DNA from: Aeriscardovia aeriphila
GTDB taxonomy: Bacteria; Actinomycetota; Actinomycetes; Actinomycetales; Bifidobacteriaceae
NCBI GenBank assembly: GCA_949290445.1
Contig: CASERW010000015.1
Location: forward strand, 1 to 42,847
Reading direction: 5' to 3'
Length of the DNA: 42,847 nucleotides
In this document: piece after piece, positions 1 through 42,847 of the stretch
Position numbering within the stretch: the stretch's first letter is position 1
Layout of the letters: each line of letters begins with the position of its first letter
Program-made: the position numbers and the translations under genes
The notes under the pieces: generated by a model
Databases searched by the model: none
What the model was told of the DNA's origin: nothing
What the model saw: only the letters and a program-made list of their open reading frames with translations

Positions 1-1130
1 TCGCTTACCTTTACCTCAAAACCAGCCCACCGGCCATCTGAAAGTTCGATGATGCCGTCTGCTTCCAAACCAGAATCGTCGTGGTAATAGCGAACAGGAA
101 TGTCAGAAGCTTGAGGAAGAGCCTGAGAGTAAACGAGAAGGTCACGAATAACGAGGTTTTCGAAGAGTAAGCCGAAAGTTTGCCAATCGTTGAGCAAAGA
201 ATCAGAATTCATGCCAAGCACGGCGGCAGCAATGGACGGGTCGGCGAAGTAACGCTTCGGCTTGATGCGAAGCCGCTTGGGAGAACGGGTAGCAGGAACC
301 CAGCCGGGGATGGAATCGATGACGAACATGCTCTCGTAGAGGTCGAGGTATTCGGCAAGAGTGCGCACGGTAATGAAATCGTCAACGGAGGCGTCTTCTT
401 CATCAGCCGAGGCAAACATATCTCGTGCCAGCGTTTTGTATGTTTGAGACTGACCAACATTGCGTGCCAAAGAGCGCAGCAAACGACGGGCAACATCAGG
501 GTTCCTCCCATGAGTGGCGAAAGATTGCTCAACCGTGAGCCGAATATATTCCTGAATCACCGTTTGCGCGTCGGCAACACTCATGGCTTGGGTTTCTGGC
601 CAGCCGCCCTTGCATACAGCGTCCACAAGGTCGCGTGTTTCCAAAGGATGAGACTGCGCAGAGAAATGCCCATCGAACAGGCCGTGCAAACTCACGCTCG
701 CATCCGAAAGCCCCGACTCAGCTAAACTCATGGGATGCATCTTTACCCTTCCGATACGCCCCGAACCCGAGTGGAAAGGAAGGTCAGTGAGCGGGGTAGA
801 AGAGCCCGTGAGAATCCAGCGGCCTTTCTGCCCCGAATTCTCGTCAACGGCATGGCGAACTTCATCCCAAATAGCGGGAACTGCTTGCCACTCATCGATA
901 ACGTGAGGATTATCACCCAGCAACATCAAGGATGGATCGGCTTGTGCTGCTTGGATATTCGAATAGGTATCCACGTAGCTGATGCTCTGAGCGTGTTCGC
1001 GCGCTGACCAGGTTTTACCGCACCATTTTGTTCCCGCAATTTCCACTGCGCCAAAGATTTTCAGATACCTTTCAATCTGGGCGTCGACAATGCGAGGATG
1101 GTATCCCTCTGGTCTCACGGTTTGTGGCAT
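1..1130 (-). CDS. AAA+ ATPase with DUF4143 domain, 3' end cut by the window
   Basis: Open on the minus strand from an ATG at 1130-1128 to the left window edge (376 codons, no stop), so the C-terminus is missing. Residues 33-40 read GTKWCGKT, a Walker A P-loop, and a VIDEW segment near residue 80 fits Walker B. The second half carries DUF4143-like features: an LYESMFVID stretch, KRYFADPSIA, and FENLVIRDLLVYS. Near the cut end, EADGIIEL followed by FEVKV has the D...ExK pattern of a PD-(D/E)xK fold. The family consists of predicted ATPases, often mobile or toxin-like; their function is mostly unknown. A GAAGGAAAG ribosome site lies just upstream of the ATG. Five 23-bp iterons lie 55-155 bp upstream of the start and may be its operator. 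Plus-strand frames across this region are shadows. Confidence 0.85.
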   Translation of the reverse strand, partial: MPQTVRPEGYHPRIVDAQIERYLKIFGAVEIAGTKWCGKTWSAREHAQSISYVDTYSNIQAAQADPSLMLLGDNPHVIDEWQAVPAIWDEVRHAVDENSGQKGRWILTGSSTPLTDLPFHSGSGRIGRVKMHPMSLAESGLSDASVSLHGLFDGHFSAQSHPLETRDLVDAVCKGGWPETQAMSVADAQTVIQEYIRLTVEQSFATHGRNPDVARRLLRSLARNVGQSQTYKTLARDMFASADEEDASVDDFITVRTLAEYLDLYESMFVIDSIPGWVPATRSPKRLRIKPKRYFADPSIAAAVLGMNSDSLLNDWQTFGLLFENLVIRDLLVYSQALPQASDIPVRYYHDDSGLEADGIIELSDGRWAGFEVKVS

Positions 1131-1184
1131 AGCTTTCCTTCACAGAAAATGGCTTGTTTTCAGGCTTTCTGACCCTAGATTACC

Positions 1185-1285
1185 AAAATCCGAATAGTTC
1201 AACAACCAAAATCCGAATGTTTCACTTCATAAAATCCGAATAGTTCAGTGCATAAAATCCGAATGATCGACTTCACAAAATCCGG
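1185..1285. repeat. Five 23-bp direct iterons
   Basis: The core AAAATCCGAAT begins at 1185, 1208, 1231 and 1254, and a decayed copy (AAAATCCGG) begins at 1277. The period is exactly 23 bp each time, about two helical turns, so a protein could contact the same face repeatedly. The spacer parts (TAGTTCA, TGTTTCA and similar) are partly conserved. The array sits between the ATPase start and the end of the phosphodiesterase gene. It is most likely an operator for the divergently upstream-reading ATPase gene; a replication or partition role is possible but nothing nearby supports it. Confidence 0.85.
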
Positions 1286-1323
1286 AAGACGCCATGCGCC
1301 CGGTAGTGCTAGAGCAGTGACAA

Positions 1324-3144
1324 TCAGTAGAAGAGCGTGACGAAAAGCGAACCCACCAGCTTCTCAAAAGTCGAAGCATGATGCGCTTCCCATACTGAAT
1401 CCAAAGCTTGAACCGGGTAATCCGTGATCATCGCATCGGCCGAGGAGAAGGAGAAACGATCCATCGAATCATTCGTATTCACCGTCCACACAAAAGCCTG
1501 GCGATGCGCAGAATGAATGACATCGAGCTGGTCCTCATTCGCCATGCCTTCCTCCATAATCAGGGTCTTTGCCTTCGCATCCTCAATATCGCCAAAGGAG
1601 TAATAGTAGAGGAAGCCCGTGTTGATATCAGGGTAATGCGTGTTCACATAGGAAATGAGCTGGTAATCCAGACCGATCAGCGTCACTTCCTTCTGCATAT
1701 GAAGCTCGCACACCAAAGAGACCATGTCATCAGCCATCTTGCGGTTCGCAGTGGGCCCTTTCAACTCCAGCAGGACGTGCATCTTTCCGCGTGCTGCACT
1801 TAAAAACTCACGAGCAGTCGGCACACTCGCATACTTTACCGCATTCGGATTATCCTGCGAATCGAGCAGCAGGTTTTCCACACGCAACTTCTTAATTTCA
1901 CTGAGCGTCATGTCACTCACGCGACGGTTGACTCCCGCAACGCGAGCGAAAGTGTCGTCATGGTTGAGCACGTAAGCCCCATCCTTCGTGCGCTGCACGT
2001 CAATCTCAGAACCGTACGCATGCGCTTTATAAGCAGCAAGCATGCCCTCGATCGTATTTTCTGGGCCCAGATCGCCGCCGGCACGATGCGCGTACACCTT
2101 GGTGTTGCGCATGGTAATAAACGTCTGGGGTGAGGAGACGACCACAGCGGAGAAAGCACTGTTGAGGGTGAAAGCCGCAAGGGTGGCAAGCAGCATCGCT
2201 GCGATGCGAGCAGGGGAGAAAACCTTGTGGCGCGCAGGGGATTTGAAGGGCTGATAATCTTGGGAAATACTGAGATTACCAGCCTGCTGAGCCTCAGAAA
2301 CGAAACGAATGCGAAGCCTCGTCAAAATATCGACCAACCACGGCGTAAAAATGAGGCTTGCCAGAGAATAAAACTCTGCGGCGAAAAGCATAACCGACAA
2401 TTCGCTCGCCTCAACGCCCATCCAGCCAACGCGGTAGGTGAGGAAAGTCCCGCCAATATACAGCGCCATCGTGGGAATAAAGAATGCCAGCCATACCAGC
2501 ATGTAGCGCAACTCTTGCAGCAAACTGCGCCACAAAAGTGTGCCGACATGATGACGAGTGAGCCGGCGAGAGCTACGCAGGGCTTCGCGCATGGAAACCT
2601 GAGCGTCGACAACTTCATGGAGTACGAAAATATGGCGCAAACTCAGCCAGAGCGAGACCAGAAAAACCGTGAGGTAGATCAGCAGGTAGAGGGGAGTTGC
2701 GTCAATCACCGAGCTGATGAAGTTGGGAATATGAAGCCACGAGGTTGCCGCGGAAGAAAAGCCGAAACCAAGGATCGGCATGAGGATCACGATGAAAAGC
2801 AGTACTAACAGGCCGGAGGGGCTGACGTAACGGCGAGTGTCTTTCACGCCCAGAAGCCAAGCTTTGCCGATGCTCAGCTTTTCGTCGCGCTCGCGGTAGG
2901 CGACGGAGAGGTGGACGAAGGCGAAGAGGTCGACGCCAGAAATCAAGCCAGCTACCAGCAGACTGAGCACCAGCATGCTGATGCCTGCCGGGGAGACGAA
3001 GTAGTGCGCGAAGTCGGAGCTCGTGAGCATGTTCATGCCGGAAGCAGCGAGCAGAGCGCGGTTCATCAGGCGCATGAGGGGCAGAAGGACGAGGGTGAGG
3101 AGAAGCTTCGTCACAATCTGGTAGCGGGCAAAGATTACGAACAT
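1324..3144 (-). CDS. Membrane-anchored glycerophosphodiester phosphodiesterase
   Basis: 606 residues. About the first 340 residues hold several hydrophobic helices typical of the GDPD membrane domain (for example LLLTLVLLPLM, GISMLVLSLLVAGLISG, GLLVLLFIVILMPILGFGF). A TIM-barrel GDPD domain follows from about residue 350: VYAHRAGGDLGPENT carries the catalytic HR and metal-binding E-N-T, SEIDVQRTKDG the acidic metal ligands, and NHDDTFARV the second catalytic His. The family hydrolyses glycerophosphodiesters to glycerol-3-phosphate and an alcohol; the membrane domain suggests action on phospholipid or teichoic-acid-like headgroups at the membrane. No strong ribosome site is seen before the ATG at 3144, so a slightly internal Met (residues 24 or 27) cannot be excluded. 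The recurrent word TGATAATCT lies at 2252-2260 and forms an inverted pair inside this gene. Confidence 0.9.
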   Translation of the reverse strand: MFVIFARYQIVTKLLLTLVLLPLMRLMNRALLAASGMNMLTSSDFAHYFVSPAGISMLVLSLLVAGLISGVDLFAFVHLSVAYRERDEKLSIGKAWLLGVKDTRRYVSPSGLLVLLFIVILMPILGFGFSSAATSWLHIPNFISSVIDATPLYLLIYLTVFLVSLWLSLRHIFVLHEVVDAQVSMREALRSSRRLTRHHVGTLLWRSLLQELRYMLVWLAFFIPTMALYIGGTFLTYRVGWMGVEASELSVMLFAAEFYSLASLIFTPWLVDILTRLRIRFVSEAQQAGNLSISQDYQPFKSPARHKVFSPARIAAMLLATLAAFTLNSAFSAVVVSSPQTFITMRNTKVYAHRAGGDLGPENTIEGMLAAYKAHAYGSEIDVQRTKDGAYVLNHDDTFARVAGVNRRVSDMTLSEIKKLRVENLLLDSQDNPNAVKYASVPTAREFLSAARGKMHVLLELKGPTANRKMADDMVSLVCELHMQKEVTLIGLDYQLISYVNTHYPDINTGFLYYYSFGDIEDAKAKTLIMEEGMANEDQLDVIHSAHRQAFVWTVNTNDSMDRFSFSSADAMITDYPVQALDSVWEAHHASTFEKLVGSLFVTLFY

Positions 3145-3382
3145 GATGGCTAGTTTATTTTGGCTGGCGGGTGGTGTGCATCATCCTTGAGGATGGTTTG
3201 CTGGGCGGATGCTGCACCGCTTGTATTTGGGCCGTCCAGCGGTTGCAGGAGTACAACACCAGATTAACAACGTGATCACTGAGGTGAACGAGAACATTGA
3301 ATTGAGCACGAGCATCGATGACTGAGGACGCGGTTGGCGCTAAGCTGGAGAGGAGTACAAACATACGGGGAAGAGGTGGACA

Positions 3383-4699
3383 ATGCACGGTGAACACATT
3401 CAACAACAACCACGATCACGCACCTACTTGGGTGCAGTGATCGCAGCTTTCGTAGTGCTCATCGTGAGCCTTGCCCTCATCTTCACTTTCAATCCAGTTC
3501 GCGCCCTGTTCACGCATCAGCTTGCGGCAACAAGCGTAGAGAAGCCAGTGAAGAAGGCGCTCAGTAAAAAGAGTGAAGTTCCGGCTGTACACGTGCCTCA
3601 CCATGGCAAAACCGCAAACTGCAGCGCAACCGACTGCGTCTCCCTGCTCGTCAACGGCGATCTGCTCTTCCACGCAGGCTTGTGGAATCAATATGCGCGC
3701 AACCCTTCGGCAACAGACGGAAGCGCCTTCGATTTCACCGACCTCTTCGCTTCGCTCAAACCCTACATTGATGCTTCTGATATTGCCGTATGCGAGTTTG
3801 AAACCCCAATCGCTCATCGCGGTGGCCCTTACAGCGCCTACCCGATTTTTGCTATCCCGCCGGAAGTTGTTGATGCAGCAGCCAAAGTAGGTTACCAAGG
3901 GTGCACGCATGCGACGAACCATTCGTGGGATCAGCATGCTGACGGCATCGCACTCTTGCGCCAAGAAATGCAAGATCACGGTTTGCAACAAGTCGGCTCA
4001 TACACGAGCCAAGACCAGATCAAGCCAATGATTCTGCACAGCGCAGATGGTGGCCCGAGCATCGCCGTTATCACTGGTACGGTTTCCGTCAATGGTTTAG
4101 TGCCAGATGAGGATTGGATGATTGACCGTTTGCGTGGTCGAGAAGACCCTCACCATGCGGCGGATATTCAACGCATCGTCGACCAAGCAAAAATGGCGCG
4201 GGAAGAAGGTGCTGACCTGGTCGTCTTCGCCATGCATTCCGTGCAAGAATACATTGACTACGCCGATAGCTGGCAGGTGGACTCGGCTCATGAGCTTGCC
4301 GACTTGGGTATTTTCGACCTGATCTATGGTGCGGGAAGCCACAGCGTGCAGCCGATTGAGAATTATAACAACACATGGATTATCTACGGCACGGGCAACA
4401 CAGTGACGGAGAGTGCACCACCAGAGCGCGTTTCCAACAATCAAGGTATGACCGCTCGTATTACTTTCGCAGGCTACCAGGGTGATCGTGCATCCTGGCA
4501 TGTGCAAAGCATTGACTGGGTGGGAAGTGCCAATATGCGAGCAGGACGCTACCACTGGTGTTCGCTGGGAGAAGACCAGCCCGATGGACCGTGCTGGTCT
4601 GCTCAACAAGACACTGCGGTAAGAAACCGCTTGCAATCAGTGATCTACTCCAAGGGTGCTGACCCTAATGTTGTGCGCCCATGGAAGTTGAACTCGTAA
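3383..4699 (+). CDS. CapA-family metallophosphatase, membrane anchored
   Basis: 438 residues. One N-terminal membrane helix (about residues 11-32, AVIAAFVVLIVSLALIF) is followed by a Lys-rich linker and an extracytoplasmic catalytic domain. CapA motifs are visible: LLVNGDLLFH (metal-binding Asp), CEFETPIAH, THATNHSWDQHADG (the family's N-H-x-D-x-G core), VFAMHSVQEY and GAGSHSVQP. CapA/PgsA proteins are calcineurin-like phosphoesterases associated with poly-gamma-glutamate capsule assembly, but no pgsB, pgsC or pgsE lies nearby, so a general cell-envelope role is all that can be inferred. The start was chosen because AGAGGTGG lies at the right distance. A strong bidirectional terminator follows the gene. 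Confidence 0.85.
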   Translation: MHGEHIQQQPRSRTYLGAVIAAFVVLIVSLALIFTFNPVRALFTHQLAATSVEKPVKKALSKKSEVPAVHVPHHGKTANCSATDCVSLLVNGDLLFHAGLWNQYARNPSATDGSAFDFTDLFASLKPYIDASDIAVCEFETPIAHRGGPYSAYPIFAIPPEVVDAAAKVGYQGCTHATNHSWDQHADGIALLRQEMQDHGLQQVGSYTSQDQIKPMILHSADGGPSIAVITGTVSVNGLVPDEDWMIDRLRGREDPHHAADIQRIVDQAKMAREEGADLVVFAMHSVQEYIDYADSWQVDSAHELADLGIFDLIYGAGSHSVQPIENYNNTWIIYGTGNTVTESAPPERVSNNQGMTARITFAGYQGDRASWHVQSIDWVGSANMRAGRYHWCSLGEDQPDGPCWSAQQDTAVRNRLQSVIYSKGADPNVVRPWKLNS

Positions 4700-4756
4700 A
4701 GCACAACAGCAAAAGCACAGAAAGCCCAGAACGCGCGGAAAACACATAAACCCAAG

Positions 4757-4796
4757 AAAAACGGGAACTTCAAACCTGATGTTGAAGCTCCCGTTT
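4757..4796. terminator. Bidirectional rho-independent terminator
   Basis: A long inverted repeat pairs AAAACGGGA-CTTCAA (from 4757) with TTGAAG-TCCCGTTTT (to 4796) around an 8-base loop. A-rich and T-rich flanks allow it to end both the CapA gene (plus) and the SDR gene (minus), which converge here. Confidence 0.85.
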
Positions 4797-4850
4797 TCAG
4801 TTCAGCTCCCGTTTTCAGTTCGGCTCAGCTTTCAGTCCAGTTCGGCTCAG
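4786..4850. repeat. Short tandem duplications beside the terminator
   Basis: The 18-mer AGCTCCCGTTTTCAGTTC is perfectly duplicated in tandem at 4786-4803 and 4804-4821, the first copy being the 3' arm of the terminator. CAGTTCGGCTCAG then occurs at 4816-4828 and 4838-4850, with further degenerate TTCGGTTC copies to about 4880. It looks like slippage expansion of the terminator arm between two convergent genes. Confidence 0.8.
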
Positions 4851-4882
4851 TTTTCGGTTCGGTTCAGCCTTCAGTTTCCCAC

Positions 4883-5647
4883 TCAATCAGCCAGTGGCGA
4901 GGTAGGCAGTTCACCATCACTCGTACCCGTGCGCGCAACCGTCCACGAATTCGCTTGAGCAACCGGGCGAATAACAATACGATCCAAGTTCACATAGCTG
5001 GGACGAGAAATGGCAAAAGCCACCACATCGGCAATATCCTTGGCGAGCAGCGGCTGGTCAACACCGGCATACACCTTCTCAGCAGCCTCTTTACTGCCCA
5101 AACGGTTGAGAGAAAACTCTTCCGTCTTCACCATGCCAGGGCAGATCTCAATGAGGCGAACATTCTCGCCGACCAGCTCCAAGCGCAACGTTTCCACAAT
5201 CATTGCCTCGGCATGCTTGGCTGCCGTGTAGCCAGCACCACCCACATAGGTTTCATGAGCAGCCGTCGAAGTGATGAACACAATCGTGCCATTCTTCTCG
5301 CGAATCTGAGGCAAGAGCGCCTGTGTTAAACGCAAGGTGGCGAGCACATTGAGCTCATACATTGCCTGCCAATCTTCAAGTTTCCCGGTCGCAACAGGAT
5401 CGGAGCCGCGGGCACCACCCGCATTATTCACCAGCGCATCAATGTTTCCTGCCTGCTCGACCAGACGAGTAACATCCTCTGGCTTCGTCAAATCAGCAGG
5501 AATCACTGTAGCGCCAGTCTGTTCGTGAAGCTTTTCCAAACGCTGAGCACGACGAGCAGTCGCGACAACCTCATGGCCTTCCTTCACCAACGCGCGTACC
5601 GTAGCCTCACCAATACCTGAAGAAGCTCCCGTCACCAAAATTCGCAT
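4883..5647 (-). CDS. Short-chain dehydrogenase/reductase (SDR)
   Basis: 254 residues, the usual length for a classical SDR. The Rossmann cofactor motif TGASSGIG is at residues 6-13, NNAG near residue 78, the catalytic Ser in ITSTAAHE and the YxxxK pair in YTAAKHAEA. The TARR sequence after the second strand favours NADP(H). The overall pattern (YELNVLATLRLTQALLPQI, CPGMVKTEEF) is closest to YdfG-type 3-hydroxy acid dehydrogenases. The substrate cannot be fixed from sequence. It is divergent from proC across a 164-bp gap that must contain both promoters. Confidence 0.9.
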   Translation of the reverse strand: MRILVTGASSGIGEATVRALVKEGHEVVATARRAQRLEKLHEQTGATVIPADLTKPEDVTRLVEQAGNIDALVNNAGGARGSDPVATGKLEDWQAMYELNVLATLRLTQALLPQIREKNGTIVFITSTAAHETYVGGAGYTAAKHAEAMIVETLRLELVGENVRLIEICPGMVKTEEFSLNRLGSKEAAEKVYAGVDQPLLAKDIADVVAFAISRPSYVNLDRIVIRPVAQANSWTVARTGTSDGELPTSPLAD

Positions 5648-5811
5648 AGTTCAACTCCTCTGTTCTTACCGACATTCTTCAAGCGCGCTCACCGTAGTGC
5701 AACTAGCGGCACAGCGCGGCTTGCCTTGAAGACAATCACTGGGTTTGAGCCTAAACTAATCCTGTTACCGCGAGTTTTCTTCGTCACCACTGAAGCAGAA
5801 AGGAGACCAGC

Positions 5812-6609
5812 ATGCTGGGTTTCGTCGGAGCAGGAGCCATGGGCGGAGCAATTATTTCCGGATTACTCTCCAGTAAGGCTTTCTCAGCTGATGACATTGT
5901 CATTACCGCTTCCAGCCCTGAGCGTTCGAGGCAACTGGCCGCCCAGTTTGGTGTGCAAGCCTGCGATAGTGCTCAAGAACTTGCTCGCTACTGCGAAGGC
6001 GGAACCATCATCATGGCCGTCAAACCTTATCTGGTGTGCTCTTTGATTGAGCAGATGCACTTGGATAAGGAAACCCTGGTAATCTCTGTCGCCGCATCGG
6101 TAAGCCTCGCCCAATTGCAAGAAGCTGCTGGCCCTGATATTCCTGTTCTGCGCGCCATGCCTAATGTTGGCGCACGCATTGGCCACTCGATGACGGCTCT
6201 GTGCCCCGGTTCGGCTTGCACTTCTGATGAGATTGACACTGCTCGCAAGATTTTCACCGCGGTAGGAAGCGTTGAAGAGATTGAAGAGAAGGATTTCTCG
6301 CTATTCTCTGCACTCGCCGGTTGCTCTCCAGCCTTCACCGCACTCTACATTGATGCGTTGGCGAGGGCGGGCGTTTACTACGGTTTCAACAAGACCATGG
6401 CGACGCGTATTGCGGCTCGCGCGGTTGAAGGATCGGCTGCACTGGTTGCTGAGCAGTTGAAGCAAGGCGTTTCAGCAGCTGATATGGCTGATAGCGTGCA
6501 GTCACCTGGTGGAACCACGGTTGCAGGAGTGGTGGCCTTGGAAAAGAACGGTTTCGCACCTGCAGTAGTGCAAGCTGTGCAGGCAAGTGTGGAACGCGAT
6601 CGGAAGTAA
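5812..6609 (+). CDS. proC: Pyrroline-5-carboxylate reductase
   Basis: 265 residues, normal length. It catalyses the last step of proline synthesis, reduction of 1-pyrroline-5-carboxylate with NAD(P)H, in the cytoplasm. The N-terminal GFVGAGAMGGAI is the Rossmann glycine motif; RAMPNVGARIGHSMTAL matches the family signature around the substrate site; AGCSPAFTALYIDALARAGV and SPGGTTVAG form the C-terminal helical dimerisation domain. The start has a GAAAGGAG site seven bases upstream. A TGATAATCT word lies just after the stop (6616-6624). The following gene is 52 bp downstream on the same strand. Confidence 0.95.
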   Translation: MLGFVGAGAMGGAIISGLLSSKAFSADDIVITASSPERSRQLAAQFGVQACDSAQELARYCEGGTIIMAVKPYLVCSLIEQMHLDKETLVISVAASVSLAQLQEAAGPDIPVLRAMPNVGARIGHSMTALCPGSACTSDEIDTARKIFTAVGSVEEIEEKDFSLFSALAGCSPAFTALYIDALARAGVYYGFNKTMATRIAARAVEGSAALVAEQLKQGVSAADMADSVQSPGGTTVAGVVALEKNGFAPAVVQAVQASVERDRK

Positions 6610-6661
6610 ACGAGCTGATAATCTTTCGCGCTGATCGAGACGAGCGGGAAGGAGGGGAGTG

Positions 6662-7129
6662 ATGAGCGACGAAGATAGGCCTGCGGTGAGGGATGAGGGG
6701 ATACCGACCTCCGGCGACGAGGAAATGACGACCTCTGGCGACGAAAATACGCCGGTGACGAGCGATGAGCTGCTGTGGAACACGGTGAAAGAAACAGCCG
6801 AGCAGCTGCCTGCCGCAGAACTCTACCCGTTCTCTTTCGAGTGGGATGCGGCTCGAGTCAAAGGCAAGTGGTTCATGATCTCCACGGTCAGGGACCGGCG
6901 GATTGTTAATCTCAAGGCAGACCCTCAAGATGTTCTTTCCCTGAGCGCCGACTTTCCATCGATCAGCCCGGGCTACCACATGAACAAGAAGCACTGGATT
7001 ACCATTGCGCCTGGTGAAGCTGTGACAGTGGGTTTGGTGCGCGAGCTCGTCAAGCAATCGTACGCGCTGGTCGTGGCGACGCTACCCAAACGCGAGCAGC
7101 CGGTGGACCCGCGCTCCTACCTGCTGTGA
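6662..7129 (+). CDS. MmcQ/YjbR family protein
   Basis: 155 residues when started at ATG 6662, which has an AAGGAGG site at 6649-6655; a GTG one codon earlier is too close. The first 45 residues are acidic, with two near-identical TSGDE-containing segments, and likely disordered. The rest matches the MmcQ/YjbR (DUF419) fold: FSFEWDAARVKGKWFMI, LKADPQDV, GYHMNKKHWITI and LVRELVKQSYALVVATLPK. Members adopt a CyaY-like DNA-binding fold; the biological role is not established. It probably shares a transcript with proC. Confidence 0.8.
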   Translation: MSDEDRPAVRDEGIPTSGDEEMTTSGDENTPVTSDELLWNTVKETAEQLPAAELYPFSFEWDAARVKGKWFMISTVRDRRIVNLKADPQDVLSLSADFPSISPGYHMNKKHWITIAPGEAVTVGLVRELVKQSYALVVATLPKREQPVDPRSYLL

Positions 7130-7147
7130 GGTAAACAAGCCATGTTT

Positions 7148-7153
7148 TATACT
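7148..7153 (+). promoter_or_regulatory. Possible -10 box with ATG seven bases downstream
   Basis: TATACT is followed after seven bases by ATG at 7161, the spacing expected for a leaderless mRNA. The frame opened there ([17 protein letters not shown]...) stops within about 60 codons. No convincing -35 box is visible. Confidence 0.3.
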
Positions 7154-7254
7154 GAAAATCATGGCGCAAACAACGAAGCTTGCACTCGAACTCTCCCTGA
7201 AGCGATTATTGCTCAGACTCCACGAGACACGATTTTCACTACGAAGTATTCGAT

Positions 7255-7497
7255 GTGCACAGGTATGGAAGCGGTGTATACGCTCGCTCGCGTGGACCGT
7301 GGTGTTCCAGAAGTGTGGGATCTGTCTATGACGTGCGAAACCTGCTCAACGCCTCAGTGAAATTGCGCGATGGCAAGCCGATCACCGATATGCAGTTAAA
7401 TATGGTGGAAAAGGCCGTGCTCAACAAGGTTCTGCATAAGTTGGGAGGCACGGAAATTGCACTGCTTTTGCGCAGGTATGGTGGGATCAACGAATAA
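7255..7497 (+). CDS. Hypothetical short protein, possibly remnant of a frameshifted gene
   Basis: 80 residues from a GTG; the open frame extends back to a stop at 7198. The C-terminal half ([29 protein letters not shown]...) has good codon use and looks real. The N-terminal part contains rare AGA and AGG codons. Two other frames also look partly coding: 7142-7360 (starting MFYTENHG, weak ribosome site) and a frame from ATG 7161 preceded by a -10-like TATACT. One intact gene cannot be built without a frame change, so this may be a decayed gene or a sequencing indel. No family is recognised. Confidence 0.35.
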
Positions 7498-7682
7498 CAG
7501 GCATTCGTCCCGCTACACACTGGTGTCCTGCTCCTTCGGAGTGGTGACACCGGGCAGTCCGGAGTTTCTCAGAATGCACTGTGCAGTGATGGCATTGATG
7601 TCACGCTGCGGTGTAGCCAATGTGTAGCCTATCAATCTCTAATAATACTCACTCACACGCAATTATATTTAAGTGGGTGAAA
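7498..7682. other. Non-coding stretch with a small hairpin
   Basis: No gene is seen between the short reading frame and the tRNA terminator. GGTGTC (7522-7527) pairs with GACACC (7546-7551), with an inner CTCC/GGAG stem; there is no T-run, so it is only a weak terminator candidate. The 3' part is AT-rich. Confidence 0.35.
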
Positions 7683-7709
7683 TAAAAAACGCCGTGAAAT
7701 GAGGGCGTT
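7683..7709 (-). terminator. Terminator of tRNA-Gly
   Basis: On the minus strand AACGCC and GGCGTT pair around a short loop and are followed by a run of T residues (seen as AAAAAA at 7684-7689 on the plus strand). It lies about 50 bp downstream of the tRNA. Confidence 0.75.
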
Positions 7710-7756
7710 AACCGCTTGGAATCGTTGGAATTACTGTGATTTGAGAGGAAGAAAAG

Positions 7757-7830
7757 TGGAGCGGGCGACGAGAATCGAACTCGCGTAATCAGTTTGGAAG
7801 ACTGAGGCTCTACCATTGAGCTACGCCCGC
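7757..7830 (-). tRNA. tRNA-Gly (anticodon TCC)
   Basis: The minus strand from 7830 reads GCGGGCG, D-arm TAGCTCAATGGTAGAGC, anticodon stem-loop TCAGT-CTTCCAA-ACTGA, T-arm GCGAG-TTCGATT-CTCGT and acceptor CGCCCGC. The anticodon is TCC (glycine, GGA/GGG codons). The discriminator is T and the CCA end is encoded at 7759-7757. All four arms pair well. Confidence 0.95.
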
Positions 7831-8030
7831 GAACAAAAAACTAGTATGCCACAGATTTGCACAAAGGTCTAGGCAACACACGAAAAAAGAAGGCTGAAGC
7901 CACGAGAGCAAGGTAGCGAGTGTCTGTGCAGAGCCGCAGGCACTCGCTGTCGAACTTGTTGAGACCTCGTTACACACGTAGCTGAACACTCACCACCGCG
8001 CGCACTCGGCTCAGTACTCGCTGTCAGTTC

Positions 8031-8870
8031 TTACCACTGCTTGCCGTTAAACATATCGGCCACTTGAGCGGTGCGATGGTCCATGAACAAAGGCTTGCCG
8101 CCATCCAAAGTGGCGATCTGGCGCATATCCTCGTCACTCAAAGCAAAGTCGAAAATGTCGAAGTTTTGCTCCATACGCTCGCGGTGCACCGACTTCGGCA
8201 AAACCACAATGCCACGCTGCAGCATCCAACGAAGAGTGACTTGAGCCGCGCTCTTGCCATACTTATTGCCAATCGAAGTGAGAACCGGGTTCGTAAACAG
8301 GCCGTTGCGCCCCTCAGCGAAAGGCCCCCAGCTTTCCACCACGCCGCCGTGCTTCTCCACGTTCGCGAGGTCATTTTCGCGCTGGTAGAAAGGATGTAGC
8401 TCAATCTGGTTGACCATCGGTGCGACGTCGAAATTATCCGCAATATCGGCATAACGGCCAGGGTAGAAGTTGGAGACGCCTACTGCGCGCACCAAACCTT
8501 GCTCATAGAACTTGAGCATGGCGCGGTAAGTGCCGTAATAGTCAGAGAACGGCTGATGAATGAGCAGCAAATCAATGCGATCTCCGAGCAGCTCTAGTGA
8601 ACGCTCAATTGACTCGCTGGCCTTCTTCTCGCCCGCATTGGACAGCCAGACTTTGGTCGTGACGAAAACATCCTCGCGCTTCAGGCCCGAATGCTTCAGT
8701 GCTTCGCCCACTTGCTTTTCGTTGTGATACGCCTGCGCGGTGTCAATATGGCGGTAGCCCACTTCCAAAGCGTCGAGAACACAACGCTCGGTGTCCGCCT
8801 CAGGAATTTGGAATACGCCGAAGCCGATCTGAGGAATTTCCACGCCGTTGCGCAAAGTCAGAGTTTGCAT
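8031..8870 (-). CDS. Aldo/keto reductase (AKR5-like)
   Basis: 279 residues, normal length. The catalytic tetrad is complete: D43 and Y48 in HIDTAQAYHN, K73 in TTKVWL and H105 in LLLIHQPF. The NADPH-binding LPKSVHRERMEQNFDIFDF is present near the C-terminus. The start GVEIPQIGFGVFQI and the overall pattern match 2,5-diketo-D-gluconate reductase-type enzymes, which reduce small aldehydes and ketones; the true substrate is unknown. A GAAGGAGT ribosome site precedes the ATG. It is separated from the tRNA by about 200 bp without visible genes. Confidence 0.92.
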   Translation of the reverse strand: MQTLTLRNGVEIPQIGFGVFQIPEADTERCVLDALEVGYRHIDTAQAYHNEKQVGEALKHSGLKREDVFVTTKVWLSNAGEKKASESIERSLELLGDRIDLLLIHQPFSDYYGTYRAMLKFYEQGLVRAVGVSNFYPGRYADIADNFDVAPMVNQIELHPFYQRENDLANVEKHGGVVESWGPFAEGRNGLFTNPVLTSIGNKYGKSAAQVTLRWMLQRGIVVLPKSVHRERMEQNFDIFDFALSDEDMRQIATLDGGKPLFMDHRTAQVADMFNGKQW

Positions 8871-9078
8871 AGCACTCCTTCAGGCTTTGTCGTACGGCTG
8901 TCCTAGCCGCTGCATGAGCCTGCACTTCAATTGTAAGTACAGGCTCATGAGGGTCATTCTCAGCGGCTCAAGATTTTCACTGCGTGTAATCAACTGAGCA
9001 AAAGCGTCACTCTTCAGCTCAGTTGTTCGCAGACTCAACTGGCTGTTTGGAGGCCACTTGCTGTATGAGGGAAGCCGA

Positions 9079-10188
9079 CTATTCCGAGAGATCTGGATGT
9101 TCAGAAGAGTCGGTTTCCTCGGTCGAAGAAAGCTCGGCGGAAGATTCAGCGGACTGATAATCTGGAGCGTTCTGCGACGAGTGACGGGAAGTGAAACGCT
9201 TCCAGCGAGCCTGACGTGCAGCCTTCTTCTCCTCCTTACGAGCCAGCGTCTCAACGGCTGAGGAGTGAGTTTCCAAGTCAAAAGCAGAGTCGAGCTCAGC
9301 GTCCAAGCCCAGCTGCTCAGCAGTTTTCAGAGGCTCACGCCAACCAGCGATGTCCTCAGCACTCAGCGGAGCATCAACACTCTTGCCGTAGATGCGTTCG
9401 TACGCCTCAACTTTCTCGCGGTAATCCTGAGCGCGCATGAAGGAAGAATTCTCCTGCACCGACAGTTCAGGGTCAGGGTAGATCGGGTCAAGAATGTGAA
9501 TGATCGTGCGCGTCTTCATAAACTGCTCGTTATCAGCAGACTTCTTATCGCGCATCTCCACAAAGCACGGAACAATCGGCACGCCGGCGCGAGCAGCGAA
9601 ATCAAAAGCGCCATGCTTCTCGGGGCGAGGACGACGATAGTTAAACCACATTTCCTCTTCCGGGTAGATCAGCACAAAACGGCCGCGAGAGAGCAGCTGG
9701 TCGATGATGGCCGGGAACTGACGCGAGAGGTATACGTGGCTCTTGGTGATCGGAATGGTGTCGTAATACTTCAGGAAGAAGCCTAAGAATCCGGGCATCG
9801 CAAAATTCGTATCCTGGCTGATGATGTAGGTACGACGATGGCCAGAGTGCCGCATAGCAGCCGTCACCGTCATATTCTCCAAAGGGGAGAAGTGGTTCGA
9901 TGTGACGATAGCGCCAGAGCGGATGGAACGCACCTTCTCCAGGCCCACGTACTTGGTACGCCAGTTGAGCAGGTCCGCCAGAGCGTGAACGATGGTGCGA
10001 GCAGCCCAGTTTTTCGCGGTATAACGCCAGGTTCTCGTGTAAGCGAGGTGACGCTCAACAAGGGAAAGGCGGGCATCGCGGTCAGTAATTTTCGGGTCGT
10101 TGATTTCGACCTTACGGTTCATCTCACCCAGGGCAAAATTGCGCTGAATATTGTCAATTACCGCTTGCTTATCTCCACCGACGATCAC
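9079..10188 (-). CDS. PlsC-like lysophospholipid acyltransferase
   Basis: The start is placed at GTG 10188: AAAGGAG lies at 10200-10194, five bases before it, whereas the upstream TTG at 10206 would put that site inside the coding region. About 369 residues. Block 1 reads NHFSPLEN, i.e. HxxxxE instead of the usual HxxxxD; block 3 is YPEEEMWFNYRRPRP in place of FPEGTR; block 4 is VPIVPC. This variant pattern belongs to a recognised branch of PlsC-domain proteins that transfer acyl groups to lysophospholipid or glycolipid acceptors at the membrane. A charged tail of about 80 residues rich in Ala, Ser and Glu ends the protein and contains APDYQSA, encoded over the TGATAATCT word at 9155. It is last in a minus-strand cluster with two GT8 transferases. 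Confidence 0.8.
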   Translation of the reverse strand: MIVGGDKQAVIDNIQRNFALGEMNRKVEINDPKITDRDARLSLVERHLAYTRTWRYTAKNWAARTIVHALADLLNWRTKYVGLEKVRSIRSGAIVTSNHFSPLENMTVTAAMRHSGHRRTYIISQDTNFAMPGFLGFFLKYYDTIPITKSHVYLSRQFPAIIDQLLSRGRFVLIYPEEEMWFNYRRPRPEKHGAFDFAARAGVPIVPCFVEMRDKKSADNEQFMKTRTIIHILDPIYPDPELSVQENSSFMRAQDYREKVEAYERIYGKSVDAPLSAEDIAGWREPLKTAEQLGLDAELDSAFDLETHSSAVETLARKEEKKAARQARWKRFTSRHSSQNAPDYQSAESSAELSSTEETDSSEHPDLSE

Positions 10189-10301
10189 GATGGCTCCTTT
10201 CCTCAAGCGAATACGAAGTTACGGGCTGCTGGACGGCTGTGAGGTTGCGCAGTGCTGAGCGTTGCGCGCGCGTACGACGGGTACGTCTGGCGCAACTCGG
10301 C

Positions 10302-11297
10302 TCACATCTTCACGCGAACCTGAACACCATCTTTAATCAACGAAGCAAAAGTGGGGTTCGCATGGTCAGCAATCGCCCACGCGAGATTCATCAAACGACC
10401 CTTCTTCAACTCGTCCAGCTCACGGTTGATAGGAGGGAAGTTCTGCAAACGCAACAACAGCTCTTCATAATTCGGGCTCTGAGCCGCATACTTCCACCAA
10501 ATATCAGCACGCAGAGCATCGGGATAATTCCACGGCTTGTTAAACAGGTTGAAGTGAATAATGCACGGGTCAGCAACATCATCAGGGCCATTTGCGCTCA
10601 ACACGTTGTAGCGAGGGTCGAGCAGCAGAATCGTGTCATGAAGCATGGCGTTGATGTAATCCTGGTCGACGGCGGCGAGCTCAGGGTGGTAGGTGTTGAG
10701 CAGCTCAGTAAACTGCTGAACAAAGTTGATTTCGCGCAAACGCTCGCAGTCCATGAGCAGAACACCAGAATTGATGTAACCATGAGTGTCGAAACCATGC
10801 TCAGCCTCGCAGTAGCGGATCAGCGCCTCCTGCACATCCATGGTCTGGTCGTGCACGCCGCCCATGAGGTTACCCTGAAGGTCGATGTCGAATAGCTCAG
10901 CCACATCATCGGTGATTACCGTATCGGTGTCGATATAGATGGCGCGGTCAATATCAGGGAAAAGCTGGGGGATGAACAGACGGAAGTAGAGGGTTGTCGT
11001 CTTGTAGTCGGCAACCAAAGTGTTGTTATCTGAATTGACCAAGTCATTGATCTTGTCAGAAATATGGCACATTTCCACCGTGGCATTGGGCTGGGAGAGG
11101 CCGGCGAGCTGATGTTGATGCTCATGGCTCATACCGCGTTCCAAAACGATGATGTGGTAGCGGCGCAGCGGGTTGGAGTTAGCCAACAGAGAGGTGATTG
11201 CCACAGACAGGTACGGTGCGTAGGTTTCGTCAGCGGCAAAGAAAACGGTAACCGTAGGCTGGGTGTGAGTGACAGAGGTTGCGTTTGGATCACTCAT
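10302..11297 (-). CDS. GT8 family glycosyltransferase
   Basis: 331 residues. The N-terminal TVFFAADETYAPYLSVAITSLL is the nucleotide-sugar-binding start of family 8 glycosyltransferases; AIYIDTDTVI contains the metal-binding DxD motif; HGYINSGVLLMD and VDQDYINAML are the usual acceptor-side motifs; IIHFNLFNKPWNY is the C-terminal H-x-x-x-x-K-PW motif. The enzyme transfers a sugar from a UDP- or similar donor; donor and acceptor are not readable. Its start overlaps the preceding GT8 gene by eight bases (ATGAGTGA), so translation is probably coupled. Confidence 0.9.
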   Translation of the reverse strand: MSDPNATSVTHTQPTVTVFFAADETYAPYLSVAITSLLANSNPLRRYHIIVLERGMSHEHQHQLAGLSQPNATVEMCHISDKINDLVNSDNNTLVADYKTTTLYFRLFIPQLFPDIDRAIYIDTDTVITDDVAELFDIDLQGNLMGGVHDQTMDVQEALIRYCEAEHGFDTHGYINSGVLLMDCERLREINFVQQFTELLNTYHPELAAVDQDYINAMLHDTILLLDPRYNVLSANGPDDVADPCIIHFNLFNKPWNYPDALRADIWWKYAAQSPNYEELLLRLQNFPPINRELDELKKGRLMNLAWAIADHANPTFASLIKDGVQVRVKM

Positions 11298-12351
11298 TTT
11301 CGTCGATCCTTTCCGGATAGTCAGTTGAACTGTTGATAGGACTGTTGATAGGACTGTTCATCGAATGGTCAAGAGGAGGTTCAAACGAACGGTCAGGAGA
11401 ACGGTCAGTTGAACCAGATGGTGAACCAGCTACTGAACTAGTTACAGGGCTCACTTGCACCTGCGCGGCTCGATGCTGCTCGAATTCCTCGAGCAAGTCG
11501 TCATACTCGTGCAAATGCAAGGTAGAATGCACTTCCTCAACCTGCCATGGCTTCACACTCACCGCATGGAACCACGGGAAGAGGCGGAAGGACGTTGTAA
11601 AGTGCTGGAAAACAGTGTTGGAGTGGAAGCGACGCTGGTCGTTATAGCGGTGGGACGCAATCACCTTGGAGCGTACGCACTTGTTGAGAGCTGACTGGTC
11701 AGGCATGAACATCCACTTGTTTTCGCACATCTCCCTGCAGCGTGCGAAAAGCCCTGTGCGGCGAATTTCCGCCATATTGAGCAGCAGCACTCCGGAGTTG
11801 AAATAGTCGGGGAGCATATGCGAGTAGCGCTGACGGAAGAACCAGCGGCCGTAATAATCCAAAACTGCGGCGAGCTCCACCTTGTCGAGGTTTTGGTTGT
11901 AAAACTGCTCGAAAGGCTTGTGGCACACAATATCGGTGTCCAAGTAGAGAATACGGTCAGGAATGCATTCCAGTTCATCGGCGTACAAGCGCAACGTGCA
12001 CAGCGGAGTGAAGCGCGTCTCCATATTGGCAACAGGCGGCTGGGCTTCGAAAAGGTCGGTAATATCGACGAGGCTCAAGCTTCCCTGAGGGTTATGCTTG
12101 CTAATCAGCTCGCGCACCGGCTCGACGTCGCTTTCCCGCAGCGGCAGGAACTCGCGCGTTGAGGTGCTCACTTTTGCTGTCAGAACGAACACATGCAGTG
12201 GCGTCCTCGTGTGCTTGGTGAGGGAGAGAACCGAAATCAGCAGACCATCGCGCATATTGCGGTCACCGCAGTAGAGCAGATTGATACTCGACGCTGGCTT
12301 GCTGTGCGGCGAAGTTTTGGCTCGTCGTCTCGTGTGTGAGCGTTCGAGCAT
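11290..12351 (-). CDS. GT8 family glycosyltransferase with repetitive tail
   Basis: 353 residues. NLLYCGDRNMRDGLLISVLSL opens the GT8 domain, RILYLDTDIVCHKPF contains the DxD motif, YFNSGVLLLNMAE and MFMPDQSALNKC follow, and HLHEYDDLLEEF closes it. The last 55 or so residues are low complexity: repeated SPDRS and SPINSPINS units, encoded by short tandem DNA repeats around 11320-11420 (ACTGTTGATAGG twice). It lacks the KPW motif seen in its neighbour. It precedes and overlaps the second GT8 gene, so the two proteins are made together and may act in sequence on one acceptor. Confidence 0.88.
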   Translation of the reverse strand: MLERSHTRRRAKTSPHSKPASSINLLYCGDRNMRDGLLISVLSLTKHTRTPLHVFVLTAKVSTSTREFLPLRESDVEPVRELISKHNPQGSLSLVDITDLFEAQPPVANMETRFTPLCTLRLYADELECIPDRILYLDTDIVCHKPFEQFYNQNLDKVELAAVLDYYGRWFFRQRYSHMLPDYFNSGVLLLNMAEIRRTGLFARCREMCENKWMFMPDQSALNKCVRSKVIASHRYNDQRRFHSNTVFQHFTTSFRLFPWFHAVSVKPWQVEEVHSTLHLHEYDDLLEEFEQHRAAQVQVSPVTSSVAGSPSGSTDRSPDRSFEPPLDHSMNSPINSPINSSTDYPERIDENE

Positions 12352-12549
12352 GCTTCACCTCACTTTACTGTTGCGCACGTTGTTGTGCGGCGTATGCCCT
12401 GCTGTGCTCTCAGGTTTCGCTGAGAACACGGTGCCCGGCTCTGTTGTGCGTTTGGGCGTCGTGGCACAAACACTGATAATCTTCCGGTATTCTACGAGGT
12501 GAAAGACGAGAGGCAGCGCGACCCACCAAGCCAGGTTGACAAAGGGCTT

Positions 12550-13368
12550 TTATTTGTCTGCGTGTTGGGCATCGGTTTGCTCTTGGTAAATCACGTACTG
12601 GTAATCCGACAGTTCTGCCCGCTTGCGCAGAGTTGCGATAATTTGTGCGTGCAGGCTCTCCTTTTGCTCCTGCTCGCTTGCCTCAAGATTATCAGGGTAA
12701 AAAGGTCCATCAATGTACACGGTGATGGCGGGGCGCGGGTTGAGCCAGGCGAAACGTCTGCGGTGGAAGGTTGTGGTGGCAACGAAACTCGGGGTTTTAA
12801 AGCGCACAGGGTAACGCATGGAAGTAGAGGAGAAGTCGCGGATCTTGGTATACCACGGCCAGACGTGAGCTTCCGGGTAGATCATGAAGGTAGTGCCATC
12901 CTCGACCAAATGCGTCATGGCAATCTTAAAGTTTTTTCTTTCCTCAAGCGTGTGGGGAACAGCAAGAAAATCAAGCTGGTGCAACATCGGGCCGATCACC
13001 GGAATGCCGATATTTCCCAGAGCGACGACCGCGGAAATATGGTGAGGGTAGTTCATCAAAACGCTTAACGCGATGTCTCCACCAGCAAGTGTGTGATTGC
13101 CATAAATGAAGGAGCTCTTGGCGTGAATTTTGCGCAAAGTACGCTTCATCTGCCGCTTGCCTTTAATGCGGATGCCGAGCCATAGATAGCCGTAGACGCA
13201 ACAGATGAGGTAGGCGAGGAAGTAGATGATGTGGTAGAAGCAGCGTTGCGCGAGCCCGTGGCCGTGATAGTAGCGGTAGCCTGCGGGAAGGTGATGGTTT
13301 TGGTCGGCGGACTTCACGAAATCTTGCGTCGTGGAGGTGTAGGTCACAACCTGAGGAGCTCGTTTCAT
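12550..13368 (-). CDS. PlsC-like acyltransferase
   Basis: 272 residues. A membrane helix near residues 44-64 (CFYHIIYFLAYLICCVYGYLW) precedes the catalytic region. Block 1 is YGNHTLAGGD (five rather than four residues between His and Asp), block 3 is IYPEAHVWPWYTK, again a PE-x-x-W variant. The family acylates lysophospholipids or related acceptors on the inner membrane face. No ribosome site precedes the ATG at 13368; instead a TATAGT box ends eight bases upstream, so a leaderless mRNA is likely. A TGATAATCT word lies in its 3' part (12686-12694) and another 70 bp after the stop (12474-12482). Confidence 0.78.
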   Translation of the reverse strand: MKRAPQVVTYTSTTQDFVKSADQNHHLPAGYRYYHGHGLAQRCFYHIIYFLAYLICCVYGYLWLGIRIKGKRQMKRTLRKIHAKSSFIYGNHTLAGGDIALSVLMNYPHHISAVVALGNIGIPVIGPMLHQLDFLAVPHTLEERKNFKIAMTHLVEDGTTFMIYPEAHVWPWYTKIRDFSSTSMRYPVRFKTPSFVATTTFHRRRFAWLNPRPAITVYIDGPFYPDNLEASEQEQKESLHAQIIATLRKRAELSDYQYVIYQEQTDAQHADK

Positions 13369-13376
13369 AAGGTTTT

Positions 13377-13382
13377 ACTATA
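13377..13382 (-). promoter_or_regulatory. -10 box TATAGT for a likely leaderless transcript
   Basis: On the minus strand TATAGT is followed by eight bases and then ATG (13368). Transcription would start at or within two bases of the A of the start codon. The absence of any Shine-Dalgarno sequence agrees. Confidence 0.5.
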
Positions 13383-13533
13383 GCCAGAGCGGGTGCCGAG
13401 AGGCAGTGAGAGTTGCCCGGCGAGTGCGCCCGCCTTTCGACTAAGCTGGATGCGGGTACAGACACAACGACCTTTGCACGCGCACGAGCAGCAGTGAAGC
13501 GAACGGGCGCGCGCCAGCGAAGAAAGAGACACA

Positions 13534-15606
13534 ATGGACAACACAGCAATCAGCGGCTCCTACCACGGTGTAGAAATTGGTTCGCCTGAATTCGACGCCC
13601 TCTATGCCTACGACGGCAACGATCTGGGCTTTGAATGGAACCCCGACGCCACCACCTTCCGCCTCTGGGCACCAACCGCAGCCCAGGTGAGCCTCAACTT
13701 GTACGACAGCGACCAGAGCAGCGACGCTCCACTGCGCGAAAGCGTTGCCATGGCTCGCCACGACAAGGGCGTGTGGTCAGCAACCGTCCTCGGCGACTTG
13801 CGCGACCAGGCCTATGATTACCAGGTCACTTTTGAAGACGGCTCATCAAACACCACTCCTGACCCTTATGCCGTTGCTGCAGTGGTGAATGGCCATCGCA
13901 GCGTAGTTCTCGCACCAGAGCAGATGACGATTCCTGACTTCCCTCGCATGCCGCACTTCTCGAGCTTGCAAACCGATGCGCGCATTGCTGAGCTCTCTGT
14001 TCGCGACTCGACGATTTCCCCCACTTCTGGCGTCAGTGAAGCTCATCGCGGCAAGTTCTTGGGCTTGACGGAAAAGGGCACCACGAATAACTTTGGCCAG
14101 TCGACCGGCCTCGATTACTTGGTCAAGCTTGGCGTCACTCACGTGCAGATTATGCCGATGTACGACTTCGAATCCGTCGATGAAACCAAGCCATTCTCGG
14201 ATGACAACTACAACTGGGGTTACGATCCGCTCAATTACAATGTTCCGGAAGGCTCGTTCTCGACGAACCCGTATGACCCGGCTACGCGCATTCGCGAAGC
14301 CAAGCTCATGGTTCGAGCGCTGCATGAAGCGGGTATCCGCGTGGTGATGGATGTGGTGTACAACCACGTGTACTCGCTGAAAACGCACCCGCTGGCGCTG
14401 AGCGTTCCGGGCTATTTCTTCCGCACGGTTGATGGCAAGCTCACCTCGCGCTCCTTCTGTGGCAACGATGTGGCAAGCGAGCGCGCGATGGGACGCAAGT
14501 ACATCATCGACTCTTTGCGCTACTGGATTGAAAACTTCCGCCTCGACGGTATCCGCTTCGACATTTTGGGCTTGATTGATAACGAAACCATTCGTCAAGC
14601 TCGCGCGATGATGGATGAGATTGACACCAGTATTCTGGCTTACGGTGAAGGCTGGGATATGCACGCGGATCTTCCTACTGAACAGATGACGGTTCAGGAA
14701 TATGCCAATCTGGTGGATAACCAAGAGGGGAGAGGTTCCCGCACTGGCTCAACGGTGGGCTTCTTTAACGATTCTCTGCGTGACAATCTCAAGGGTGCCG
14801 ACTTCGATTCTGAGCCGACATCGAGAGGCTTTGTTACCGGTGAGCCAGGAAAAGAGCGGATTATCGCCTACAACATGCTGGGAACTCAGCCAACCCAGGA
14901 CGAAGAGATTGTCAAGAGCCATGGAACGGCGATGAACCATGCAGACGCCTCGCAAGTGGTGCAATATGCGGAAATTCACGACGGAATGACTCTTTTCGAT
15001 AAACTTGCTATTAGTTTGGGTTATGCCGAGCTTGATGAGCAAGGAAACCCGATTACCTCCAGCCCCGTGTTGAGGAATCTGGATGGGGAGAAGTTGCAGG
15101 ATGTTGCTCGTCGTCAGATGCTTGCCACTGCAGCAGCACTTCTTGCACAAGGCGTTCCAGAGATTCAACTGGGCCAGGAATTCTTGCGCACGAAGGATGG
15201 AGAGCACAACTCCTACAACACCGGTGACACGCAAAATGCGATTGATTGGAATCGTTTGGCAAACCCTGTTGCTGCTCGTGTAGCTCGTTTTGTGCGCGAT
15301 TTGTGGGCTTTGCGTGCTTCGACTCCTGCCTTCCGTTACTCTTCTTACCAGCAGATCAACGCTCATGCTTCGGTTCTGGCGATGGAGAACGGTGTGGTTG
15401 CCTGGCGGGTGAGCGATGAGAGCCATGCGTATACTGTTGTTCTCAATGCCAACGAGGTCTCGCAGCAGGTGCGGGAGGTGAGCTCGGGCTACTACGAGGT
15501 GTTGTGCGAGAATTCTGAGGTGGTGGAGCCTCGTGCACTCGAGGTTGCTCATGGTTTCACAGCTGCTGGGTTGTCGGTGAATGTGCTGCGCAGATCGGTG
15601 CTGTGA
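13534..15606 (+). CDS. pulA: Type I pullulanase / glycogen debranching enzyme
   Basis: 690 residues. An N-terminal CBM48-like domain (about residues 30-110, FRLWAPTAAQVSLNLYDS) precedes a GH13 barrel. The type I pullulanase signature YNWGYDP is near residues 226-232; conserved regions are DVVYNH (about 272), GIRFDILG with the nucleophile Asp (about 343), YGEGWDM with the acid/base Glu (about 371) and YAEIHDGMTLFDK. It hydrolyses alpha-1,6 branches in pullulan, starch or glycogen-derived dextrins. No signal peptide is seen, so it acts in the cytoplasm on glycogen or imported oligosaccharides. The GAAAGAG site supports the start. It is divergent from the acyltransferase gene. Confidence 0.93.
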   Translation: MDNTAISGSYHGVEIGSPEFDALYAYDGNDLGFEWNPDATTFRLWAPTAAQVSLNLYDSDQSSDAPLRESVAMARHDKGVWSATVLGDLRDQAYDYQVTFEDGSSNTTPDPYAVAAVVNGHRSVVLAPEQMTIPDFPRMPHFSSLQTDARIAELSVRDSTISPTSGVSEAHRGKFLGLTEKGTTNNFGQSTGLDYLVKLGVTHVQIMPMYDFESVDETKPFSDDNYNWGYDPLNYNVPEGSFSTNPYDPATRIREAKLMVRALHEAGIRVVMDVVYNHVYSLKTHPLALSVPGYFFRTVDGKLTSRSFCGNDVASERAMGRKYIIDSLRYWIENFRLDGIRFDILGLIDNETIRQARAMMDEIDTSILAYGEGWDMHADLPTEQMTVQEYANLVDNQEGRGSRTGSTVGFFNDSLRDNLKGADFDSEPTSRGFVTGEPGKERIIAYNMLGTQPTQDEEIVKSHGTAMNHADASQVVQYAEIHDGMTLFDKLAISLGYAELDEQGNPITSSPVLRNLDGEKLQDVARRQMLATAAALLAQGVPEIQLGQEFLRTKDGEHNSYNTGDTQNAIDWNRLANPVAARVARFVRDLWALRASTPAFRYSSYQQINAHASVLAMENGVVAWRVSDESHAYTVVLNANEVSQQVREVSSGYYEVLCENSEVVEPRALEVAHGFTAAGLSVNVLRRSVL

Positions 15607-15641
15607 CGATCAGAGATAGATGACGATGTGAGGAGGGGAGT

Positions 15642-16328
15642 ATGGACGACGAAACACAGCGCGCTGCTTTGCGTTTGCAGGAAAGAGCGGAGAAAGCAGA
15701 GCAGAGTACGCAAGGTGTTGAGTCCACACTCACCCCTCACTATCGCCTCTCGCTGGCCGACCAAAAGAAGCAGAGCTCGCTATCCACGGCAGCGAAGATC
15801 GGTGTTTTCGTGGCAATCGTCTTCGACATGATCGTTCCCTACGGCATGGGTCGAGCCTGGGCGCTGAGCAAGACGGGCCAGGTGATTCGCGTCTTCCAAC
15901 ATATTGATCCTCGCGGTTGGGCAGTGCTCGCCTGGCTTTCTGTCACCCTGCTGTGCGCCTGCTTGGGCCGGGCGATGAGCGCGACTCGTCGTGCTGGCTG
16001 GCTGTGGCTGGCCTTCGCGAATTTCTTCGTCGTCCAACTTCTCGCCGGGGTGGGGCTGCTCAAATGGAATTTCTGGTATTCCACGTGGGTGGTTTACGAT
16101 GAATCCTCCGTTTTTGCCGACGCCATCGACTTAGGCCTGATGGCATCCTTGTTTGGCTTGGTGGTTTTCGCCGTTGTTTTCGTGTTGCTGCTGGTGATGG
16201 TCAAGCGCGATTCTCCACTCAACATTTTGTTGCAAGGCTGGATGGCTTTTACCCTGTTTTTGCTGGTGGAAATGGCGATGCTGATAGGCATGCTCTTCGG
16301 TGGCATCTCTATTTTTGCGAACCTCTAA
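15642..16328 (+). CDS. Hypothetical five-helix membrane protein
   Basis: 228 residues. A polar, coiled-coil-prone N-terminus (about 45 residues) is followed by five hydrophobic segments: IGVFVAIVFDMIV, WAVLAWLSVTLLCACLG, WLWLAFANFFVVQLLAGVGLL, LMASLFGLVVFAVVFVLLLVMV and GWMAFTLFLLVEMAMLIGMLF. No known motif is recognised. GAGGAGGGGAG lies five bases before the ATG. It starts 35 bp after pulA and may share its transcript; a function cannot be assigned. Confidence 0.8.
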   Translation: MDDETQRAALRLQERAEKAEQSTQGVESTLTPHYRLSLADQKKQSSLSTAAKIGVFVAIVFDMIVPYGMGRAWALSKTGQVIRVFQHIDPRGWAVLAWLSVTLLCACLGRAMSATRRAGWLWLAFANFFVVQLLAGVGLLKWNFWYSTWVVYDESSVFADAIDLGLMASLFGLVVFAVVFVLLLVMVKRDSPLNILLQGWMAFTLFLLVEMAMLIGMLFGGISIFANL

Positions 16329-16509
16329 GGCTCGCAGGTGAGTTGCGGCGGTGATAATCTCATGAAATTCCATAAATATGGCGCAAGATTACCAGTACGC
16401 TAGTTGTCCGCGTGTGGTGAGAAACTGACAGTTGGCGTGAAACGCCCGCGGATAGAGAGCGCCCTGCCACGATGGTAAGGCACCGCGCAACGGAACATAA
16501 GGAGGAGCT

Positions 16510-16779
16510 ATGGCTCTGAGCAATGAAGAAAAGCAGCAGATCATCAACGAGTACGCTACCCACGAGGGTGACACTGGCTCCCCAGAGGTTCAGGTTGCCC
16601 TGCTGTCCAAGCGCATTTCTGATCTGACCGAGCACATGAAGGCTAACAAGCATGATTACCACTCTCAGCGTGGCCTTCTGCTTCTCATCGGTAAGCGTCG
16701 CCGCCTTCTCGATTACTTGACCAAGGTGGACATCAACCGCTACCGTTCGCTGATTCAGCGTCTCGGCCTTCGCCACTGA
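16510..16779 (+). CDS. rpsO: 30S ribosomal protein S15
   Basis: 89 residues, exactly the usual length. The conserved S15 elements are all present: [51 protein letters not shown] and [13 protein letters not shown]15 binds 16S rRNA helices 20-22 in the central domain of the 30S subunit. AAGGAGGAG lies just before the ATG. The 180-bp upstream gap holds an inverted pair of the TGATAATCT/TGGTAATCT word at 16352-16394. rpsO is followed by a terminator and then pnp, the classic order; S15 and PNPase regulation are linked in other bacteria. Confidence 0.97.
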
Positions 16780-16786
16780 GTCTTCC

Positions 16787-16816
16787 GCCCAGGCACGTGT
16801 GTGTCTGGGCTTTTTT
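16787..16816 (+). terminator. Rho-independent terminator after rpsO
   Basis: GCCCAGGCAC (16787-16796) pairs with GTGTCTGGGC (16801-16810) around a four-base loop and is followed by six T residues. Confidence 0.88.
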
Positions 16817-16910
16817 GCGTGTAGGGGAAAGGTCCGCGCTGTGACCTGAAAGCCCGAGGAAGAGGGCTGAAAACACGCGTGAGGTATTAGGTAGAACAAA
16901 GGAGGAACCC

Positions 16911-19646
16911 GTGGAGGGTCCCGATATCACGGCAGTAGAAGCCGTTATTGATAATGGTAAGTTCGGCAAGCGCACGCTGCGCTTCGAGACCGGTCGTCTC
17001 GCCCAGCAGGCTGATGGTGCCGTTGCAGCCTATCTTGATGAAGATTCTATGATCCTGTCCACCACTGTGGCAGGCCACGCACCAAAGGAAAACTACGACT
17101 TCTTCCCGCTGACGGTTGATGTTCAAGAGAAGATGTATGCAGCTGGTCGCATCCCAGGCTCCTTCTTCCGTCGCGAAGGTCGCCCATCGACAGAGGCAAT
17201 TTTGGCATGCCGCGTGATTGATCGCCCATTGCGCCCTCTGTTCCCACACACTCTTCGTAACGAGGTTCAGATCACCGCTACCGTGCTGGCAGTCGACCCT
17301 GATGACTCCTACGATATGCTCGCTCTGAACGCAGCATCCGCATCCACCACCATCTCCGGCCTGCCATTCGAAGGCCCAGTCGGCGGTTTGCGCTTGGCTT
17401 TGATCGACGGCCAGTGGGTCGCCTTCCCACGCTGGTCTGAGCGTGAAAAGGCCACCTTCGAGCTCGTCGTGGCCGGCCGCATCACCCCAGCCAACGACGT
17501 TGCAATCGCCATGATCGAAGCTGGCGCTGGCAAGAACGCCTGGGACCTCATCTACAACGGCAACGGCGTCAAGCCAGACGAGAAGGTCGTTGCTGAGGGT
17601 ATCGAGGCTGCTAAGCCATTCATCCGCACCCTGTGCGACGCCATCAACGAACTCAAGAAGAAGGCTGCAAAGCCAACCAAGGAGTTCCAGCTCTTCCCTG
17701 AATACACCGATGAATTCTACAAGCGCGTCGAAGAGCTCGCCGCCGCCGACCTCGACCCAGCACTCGTCATTGCTGACAAGATCGAGCGCCAGGAGCGCGT
17801 GCGCGAAATCAAGGAGAAGGTTGCCCAAACCCTCGCCTCTGAATTCGAAGATATGAGCGACGAAGAGAAGGACCGCGAGCTGGGCAACGCCTTCAAGGCT
17901 TTGCAGCGCTCCATCGTCCGCCGTCGCGTGCTCGAAAAGGGTGAGCGCATTGACGGCCGTGGCCTGAAGGATATCCGCACCCTCTCCGCTGAGGTTGACG
18001 TGGTTCCTCGCGTCCACGGTTCTTCCCTCTTCCAGCGCGGCGAAACCCAGATTATGGGTATCACCACACTGGGCATGCTCAAGATGCGTCAGGAAATGGA
18101 CGCACTCTCCGGCCCAGACACCAAGCGCTACATCCACCAGTACAACATGCCACCGTTCTCCACTGGTGAGACGGGCCGCTTGGGCTCTCCGAAGCGTCGC
18201 GAAGTGGGCCACGGCGACCTCGCTGAGCGTGCACTCGTTCCTGTGATCCCAAGCGAGGAAGAGTTCCCATACGCCATCCGCCAAGTCTCCGAAGCCATGG
18301 GCTCCAACGGCTCGACTTCCATGGGCTCTGTGTGCGCCTCCACTCTGGCTTTGCTCGACGCTGGCGTGCCGCTGAGGGCTCCTGTTGCTGGTATCTCCAT
18401 GGGCTTGATGTCCGGCGAGGTCAACGGCAAGCAGGTGTTCAAGATCCTCACCGATATTCAGGGCGCTGAAGATGCCTTCGGTGATATGGACTTCAAGGTC
18501 GCTGGTACCTCGGAGTTCGTCACCGCCCTGCAGCTCGATACCAAGCTTGACGGCATCCCAGCCGATATTTTGGCTGAGGCTTTGCAGCAGGCTTACGAAG
18601 CTCGCACCACCATTCTCGAGATTATCAACGAGTGCATTGATGGCCCAGCTGAGCTGGCTCCATCTGCTCCTCGCATCCTGACCTTGCACGTTCCAGTCGA
18701 TAAGATCGGCGAGATCATCGGGCCAAAGGGCAAGATGATCAACCAGATTCAGGAGGATACCGGCGCTGACATCACTATCGAAGATGACGGCACTGTCTAC
18801 ATCGCTTCTGATGAGGGTGAGGCTGCTCAGAAGGCTTCCGACGTCATTGACCAGATTGTCAATCCTCATGTTCCTGAGGCTGGCGAACACTTCACCGGAA
18901 CTGTGGTGAAGACCACCAGCTTCGGTGCCTTCGTCAACCTGACCCCAGGTACTGACGGTTTGCTGCACATCAGCCAGATTCGCAACCTGCGCGATGGTGA
19001 GCGTGTGGAGCGCGTTGAGGATGTTCTCAAGGAAGGCGACAGCGTGGATGTTGTCGTTGAGAGCGTTGACGACCGCGGCAAGATCTCCCTGGCAATCCCA
19101 GGCTTTGAGAACCAGACTCCAGCACGTGAGGAGCGCCCAGCTCGTCGCCCACGCCGTCGCTATGACGACGAAGAGGAAGAGAGCGAGGATCGTCGCCCAG
19201 CTCGCCGTCCACGTCGTCGTCACGATGAGGACGAAGAAGAAGGCGAGGAGCGTCCAGCACGCCGCCCACGTCGTCACTATGAGGATGACGAGGATGATGA
19301 GGTTTTTGAGCGTCCAGCACGTTCGGCTCGCCGTCCACGCCGTCGCGTGAGCGAGGATGACGCTGCTGAGGATGATTATGAGCCACGCCGTCCACGTCGC
19401 CGTCACTATGAGGATGACGAGGATGCTGCTTCTGAGGATCGTTCCGACAGGCAGGAGCGTGAGCGTTCTGAGCGTCGTCCACGTCGCCGCTACGATGACG
19501 AAGAGCGCAGCTACCGTCCACGTCGCAGCCGTGGCAACCGCGAGTTCAGCGCTGATGAGAACGCTTACCGCGAGTACCATGAGGATCGCGTGGAGCGTTC
19601 CGAGCGTCCGCGTCGCCGCGTTGTGCGCCGCCGCTACGAGGACTGA
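16911..19646 (+). CDS. pnp: Polynucleotide phosphorylase with long mixed-charge tail
   Basis: 911 residues from a GTG preceded by AAAGGAGG. It degrades RNA phosphorolytically from the 3' end and, in actinobacteria, can make (p)ppGpp-related nucleotides. Two RNase PH domains lie at about residues 10-240 and 340-570 ([14 protein letters not shown] in the first; [25 protein letters not shown] and the catalytic [19 protein letters not shown] region in the second), a KH domain at about 588-650 (GPKG at 604-607) and an S1 domain at about 659-729. Residues from about 738 to the end form an unusual tail of alternating Arg-rich and Asp/Glu-rich blocks, repeating RPARRPRRR then acidic stretches. The tail is likely disordered and RNA- or partner-binding. 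The word TGATAATCT lies on the minus strand at 18619. Confidence 0.96.
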
Positions 19647-19749
19647 TACTTTCGAGCAGCACGCACGGCTGCACGCGACTGACAGCTGCATGTGACTTGC
19701 AGTTGAAGGTCGCTGCCAGCTCACGCTGAACGAGGAGCGTATAAACTAG

Positions 19750-19834
19750 GCCTCAGAATGACCGAGTCATGTTCTTAGGGACTTTATGGTGAAGTGCCCT
19801 GATGAAGAAACATTCGGTTATTCTGAGGCTTTTT
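19750..19834 (+). terminator. Very long imperfect hairpin ending in a T-run
   Basis: GCCTCAGAAT (19750-19759) pairs with ATTCTGAGGC (19820-19829), followed by TTTTT. Inside, ACCGA (19761) pairs with TCGGT (19814), ATGTTCTT (19769) with AAGAA-CAT (19805, one bulged A), AGGG (19777) with CCCT (19797) and ACTT (19781) with AAGT (19792). About 31 pairs over 80 bases make it much longer than an ordinary terminator. It probably ends pnp; it could also be a processed small RNA or a miniature inverted-repeat element. Confidence 0.7.
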
Positions 19835-19850
19835 GTATGACTGGCTGTGT

Positions 19851-19920
19851 GCCACCAATCAGTGGTCATCAATCAACAGTCATCAACCAACCGCAATGAA
19901 TAAGCGGTCATCAATCAAAG
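19851..19920. repeat. Five tandem 14-bp units upstream of an aldo/keto reductase
   Basis: Exactly 70 bp made of five 14-bp units: GCCACCAATCAGTG, GTCATCAATCAACA, GTCATCAACCAACC, GCAATGAATAAGCG and GTCATCAATCAAAG. Units 2, 3 and 5 share GTCATCAAYCAA; units 1 and 4 are decayed. The last unit runs into the ribosome site of the next gene, so the array lies in the 5' untranslated leader or promoter. Confidence 0.75.
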
Positions 19921-19928
19921 GAGATGAA

Positions 19929-20804
19929 ATGAGTACGAACGCACTGCGCAAGCTCGGCCCGTACACCACGACGAGCATCGGTTTGGGATGCATGCCACTC
20001 TCACTGGAAAACAACCTTGGCGTAGAAAAAGGCGCGGAAACTATTCACGCAGCCCTCGACGACGGCTGCCGCCACCTCGATACCGCATGGGCTTACTACG
20101 AATCTGGAAAAGAGCCAGGCGCCAACGAACGCTTGGTCCGCCAAGCACTCTCTACCTGGGATGGGCCTCGTGAAGAGGTTATCGTGGCCAGCAAGGTCGG
20201 CCATTTCCGCAACTTCACTGACGGTGTTCCTACCTGGGGCCAGGATGCTCGCCCGGAGCGTCTGATCCACGATGCTCACGAATCCTTGGAAAACTTGGGT
20301 GTTGACGCTATCGACCTGCTCTACATGCACCGTCCTGACCCGAAGGTCGACTATGCCGAGTCTATCGAGGCCATGAAGCAGCTTGCTGATGAGGGAGTTG
20401 CCAAGACTATCGGTATTTCTAACGCTTCCATCGAGCAGATTGATATCGCCCGCTCCATTTTGGGCGACAAGCTCGTCGCTGTGCAAAACCAGTATTCTCC
20501 AGTGTACCGCTCCACGCAGGATACTCTGGATTACTGCGCTAAGCTTGGTCTGGCTTTTGTGTGCTGGAGCCCTCTGGGTGGTTACCGCCGCGCAGTGGAT
20601 GAGAGCAAGTTCGAGCCCTTCAAGCAGGTAGCCGCGAAGCATGGTGTGAGCTACCAGCAGGTGATTTTGGCGTGGGAGCTTGCTCAAGGCGATCACGTTT
20701 TCACCATTCCTGGTGCTCACCGCCCACAGACTATTCTCGACTCTTTGCACGCCAGCGAGCTTGAGCTGAGCGCTGAGGAGATGGAGCTGCTCAACCGCGG
20801 CTGA
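19929..20804 (+). CDS. Aldo/keto reductase
   Basis: 291 residues from ATG 19929, chosen because AAAGGAG ends five bases before it; an earlier in-frame ATG at 19833 lies inside the terminator and repeat region. Catalytic residues are visible: D and Y in CRHLDTAWAYYESG, K in VIVASKVGHF and H in LLYMHRPDP. FTIPGAHRPQTILDSLHA is the C-terminal cofactor-binding segment. The family reduces carbonyls with NADPH; this one resembles the AKR11/YajO/general-stress group more than the AKR5 enzyme at 8031. The stop codon is a tandem TGA-TAG lying in a one-mismatch copy of the recurrent 9-mer (TGATAGTCT). Confidence 0.9.
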   Translation: MSTNALRKLGPYTTTSIGLGCMPLSLENNLGVEKGAETIHAALDDGCRHLDTAWAYYESGKEPGANERLVRQALSTWDGPREEVIVASKVGHFRNFTDGVPTWGQDARPERLIHDAHESLENLGVDAIDLLYMHRPDPKVDYAESIEAMKQLADEGVAKTIGISNASIEQIDIARSILGDKLVAVQNQYSPVYRSTQDTLDYCAKLGLAFVCWSPLGGYRRAVDESKFEPFKQVAAKHGVSYQQVILAWELAQGDHVFTIPGAHRPQTILDSLHASELELSAEEMELLNRG

Positions 20805-20816
20805 TAGTCTCGCAGT

Positions 20817-21716
20817 ATGAATTACAGCGGATTGTTGAATGCGAGTGTCACCTTATCGGATCCGAAAAAAGTAGCTGTTGCCTACACCACAGCGCTGGAC
20901 CCTGATTCGGTGGGCTCGCATTTTCCGTCTGATTTCAACCTTTCGGAAATCACCGCACGCAAAATGGGCCAAGATGTAACGCTCATTGATGAGCATCGTG
21001 CTCAGTTGGAAAAGCTGTTGCACCGCAAGCTCGTGCTGCTCCACCAGGTGCATTCGAACACCGTGATCGACCTCGACCAGGCGGGGCTCAACCAGGAGCA
21101 CACCGATGCGGATGGCATGGTAACCACGCGCGATGATGTCGCCCTGGCAATCTTTACGGGAGATTGCACGCCACTCCTCTTCGCTGACACCTCTCACCAC
21201 GTTTTTGCTGCTTGCCACGCGGGGCGCAGGGGAGTGGAAAACGGCGTGATGCTCGAAACGCTTAAGGTGATGGGTAAGAAGGGTGCCGAGCCTTCTACGA
21301 CGGAAATCTGGATTGGCCCTCATATTTGCGGCGACTGTTACGAAACTGGTGACGAGATTGCCACCGCTTTTGAAGCGCAATTTCCCGGCTGCTCAACGCT
21401 GACGCGCTTTTCTGGCCGCGGCATCGATATGAGCGCCGCCTTGTTGCGCGAGCTTTCCTTGAGCCCTTGGCGCGAGGCCACGGTTCACAGTGATGACCCG
21501 GCAATTGGCGAGCAAACCGAAAAACTGTGGGCCAGCATTTCTCCAGATTATCAGCGCCGTCTCATCAACCCTGCCGTCAATCCCCACGGGATGCAGCGCG
21601 CCGGGTGCACGCTGGAAAATCCCCTGCTTTACTCTTATCGCGAGTGGACGAAGAGCAAGCGGCCTGAGTGCAACGGCAGGTTTATGAACATCATCGTGCC
21701 CGAACCTGAGCAGTGA
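20817..21716 (+). CDS. pgeF: Peptidoglycan editing factor / YfiH laccase-domain protein
   Basis: 299 residues. YfiH-family motifs are clear: LVLLHQVHSNTV, DADGMVTTRDDVALAIFTGDCTPLLF, ACHAGRRG (zinc ligand His), IGPHICGDCYETGDEI and GCTLENPLLYSYRE. The Cys/His residues bind one zinc or copper. Members remove L-Ser-containing peptidoglycan precursors or act as purine nucleosidase-like enzymes in the cytoplasm. There is no strong ribosome site; the gene starts 12 bases after the preceding stop, so translation may be coupled. The stop is a tandem TGA-TAA within TGATAATCT (21714-21722), and a second copy lies 170 bp upstream inside the gene. Confidence 0.9.
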   Translation: MNYSGLLNASVTLSDPKKVAVAYTTALDPDSVGSHFPSDFNLSEITARKMGQDVTLIDEHRAQLEKLLHRKLVLLHQVHSNTVIDLDQAGLNQEHTDADGMVTTRDDVALAIFTGDCTPLLFADTSHHVFAACHAGRRGVENGVMLETLKVMGKKGAEPSTTEIWIGPHICGDCYETGDEIATAFEAQFPGCSTLTRFSGRGIDMSAALLRELSLSPWREATVHSDDPAIGEQTEKLWASISPDYQRRLINPAVNPHGMQRAGCTLENPLLYSYREWTKSKRPECNGRFMNIIVPEPEQ

Positions 21717-21728
21717 TAATCTTGAGCG

Positions 21729-22412
21729 CTAATGCGTGTTTTGCTGGGGGACCAGAGGGTTCATCGCGCTGAGCTCTTCGTGAAAGAGGACTGTTTGAGC
21801 GATGACGAGCTTGCCAGCCAAACTCATCTGAGAGGCCGTCAAACCAGCAGGGTCGAGCCCCGACTGATCAGTAGTGCGCCAATCGGGCAGGCAAATCAAG
21901 CCGCCCAACAGGTTGTGCGCATCATGAGCATAATGCATCAGATGGTAGAACAGCGCGTTGCACACATACGTGCCCGCATCCGAACTGAGGGAAGCGGGAA
22001 CATTATGCGTGGCAAAAGCGTTCAAAATGCGGCCTAAAGGAAGGCGAGTCCAGTAAGCAGCAGGTCCATTCGCCTCAATCGGGCCGGGCAAAGGCTGCGT
22101 GCCGTCAGCGTCGGGATGGTCGGTTTCAATGCGATTGCGCGCCGAACGGTCGAGAGCAATGCCAGGGGCGCCACGACGACGACCCAAGCACACCACAATC
22201 TGAGGCTGGGCGTCTTCAATAGTGGCGAGCAAGGTAGGCCATGCCTTATCAAAGGAGAGCGGGACTAAAACGGGCTTCACCTGCACATGAGCTTGAGTTT
22301 CCTGCTCGAGCCAGGCTTGAGTTTCAGCACTACCCAAGCTCAGAGCCGTCTGAGAGGTCGGGTCATCTGGCGTGTCGGAGAAACCAGAAACGATTACGGA
22401 GAATTCGCGCAT
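21729..22412 (-). CDS. Pyroglutamyl-peptidase I homologue with altered catalytic residues
   Basis: 227 residues, the family's usual size. The fold is recognisable: IVVCLGRRRGAPGI, EANGPAAYWTRLPLGRI and SSDAGTYVCNALFYHLMH, which keeps the nucleophile Cys. In characterised enzymes the triad is Glu-Cys-His: the Glu lies in ITPERVAIN, here IALDRSARN (Asp), and the His in GGFIHIP, here GGLICLP (Cys). The minus-strand codons GGCTTGATTTGCCTGCCC confirm the Cys. Loss of the His argues against ordinary pyroglutamyl peptidase activity. It ends 12 bp from pgeF, convergent, and is divergent from the DivIVA-like gene. Confidence 0.8.
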   Translation of the reverse strand: MREFSVIVSGFSDTPDDPTSQTALSLGSAETQAWLEQETQAHVQVKPVLVPLSFDKAWPTLLATIEDAQPQIVVCLGRRRGAPGIALDRSARNRIETDHPDADGTQPLPGPIEANGPAAYWTRLPLGRILNAFATHNVPASLSSDAGTYVCNALFYHLMHYAHDAHNLLGGLICLPDWRTTDQSGLDPAGLTASQMSLAGKLVIAQTVLFHEELSAMNPLVPQQNTH

Positions 22413-22586
22413 ACTGCAATCCTAGCGCGGAGCAAAAATGAGCGGCGCGTTCACCAGGTTTGCCTGAAATTACAAGCGTTTGCGAGTTTGAGCTATGTCA
22501 GTTTTCTATCAGGTGAGCGTGGTAGAAAGAGAAGTAATACACATGTGGTCAGTCTGCATGAGCAGCTGATGGTAGCGGAGGTAACT

Positions 22587-23960
22587 ATGCCAGAGTCTTT
22601 CCCGATCACGTTGCGCGGGTATGACAAGGAAACTGTTGATCGTGCGGTGGCAGAGTACGAAGAGTCTGCACGCTTGATGCGCGAGCAGATTAAGGCGTAT
22701 GACACGCGAATTCTGACTCTGGAAGCACAGTTGCAAAAGGAGAAGAACCGCAAGGCTGCCCCTTCGAAGGATTCTTTCGCATCCCTGGGTGCTAACGCCC
22801 AGCAGCTGCTCGCCTCTGCAGAGCAAACGTCCAGCGAATTGCTCGCCCGTGCGAAGTCGGATGCAGCCAGCATCGAACGCAATGCCAAGGAACGCGCAGA
22901 AACGACGGTGAACACCGCCCAACAGCAGGCTCGCCACATGCTCGACGACGCACAGAGCAAGAGCCAGGCCATCATCTCCCAAGCTCAGGAGAAGGCTGAC
23001 ACGATTACCACCACGGCTCAGAACAAGGCTGACCAGCTGACTGCTCAAACCCAGCAGCAGTGCAACGAGCAGCGTGAAGCTCTCACCCTCGAGCTCAAGA
23101 ACAAGCGTGAGGAAGAAACCAAGCAAACTCAGGCATGGAAGAGCGCTCAGGAGCGTGAAATCGCTCAGAAGCAGGCTGATGCCAGCCAGCAGATTGCCCA
23201 GCAGCGTAAGAGTGCTGCCGATGAGATCACTCGTCAGAAGAAGGACACGAATGATCAGATTCAGCAGGCTTTGGCTGATGCCAACCAGAAGCTCTCTCGC
23301 GCTCGCGAACAGGTGAGCAAGATGATCTCTGACGCTCAGCGCCAGGCCGGGGAGATCACCGATGCTGCCAAGGCTCAGGCTCAGCAGATTCTCGACGCTG
23401 CTGACGTCAAGCGCGCCGACACCCTCTCCCAGGCTGCTTCCGAGTATGAGAATGTGCGCAACGAAATCTCCCAGCAGCAGAGCGAGGCTACTGAGAAGGT
23501 GCGCCAGCTGCTCGATGACCTCAAGGCTCGCCGTGAAGCCAGTGAGAAGGAGAGCCAGGAGATTTTGACGAAGGCTCATGAAACTCGTGACGCTGCTGAC
23601 GCTTACGCCGATAAGAAGCGTAAGGATGCGGATGCTGAAGCTGCCCAGATGGTGGAAGAAGCTCGCGTCAAGGCCAGCAAGCAGCTGGACGAGCAGCGTG
23701 AGGCTGCCAAGAGCGAGATTGATGGTTTGAACGAGCGTATTGCTCAGTTGCAGACTCGCGAGGCTTCGATTACTCAGCGTGTGTCGGAGATTCGTTCCAT
23801 GTTCGCTCAGGCTTTCGGTAACTTTGCTCCGGCTCCAGCCCCAGCTTCCTCTGCTCAGGCTAACGATTCTGCCGATTCCTCGGATTCTGATGCTTCTGCC
23901 TCTCAACAAGAGGGTGAGGCTTCCGAGCAGTCTGGCTCTGAGCCTGACGAGAACGCCTGA
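22587..23960 (+). CDS. DivIVA-like long coiled-coil protein
   Basis: 457 residues from ATG 22587, which has GGAGG at 22577-22581; the frame stays open 300 bases upstream but that part overlaps the divergent gene's promoter and coding region. The N-terminus FPITLRGYDKETVDRAVAEYEES matches the membrane-targeting DivIVA lead segment. From about residue 25 to 420 it is almost one continuous Ala/Gln/Lys/Glu-rich coiled coil, then an acidic, Ser-rich tail. DivIVA proteins mark curved membranes and poles and organise cell growth. This one is much longer than classical DivIVA/Wag31, so it is a paralogue or a scaffold rather than clearly wag31. The stop is tandem TGA-TAG. Confidence 0.8.
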   Translation: MPESFPITLRGYDKETVDRAVAEYEESARLMREQIKAYDTRILTLEAQLQKEKNRKAAPSKDSFASLGANAQQLLASAEQTSSELLARAKSDAASIERNAKERAETTVNTAQQQARHMLDDAQSKSQAIISQAQEKADTITTTAQNKADQLTAQTQQQCNEQREALTLELKNKREEETKQTQAWKSAQEREIAQKQADASQQIAQQRKSAADEITRQKKDTNDQIQQALADANQKLSRAREQVSKMISDAQRQAGEITDAAKAQAQQILDAADVKRADTLSQAASEYENVRNEISQQQSEATEKVRQLLDDLKARREASEKESQEILTKAHETRDAADAYADKKRKDADAEAAQMVEEARVKASKQLDEQREAAKSEIDGLNERIAQLQTREASITQRVSEIRSMFAQAFGNFAPAPAPASSAQANDSADSSDSDASASQQEGEASEQSGSEPDENA

Positions 23961-24003
23961 TAGTTTGGTTTTATTCGGTTAGGAAAGGGATAGAAAGGCA
24001 ATT

Positions 24004-25356
24004 ATGCAAGATTATCAGCCACTTACCTCACAGCGTTTGAATGATATTCGCACCTCCTTCGACTCCAACGCACAGCGTCGCCTGGCTATGAACGCCAGCG
24101 TGGAAAATGGTGTGAATAAGGTTGCTTACAACTACGATGCTGCTCGCTTCTTGCAGCGTCGCTTCTCCACCCAGCTCAACCAGGGCAAGGTGACCAACCA
24201 GCGTCGTTCTGGCCGTTGCTGGCTGTTCAGCTCCCTCAACGTTGCTCGCTTCGTCGCCAAGCGTGAAATGGGCATCGCCAGCCAGGAGTTCGAGTTCTCT
24301 CAGAACTACGCCATGTACTTCGACAAGCTCGAGCGTGCCAACTACTTCTTGCGCGATATGGCCGAGCTCATTGCTCAGGGTGAAACCCCAGATTCTCGTC
24401 TCGTCCAGTTCCAGATGGAATCGGTGATGGGCGACGGTGGCCAGTGGACCATGGCTATGAACGTGTACAAGAAGTACGGTGCTGTTCCGAAGGACTTCTT
24501 CCCAGAGACCGAAGCTTCGATGAACACTCGCTTCCTTGATGAGCACCTGCGCCACATGCTGCACGAGCAGGTGGCTCGCATGTTCCAGAACAAGGACAAC
24601 GCTGCTGAAGTTGAGCGTTTGATTAACGAAGGCGTGGAACGTGCACACTCCATCCTCACCGTCAACCTCGGTGAGCCACCAGTAAGCTTCGAGTGGGAGT
24701 ACACCGACGATGAGGGCAACTTCCACCGTGACGGCGAAATGACTCCTGTTGAGTTCTGGAACAAGTACGTCGGCCCAGCACACCTCGAAGATTATGTGTG
24801 CCTGGTCAACGACCCACGTCAGGAGCACCCACGCGGTCAGAAGATCGCCATCCAGCATTTGGGTAATGTCGCTGGCGGTGACCCAACCGAGTACCTCAAC
24901 GTGGATATGAGCGTGATGAAGGATCTCGCTCGTCGCATCCTCGTGGAAGAGGGCATCCCGGTGTGGTTCGGCTGCGATTGCGGCGCATTCGCTGACCGCC
25001 AGAAGGGCAACTGGTCGGTGAACCTCTTCGACTATGAGTCCGTGTATGGATTCGGCCAGAGCCTCAACAAGGAAGAGCGCGTTCGCTACTGGGATTCCGC
25101 AATGAACCACGCTATGGCCTTCAACGGTGTGGACGTTGCTGACGACGGTACCACCACCAAGCGTTGGCGCGTGGAGAACTCGTGGGGCGAGGACGTTGCC
25201 GACAAGGGCTACTTCACCATGGATGACGAGTGGTTCGACGAGTACGTCTATGAGGTCGCTGTACCAAAGTCCATGCTCTCCGCCGAGCTGCAGGAAGGCT
25301 TGAATAAGCCAGCCCTCGAGCTCGACGCTTGGGACCCGATGGGAGCTCTCGCCTGA
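24004..25356 (+). CDS. pepC: Aminopeptidase C (C1B cysteine peptidase)
   Basis: 450 residues, typical of PepC/bleomycin hydrolase. The catalytic Cys is C72 in RRSGRCWLFSSLN, the His lies in AMNHAMAFNGVD and the Asn in VENSWGED. The oxyanion Gln is in the upstream VTNQRRSG. The enzyme is a cytoplasmic hexameric aminopeptidase that trims peptides imported or released from proteins. The start MQDYQPL is written over a minus-oriented copy of the recurrent word (24009-24017). An AAAGG site precedes the ATG. Its stop overlaps the next start (ATGA), so pepC and mtnN are translationally coupled. Confidence 0.95.
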   Translation: MQDYQPLTSQRLNDIRTSFDSNAQRRLAMNASVENGVNKVAYNYDAARFLQRRFSTQLNQGKVTNQRRSGRCWLFSSLNVARFVAKREMGIASQEFEFSQNYAMYFDKLERANYFLRDMAELIAQGETPDSRLVQFQMESVMGDGGQWTMAMNVYKKYGAVPKDFFPETEASMNTRFLDEHLRHMLHEQVARMFQNKDNAAEVERLINEGVERAHSILTVNLGEPPVSFEWEYTDDEGNFHRDGEMTPVEFWNKYVGPAHLEDYVCLVNDPRQEHPRGQKIAIQHLGNVAGGDPTEYLNVDMSVMKDLARRILVEEGIPVWFGCDCGAFADRQKGNWSVNLFDYESVYGFGQSLNKEERVRYWDSAMNHAMAFNGVDVADDGTTTKRWRVENSWGEDVADKGYFTMDDEWFDEYVYEVAVPKSMLSAELQEGLNKPALELDAWDPMGALA

Positions 25357-26084
25357 TGAGTGACGAAGTCAACGAAACCGAAGAAGAGACCACTGCCACC
25401 ATCGCCGTCATCGGCGCCATGGATGAAGAGGTTCGTCAACTGGGAGAGTGGCTCAGCGGCACTCAGCAATTCAGCGAAGCAGGATTGCCAGTGACGGTGG
25501 GCATGGCTCAGACCAATCGTGGCAACACCGTAAGGATTGTAGCGACCGTTGCTGGTATGGGAACCGTGGCAGCAGGTGCTGCAACCCAGTACCTCATCAC
25601 CCGTTTCTCTCCGGACGCAGTTATCTTCTCTGGCATCGCCGGCAATGTGTCGGGTGAGCTCGACATTAACGATGTGGTGTTGGGTGGCGTTCTGCGCTAC
25701 TTGGATACGGATATGCGTTTGGTCGGTCAGGCTGCTCCTGGCTTGACTGAATATCGTTCCGACCCTGCGTTGATCCGCATCGCCGAGCAGGCTTTGGACG
25801 AGCAGGGAACCAACTACAAGGTGGGTGTCATCGCTTCTGGTAATCACTTTGTGGATTCGGACGAGTTGCGTAACAAGGTTCGTGAGGAAACTCAGGCAGA
25901 TGCTGTGGAGATGGAAGGTGCAGCCGTAGGCCATATTGCCACGAAGAACGGCTTGCCATTCCTCGTCATACGCGCTCTGTCGGATAACACGAATACGAAG
26001 TATGAGTCCTTCCGTCACTTCGATATTTCGACGTATGCGGAAACGGCGAGTAGCTTGGTGGAAGCAATCATTCGCCGCATGTGA
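25356..26084 (+). CDS. mtnN: 5'-methylthioadenosine/S-adenosylhomocysteine nucleosidase
   Basis: 242 residues from the ATG overlapping the pepC stop (TGATG at 25354-25358). It cleaves MTA and SAH to adenine plus the thioribose product, feeding methionine salvage and the LuxS route. Landmarks: TIAVIGAMDEEVRQL with the catalytic Glu, VAGMGTVAAGAATQYLI, IFSGIAGNVSGEL, the ASGNHFVDS loop, DAVEMEGAAVGHIA (substrate-binding Met-Glu) and VIRALSDNTN with the catalytic Asp. The first 15 residues are an acidic leader. Coupling to pepC has no obvious metabolic reason. Confidence 0.93.
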   Translation: MSDEVNETEEETTATIAVIGAMDEEVRQLGEWLSGTQQFSEAGLPVTVGMAQTNRGNTVRIVATVAGMGTVAAGAATQYLITRFSPDAVIFSGIAGNVSGELDINDVVLGGVLRYLDTDMRLVGQAAPGLTEYRSDPALIRIAEQALDEQGTNYKVGVIASGNHFVDSDELRNKVREETQADAVEMEGAAVGHIATKNGLPFLVIRALSDNTNTKYESFRHFDISTYAETASSLVEAIIRRM

Positions 26085-26103
26085 ACTCATCACTGAGTGC
26101 GAA

Positions 26104-26145
26104 AACACGTGAGCTCGTCACTTCGTGTGATGAACACGTGAGCTC
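26104..26145. repeat. Duplicated 13-mer AACACGTGAGCTC
   Basis: AACACGTGAGCTC occurs at 26104-26116 and 26133-26145, spaced 29 bp. Each contains the palindromes CACGTG and GAGCTC, and related ACTGAGT segments flank both. They lie between mtnN and the L10 promoter; an operator role is possible but unsupported. Confidence 0.6.
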
Positions 26146-26167
26146 ACTACTGAGTTTGAGAAACTGA

Positions 26168-26207
26168 GCCCCTCGGCGTGTCGGAATCGGATACGTCGAG
26201 GGGTTCT
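26168..26207 (+). terminator. Probable terminator after mtnN
   Basis: CCCCTCG (26169-26175) pairs with CGAGGGG (26197-26203), with further pairing inside, followed by TTCT. The T-run is short, and the structure sits immediately before the promoter of the ribosomal protein operon. Confidence 0.6.
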
Positions 26208-26210
26208 GTG

Positions 26211-26216
26211 TATACT
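26211..26216 (+). promoter_or_regulatory. -10 box of the rplJ-rplL operon
   Basis: TATACT fits the sigma-70 -10 consensus; transcription would start near 26223, just before the structured L10 leader. The -35 region is weak and overlaps the terminator stem. Confidence 0.5.
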
Positions 26217-26225
26217 GGCACACGC

Positions 26226-26336
26226 AAACCAAAGACCGTTGGTCGGAGCAAACTCCGGTAAATTCGCGAGGAAGCCAGCGCAGGTTGAGTTGAAAGCATG
26301 CTTGCGTGCATTTTGTGCGCCGCTTGTTCTTTATCT
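26226..26336 (+). promoter_or_regulatory. Ribosomal protein L10 leader
   Basis: The 160-base untranslated region before rplJ can fold ACCAA/TTGGT, then GGAG/CTCC and GCATG/CGTGC stems, with the unpaired purine-rich segment GCGAGGAAGCCAGCG expected of an L10 leader. In this class the L10(L12)4 complex binds its own mRNA and represses translation. Assignment rests on position and resemblance, not on a covariance model. Confidence 0.6.
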
Positions 26337-26385
26337 TTTCCTGTGCACATTTCCTTCGAAACAACGGTGTTAAGGAAGGAACGCC

Positions 26386-26898
26386 ATGGATAAGCCACAG
26401 AAGAATGCGGCGATCAAGGCCTTGACTGAACAGTTCAAGGAAGCTGACGCTGTTATTCTCACTGAGTATCGTGGTTTGACTGTCGAGCAGATCTCCGATC
26501 TGCGCGTCAAGCTCGGCCAGGATGTCTCTTATACCGTGGCGAAGAACACACTGGCTCGCATTGCCGCCCATGAGGCCGGCATTGATGACCTTGATGCAGA
26601 AATCAAGGGACCGTCCGCTATCGCCTTCATCAAGGGCGACTACGTGTCGACTGCCAAGACTCTTCGTGACTTCGCCAAGGACAACAAGCAGCTCATTGTT
26701 AAGGGCGGCCATGTTGACGGCAGCACTCTTACTGCTGAAGAAGTCAACCGTCTTGCCGACATGCAGACTCGTGAGGGTGCTCTCTCTCAGCTTGCTGGCG
26801 ACATCAAGTCCGCTCTCGCTTCTGGTATTCGCGTTCTCGTTCAGGTGCCAACCAAGGCTGCCCGCACGATCGACGCTCTGGCACAGAAGCAGGCCTGA
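26386..26898 (+). CDS. rplJ: 50S ribosomal protein L10
   Basis: 170 residues, normal length. MDKPQKNAAIKALTEQF, ILTEYRGLTVEQISDLR and YTVAKNTLARIAA are the rRNA-binding N-terminal features; GPSAIAFIKGD and LIVKGGHVDG follow; the C-terminal helix that holds L7/L12 dimers is ALASGIRVLVQVPTKAARTIDAL. L10 forms the base of the ribosomal stalk and represses its own operon through the leader upstream. AAGGAAGGA precedes the ATG. rplL follows after 113 bp. Confidence 0.97.
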   Translation: MDKPQKNAAIKALTEQFKEADAVILTEYRGLTVEQISDLRVKLGQDVSYTVAKNTLARIAAHEAGIDDLDAEIKGPSAIAFIKGDYVSTAKTLRDFAKDNKQLIVKGGHVDGSTLTAEEVNRLADMQTREGALSQLAGDIKSALASGIRVLVQVPTKAARTIDALAQKQA

Positions 26899-27011
26899 GC
26901 TTACAGGGATACGCCCTGTGTGCTTGACAGTGTGAGGCTAACGCTTCGCCACTGAAACAAAGATTTACAAAAATGTAAGTGCGGGAAACCGCGAAATGAA
27001 AGGAAGCCATC

Positions 27012-27395
27012 ATGGCTGATAAGCTCACTCAGGAAGAGCTCCTCGCTCAGTTCGAGAACATGACCCTCGTCGAGCTCAACGACTTCGTCAAGGCATTCGA
27101 GGATAAGTTCGACGTCAAGGCTGCTGCTCCAGTTGCTGTTGCCGCTGCTGCTGCTCCAGCTGCAGGTGCTGCTGCTGAAGAGAAGTCCGAGTACGACGTC
27201 GTTCTGACCAACGCCGGTGCAAAGAAGATCCAGGTCATCAAGGTCCTCAAGGACCTCACCAAGAAGGGTCTCGCCGAGGCTAAGGCTCTCACCGACAAGG
27301 TTCCTTCCACCGTCCTCTCTGGCGTTTCCACCGACGACGCCAAGAAGGCAAAGGAAGACCTCGAGGCTGCTGGCGCAACCGTCGAGCTCAAGTGA
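27012..27395 (+). CDS. rplL: 50S ribosomal protein L7/L12
   Basis: 127 residues. The N-terminal dimerisation domain ([29 protein letters not shown]), an Ala-rich hinge (about residues 35-52) and the factor-binding C-terminal domain ([39 protein letters not shown]) are all present. It recruits and activates translational GTPases on the stalk. GAAAGGAA precedes the ATG. It is cotranscribed with rplJ. Confidence 0.97.
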
Positions 27396-27430
27396 TTTAT
27401 GCCTGCATAAGCAGGTCACTTGTTACTTTC

Positions 27431-27460
27431 AGGGCATGTCCGCTAGGGCATGCCCTTGTA
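27431..27460 (+). terminator. Terminator after rplL
   Basis: AGGGCATG (27431-27438) pairs with CATGCCCT (27449-27456) around a ten-base loop. The T-run after it is poor (TGTATG), so efficiency may be moderate. Confidence 0.6.
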
Positions 27461-27663
27461 TGTCGGGTTGTGCTGTTCTTCCCGGTTGCGTTTTCCGGAT
27501 CATCCCATTTTCTCCCCGCTGTATTTCTCTCGTACCCCGGTATGTATTTCCAATTTGCTTCAAAATCCCTGAAAATCTCAGAAAATCTGTCAATGATGGA
27601 GCCAAAACGGTAGTCTTGAAGCTAGAGACTGCAAAAGCAGAGCACTAGTGTTCGGAGGTTCAC

Positions 27664-28608
27664 ATGTCCACTGAAGTAAGGCATGGCTGGCTTATCACCG
27701 TTCTGGCCACCGGCCAGCAGTATCGTTATATTCCGGGCGAAAGCGTCATCATCGGGCGCACCCCTCTGCGCCCAGCATCCTTGCCTGACGACAACTCCAA
27801 GCGTTTGGACATCGACGACCCCCAGCGCTCTATGTCGAAGCGTCACCTTTCGCTGAAAGTGACCGAGACTGGCGTGGGCATCATCACCGACCTCAACTCG
27901 ACGAATGGCACCTATGTGGTGCGTGACGACGGCCGCCTCATCAAGATTCCTGCCAACAAGCCACTGTCCCTCGACCAGCCTGACGTCAAGCTCCAGCTGG
28001 GTGAGGTGGGTGTTGAGCTCAAGCAGTTCGCCATTCAAGAGCAGCGCCCAGTAGAAACTCCTGATCTGTTCGGCGCTCGTCCCGCTCAGCAGCAGCGCAA
28101 CCTCAACGTGGACGAGATCGTTGACGTGCGCGAAGGCGAGCCGACGGATGCCTTCTCCGCAGGTCAGGTTCGTCAGGCCGTGCAAAGCGCGCAAGGCGTG
28201 AACTTTGACCCAGCCGCTGCACAAGCCCAGCAAGTCCAACAGGCAGCACAGGCCCAGCAGGCTCAGCACGCGGTGAATAACCTTCAGGCTCAGCCTTCCC
28301 AAAACGCTCCTGCCGGTTCGACGGGTTATGAGCCTGGCTCTGTGTTTGACCGTTTGACTCGCGGGCAGATGAGCCAGAAGCCTGCTGTTGAAATTGATGG
28401 CATGACCTCCGACGAGGCTAAGACTACCGCCGATCAGCAGCGTCAGTATGCGATGGCTCAGCACCATGAGTTCCTGCCATTCTTGGCGCTCAACCCGTAC
28501 CTGTACGCCGATTTGTACCAGTGGCTCGGTTCGCTGGGTGACCCAGATATCGCTCAGGCTTTGAGCACGAACCCTGGGTATAAGGCTTTCCGTGAGGCAC
28601 GCTCCTAA
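27664..28608 (+). CDS. FHA-domain protein
   Basis: 314 residues. An FHA domain spans about residues 8-120: ESVIIGRTP, then RSMSKRHLSLKV (the phospho-threonine-binding S-x-x-H) and DLNSTNGTYVV. A Gln/Ala-rich linker (about 145-230) leads to a short conserved C-terminal helical part, FLPFLALNPYLYADLYQWLGSLGDPDIAQAL. FHA domains read phosphothreonine, so a Ser/Thr kinase such as PknB should be its partner. The next gene, 73 bp downstream, encodes a giant helicase-like protein; shared order and strand suggest the two work together. TTCGGAGG precedes the ATG. Confidence 0.85.
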   Translation: MSTEVRHGWLITVLATGQQYRYIPGESVIIGRTPLRPASLPDDNSKRLDIDDPQRSMSKRHLSLKVTETGVGIITDLNSTNGTYVVRDDGRLIKIPANKPLSLDQPDVKLQLGEVGVELKQFAIQEQRPVETPDLFGARPAQQQRNLNVDEIVDVREGEPTDAFSAGQVRQAVQSAQGVNFDPAAAQAQQVQQAAQAQQAQHAVNNLQAQPSQNAPAGSTGYEPGSVFDRLTRGQMSQKPAVEIDGMTSDEAKTTADQQRQYAMAQHHEFLPFLALNPYLYADLYQWLGSLGDPDIAQALSTNPGYKAFREARS

Positions 28609-28681
28609 GTTTGCCTGTTCTGCTCGTTGTGTCGCATGCTCCTTGCCGCAATGGTGGCGGTGAGCCAGATGGAAGGTAATT

Positions 28682-31600
28682 GTGAATACAGAAGCTAATC
28701 AGTCTGCTAATCCTGCTGCGCAAAATGCCAAGCCGCTGGGCCAAACCAAGCTTGCTCAATGGTTAAAGCCCACGTTGAAACAGCATTACAGTTCGGCGTT
28801 GAGCAATGCTGATAATCTCAAGGCAAGTCTTGACCTGTCGGGGGCGAACCCGAACGGCATGTCGCGCCTCTTGAGCTCCGGCAGTGCGACGGTGGACATG
28901 CTTTTCCGCGAGTCGGCGACGCGTATGAGCGCCGAGCGCGAAGTGGATCGTCTGTGGCACCTCACGCGCGAGAATGGCGAGGAGTACGGTTCTGAGGAGC
29001 TTTCTGTCGCTTATGGTTTCGCTTCCTGGACGGCTCCAGATTATCAGTCCGCGAAATCCCCTGCTTCTGCTTCACCTGCTGCTTCGTCCGCTGACGCGCG
29101 TGAAGCCCAGCCGCTGATCTCCCAAGGGGAGAAGAAGGAAGGTGTTGAACCGCAAGCTGATTCTGCTGAGGCATCAGCGCAGTCTTCTGAGCAAGCGTCT
29201 GAGAAAGCTTCAGCGCAAGCGTCTGAGCCGGCTGCTGAGCAAGTACAAGCTGCAGCTGAGCCAACTGAGCAGGGTAGTAGCGTGCAAGCTGCGGCAGCCG
29301 CTCAGCCGGTCGCAGCCGCTCAGCCGGCTGTAACTACACAGCCAGCTGCTCAGCAGGCGTCCACTCAACCTGCGCCAGCACAGAAGCAGAGGAAAGCTGC
29401 AGGCGAACCAATCCAGGTTGAGCATATGCCTGTTGTGCTCTTCCCAGCGCAACTGGAAATTCCGGCAAACAAGGTGATGAGCCAAGCACAGCTCAAGCTC
29501 ATCAAGCGCGTAACCATCAACCCGGTCTTCCTTTCGCACTTGGCACAATGCGGTGTGCACCTCAACATTGACGAGATCATCACCTCCTCCGAATACCGCC
29601 CAGGTGCTGTCAACGAGCGCTTCATCTTGCAAAAAATCGAAGTTGCCGTGCAAGATGTCATCCCGAATTTCACCATCGACAAGACGATGATCGTCGGCTG
29701 CTTCAACGATCCTCGCTTCATGCTCGCCGCACGCTCGGCAGCAATCTTGCTCGACGCGAGGAACCGTGCGAAAACGCCAGTTATCATCCAAGCTCTCGCC
29801 GAAGATGCAGGTTCTATCCGTGCTTTGCATGACGCGCAACTGGAAAGCTTCAGCCAAGAGGATGCCGACCCTCACGCCGAGCTGGAAGTAGGCGATGTGT
29901 CCAATACCGTGCGTTACGCAGCACGCCAGGTGTCGAAGGGAACTTCGCTGTTTATCAACACCCCGATGGGCAATGAATCCGCTCGCCAAGCACTTGCCGT
30001 GGCATCACGAGTAGCCCAAACGGGCAAATCGGTGCTGTATGTGGCTGGTAATCTCGAGCAAAAGAAACTCTTTAAACAGCAGGCCGAGCATAACAAGATG
30101 GCCTCTGCTATCGCCGACGTTGCCGACCCAGAAGTGGCACGCGACATCGACGCTACCCTCGTCGCCGCGCTCAACAGCAAGAATCACGCCGACCAGTCGA
30201 TGAGCGCCTTCATTCGCACCTCTGACGAACTCTCCGGTCTGCGCCAACGTTTGAGCGGCTACTTCGACGAGCTGCACCACGAGGTCAAGCCCTGGTCGGT
30301 GAGCGCTTACGATGCCATCGAACACTTGGCCAAGCTCGCCAGCCTGCCGCAAAGGCCACGTAACCGCGTGCGCTTCAGCCAGCAAACCGCTCAACGCTTA
30401 GCCGGCAAGCTCGATGACTACGCCGACCAGCTGGTGCGTTTGGGCGAGCTTCACGGCTACACCTTGGGCCCGCAGGATACCACCTGGTACCATGCCGCAC
30501 TCTACACGCATGAGCAAGCCCACCAGGCGATGATCCGCGTGATCCGCCTGCTGGACAAGACCATGCCAACACTGCGCAAGCAGATTGCCGCAGCAGTCAC
30601 CGCCACCGGCTTCCCCGTGCCACAATCTCCAGCCGAATGGGGCCAGCAGCTCAACGTTTTGCAAGGAGTGCGCCAAGTTCTCGACGTGTTCACCCCTGAA
30701 GTATTCGAACGCGATCTCGACCCCTTCCTTGAAGCAACGCTGAGCAAGAAGGAGCGTAAGGAGCGCAAGGGTCAGGCCGGTTCGATGGGCTGGTGGGAGA
30801 GGCATCGCATGAAGCGAGAAATCCGCCACCTGCTACGCCCAGGAATGCACGATCTCGACCTTCATGAGGTGCTGGAAGAAGTTCGCCACCAGTCTCGCCG
30901 CTGGCATGACATGGTCACACGTGGCGGCTGGCCGACCATTCCAGACGGCTTGGATGAGATGGTCAACTCCTTCGACGACCTCAACTCTGACATCACCGCT
31001 TTGGACGCCGTTTTGGCATCCACTCCGCGCATCACGCCGCTGGGAGAGCTCAGCTTCGTCCAACTCGACCACGACCTGCGTGCCCTCTACGCCGATCGCA
31101 AGGACCTCGACTCTCTGCCCGAACGCGCCAGTTTGGAGCGCGACCTCGTCCAGGCGGGCTTGGGCGACTTGCTGGAGAACTTGTCGAGCAGGCATATTGA
31201 AGCCGACCAGGCTCCTGCCGAGTTGCGCTTGGCATGGTGGTCGACCGTTTTCGAGCAGCTAGTTCATACGACAGGCATCTTGAGCGATCAAGATGGCTCC
31301 TTGTTGCGCCAGACGGTGGAGGACTTCCGCTCCTTGGACGCCAAGCACATCCAGACTATCGGCCCGCGCGTATGCCACGAGCTGACCAAGAAGCTCGTGC
31401 AACTGCTCTATTCGGATGAGGCGAAGGCCAATCGCTTCCACCAGTTGCTGAGCACTTCGGCTGCCTCGAATATCACACAGATTGCCGCGAAGTTCCCTGA
31501 CCTCATGGCTGCTGCAAAGCCGATTTGGGTGGTGAGTGCTGGTGAGGCTGCTCGTTTTGGCTCCGCCCTTCACGCCGATGTGGTAATCCTGGACGGTTTT

Positions 31601-33073
31601 GAGCGTGCGAGCGTCGAACAGATTATTGTGGCGTTGGCTGCTGGAACGAGTGCCGCGGTGGTTGCCGATGGCGAGCACACTGTCAACCCTGTGTTGCGTT
31701 ATGTGATGAAGCTTCTGCCGGTGGTGGAGGTTCCTGTTGCGCCGGCATCTCTTCCTGCCGTTCTCGTCCAGTTCTTGCTCGCCCATCACCGTGAGCTTGC
31801 GGTTTTGCCTGCTCCTGGCGTGCCGTGGGATGCGCCGGTGGGCTTGAAGACTCGCCAGTCCATCAACTGGGTGTTCACCAACTCGACGGGTTTGCCGGTG
31901 AACAATTCGGTGGTTAGCTCGACGAAGGAAGGCGTGGCCGCAGTAGTGGCTGAAGTTCGCCGTCAGGCTGGCGACCCTGCGCGCTCGTCGGCACATCTGA
32001 GCATTATTACGGTGACTGACGAGGACCGTCAGCTTATCGTCGAGGCGCTGAACGGTGAGGCTCGCAGCTCGGAGGTGATGCGTCGCTTCTTGGCCAAGGT
32101 TTCCGTGTTGACTATCGCTTCGGTGGGTGCAGCACTGCCGGGTGATGTGATTATTTCGACGAGTTTTGGCAAGCTTCCGAGCGGCACTCTGCTTCAGCAG
32201 TTTGGCGAGGTGGGTCAGCCTGGTGGTGACATGCTGCTGTATTCGGCGCTGGAATTGGTTCGTGGTAATCTCACGATCGTCTCGGCCTTCAAGGCTGCTG
32301 ACATGGTTGACTCGAGATTGACACAACCTGGTTCTCGCCTGCTCAAGGATATTCTCGCCTGGGCTGAGAAGGTGTCGCGCGAGCAGCATTCCGCCATTCG
32401 TCGTACGGATCCGAATTCGGCTGCCCAATGGCAGGCGGTGGAGCATATCCAGTCTGCTGGTGTGCTGCTCAGCGATCTGGCTCAGCGTTTGCGTGCTCGC
32501 GGCTATGAGACGGCGGTGTCGTATGGAGTGAATTCGGGCACCTCGCGTTTGAACCTGCCTTTGGTGGTGGGTAAGCCGGGTGAAGGCTTCACTTTGGCCG
32601 TGTTTACTGATGACGAGGCTTTCATGGCTGTTCCGTCTTTGCGTTTGCGTCATCGCACCTACCCGGCTCAGCTTGCTGCTGCTGGGTGGAAGACCTTGCA
32701 GGTATGGAGCGTGGGCTTGTTTGTTGACCCTGACCGCCAGATTGCCAGAATTGAGAAGCTTCTCCCACTCGATGCGGATACCAAGCAGAAGCTCGAGCAA
32801 GCTCACACCGCATTGTCGGATTTGGTTGAGCAGAGCAAGGTGGAGCATCCGGTGGGTTCTGAAGAGCATGAAGCAGGGGAGCAGGCTCAGGTTGAAAATG
32901 AGCTGACTACTGGTGAGTCGGTGAGCGAACCTGGTGGCGAAGCGGCTTCGTCACCTGCTGGTGATGTGCAAGGAGTGGATCACTCTGAGGTGGAGTCTGC
33001 ACAGTCTGCAGAGTCTGCACAGTCTGCAGAGTCTGCACAGTCTGAATCGGAGGAGCAGCATGACGCTCAGTGA
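28682..33073 (+). CDS. Giant SF1 helicase/nuclease-like protein lacking catalytic motifs
   Basis: 1463 residues from a GTG preceded by GGAAGG. After about 115 conserved residues comes a low-complexity Ala/Gln/Ser/Pro stretch (about 120-240). The core aligns in layout with SF1 helicases: where GxxGTGKS should stand, residues 426-435 read NTPMGNESAR; where DEASQ should stand, residues 971-977 read DGFERAS, followed by VVADGEHT as in helicase motif III. The C-terminal domain (about 1270-1375) resembles the PD-(D/E)xK domain attached to such helicases (GYETAVSYGVN..., RHRTYPAQLAAAGWKTLQVWSVGLFVDP), but the metal-binding Asp is N1291 and the Glu position is F1308. It ends in an acidic tail with an 18-bp tandem repeat. 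ATPase and nuclease activity therefore seem lost; a scaffold or sensor role with the FHA protein is inferred. Confidence 0.7.
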   Translation: MNTEANQSANPAAQNAKPLGQTKLAQWLKPTLKQHYSSALSNADNLKASLDLSGANPNGMSRLLSSGSATVDMLFRESATRMSAEREVDRLWHLTRENGEEYGSEELSVAYGFASWTAPDYQSAKSPASASPAASSADAREAQPLISQGEKKEGVEPQADSAEASAQSSEQASEKASAQASEPAAEQVQAAAEPTEQGSSVQAAAAAQPVAAAQPAVTTQPAAQQASTQPAPAQKQRKAAGEPIQVEHMPVVLFPAQLEIPANKVMSQAQLKLIKRVTINPVFLSHLAQCGVHLNIDEIITSSEYRPGAVNERFILQKIEVAVQDVIPNFTIDKTMIVGCFNDPRFMLAARSAAILLDARNRAKTPVIIQALAEDAGSIRALHDAQLESFSQEDADPHAELEVGDVSNTVRYAARQVSKGTSLFINTPMGNESARQALAVASRVAQTGKSVLYVAGNLEQKKLFKQQAEHNKMASAIADVADPEVARDIDATLVAALNSKNHADQSMSAFIRTSDELSGLRQRLSGYFDELHHEVKPWSVSAYDAIEHLAKLASLPQRPRNRVRFSQQTAQRLAGKLDDYADQLVRLGELHGYTLGPQDTTWYHAALYTHEQAHQAMIRVIRLLDKTMPTLRKQIAAAVTATGFPVPQSPAEWGQQLNVLQGVRQVLDVFTPEVFERDLDPFLEATLSKKERKERKGQAGSMGWWERHRMKREIRHLLRPGMHDLDLHEVLEEVRHQSRRWHDMVTRGGWPTIPDGLDEMVNSFDDLNSDITALDAVLASTPRITPLGELSFVQLDHDLRALYADRKDLDSLPERASLERDLVQAGLGDLLENLSSRHIEADQAPAELRLAWWSTVFEQLVHTTGILSDQDGSLLRQTVEDFRSLDAKHIQTIGPRVCHELTKKLVQLLYSDEAKANRFHQLLSTSAASNITQIAAKFPDLMAAAKPIWVVSAGEAARFGSALHADVVILDGFERASVEQIIVALAAGTSAAVVADGEHTVNPVLRYVMKLLPVVEVPVAPASLPAVLVQFLLAHHRELAVLPAPGVPWDAPVGLKTRQSINWVFTNSTGLPVNNSVVSSTKEGVAAVVAEVRRQAGDPARSSAHLSIITVTDEDRQLIVEALNGEARSSEVMRRFLAKVSVLTIASVGAALPGDVIISTSFGKLPSGTLLQQFGEVGQPGGDMLLYSALELVRGNLTIVSAFKAADMVDSRLTQPGSRLLKDILAWAEKVSREQHSAIRRTDPNSAAQWQAVEHIQSAGVLLSDLAQRLRARGYETAVSYGVNSGTSRLNLPLVVGKPGEGFTLAVFTDDEAFMAVPSLRLRHRTYPAQLAAAGWKTLQVWSVGLFVDPDRQIARIEKLLPLDADTKQKLEQAHTALSDLVEQSKVEHPVGSEEHEAGEQAQVENELTTGESVSEPGGEAASSPAGDVQGVDHSEVESAQSAESAQSAESAQSESEEQHDAQ
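32993..33046 (+). repeat. Three 18-bp tandem repeats in the coding tail
   Basis: GAGTCTGCACAGTCTGCA occurs at 32993-33010 and 33011-33028, and a one-base variant at 33029-33046. It encodes the repeated residues ESAQSA. Copy number may vary between strains by slippage without shifting the frame. Confidence 0.9.
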
Positions 33074-33275
33074 GAAGCCAAAGCGCAAGCCGCGCCAGCA
33101 TAAGCGCGTGGTGTACAAAGGCAAAGAGAAGTTCACGGTAAGCCTCTCCGAGTTTGAAACGGGACCGACAACAGAGCAGAAAATTGAAGCGAAGAAGGAA
33201 GAGGAGCGGTTGTTGCGCGAGCTTCCACCGCACTTCTCCCTCTTCAGCGCTGAGCGCGACCAAGCGGGAGTGTAG
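33060..33275 (+). CDS. Small basic protein coupled to the helicase-like gene
   Basis: 71 residues from ATG 33060, with GGAGG at 33049-33053; it overlaps the end of the giant gene by 14 bases. The first 25 residues are strongly basic (KPKRKPRQHKRVVYKGKEKF), suggesting nucleic-acid binding, followed by a charged helix EQKIEAKKEEERLLREL. No family is recognised. Tight overlap implies coupled translation and a shared function with the FHA and helicase-like proteins. Confidence 0.65.
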   Translation: MTLSEKPKRKPRQHKRVVYKGKEKFTVSLSEFETGPTTEQKIEAKKEEERLLRELPPHFSLFSAERDQAGV

Positions 33276-33404
33276 CGCACGCGCATGTGCGGCGACGAGC
33301 TGCGAGTTCAATGAGCGTGCACGTGCGAGGAACGTGACCGCGCGAAAGCGAATGAGGTCACCGCGTGTGCTACGCGATAAAGCACAGTGAGAGCGCATGA
33401 ACAC

Positions 33405-33441
33405 AAAAAGAAGGCCTGCAGGTAAAACCTGCAGGCCTTTT
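33405..33441. terminator. Perfect bidirectional terminator
   Basis: AAGGCCTGCAGGT (33411-33423) pairs perfectly with ACCTGCAGGCCTT (33427-33439) around AAA, with A-rich and T-rich flanks. It separates the plus-strand operon from convergent mscL. The 187-bp gap holds nothing else apart from a TGATAATCT word at 33448. Confidence 0.92.
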
Positions 33442-33462
33442 GCGTAGTGATAATCTTGAGGC

Positions 33463-33981
33463 TTACTTGTTGTTCAGGGCCTCGAGCTGAGAGGAGATCT
33501 TCTCCAACAAAGCGAGCTCACGTTCGCGGTCAGCCTGAGCCTTCTCCTGCTCCTGAGCTTCCTGAGCCTGCTCAGCAGCATCGGCAGCATCCTGAGCATC
33601 CTGAGCGTCATTGGTATCCTTCTTGACCAGACGAGCGCTCAAATCGCGAACCTTGTTGATTGGCACGATGATGCAGAAGTAGACGGCAGCAGCGACGGCG
33701 AAGAAGTTGATCAAAGCGTCCAGAACGGCGCCAAAGCTGATCGTCGAGTTGTTGTAGGTGAAGGCCAAGAGACCAGACATATCAGCCTTACCAAAGATCA
33801 TGGCGATCAGAGGGTTAATGATGTTCTTGACGATTGCAGTAACGACAGTGGTCACAGCAGTGCCCATGACCAGACCGACTGCCATGTCGATCATGTTGCC
33901 GCGAGCAATGAACTTCTTAAAACCTGCGATCACGCCTTCTTCGCGATACTGCTCGACGGAATCCTGAGGGGCAACAGCCAT
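33463..33981 (-). CDS. mscL: Large-conductance mechanosensitive channel
   Basis: 172 residues. The N-terminal GFKKFIARGNMIDMAVGLVMGTAVTTVVTAIV is the amphipathic S1 helix plus TM1; NPLIAMIFGK begins the periplasmic loop; GAVLDALINFFAVAAAVYFCIIVPI is TM2. MscL opens under membrane tension to release solutes in hypo-osmotic shock. The C-terminal cytoplasmic helix is extended (about 60 residues of Ala/Gln/Asp/Glu with DAQDAQDAADAAEQAQEAQEQ), longer than in the roughly 136-150-residue classical proteins. GAAAGG precedes the ATG. Confidence 0.95.
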   Translation of the reverse strand: MAVAPQDSVEQYREEGVIAGFKKFIARGNMIDMAVGLVMGTAVTTVVTAIVKNIINPLIAMIFGKADMSGLLAFTYNNSTISFGAVLDALINFFAVAAAVYFCIIVPINKVRDLSARLVKKDTNDAQDAQDAADAAEQAQEAQEQEKAQADRERELALLEKISSQLEALNNK

Positions 33982-34061
33982 TTTTCAACCTTTCTTTCCT
34001 CAATGGTGGCAATCTTTACTTTTCCCTACGCGCTACCGACGTTGCAGCTCGGTATGCCCAA

Positions 34062-34095
34062 GGGTGAAAAAGAAAAAGAGCGGATATACCGCTCT
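34062..34095 (-). terminator. Terminator after the FmdB-family gene
   Basis: AGAGCGG (34077-34083) pairs with CCGCTCT (34089-34095) around ATATA; on the minus strand it is followed by T-rich sequence (plus-strand AAAAAGAAAAA). About 150 bp separate it from the zinc-ribbon gene stop, with no gene seen in between. Confidence 0.75.
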
Positions 34096-34242
34096 CATTC
34101 TCTCGTATACGGCAGACGCACCGATCAGTGAACGAGTGACCTCTCACCCGTCATGTGTGCTGTGCTGCACGCTATGCTGTGCCGTGCGCCACGCAGCAGG
34201 TCACTCAGTAGGTTTCACTGCAGGCGTCACAGCAGATTTCCC

Positions 34243-34428
34243 TCACTGAGAGGAGTGGTCCGTACGATAGAAGCCCTTGCCCTTGAATTCAATCGGGACA
34301 GCAGAGAACACCTTGCGTAGCTGCTCTTCATGGCAGTTCGGGCAGACGGTGAGGGCAGAATCTTCAAAAGACTGTTCTTGAGTAAAGTCATAGCCGCAGT
34401 TCTTGCAACGGTAATGATAGGTTGGCAT
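34243..34428 (-). CDS. FmdB-family zinc-ribbon protein
   Basis: 61 residues from ATG 34428 (AAAGGG six bases upstream); the frame stays open upstream but that part looks non-coding. MPTYHYRCKNCGYDFTQEQSF begins the family pattern, with CxxC pairs CKNC and CPNC forming one zinc knuckle, then LRKVFSAVPIEFKGKGFYRTD. FmdB-like proteins are named from a regulator of formamidase genes; their role is mostly unknown and regulatory function is not proven. It lies between mscL (same strand) and a divergent acetyltransferase. Confidence 0.88.
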   Translation of the reverse strand: MPTYHYRCKNCGYDFTQEQSFEDSALTVCPNCHEEQLRKVFSAVPIEFKGKGFYRTDHSSQ

Positions 34429-34533
34429 GAAAACCCTTTCTTCAGTACATCTGTAGAAGATACTAGTAGCAGCGCAGAATTTCTCACGAGCAGATGAAAA
34501 TCTGTTGACTTCACGCTGAGCATAATAAGAAGT

Positions 34534-35244
34534 ATGAGCATATTGCAGTCCATCCGAGTATGGCTGACAGGAAGCGAAGCGCGCACGCAGATGAGCCGAG
34601 GCGGATTTGAATGCCCGGTAACCCTCACTGGCCGCATCCACGACCTCGACCTCGTATTACGCGAATATCAACCGGCAGATGAACAGCAGTGGCTTCGCGT
34701 GCGCTCGGACAATGCTCAGTGGCTGAGGCCTTGGGATTCTTGTGACCCTGACCATGTTGCTGCACCTCGGTTTTCTGAATGGGTGCAAGCCAACCGTGAG
34801 GATGAACTTGCTGGAAATTCGGTGGTCTGGGGAATTTTCATCGGTGACGAGCTGGTCGGGGAGATTAGCATCGGAGCTCTCCAATACGGCCCGATTCGCC
34901 AAGGAATTGTGGGTTACTGGGTGGCACAAAGCTGGGCTGGGCATGATATCGCCCCTGCAGCTTTGGGATTGGTCAGCGACTGGGCGTTGAACGCGCCGAA
35001 TGGCCCGCATTTGCACCGCGTAGAAGTCGATATTGTTCCTACAAACTCCCGCTCACTGAGAGTCGTGCAGAAAGCTGGGTTTAGCGAGGAAGGTCTGCGT
35101 CGAGGCTTTATGTACGTCGACGGGCAGTGGCGTGATCACCTCTGCTTCGCACTGCTAGCGACGGACCCAGTAGCTCACGAGGGTGTGCTCAATCACGTGC
35201 AATTCGAGACGTTGAAGGCGGATGGCCGCGAGAGTGCGCGCTGA
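34534..35244 (+). CDS. RimJ/RimL-type GNAT acetyltransferase
   Basis: 236 residues. LVLREYQPADEQQWLRVRSDNAQWLRPWD is the start typical of the RimJ/RimL group; GIFIGDELVGEISIGAL and GIVGYWVAQSWAGHDIAPAALGLVSDWA form the acetyl-CoA-binding region (a loosened Q-x-W-A-G-H-D-I variant); HRVEVDIVPTNSRSLRVVQKAGFSEEGLRRGFMYVDGQWRDHLCFAL completes the fold. The group acetylates protein N-termini (ribosomal proteins in E. coli) or small molecules. The substrate cannot be told. AAGAAG precedes the ATG. Confidence 0.88.
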   Translation: MSILQSIRVWLTGSEARTQMSRGGFECPVTLTGRIHDLDLVLREYQPADEQQWLRVRSDNAQWLRPWDSCDPDHVAAPRFSEWVQANREDELAGNSVVWGIFIGDELVGEISIGALQYGPIRQGIVGYWVAQSWAGHDIAPAALGLVSDWALNAPNGPHLHRVEVDIVPTNSRSLRVVQKAGFSEEGLRRGFMYVDGQWRDHLCFALLATDPVAHEGVLNHVQFETLKADGRESAR

Positions 35245-35346
35245 GGGATCACTGTGATGTTAATCTAGGGAAGACTTCAGGCGTTTTACGAGCTTTTTCT
35301 CCTCTGAACTATTAGGGTGGTGAGGGAGAATAGAGAAGGAACAGGT

Positions 35347-36318
35347 ATGCCGGGTTTTGATAGTTTTGCCAGCCTCGCGTTTCTGGTAATTGCGATCGTA
35401 GCCGTACTGGCAACGGCGCCACTGGCTTACTTTCAGCGTCAGATGAAAGTTCGCAGGGATCGGGCTATTGAAAACTCGGGCAATCTCAATTCGGTGAATT
35501 TGACGCGGGAGCTGGATGAGCAGGCCCGTGAGCGCAAAACGTGGGAGGACACTATGAGTGAAGCTGCTGCTGGTCGACTTTCCGATTCGTATATTGCCTC
35601 TGTTCGCGCCGCTCGCAAGGCCAGCATTCGCCGCCGCTGCTACCTGGTGGCAGGTTTGCTCGTCCTCACTCTTGCTGTTGGCATTGGCGCTTTTGTGGCC
35701 CACTATAATGCCGCTTTCGTGCTCATTCCTGTTGCTTTGCTCGCCATTGTTTTGGGCTTGGGTGCTCGAGCCTCCCAGATTGCCAGGGTGTGGGAAGCAC
35801 AAGTGGCCGAACAGCGTTCCCGCCTGGCTGGTGAGCAGCGCGTGGGCAAGGCGGTGACGAGGAATAGTGCGCAAGCTGCTAGGGCAGAGCTGCGTGCAGG
35901 TGAGCGCGCTGCTGAGCTTGCGGGTGCACACGCTTCTGGGCTTGCGGGTGCGCACGCTTCTGAGCTTGCCGAGCAGAGCAAGAGCAGCGACGAGCCGCAG
36001 ACTGATGTGATGAGTGCGGCAGAAATCTTCAAGCTCACTTCTGCCGATCGTGCTCGTGTACAAGTGAAGGCACAGCAGAAGGCGCAAGAAAAGCAGGCAC
36101 AAGAAAAGAAGGCGCAGGCAAAGAAGGCGCAGTCTGAAGCGTCGGCTGAAGCTTCACTTGAAGCTCCATCGGAGGCACTGTCCTTGCCAGTCAAGTCGCA
36201 GAAGGTTGTCGCCAAGGCCACGAAGCCGAGCGCTGCCGAGCAGCGCAAGATTGAGGAGAGCGTGACCCCATCGGTGAGCATGGCTCAAGTTCTCGGCGTG
36301 CTCGACAAAACTCGCTGA
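35347..36318 (+). CDS. Hypothetical membrane protein with charged coiled-coil tail
   Basis: 323 residues from ATG 35347 (AGAAGGA just upstream; an in-frame GTG at 35317 lacks a good site). An N-terminal helix (FASLAFLVIAIVAVLATAPLAYF) and two central helices (YLVAGLLVLTLAVGIGAFV and AAFVLIPVALLAIVLGLGA) are followed by a cytoplasmic Ala/Glu/Lys-rich coiled-coil tail. The tail includes a 24-bp tandem duplication at 35914-35937 and 35938-35961 encoding LAGAHAS twice, and lysine-rich QAQEKKAQAKKAQ repeats. No family motif recognised. Confidence 0.75.
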   Translation: MPGFDSFASLAFLVIAIVAVLATAPLAYFQRQMKVRRDRAIENSGNLNSVNLTRELDEQARERKTWEDTMSEAAAGRLSDSYIASVRAARKASIRRRCYLVAGLLVLTLAVGIGAFVAHYNAAFVLIPVALLAIVLGLGARASQIARVWEAQVAEQRSRLAGEQRVGKAVTRNSAQAARAELRAGERAAELAGAHASGLAGAHASELAEQSKSSDEPQTDVMSAAEIFKLTSADRARVQVKAQQKAQEKQAQEKKAQAKKAQSEASAEASLEAPSEALSLPVKSQKVVAKATKPSAAEQRKIEESVTPSVSMAQVLGVLDKTR

Positions 36319-36427
36319 CCGCCACGCGCGAAGCGCGAAATGCAGCGCAGATGAAGGCGCATTCGGAAGCGGAATAAGCGCGGTGTTAATCTCAAGCCGT
36401 TCGCCTTCAGTGCAAATCGCCGAGAGT

Positions 36428-36454
36428 TTAGCACTCTGTCACCATGAGTGCTAA
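36428..36454. promoter_or_regulatory. CIRCE operator (HrcA binding site)
   Basis: TTAGCACTC, nine bases, GAGTGCTAA: an exact match to the CIRCE inverted repeat. HrcA bound here represses groES until heat shock. It lies 105 bp before the groES start; a weak -10 (TATTCT, 36462) follows. Confidence 0.95.
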
Positions 36455-36558
36455 TTCGTGGTATTCTCCTGTAGTGGAACTTCTGAAGTGTGGGTGTTCG
36501 TCAGCCGCCGCGCGCTTGGGAGTCACCATTGGAACATCTCATAAGGAGGAAGTTCGCG

Positions 36559-36852
36559 ATGGCAGTTTCACTCAAGCCATTGGAAGATAAGATCATCATT
36601 AAGCAGGCTCCAGCAGAGACCACGACTGCTTCCGGTCTGGTCATCCCAGATTCTGCCAAGGAGAAGCCACAGCAGGGTGAAGTTCTGGCCGTTGGTCCAG
36701 GCACCCGCAACGACAAGGGTGAGCGCATTCCTGTCGACGTCAAGGTCGGCGATGAGGTTCTCTATTCTCGCTACGGTGGCACCAAGCTGACCTACAAGGG
36801 CGAAGAGTACTTGATCGTTTCTGCTCGTGACATTCTCGCTGTTCTGCAGTGA
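36559..36852 (+). CDS. groES: Co-chaperonin GroES
   Basis: 97 residues, standard length, from ATG 36559 with AAGGAGG upstream. [14 protein letters not shown], the mobile loop [28 protein letters not shown] and [23 protein letters not shown] are typical. GroES caps GroEL to enclose folding proteins. No groEL follows, so groES is transcribed alone, as is usual in bifidobacteria and some other actinobacteria. Regulation by HrcA is clear from the CIRCE site. The stop is tandem TGA-TAA inside the word TGATAATCT. Confidence 0.97.
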
Positions 36853-36879
36853 TAATCTCGACAAACTCTTGAGATTAAC

Positions 36880-36924
36880 AGCTCCCTGTTGCACCTTCGG
36901 CGTGCGGCCGGGAGCTTTTCTTTT
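36880..36924 (+). terminator. Terminator after groES
   Basis: AGCTCCC (36880-36886) pairs with GGGAGCT (36910-36916), with an inner GCAC/GTGC stem, followed by TTTTCTTTTC. An inverted pair of the recurrent word (36850-36880) forms a second hairpin directly before it. Confidence 0.85.
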
Positions 36925-36949
36925 CTTAAACGCTCGCTAAGGTGGAGTG

Positions 36950-38680
36950 GTGAGCACAACGAGCGAAGAGCATGAAAAGGCTGAGAGCGAGCAACCAGCC
37001 GACCTGAGCGTTCAGAAGACAAGCGAAGGAGAGCTGAACGCGACAAAGGCGAGTGTGAAGAAGACTGGCACGAAGAAGACTGACACGAAGAAGACTGGCG
37101 GGAAAAAAGAAAGCGCCAAGAAAAGCCAGCGCGCGCACGATTCCTGGCATGTGAACTGGGTCAAAGCCGGCAACCATTCGCGCCAACATATCCGCCAACA
37201 AAGGCTTGAGCGCGGCAAGAAAATCCATGAGAAAATCGCCCTGCGCCAAGCCCTTCGCCACCCTGTCGACTACGTAGGCGACGAGCTGAGGGCCGATAAT
37301 TACCACCATCTCGCCCCCGTGCGCCTGATGGGCTGGTCCGTGCTCATCGGCCTGGTCGTCGGCGTCATCGTCTCCCTCTTCCGCCGCGCAATTTCTCATT
37401 TGCTGCTCGGCGTGCAATGGGTATACGCCCAAGCGCGCATGGGCCAGTGGTGGTGGCTCGCAGTTATAGCAGGCGTATGCCTCGTGATCTCGTTCGTGGT
37501 GGCCTGGATGGTGCTCACCCAGCCGGCAAGCTCCGGCTCCGGCATTCCTGATGTGGAAAAGAGATTGCGCGCTTCCCAGCCGATCTTTTTCCACTGGTGG
37601 TCTATTTTGTGGCGCAAAGTCGTGGGCGGCCTTCTCTGCTTCGCCCCCGGAATGATGTTGGGACGCGAAGGTCCCTCCGTGCAGATTGGCGCGTGCGTGG
37701 GAATGGGCTTTGGCCCGCTGTCGCGAACCACGAGGAAAACGCGCAAGGAGCTCGTCGCCGCCGGTGCAGCTGCAGGCTTGTCCGCCGCATTCACCGCGCC
37801 GATCGCGGGTGTGCTCTTTGTGATGGAGGAAGTGTACTCGCGCTTCACCATCAAAACAGGCTTGTGCGCCTTCACCTCCTCGATCGTCGCCTCGGCAGTG
37901 ACCGTACAAGTATTCGGTTTGCACCCGGTTTTCGCTCTGCCGGATACCTACAAGCTCCCGCTATGGCAGTACTGGCAGCTGCTCGTCGTCGCCCTCGTGG
38001 TCGGTTTGATCGCCAAACTCTACGAAAAGAGCCTGTTCTGGGCGACTAACTTCTACTCCTGGGCGCGCATTCCGATGGCTTTCCGCCCGTTTATCCCGAT
38101 GCTTTTGCTGCTTCCGGTGGGCGTGTACTTCCCCTTCCTTTTGGGCGGTGGCAACGGTTTGGTCGACGCGCTGGGCAAGAACCGCTACAGCATTGGCCTG
38201 CTCGTCGTCGCCCTGGTGATTCGCCTAGTGGTGTCGCAGCTTTCCTATGGTTCGGGCGTTCCGGGAGGTATTTTCCTGCCCATGCTCGCCTTGGGTTCGC
38301 TGGTCGGCGCCTTGGTTGCTGAGATTTTCATTGCGCTGGGGCTGGGTTACAACACGATGGGCTATATTTCCTTAATGGTGATCGTGGGTATGGCTGGGCT
38401 TTTTGGCTCGGTGACAAGGGCTCCTTTGACGGCGATTATCCTCGTGATGGAAATGACTTCGGATGCGGAGCTGTTGCCACTGGGTGTGGTGACTTTGTTG
38501 GCATACTTGATTTACGATCTTTTCGGTGGCGAGCCCATTTACGATGAGTTGGGTGCCCACCCAGCCAAGAAGGTATTCTCACTGTTGCGAGTGAGCCAAC
38601 TCGGAACGTTGAACGGGCAAGCAAGAAAGGCTGAGAATGGCGAGTTCGGACGAACTGCTGAAAACATTGAACGCGCATGA
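36950..38680 (+). CDS. ClC-family chloride channel or antiporter
   Basis: 576 residues from a GTG at 36950 (AGGTGG four bases upstream; another GTG directly before it is too close). A cytoplasmic extension of about 125 residues, rich in Lys with 15-bp tandem repeats, precedes the membrane domain. ClC motifs are complete: SGSGIPDVE, GREGPSVQIGA (with the gating Glu), AAFTAPIAGVLFVMEE, and SYGSGVPGGIFLPMLALGSLVGAL. The gating Glu fits either a channel or a Cl-/H+ exchanger. No CBS domains are present. Its end overlaps prfA by 44 bases, so translation is probably coupled. Confidence 0.92.
   Translation: MSTTSEEHEKAESEQPADLSVQKTSEGELNATKASVKKTGTKKTDTKKTGGKKESAKKSQRAHDSWHVNWVKAGNHSRQHIRQQRLERGKKIHEKIALRQALRHPVDYVGDELRADNYHHLAPVRLMGWSVLIGLVVGVIVSLFRRAISHLLLGVQWVYAQARMGQWWWLAVIAGVCLVISFVVAWMVLTQPASSGSGIPDVEKRLRASQPIFFHWWSILWRKVVGGLLCFAPGMMLGREGPSVQIGACVGMGFGPLSRTTRKTRKELVAAGAAAGLSAAFTAPIAGVLFVMEEVYSRFTIKTGLCAFTSSIVASAVTVQVFGLHPVFALPDTYKLPLWQYWQLLVVALVVGLIAKLYEKSLFWATNFYSWARIPMAFRPFIPMLLLLPVGVYFPFLLGGGNGLVDALGKNRYSIGLLVVALVIRLVVSQLSYGSGVPGGIFLPMLALGSLVGALVAEIFIALGLGYNTMGYISLMVIVGMAGLFGSVTRAPLTAIILVMEMTSDAELLPLGVVTLLAYLIYDLFGGEPIYDELGAHPAKKVFSLLRVSQLGTLNGQARKAENGEFGRTAENIERA
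37057..37101 (+). repeat. Three 15-bp tandem repeats in clc
   Basis: GAAGAAGACTGGCAC, GAAGAAGACTGACAC and GAAGAAGACTGGCGG follow each other exactly and encode repeated KKT-containing residues of the Lys-rich cytoplasmic N-terminus. Confidence 0.9.
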
Positions 38681-39791
38681 GGAAGCGCTGAACACTTACG
38701 GCATTGAAAGCTCGGCGATCGAATCCGCTCTGCGCGCGCACGCCCAAGTGGAAAACTCTTTGGCCAGCCCTGAGGTGGCAGCCAACCCTGCTGCGCTGAA
38801 AAAGCTCGGCCGCCAACTTGCCGAGCTCGGCGTCGTCGTTGACGCCTACCGAGCTTTTTCGAGTGCTGATGCTGACTTGACTGCAGCGCGCGAGCTGTTA
38901 GAGCTCGACCCTGAGGCGAGCGACGTGCAAGCTGAGGCGGCTGCGTTGGAAGAGCAGAGGAATAGCAGCGCTGATAATCTCAGGCAAGCCTTGTTGCCTC
39001 ACGACCCGGACGACGGGCGTGACGTCATTATGGAAATTAAGGCCGGAACGGGCGGAGAAGAGGCAGCGCTGTTTGCTGGCGATATTTTGCGCATGTACGA
39101 GCGTTTTGCCCAGATCAAGGGCTGGAATGTCGAAATTCAGTCGAGCACGGAGACTGACCTGGGCGGTATTAAGGACGCGCAGATCGCCATTCGCGCACCT
39201 CATATTTCTGACCCGTCTCAAGGTGTGTGGGCGCAGCTGAAGTATGAGGGAGGCGTGCACCGCGTCCAGCGAATCCCTGTCACTGATACGCAGGGGCGCA
39301 TTCAAACCTCAGCGGCTGGCGTGTACGTGTTCCCGGAGGCGGATGAGGACGAGGAAATCGAGATCGATCCTAAGGATATTCGCGTCGACACCTTCCAAGC
39401 TTCTGGCCCGGGCGGTCAGGGCGTGAACACTACCTATTCGGCGGTTCGCCTCACTCATATTCCGACGGGCATTGTGGTGAGCATGCAGGACCAGCGCTCC
39501 CAAATTCAAAACCGTGCGGCAGCAATGCGCGTTCTCGTTTCGCGTTTGATGGCGGCCAAGCGTGAGGAGGCGGAGGCTCAGGCTTCTGATGCGCGCCGCT
39601 CGCAGGTGAGGAACCTCGACCGCAGCCAGCGAATCCGCACGTATAACTTCCCGGAGAACAGGATCGTCGACCATCGCTCGGGCTATAAGGCGTACAACCT
39701 CGACAAAGTGATGCAAGGCGACCTGCAGGCGGTGATTGACTCGTGCATCGCCGCTGATGAAGAGGCTAAGTTACAAGCGCAGGCTCACTGA
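38637..39791 (+). CDS. prfA: Peptide chain release factor 1
   Basis: 384 residues. It recognises UAA and UAG stop codons and triggers peptide release. The GGQ catalytic loop is ASGPGGQGVNTTYSAVRLTH, the actinobacterial form; RIPVTDTQGRIQTSAAGVYVFPE carries the PxT stop-codon anticodon motif; MEIKAGTGGEEAALFAGDILRMY is the domain 2 start. GAAAGG precedes the ATG, which lies inside the end of clc. It is followed by overlapping prmC, the methyltransferase that modifies its GGQ glutamine. A TGATAATCT word at 38972 encodes ADNL. Confidence 0.97.
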   Translation: MASSDELLKTLNAHEEALNTYGIESSAIESALRAHAQVENSLASPEVAANPAALKKLGRQLAELGVVVDAYRAFSSADADLTAARELLELDPEASDVQAEAAALEEQRNSSADNLRQALLPHDPDDGRDVIMEIKAGTGGEEAALFAGDILRMYERFAQIKGWNVEIQSSTETDLGGIKDAQIAIRAPHISDPSQGVWAQLKYEGGVHRVQRIPVTDTQGRIQTSAAGVYVFPEADEDEEIEIDPKDIRVDTFQASGPGGQGVNTTYSAVRLTHIPTGIVVSMQDQRSQIQNRAAAMRVLVSRLMAAKREEAEAQASDARRSQVRNLDRSQRIRTYNFPENRIVDHRSGYKAYNLDKVMQGDLQAVIDSCIAADEEAKLQAQAH

Positions 39792-40984
39792 TGGCTCACC
39801 CTTCTTCAGCATTTCTTGAGATTATCAGCACGCCCACATCGCGCCTGCACACTGTTGTCACTGCGCTTTCTCAGGTGTTGACGGATGCGGGGATTGAGCA
39901 GGCTTCAGCGGGTTTTGAAGCCCGCGAACTCCTCGCTTTCAGCTTGGCGGGCAAGCGCTTTGAGCTTTCCGAGCAGCTGCTCTCGCGCTTGCGCTTGTGG
40001 GAAGCGCTCAACGAGCCGTGGGGCCAGGTGCTCGCGCAGGCGCGCGAACTGTTTGCGCAGGCGCAGAGCGAGGGGAGCAGCGCTGAGGCCCACGCGGGAA
40101 CTGGGGTTTTTCAGAGTGAGGCAAACAGTTCTGAAGCTGACGGCCAGTTGAGCGTAGAAGCATACGAGCAGCTCGTTCGTGCCAGTTTTGCTGACGTGGT
40201 GAGCAGGCGCGTGAACCGCGAGCCATTGCAATGGATTCTGGGCTACGCACCCTTCAGAAACTTGGAATTGCAGGTAGGTCTAGGTGTCTTTGTTCCGCGC
40301 CCCGAAACCGAGCTCGTAGTACAAGCCGTTCTCGATGAAGCAGCTCGCAGGCTTGTCGGCAGAGCTTCGACGCAGGCTCACATGGCACAGCTTGCCGAGA
40401 GCAGTAAGTCCGACGAACCTTACCCGCTCACCATCGTCGATCTGTGCGCAGGAAGTGGCGCAATAGGCCTGAGCATCGCACAAGAATTGCCTCAAGCACT
40501 CGTCGTTGGTGTGGAACTTTCCGATGATGCTTTTGCTTACTTGCGGCGCAATGAAAAACGCTATGCGCTGCCCAATTTCTGCGGCATTCAAGCAGATGTT
40601 CTTGCTGATAATCTCGGGCAACTCCTCAACGAGACTTTCGCCAAGCTGGCAGGTGCCGAGCAGCTCACCCCCGGCGTCGACATCGTCATTTCCAACCCGC
40701 CTTACCTGCCTACCGCAAGGCCCATCGAGCAGCCCGAGGCGAGCAGCGACCCAGATATGGCCCTGTACGGTGGTTCTGCTGACGGGATGAAATTCCCCCA
40801 GGCCCTTGTCCGCCAAGTAGCCTCTATTCTCAAGCCGGGTGGTTTCGTCGCCATGGAGCATGACCTTACCCAAGGTAAAGCCATGCGAGAAGCTTATAAA
40901 AACGCCGGTTTCGAGCAGATCATGACCGCCCAGGATTATTCTGGAGCAGACCGGTGGAGCCAGGCGTACCAGCCACAGGCTTGA
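39791..40984 (+). CDS. prmC: Release factor glutamine methyltransferase
   Basis: 397 residues, about 110 more than the usual 280. ATG 39791 overlaps the prfA stop (TGATG). The methyltransferase signatures are VDLCAGSGAIGLSIAQELP (SAM binding) and VDIVISNPPYLPTA (NPPY, which positions the glutamine); FVPRPETE is the usual lead-in. Extra length comes from an acidic, Ala/Glu/Ser-rich insertion near residues 80-125 and a smaller one before the SAM motif. It methylates the GGQ Gln of RF1 and RF2. Two copies of the recurrent word lie in it (39819, 40606). Confidence 0.93.
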   Translation: MAHPSSAFLEIISTPTSRLHTVVTALSQVLTDAGIEQASAGFEARELLAFSLAGKRFELSEQLLSRLRLWEALNEPWGQVLAQARELFAQAQSEGSSAEAHAGTGVFQSEANSSEADGQLSVEAYEQLVRASFADVVSRRVNREPLQWILGYAPFRNLELQVGLGVFVPRPETELVVQAVLDEAARRLVGRASTQAHMAQLAESSKSDEPYPLTIVDLCAGSGAIGLSIAQELPQALVVGVELSDDAFAYLRRNEKRYALPNFCGIQADVLADNLGQLLNETFAKLAGAEQLTPGVDIVISNPPYLPTARPIEQPEASSDPDMALYGGSADGMKFPQALVRQVASILKPGGFVAMEHDLTQGKAMREAYKNAGFEQIMTAQDYSGADRWSQAYQPQA

Positions 40985-41009
40985 GCAACTGGCCGAAGGA
41001 GTGAGAGCA

Positions 41010-41723
41010 ATGAGTGATTATCAACCCACGCAATCGTCTGAGCTCACGTACGCTCAACAGCTCAGCGCAGAAGTGAAAGCTCGCGTGCTGCCTATCACTG
41101 AGGAAAGCTTGAAACTCGCAGCATTCCTCATCCGTTCTGGCCAGCTCGTCGTCGTGCCTACTGACACCGTGTACGGTGTGGCAGCGGACCCAGCCAACGC
41201 GCATGCGGTAGAGCGTATTTTTGCTGCAAAGCATCGCCCGCGTGCGAAGTCCATTCAAGTTTTGCTCGACTCGCTGGAGCGTTTACCTGAGCTTCATTTG
41301 AGCCTTCCGCAGCCGCTGGACCGTTTGAGCGCGGCCCTTCTGCCGGGTGGTTTTTCGCCGATTGCGCAGGCTCGCGAGTCGACCCCTCTGGCCACTGTTC
41401 GCCGCGAGGACGATGGCAGTTTGACGCAGGCTATTCGCGTGCCCGATAGTGACGCTTTGCATGCGATTACTGCTGTGACGGGGCCACTGGCGGCAACTTC
41501 GGCGAACCTCTCGGGTGAAGAGTCTGCAACCTCGGCGTGGCAAGCTGCTGCTGCGTTGGGTGATTCGGTGGCGCTCTACCTGGACGCTGGCCCTACTCCT
41601 GGCCCAGTTGCGTCGACGGTGGTGAAGGCTGCTCCTGGGGCTGCTTTGGGCATTGACGTACTGCGCGAAGGAGTAATCTCTCGGTCTCGACTTGCTGAGA
41701 TTATCAGTTATCCACAACAGTAG
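41010..41723 (+). CDS. L-threonylcarbamoyladenylate synthase
   Basis: 237 residues from ATG 41010 (GAAGGA nine bases upstream; the GTG at 41001 abuts that site). It makes the threonylcarbamoyl-AMP used for t6A37 of tRNAs that read ANN codons. FLIRSGQLVVVPTDTVYGVAADP, IFAAKHRPRAKSIQVLL and ITAVTGPLAATSANLSGE are YrdC/Sua5 signatures; the C-terminal Sua5 domain is absent, so it is the short TsaC type. It lies 25 bp after prmC, in the usual actinobacterial order. It ends AEIISYPQQ, written over the word TGATAATCT on the minus strand. Confidence 0.93.
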   Translation: MSDYQPTQSSELTYAQQLSAEVKARVLPITEESLKLAAFLIRSGQLVVVPTDTVYGVAADPANAHAVERIFAAKHRPRAKSIQVLLDSLERLPELHLSLPQPLDRLSAALLPGGFSPIAQARESTPLATVRREDDGSLTQAIRVPDSDALHAITAVTGPLAATSANLSGEESATSAWQAAAALGDSVALYLDAGPTPGPVASTVVKAAPGAALGIDVLREGVISRSRLAEIISYPQQ

Positions 41724-41786
41724 GCCTTGCGTGCAGGAAGTAAGGCGATGAGCTAGCATCGAAGAAGTACTAGCAAAGGCGGTGTT

Positions 41787-42847
41787 ATGCGCGTTTACCT
41801 TCTGATCGCAGCGATTGCAGCAGCGGCAACCTATTTGGTGACCCCGCTGATCAGGCATCTCGCCATTGACATGGGCGCTGTGGGCGAAATTCGCAAACGT
41901 GACGTTCACCGCATCCCCACCCCGCGCATGGGCGGAGTGGGCATGCTCTTCGGCTTCATCATCGCCTTCCTGTTTGCCTCCCGCATGCCGTGGATTGGTG
42001 GGCTTTTCCGCAACTCTCACCAAGCTTGGGTTATTCTTGTCGGCGCAGTGGCAATCTGCCTGCTCGGTGTGTGTGACGATATTTGGGATTTGGACTGGAT
42101 GCTTAAAATGTCCGGCCAGATTCTCATCTCTGTTTTCGTCTCCTGGCAGGGCGTGCAAATCGTTTCGCTGCCGTGGGGACATTCGCTGATTACGGCAAGC
42201 CCTTCGGTTTCCATGGCTGTGACAGCCTTTTTGATTGTGGCGTCGATTAATGCTGTCAACTTTGTAGATGGTTTGGACGGCCTCGCCGCAGGAATTTGCG
42301 CGATCGGCGGTATCGCGTTCGCCGCGTATTCGTATATTTTGGCCCGAACTCAGCCGAGCTACGCTTCCATGGCCATTTTGGTGGACGTGTGCTTGGTGGG
42401 TATTTGCGTGGGCTTCCTCATGGAAAACTGGCATCCAGCCAAACTCTTCATGGGTGATTCAGGCTCCATGCTCTTGGGCTATTTGCTGACCGTGGCTTCG
42501 ATTGTTCTCACCGGCCACCTCGACCCGGCAACGATGACGAGCTCGACCTATTTGCCGATCTTCATGCCACTCATTCTGCCAATCTTGGTGCTTTTCATCC
42601 CAGTGCTCGACATGTGCTTGGCTATTACTCGCCGTTTGGCGAAGGGTCAGTCGCCGATGCACCCAGACCGCATGCACTTGCATCATCGCATGATCCGCAT
42701 TGGCCATTCGATTCGTGGTGCCGTCGCTATTTTGTGGGGCTGGGCTGCTCTCATTTCCTTTGGCGCTATTTCCACGCTTTTTGTCCCGCTTTGGGAGATT
42801 TTCATTGCGGCTTGTGTCGTCGTGCCGGTGTTGACGGTGGCGACGAT
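41787..42847 (+). CDS. wecA: Undecaprenyl-phosphate glycosyl-1-phosphate transferase (WecA/TagO type), cut at the right edge
   Basis: 353 codons are visible from ATG 41787 (AAAGG upstream) and the frame runs off the window. Several membrane helices are present. Family motifs: TPRMGGVGMLFGF, LLGVCDDIWDLDW (catalytic DD), NAVNFVDGLDGLAAG, LFMGDSGSMLLGYLL and HPDRMHLHHRMI, the His-rich loop of the WecA/TagO group. It transfers GlcNAc-1-phosphate or a similar sugar phosphate to undecaprenyl phosphate, the first step of many cell-wall glycopolymers. Position after sua5 is typical of actinobacteria. Confidence 0.93.
   Translation, partial: MRVYLLIAAIAAAATYLVTPLIRHLAIDMGAVGEIRKRDVHRIPTPRMGGVGMLFGFIIAFLFASRMPWIGGLFRNSHQAWVILVGAVAICLLGVCDDIWDLDWMLKMSGQILISVFVSWQGVQIVSLPWGHSLITASPSVSMAVTAFLIVASINAVNFVDGLDGLAAGICAIGGIAFAAYSYILARTQPSYASMAILVDVCLVGICVGFLMENWHPAKLFMGDSGSMLLGYLLTVASIVLTGHLDPATMTSSTYLPIFMPLILPILVLFIPVLDMCLAITRRLAKGQSPMHPDRMHLHHRMIRIGHSIRGAVAILWGWAALISFGAISTLFVPLWEIFIAACVVVPVLTVAT

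Follow-up and report, generated by a model that had tools for sequence, protein, structure and literature searches.

The closest described counterpart of the locus analysed here comes from brewing: on plasmids of beer-spoiling lactic acid bacteria, horA, the hop-resistance transporter gene, is surrounded by the same four genes that are found together in a 42,847-nucleotide stretch of Aeriscardovia aeriphila DNA (hereafter the window). In the passages of the brewing literature consulted, the horA-surrounding genes are listed as 'phospholipid or cell wall' genes and no tested function is given for them. According to one report, they are among the most transcribed genes on pPECL-8 in beer, and the rise in pPECL-8 transcripts was accompanied by about a doubling of plasmid copy number (PMC3765258); in another study, horA was not significantly related to spoilage among 20 P. 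damnosus strains. None of the literature matches listed joins the horA-surrounding genes with the sets found in gut bacteria, lactobacilli or Saccharibacteria, and none has a title or abstract on a glycolipid cassette of GT8 enzymes and acyltransferases; the texts consulted report no lipid, enzyme assay or mutant for the cassette, and passages of PMC9967799 and PMC11427514 added nothing of use.

As for the individual enzymes, DXD and H...KPW are motifs of glycosyltransferase family GT8 by role, and the solved relatives of the two sugar transferases described below include LgtC and WbbM, which are enzymes of surface glycans. The two acyltransferases are to be compared with PlsC, with its HX4D and FPEGTRS motifs, the EGTR part of the latter having a phosphate-binding role, and with PatA and LpxM, which acylate glycolipids and for which we know of no GT8 partners. 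We propose, at a probability of roughly 0.6 for both parts jointly, that the four genes constitute a single horizontally mobile cassette, joined with horA in beer-spoiling lactic acid bacteria, and that its enzymes synthesise an acylated alpha-diglycosyl lipid of the membrane at the cytoplasmic face.

Four genes in the window

Table 1. Position and sequence features of the cassette genes in the window.
Gene	Predicted product	Position	Strand	Features
AT-A	PlsC-fold acyltransferase	12550..13368	-	272 aa; HX5D (H92, D98); YPEAHVW
GT1	GT8 glycosyltransferase	11290..12351	-	353 aa; DTD and KPW motifs
GT2	GT8 glycosyltransferase	10302..11297	-	331 aa; DTD and HFNLFNKPW motifs
AT-B	PlsC-fold acyltransferase	9079..10173 (revised start)	-	HX4E; YPEEEMW

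The first-pass annotation had described two GT8 glycosyltransferases and two variant acyltransferases in a row on the minus strand, with overlapping frames for the sugar transferases and non-standard acyltransferase motifs, and the open reading frames together with Pfam and fold comparisons bear this out. GT1 and GT2 share 8 nt, at the end of the former and the start of the latter; with 198 nt between AT-A and GT1 and 128 nt between GT2 and AT-B, the genes are otherwise not tightly packed. AT-A carries its HX5D within NHTLAGGD and AT-B its HX4E within NHFSPLE. A feature common to both acyltransferases does exist, but its spacing is PE-x-x-x-W rather than the PE-x-x-W first given. The AT-B frame as listed (9079-10206, 375 aa) begins with TTG; the true start is most likely the GTG at 10173 (364 aa), because the consensus of the AT-B family begins MIIG, and AAGGAG lies just upstream of this GTG.

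GT2 and GT1 match PF01501 (E 2.4e-44 and 3.4e-19, respectively), with scores of 152.3 and 69.8 bits against a cut-off of 24.3, and so belong to CAZy family GT8; both have DXD and a C-terminal H...KPW, and their DXD and DQ motifs align with those of LgtC. Unlike LgtC and other GT8 enzymes, they recur as a pair accompanied by two acyltransferases and not as part of a lipopolysaccharide cluster. In PHROGs, GT2 had one weak match, of unknown function. GT1 and GT2 are the only two GT8 genes in the assembled genome, which is 84 percent complete; this speaks against a chance grouping, as do the motifs of the genome's other PF01553 proteins given below.

The acyltransferases belong, by their predicted models, to the LPLAT (PlsC-fold) superfamily, whose solved enzymes both models match. 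By sequence, AT-B reaches PF01553 (E 5.7e-16) and AT-A, with 13 bits and an E value of 0.092, falls short of the cut-off of 23, while for TIGR00530, with its cut-off of 102.95, AT-B scores 37.3 bits and AT-A has no match. Against the PDB, AT-B alone had no match by sequence, and AT-A and AT-B each had one by profile, with E above 0.2. The AlphaFold model of AT-A (mean pLDDT 93.3) has the PlsC/PatA/LpxM fold, and PlsC is the best fold match of both proteins, by Foldseek for AT-B and by VIA-align for AT-A (T. maritima PlsC, Z 16.4, rmsd 4.0, 198 aligned residues); GPATs are also among the neighbours, as are PatA for both models and LpxM for AT-A (Z 11.2 and 9.8 against AT-A), the structural alignments of AT-A with these last two showing 5-11 percent identity. 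Residues 39-64 of AT-A form a long helix in the model that is hydrophobic by eye.

Both proteins depart from PlsC in their motifs. HX5D is the rule in the AT-A family, as NHX5D in 86 of 91 sequences and SHX5D in four, the remaining one being a fragment without the region, and the AT-B family has HX4D in 50 of 68 and HX4E in 18, so that the form in the window is the minority one. FPEGTRS is replaced by YPEAHVW and YPEQEMW types (a YPEAHLW variant also occurs among AT-A sequences), with the EGTR part absent from AT-A and AT-B. The scan described below used peptides drawn from AT-A, which by itself accounts for part of the conservation of YPEAHVW; HX5D was not among its criteria. Two other PF01553 proteins are encoded in the window genome, both with HX4D and with either HPEGTRS or FPEGTVS. 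Foreign origin could not be argued from base composition, the GC content of the cassette (53.6 percent against 55.6 percent for the window) being uninformative.

Recurrence across bacteria

Loci were scanned for with AT-A alone, using short peptides that included EAHVWPWY and VYIDGPFY and without regard to the partner genes, and the scanned loci themselves supplied the sequences for a profile of each of the four roles. The best 80 of 90 confirmed loci, from Lactobacillales, Clostridia, Spirochaetes, Saccharibacteria and other groups, were analysed. All four genes stand together in 53 of these 80, most often as ATA-GT1-GT2-ATB (38 loci), otherwise as GT1-GT2-ATB-ATA (five), divergently (four) or with duplicates or fusions (six); GT2 is fused to AT-B in L061 and L068, and GT1 to GT2 in L017 and L074. 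Looser arrangements are also seen. At the level of the locus, GT1-ATA-GT2 has no adjoining AT-B in five Saccharibacteria loci (L081, L084, L087, L089, L094), and GT2 does not adjoin in three of Lactobacillus (L039, L045, L060). Elsewhere the genome keeps the full set although it is split: ATB-ATA-GT1 with GT2 at another place in three Bifidobacteriaceae genomes of one genus, and GT1-GT2-ATB apart from ATA in the L044 genome.

Across 121 Bifidobacteriaceae genomes the cassette is all-or-nothing: AT-A is present in nine, each of which also has both GT8 types and a high-scoring AT-B (a single extra AT-B match, at E 3.6e-4, is weak). A phylum sample of 396 genomes, the window genome included, yielded only two other AT-A matches, both weak (24 and 28 percent identity). 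Over 60 loci, distances in the trees of the four proteins are correlated with one another (rho 0.61-0.74, against a maximum of 0.24 in 300 permutations), in part through shared species history; frames of 480 aa or longer and loci lacking any one of the four genes were left out of this comparison, and L110, whose contig is shared with L016, was omitted from it and from the motif counts. The functional link proposed from the window is thus supported by the 53 intact loci and the all-or-nothing pattern in the family. Separate conservation of the genes, which would have spoken against the link, is not the general picture when gene order is compared in relatives, the exceptions being 14 of the 80 loci in which AT-A has no partner genes.

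For at least four AT-A relatives (L048, L086, L092, L093) the genome gave no GT8 match, which means that relatives of AT-A can also work in other pathways. Such a relative adjoins a GT4 glycosyltransferase in L048 and, by similarity, in L085, and a GT2-family glycosyltransferase (not the cassette gene GT2) in L093.

Candidate product and its alternatives

In the pathway that we favour, GT1 and GT2, as retaining GT8 enzymes, would successively add two hexoses from nucleotide sugars, and AT-A and AT-B, as two diverged PlsC-fold enzymes, would each transfer a single fatty acyl chain from acyl-ACP or acyl-CoA onto a non-phosphorylated acceptor, at a hydroxyl group of the glycolipid's sugar or glycerol. 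Synthesis would take place on the cytoplasmic face, and the product may alter membrane permeability or charge. The gene set, its linkage (to horA as well), the motifs and the predicted folds are observed, and the substrates, the order of steps, the product and its effect on the membrane are inferred from them. A glycolipid made at the inner face is consistent with the predicted folds and with those orphan AT-A relatives that adjoin glycosyltransferases; among the points against it is that both acyltransferases match PlsC itself best by fold.

The first-pass annotation had left the choice between an acylated glycolipid and a lipoglycan open, and of the two it is the glycolipid that fared better. 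If the GT8 enzymes instead glycosylated a lipid-linked intermediate of a cell-wall or lipoteichoic polymer, which the acyltransferases would anchor or acylate, the surface-glycan roles of LgtC and WbbM would be accounted for, and Bifidobacteria are known for a lipoglycan. However, no polymerase or teichoic-acid gene was identified as recurring near the cassette among the annotated flanking clusters, and the cassette is present in a MAG of the Acholeplasmatales, a group without a cell wall, which makes this reading unlikely.

It also seems rather improbable that the acyltransferases remodel a glycolipid supplied by other enzymes, for instance an ordinary glycosyl-diacylglycerol that GT1 and GT2 then lengthen. 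Eight of the nine AT-A-positive Bifidobacteriaceae genomes do hold two to five GT4 matches, the ninth being the incomplete window genome, which has none, and the GT4 of L048 weakly matches IagA/BgsA and monoglucosyl-diacylglycerol synthase models, but no GT4 gene was seen fixed to the cassette among its flanking genes, and GT1 and GT2 alone could build the lipid. The same eight genomes, together with the incompleteness of the window assembly, led us to drop the idea that the cassette replaces GT4 glycolipid synthases.

That AT-A and AT-B are alternative PlsB/PlsC-like enzymes of phospholipid synthesis, with the GT8 genes as unrelated riders, would agree with the PlsC match and with public annotations of AT-A relatives as 1-acyl-sn-glycerol-3-phosphate acyltransferases, but is very improbable given the motifs and TIGR00530 scores above, the two canonical PF01553 genes that the genome retains, and the company that the GT8 genes keep with the acyltransferases, extending to GT2-AT-B fusion.

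The results also suggest that the annotation as phospholipid acyltransferases, carried by two gene families, does not describe what these are. It is tempting to go further and to see in the cassette an undescribed class of membrane glycolipid, made without a phosphorylated acceptor by two GT8 enzymes and two PlsC-fold enzymes, the latter with rewritten motifs and one of them using an HX5D dyad, and a transferable envelope-hardening module in at least Actinomycetota, Bacillota, Spirochaetota and Saccharibacteria, to which brewery plasmids added horA against hop acids, but this larger picture is doubtful.

horA and other neighbours

On pPECL-8 and pUCCLBBS124_D, all four proteins were recovered by the cassette profiles, in the order GT1, horA (on the opposite strand), ATA, GT2, ATB; in the window the homologous four lie together with no horA in the gap between AT-A and GT1. 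Among the HorA-like proteins of the loci, the 25 best listed show 27-33 percent identity, and none of these lies inside a cassette, so HorA is apparently a brewery addition, and we rejected a HorA-like transporter as a general cassette partner. The link between cassette and hop tolerance is an association; combined with horA, the cassette may help beer-spoiling lactic acid bacteria to tolerate hop acids. On the TMW 1.2112 plasmid the record edge falls upstream of AT-A.

Taken with horA, the recurring set speaks for a transferable, hitherto undescribed membrane glycolipid and turns what was a side note of brewing genomics, function-unknown genes around horA, into a defined four-gene pathway. 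Its relatives in gut bacteria, lactobacilli and the very small Saccharibacteria mean that the product can be sought by setting strains that carry the cassette beside strains that lack it. Were it a new acylated glycolipid, genes could be named for a bacterial lipid type that possibly affects acid and hop tolerance as well as host contact.

Two kinds of neighbour suggest an acyl-chain context for the cassette. In five Clostridia loci a TetR regulator lies 0-9 nt upstream, and the only one scanned, that of L068, scores best against FadR, yet below the FadR cut-off; in four Saccharibacteria loci an AMP-binding gene lies 245-267 nt from GT1, and the one protein scanned (L059) resembles long-chain acyl-CoA ligases. 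Profile annotation covered a minority of the flanking clusters. HIT-, AlaS-, MATE- and phosphodiesterase-like genes, recognised by eye, recur mainly in related Oscillospiraceae/Ruminococcus loci, with HIT-like genes also elsewhere, and an HTH regulator flanks the cassette in 10 loci; we give none of these weight as functional partners, the first four coming mainly from one related group. The MATE-like gene lies downstream of the cassette in L031 as well as in 10 loci that are related, and may encode an exporter in these; 21 loci have, at no more than 2.5 kb, ABC transporters that belong to a broad cluster.

Linkage of the four genes

The proposal in the first-pass annotation that the two PlsC-fold acyltransferases (AT-A and AT-B) and the two GT8 glycosyltransferases (GT1 and GT2) are functionally linked is borne out by the company they keep in other genomes. 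A genome-collection scan with AT-A as the only query returned 90 relatives; at the best 80 loci, where partner genes were called with profiles for the four proteins, all four genes were together at 53, three at 8, two at 5 and AT-A only at 14, some of these last sitting at contig ends. It is near certain that this gene set, the cassette, is real, conserved and functionally linked. Gene order varies from group to group of loci, and some loci have fused genes (GT1 with GT2, or GT2 with AT-B).

AT-B was then sought in twelve genomes, where those of loci L024 and L059 served as positive controls, and GT8 genes in a partly different twelve, with the L059 control here too. The L044 genome carries GT1-GT2-AT-B at another place than AT-A, the L088 genome a second, complete cassette, and the L034 genome a strong match to AT-B. 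GT8 genes are spread over two contigs each in the L019, L027 and L079 genomes, L053 has one long GT8 frame (636 aa), and L090 has two GT8 genes together, its sole AT-B-profile match being on another contig; the GT8 search of the L048, L086, L092 and L093 genomes gave no match. From these searches and the variable completeness of the 80 loci, it follows that the cassette is usually complete and sometimes split; AT-A relatives are also found apart from it. At L038, L044 and L047 the lone AT-A overlaps an alpha/beta hydrolase gene (at L038 by profile scan), possibly a lipase partner. Five Saccharibacteria loci (L081, L084, L087, L089 and L094) have a shorter version, GT1-AT-A-GT2, with AT-B not adjoining.

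The window proteins and a possible product

The four genes do lie in a row as first described (see table), and the GT1 and GT2 reading frames overlap by 8 nt. As judged from sequence, the assignment of GT1 and GT2 to GT8 is firm and that of AT-B to PF01553 clear; AT-A scores under the Pfam cut-off. The predicted structure of AT-A (mean pLDDT 93.3) matches PlsC, GPAT, PatA and LpxM, and that of AT-B (85.3) matches PlsC first, then PatA and GPATs. AT-A shares 97 percent identity with a protein from A. aeriphila LMG 21773, which places the window in Aeriscardovia (Bifidobacteriaceae). The window genome assembly (1.52 Mb, 71 contigs, 84 percent complete) contains no GT8 gene besides GT1 and GT2 in its assembled part, and two further PF01553 proteins, both with HX4D and PEGT motifs.

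Features located by coordinates
Feature	Sequence	Position	Strand	Remarks
Cassette	window	13368 to 9079	minus	AT-A, GT1, GT2, AT-B along transcription
Predicted 228-aa protein	window	15642-16328	plus	membrane-like by eye; no Pfam or NCBIfam match; conserved close to cassette in L016, L017
CapA-like protein	window	3383-4699	plus	PF09587 PGA_cap, 7.2e-54
AT-B, annotated as two pieces	P. damnosus plasmid pL21533-5 (L123)	6218-7085		

The acyltransferase motifs are indeed non-standard: AT-A has HX5D, the window AT-B has HX4E, and the PlsC motif FPEGTRS is in neither. H92 and D98 of AT-A do not vary across 47 aligned sequences, and its family (91 sequences, the window's included) has NHX5D in 86, SHX5D in four (Saccharibacteria) and one fragment. 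AT-B relatives have HX4D (50/68) or HX4E (18/68), the latter in all nine Bifidobacteriaceae sequences. Both families share the PE and tryptophan noted in the first pass, at a spacing other than the PE-x-x-W given there: PExxxW occurs in 91/91 AT-A and 67/68 AT-B sequences (read by eye in two fragments), the conservation of YPEAHVW in the AT-A family being partly owed to the search patterns used.

Part of the PlsC motif binds phosphate. Because both acyltransferases have lost that part and have a tryptophan near its place, these sequences suggest that each would act on a neutral acceptor, a sugar or other group. In genomes lacking GT8, an AT-A relative adjoins a GT4 gene (L048) or a glycosyltransferase of family GT2 (L093), which supports the use of glycosylated acceptors by AT-A relatives. 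Some cassettes adjoin a gene for a putative TetR regulator of the fatty-acid type, others an acyl-CoA-ligase-like gene; these neighbours suggest that fatty acyl chains are involved. The cassette is likely to serve acylated glycolipid synthesis; since we identified neither a polymerase nor an export gene fixed to the set, the product may be a small glycolipid that the two GT8 enzymes would make together with the two acyltransferases and that would stay in the membrane.

Plasmids of beer-spoiling bacteria

When plasmids were searched with a Lactobacillus AT-A, 18 records matched: seven from Pediococcus, six from Levilactobacillus, two from Loigolactobacillus and one each from Roseburia, Secundilactobacillus and Fructilactobacillus. 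Gene layout was compared for 11 of these regions, 10 of them lactic acid bacterial. Just upstream of AT-A, on the opposite strand, nine of the ten have a 1752-nt ABC transporter gene, the tenth being cut upstream by the record edge; a glycosyltransferase gene is listed past the transporter in 8/9, the exception being P. inopinatus, whose gene table is incomplete. In one lactic acid bacterial region AT-B is missing from the listing, at a record edge. Profiles identified GT1, AT-A, GT2 and AT-B in both pPECL-8 and pUCCLBBS124_D, and the Roseburia plasmid has the four genes in plain order.

According to PMC3765258, the genes around horA, which encodes a hop-resistance ABC transporter, belong to the most highly transcribed ones of pPECL-8 in beer, where the copy number of this plasmid is also about doubled. 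The same surroundings of horA are described for P. damnosus in PMC4394401. According to PMC6533708, the genes that are confined to plasmids of beer-spoiling L. brevis include two 'lipopolysaccharide biosynthesis glycosyltransferases', a 'phospholipid-glycerol acyltransferase' and a '1-acyl-sn-glycerol-3-phosphate acyltransferase', the four being present in 6/7 beer-spoiling strains; a HorA-like protein was found in non-spoilers too. We equate these four genes with the cassette on the ground that the six L. brevis records of the plasmid search share the accession series of those six strains: four were checked by record title or paper listing, a fifth (CP031202) stands in the accession list of PMC6533708, and the last was matched by its number alone. 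A simple reading of the beer link is countered by PMC4814128, in which horA itself showed no significant relation to spoilage among 20 strains of P. damnosus. Among the literature matches listed, as far as their available text goes, the gene set is noted only around horA, and none was found to present it as a pathway of wide distribution.

Distribution and descent

AT-A was found in 9/121 same-family (Bifidobacteriaceae) genomes, AT-B in those nine plus one weak match (E 3.6e-4), and GT8 in 22, among them all nine with AT-A. Twelve of the 13 GT8-positive, AT-A-negative genomes carry no GT8 frames except long ones of a different kind (633-1091 aa); the other, G031, has five shorter GT8 frames and neither AT-A nor AT-B. 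A phylum sample of 396 genomes added weak matches in two others only. In the four protein trees the nearest relatives outside the family come for the most part from Lactobacillales or Lachnospiraceae (L049, L076, L096-L098), and for the GT1 of L102 the L049 protein is a closer relative than those of its own family; these placements fit a gain of the cassette by transfer, possibly from the Lactobacillales/Lachnospiraceae side. Distances among the four trees are correlated, which is compatible with joint transfer and with shared descent and separates neither. Three genomes of one genus have AT-B-AT-A-GT1 together and GT2 at a separate place; in the related genomes of L104 and L106, the separated GT2 adjoins a gene for a protein of >900 aa that looks surface-protein-like by eye.

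Follow-up and report, generated by a model that had tools for sequence, protein, structure and literature searches.

A conserved helicase-nuclease relative that has lost its catalytic residues, with small and FHA-domain partner genes in Bifidobacteriaceae

Does a 1463-residue protein that is laid out as a helicase-nuclease, with altered catalytic centers, still serve a function, and do the genes on either side of it belong to the same unit? In the window, the whole 42,847-nucleotide stretch of Aeriscardovia aeriphila DNA analyzed here, three plus-strand open reading frames lie in a row, as the preliminary description of this locus had reported: 27664–28608 (314 aa), 28682–33073 (1463 aa, GTG start codon), and 33060–33275 (71 aa), the last overlapping the 3′ end of the large gene by 14 nt. 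That description read the large product as a catalytically dead helicase-nuclease with a retained non-enzymatic role, preceded by an FHA protein and followed by a small basic protein. Based on sequence comparisons, the large protein is a pseudoenzyme, that is, an enzyme homolog without catalytic residues that is kept under purifying selection. No description of this FHA-LRV/large/small gene set was found in the literature searched, and the main text of a B. breve essential-gene paper held no usable statement. The set can now be named as a cluster of core bifidobacterial genes to which no function is assigned. Over the large protein, the window agrees at 96% with Aeriscardovia aeriphila.

Catalytic positions of the large protein

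Homologs of the large protein were sought with fragments and profiles. The profile comparison with SF1 helicase-nucleases that had been proposed earlier revealed full-length homology: the Bifidobacteriaceae profile aligns with the profile of intact relatives over 1083 columns (hhalign, probability 100, E = 5e-107). At the C-terminus, residues 1265–1359 match the MTES_1575 nuclease (Pfam; E = 8.5e-8, 32.6 bits against a cut-off of 38.2). In a second profile search, the window protein scores at the Pfam cut-off, compared with just below it in the first, and all 25 of 25 orthologs match this domain at E ≤ 0.01. The MTES_1575 family of REases (PF18741) has been described (PMC3710099); the C-terminal domain of the large protein matches it, but the catalytic Asp and Glu are replaced. 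At the other end, DUF4011 (Pfam) gives no match in the window protein, but it does in the syntenic orthologs L110, L141, and L111, and the N-terminal residues of the window protein can be aligned with relatives. Furthermore, the profile of intact proteins matches the solved structures of SMUBP-2, UPF1, DNA2, and SEN1, which points to a UPF1-like SF1 helicase as ancestor; the profile of the dead clade found no relevant match among solved structures. A structure predicted for residues 940–1400 from a two-sequence alignment reached a pLDDT of only 34, so the assignment of the helicase and nuclease folds rests on sequence homology.

To locate the catalytic positions, we aligned the window protein with intact relatives from another Bifidobacteriaceae genome (L073) and from elsewhere (L110, L141, L142, and L146), in which conserved anchors flank the motifs. 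At the Walker A position (GNESAR, residues 430–435; 29969–29986, plus strand), TPMGNESARQ aligns with GPPGTGKSQT, and the Lys is replaced by S433; the Walker A pattern ([AG]x4GK[ST]) is absent across the whole 1463-residue protein. At the Walker B/DEAQ position (DVVILDGFERAS, residues 966–977; 31577–31612, plus strand), LDGFERAS aligns with FDEASQ; Asp971 is retained, and the Glu is replaced by G972. In the nuclease-fold remnant (residues 1262–1360; 32465–32761, plus strand), LPLVV aligns with IDLAV and AVFTDD with AVEADG, so that the Asp is replaced by P1293, the Glu by F1308, and a Gly by D1311. The residues named in the preliminary description (GNESAR 430–435, DGFERAS 971–977, N1291, and F1308) had all been read correctly. 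However, N1291 had been taken as the nuclease Asp position, and we dropped this assignment since the alignment with intact relatives favors P1293, two residues away. Helicase motifs III, V, and VI are likewise lost. Collectively, seven signature positions (Walker A Lys, Walker B Glu, nuclease Asp, nuclease Glu, motif III Gln, motif VI Arg, and motif V Gln) read KEDEQRQ in the intact relatives and SGPFHLG in the window protein. The orthologs in 36 Bifidobacteriaceae loci have the same losses.

Distribution, ancestry, and the question of defense

The large gene is present in 112 of 121 Bifidobacteriaceae genomes (98 of the 100 good ones). In this family survey, it is single-copy and nearly always one open frame of about 1200–1500 aa, and it is retained in reduced genomes of about 0.8 Mb. 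The two good genomes that lack it (G009 and G055) are also without rplJ and rplL, so its absence there reflects an assembly gap rather than gene loss; for the same reason, co-loss of the large and FHA genes in these two genomes was discarded as evidence. The order FHA-large-small, whose conservation the preliminary description had left to be checked, is kept in all 36 typical Bifidobacteriaceae loci, and 29 of them have rplL upstream in the sequence retrieved. The neighbors are housekeeping genes, including rplJ, rplL, mscL, and fmdB. In the window, a terminator-like stem-loop (33411–33439, without assigned strand), identified by consensus match only, separates the small gene from mscL, which runs convergently. 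Across the GTDB order, the C-terminal profile of the large protein matches 235 of 248 genomes. Of the 40 order loci fetched, 34 have mscL and/or fmdB near the large gene, and most of these 34 carry the small gene, or a fused form of it, in between. The related genes of the order are thus mostly syntenic (BIG-SMALL-mscL-fmdB) and include intact as well as partly and fully dead forms. A smaller set of genomes from the wider class gave matches in only a minority, and some of the ten loci fetched there have the same neighbors.

To follow the losses, we built a quick maximum-likelihood tree from which the motif columns had been removed, with SH-aLRT as the only support measure; it is rooted on distant intact homologs, which form a long branch, and an earlier tree agrees with it. 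The intact L146, L110, L141, and L142 branch near its base. One clade of 41 rows, spanning six coded families including Bifidobacteriaceae, is dead throughout, and all of its rows except one carry Pro in place of the nuclease Asp. At least three independent losses of the Walker Lys took place: in L124, in the f25/f38 group, and in the ancestor of the large group. Close homologs with intact motifs would have spoken for a different alignment or recent decay; instead, the nearest intact orthologs lie in other families.

The closest annotated families are the anti-phage Hhe, ProA, and PDC-S37 ('Gao Hhe' being a defense-system name; PMC13249269), which combine DUF4011, an SF1 helicase, and a Vsr-type nuclease and share full-length homology and, as far as the helicase and nuclease regions show, domain order with the large protein. 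The window protein matches ProA with E = 3.7e-35 (120.8 bits, short of the curated whole-protein cut-off of 1500) and PDC-S37 with E = 3.3e-39, in both cases more weakly than the curated members do. In contrast, intact orthologs at the same locus score at least 800 bits against profiles of this type. Unlike the annotated systems, the window protein is shorter, has lost all catalytic motifs, and scores far below the cut-off, and genes of its type are core and syntenic; a small partner accompanies them, joined in Bifidobacteriaceae by an FHA partner. Searches with these profiles can therefore mistake core, inactive homologs in Actinomycetes for defense systems.

This kinship gives rise to the main rival explanation, in which the large protein still defends the cell by sensing phage, binding phage nucleic acid, or serving as a decoy, while the small protein would be the effector. 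Since the intact same-locus orthologs keep both catalytic centers and the small partner, the ancestor may indeed have been defensive. However, a defense role in the present form is not supported because the gene is core and syntenic; it is also single-copy in the family survey, sits among housekeeping genes, and persists in reduced genomes. Moreover, it evolves slowly. By a simple pairwise method, dN/dS between the window and L001 is 0.036–0.038 over the RecA1, middle, RecA2, and nuclease regions, and 0.055–0.10 for other Bifidobacteriaceae pairs, compared with 0.26 for the active defense-type paralogs L073/L074. Present-day defense is consequently a reading to which we give a low probability, although it is the strongest of the alternatives.

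Partner genes

The small gene (33060–33275, plus strand) encodes 71 residues with RLLRELPPHF near the C-terminus. A small ORF whose product ends in PPH(W/F/C) starts between −60 and +250 nt from the stop of the large gene in 66 of 90 loci, whereas the same test after other long ORFs of these loci gave 0 of 290. In 29 loci, the overlap with the large-gene stop is 4 nt. The consensus is D-D-x-R-(I/L)-L-x-E-(L/V)-P-P-H-(W/F), of which the PPH letters arise partly by selection because a PPH-type filter was used in gathering the sequences. Another 11 loci, drawn from five coded families, carry this ending as an in-frame fusion to the C-terminus of the large protein. The fused form includes the catalytically intact L141, which argues that the association of the two proteins is independent of catalytic loss. 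Fusion and neighborhood together are the best evidence that the large and small products work together, and they uphold the earlier view of the small protein as part of the unit. Its description as basic fits the window protein as a whole (pI 9.6), but the basic character is confined to the N-terminal part (pI 10.8 for the first 30 residues and 4.8 for the remainder), and several orthologs are acidic overall.

Upstream, the 314-residue protein (27664–28608, plus strand) has an FHA domain, as had been noted, at residues 29–95 (27748–27948, plus strand; Pfam, E = 7.7e-8, 33.1 bits against a cut-off of 20.7). It also carries a C-terminal LRV_2 domain that had gone unmentioned, at residues 253–302 (28420–28569, plus strand; Pfam, E = 3.6e-12). 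The phosphothreonine-binding residues of the FHA domain (GR, SxSKxH, and STNG) are invariant in 25 sequences, and Ser/Thr kinases were found in all 11 family genomes checked. Based on these features, the protein is a plausible phosphothreonine-reading partner of the large protein. Its link to the large gene is one of adjacency, with no FHA fusion. Elsewhere in the GTDB order, FHA-LRV has no strong match, and we dropped it as an order-wide partner; within the family, the divergent L040, L041, L048, and L075 have the large gene and no recognizable FHA partner. A signature indel has been described in an 'FHA domain protein' of the Scardovia clade (PMC4921777), which is possibly the same gene.

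The three genes might also be unrelated neighbors that slow rearrangement has left together by chance, as the general conservation of the region, with rplJ, rplL, mscL, and fmdB around, would allow. However, chance proximity would hardly account for a small gene that is attached across the order and fused to the large gene in 11 loci, or for an FHA gene that adjoins the large gene even where rplL was not found in the stretch examined. We consider such a coincidence unlikely, somewhat more so than continued defense, and likelier for the FHA gene than for the small one.

Conserved replacements and proposed function

The regions under constraint differ between intact and dead proteins. In intact enzymes, conservation peaks in the RecA motif regions (identity 0.60) and is lowest in the helical insert (0.16–0.25). 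In contrast, the best-conserved regions of the dead Bifidobacteriaceae proteins include the insert (0.46–0.53; residues 531–939 of the window protein, 30272–31498, plus strand) and the nuclease remnant (0.53). In the linker and tail, dN/dS between the window and L001 is 0.51; the weakly constrained linker (residues 126–245; 29057–29416, plus strand) is rich in Ala, Gln, Ser, Pro, and Glu. P1293 is invariant in these dead proteins (30 of 30), and all intact proteins have Asp there. That the replacement residues are themselves invariant argues for a new function and not for decay.

Some residues of the old centers persist: Walker B Asp971 and D1310, R1321, R1325, and W1336 of the nuclease fold are invariant or nearly so, and they could serve an enzyme that still uses ATP or cuts nucleic acid through unusual residues. 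However, the protein lacks the Walker Lys, Walker B Glu, motif III Gln, motif VI Arg, and both nuclease acids at once and offers no other Walker A pattern, which makes retained catalysis improbable. Recent pseudogene decay, with function gone and stops yet to accumulate, would explain the loss of all catalytic motifs, but it is refuted by frames that stay open in nearly all species, by the low dN/dS over the dead domains, and by losses common to this family and several others, and we give it almost no weight. The earlier claim of a dead helicase-nuclease with a retained non-enzymatic role is thus supported: the catalytic positions are changed, the gene is single-copy in the family survey, and the dead domains are under strong purifying selection.

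Since all catalytic sites are lost and the gene nevertheless persists with little change in the core genome of Bifidobacteriaceae and their relatives, accompanied by a small partner, its product is probably a scaffold or regulator and not an enzyme. As a whole, the observations are best explained if the large protein is a domesticated, non-catalytic scaffold derived from an anti-phage-type helicase-nuclease, which we regard as reasonably likely. Early in Actinomycetes, an SF1 helicase-Vsr nuclease of this type would have become fixed close to mscL and been passed on vertically as a core gene; the ATPase and nuclease centers would then have been lost while the fold stayed under strong selection. 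That the present protein acts without catalysis as a scaffold, through its helical insert and nuclease-like fold and with the small protein as a bound subunit, is the part of this proposal in which we have the most confidence. In Bifidobacteriaceae, FHA-LRV may bind phosphothreonine on the large protein or its client and so place the complex under Ser/Thr kinase control, for which we see an even chance. Binding of the complex to nucleic acid or ribosomes is somewhat less probable. Nucleic-acid sensing and kinase regulation by the complex, as suggested earlier, are a guess, and so is RNA or the ribosome as the process served, a guess prompted by the neighboring ribosomal genes, in particular the place after rplL, and by the UPF1/SMUBP-2-like ancestry. 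More speculatively, a defense enzyme may have been domesticated with its PPHW/F subunit, its motor and nuclease dying repeatedly because the scaffold function was selected, and an FHA adaptor may have been added in Bifidobacteriaceae to give a kinase-regulated machine, possibly on ribosomes or RNA; we consider this full sequence of events less likely than not.

By the count of one paper, only two pseudohelicases have been proposed (PMC9539457); helicases retained without catalytic function include yeast Utp25, an essential protein of ribosome assembly, and Deinococcus radiodurans PriA (PMC9539457). The large protein resembles both in this respect; however, they belong to the DEAD-box and PriA families, have no nuclease domain, and are not defense-derived. 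Pseudohelicases are thus rare, and here a large family of dead helicase-nucleases is conserved as a core gene. Moreover, because intact, half-dead, and fully dead orthologs occur at related loci, the transition from defense enzyme to housekeeping scaffold is directly testable. Finally, in P. aeruginosa, the defense hotspot cDHS1 is flanked by a core DUF4011 gene that has a conserved small hypothetical gene as its neighbor (PMC10250203). Its likeness to the large gene is one of gene context; it belongs to a different phylum and borders a defense hotspot.

Intact orthologues and fusions to the small protein

Based on motif comparison, all catalytic motifs are intact in four orthologues of the big protein, the 1463-residue relative of DUF4011-SF1 helicase-MTES_1575 nucleases that has lost its catalytic sites (window 28682-33073, +). 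These loci from other genomes (L110, L141, L142, and L146) provide natural controls for biochemical comparison with the dead versions. Similar to the dead versions, L110, L141, and L142 have mscL and fmdB close by. Additionally, at 11 loci (L040, L041, L075, L116, L117, L122, L134, L135, L137, L139, and L141) the big protein continues in frame at its C-terminal end into the small protein, whose separate window version has 71 residues (33060-33275, +), and these fusions span intact, half-dead, and dead big proteins.

Partial loss and intact paralogues

At L149, L150, and L154 (family code f38), a separate lineage not within the order, the Walker Lys is replaced by Arg and the Walker B Glu by Asp, and the nuclease Glu is retained; the locus is of the same kind, and the catalytic sites appear to have been lost here in part and independently. 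A further two genomes of the Bifidobacteriaceae, G090 and G102, encode an intact 1600-residue helicase-nuclease of the anti-phage PDC-S37/ProA type in addition to the dead core gene (L073:1809-6635, +; L074:3489-8297, -), with all motifs present.

Repeats and a PNPase-like gene in the window

The tail of the big protein contains a perfect 18-bp tandem repeat (32993-33044, 2.9 copies), which codes for Ala-Glu-Ser/Gln-Ser repeats and sits immediately ahead of the overlap with the small gene. Intergenic tandem repeats lie at 1184-1284 (units of 23/46 bp) and 4786-4876 (17/39 bp). Moreover, a PNPase-like gene (RNase_PH, S1, and KH; 16911-19646) carries a 57-60-bp repeat at 19128-19294 encoding an Arg/acid-rich stretch, and its opposite strand holds an open 945-residue ORF.
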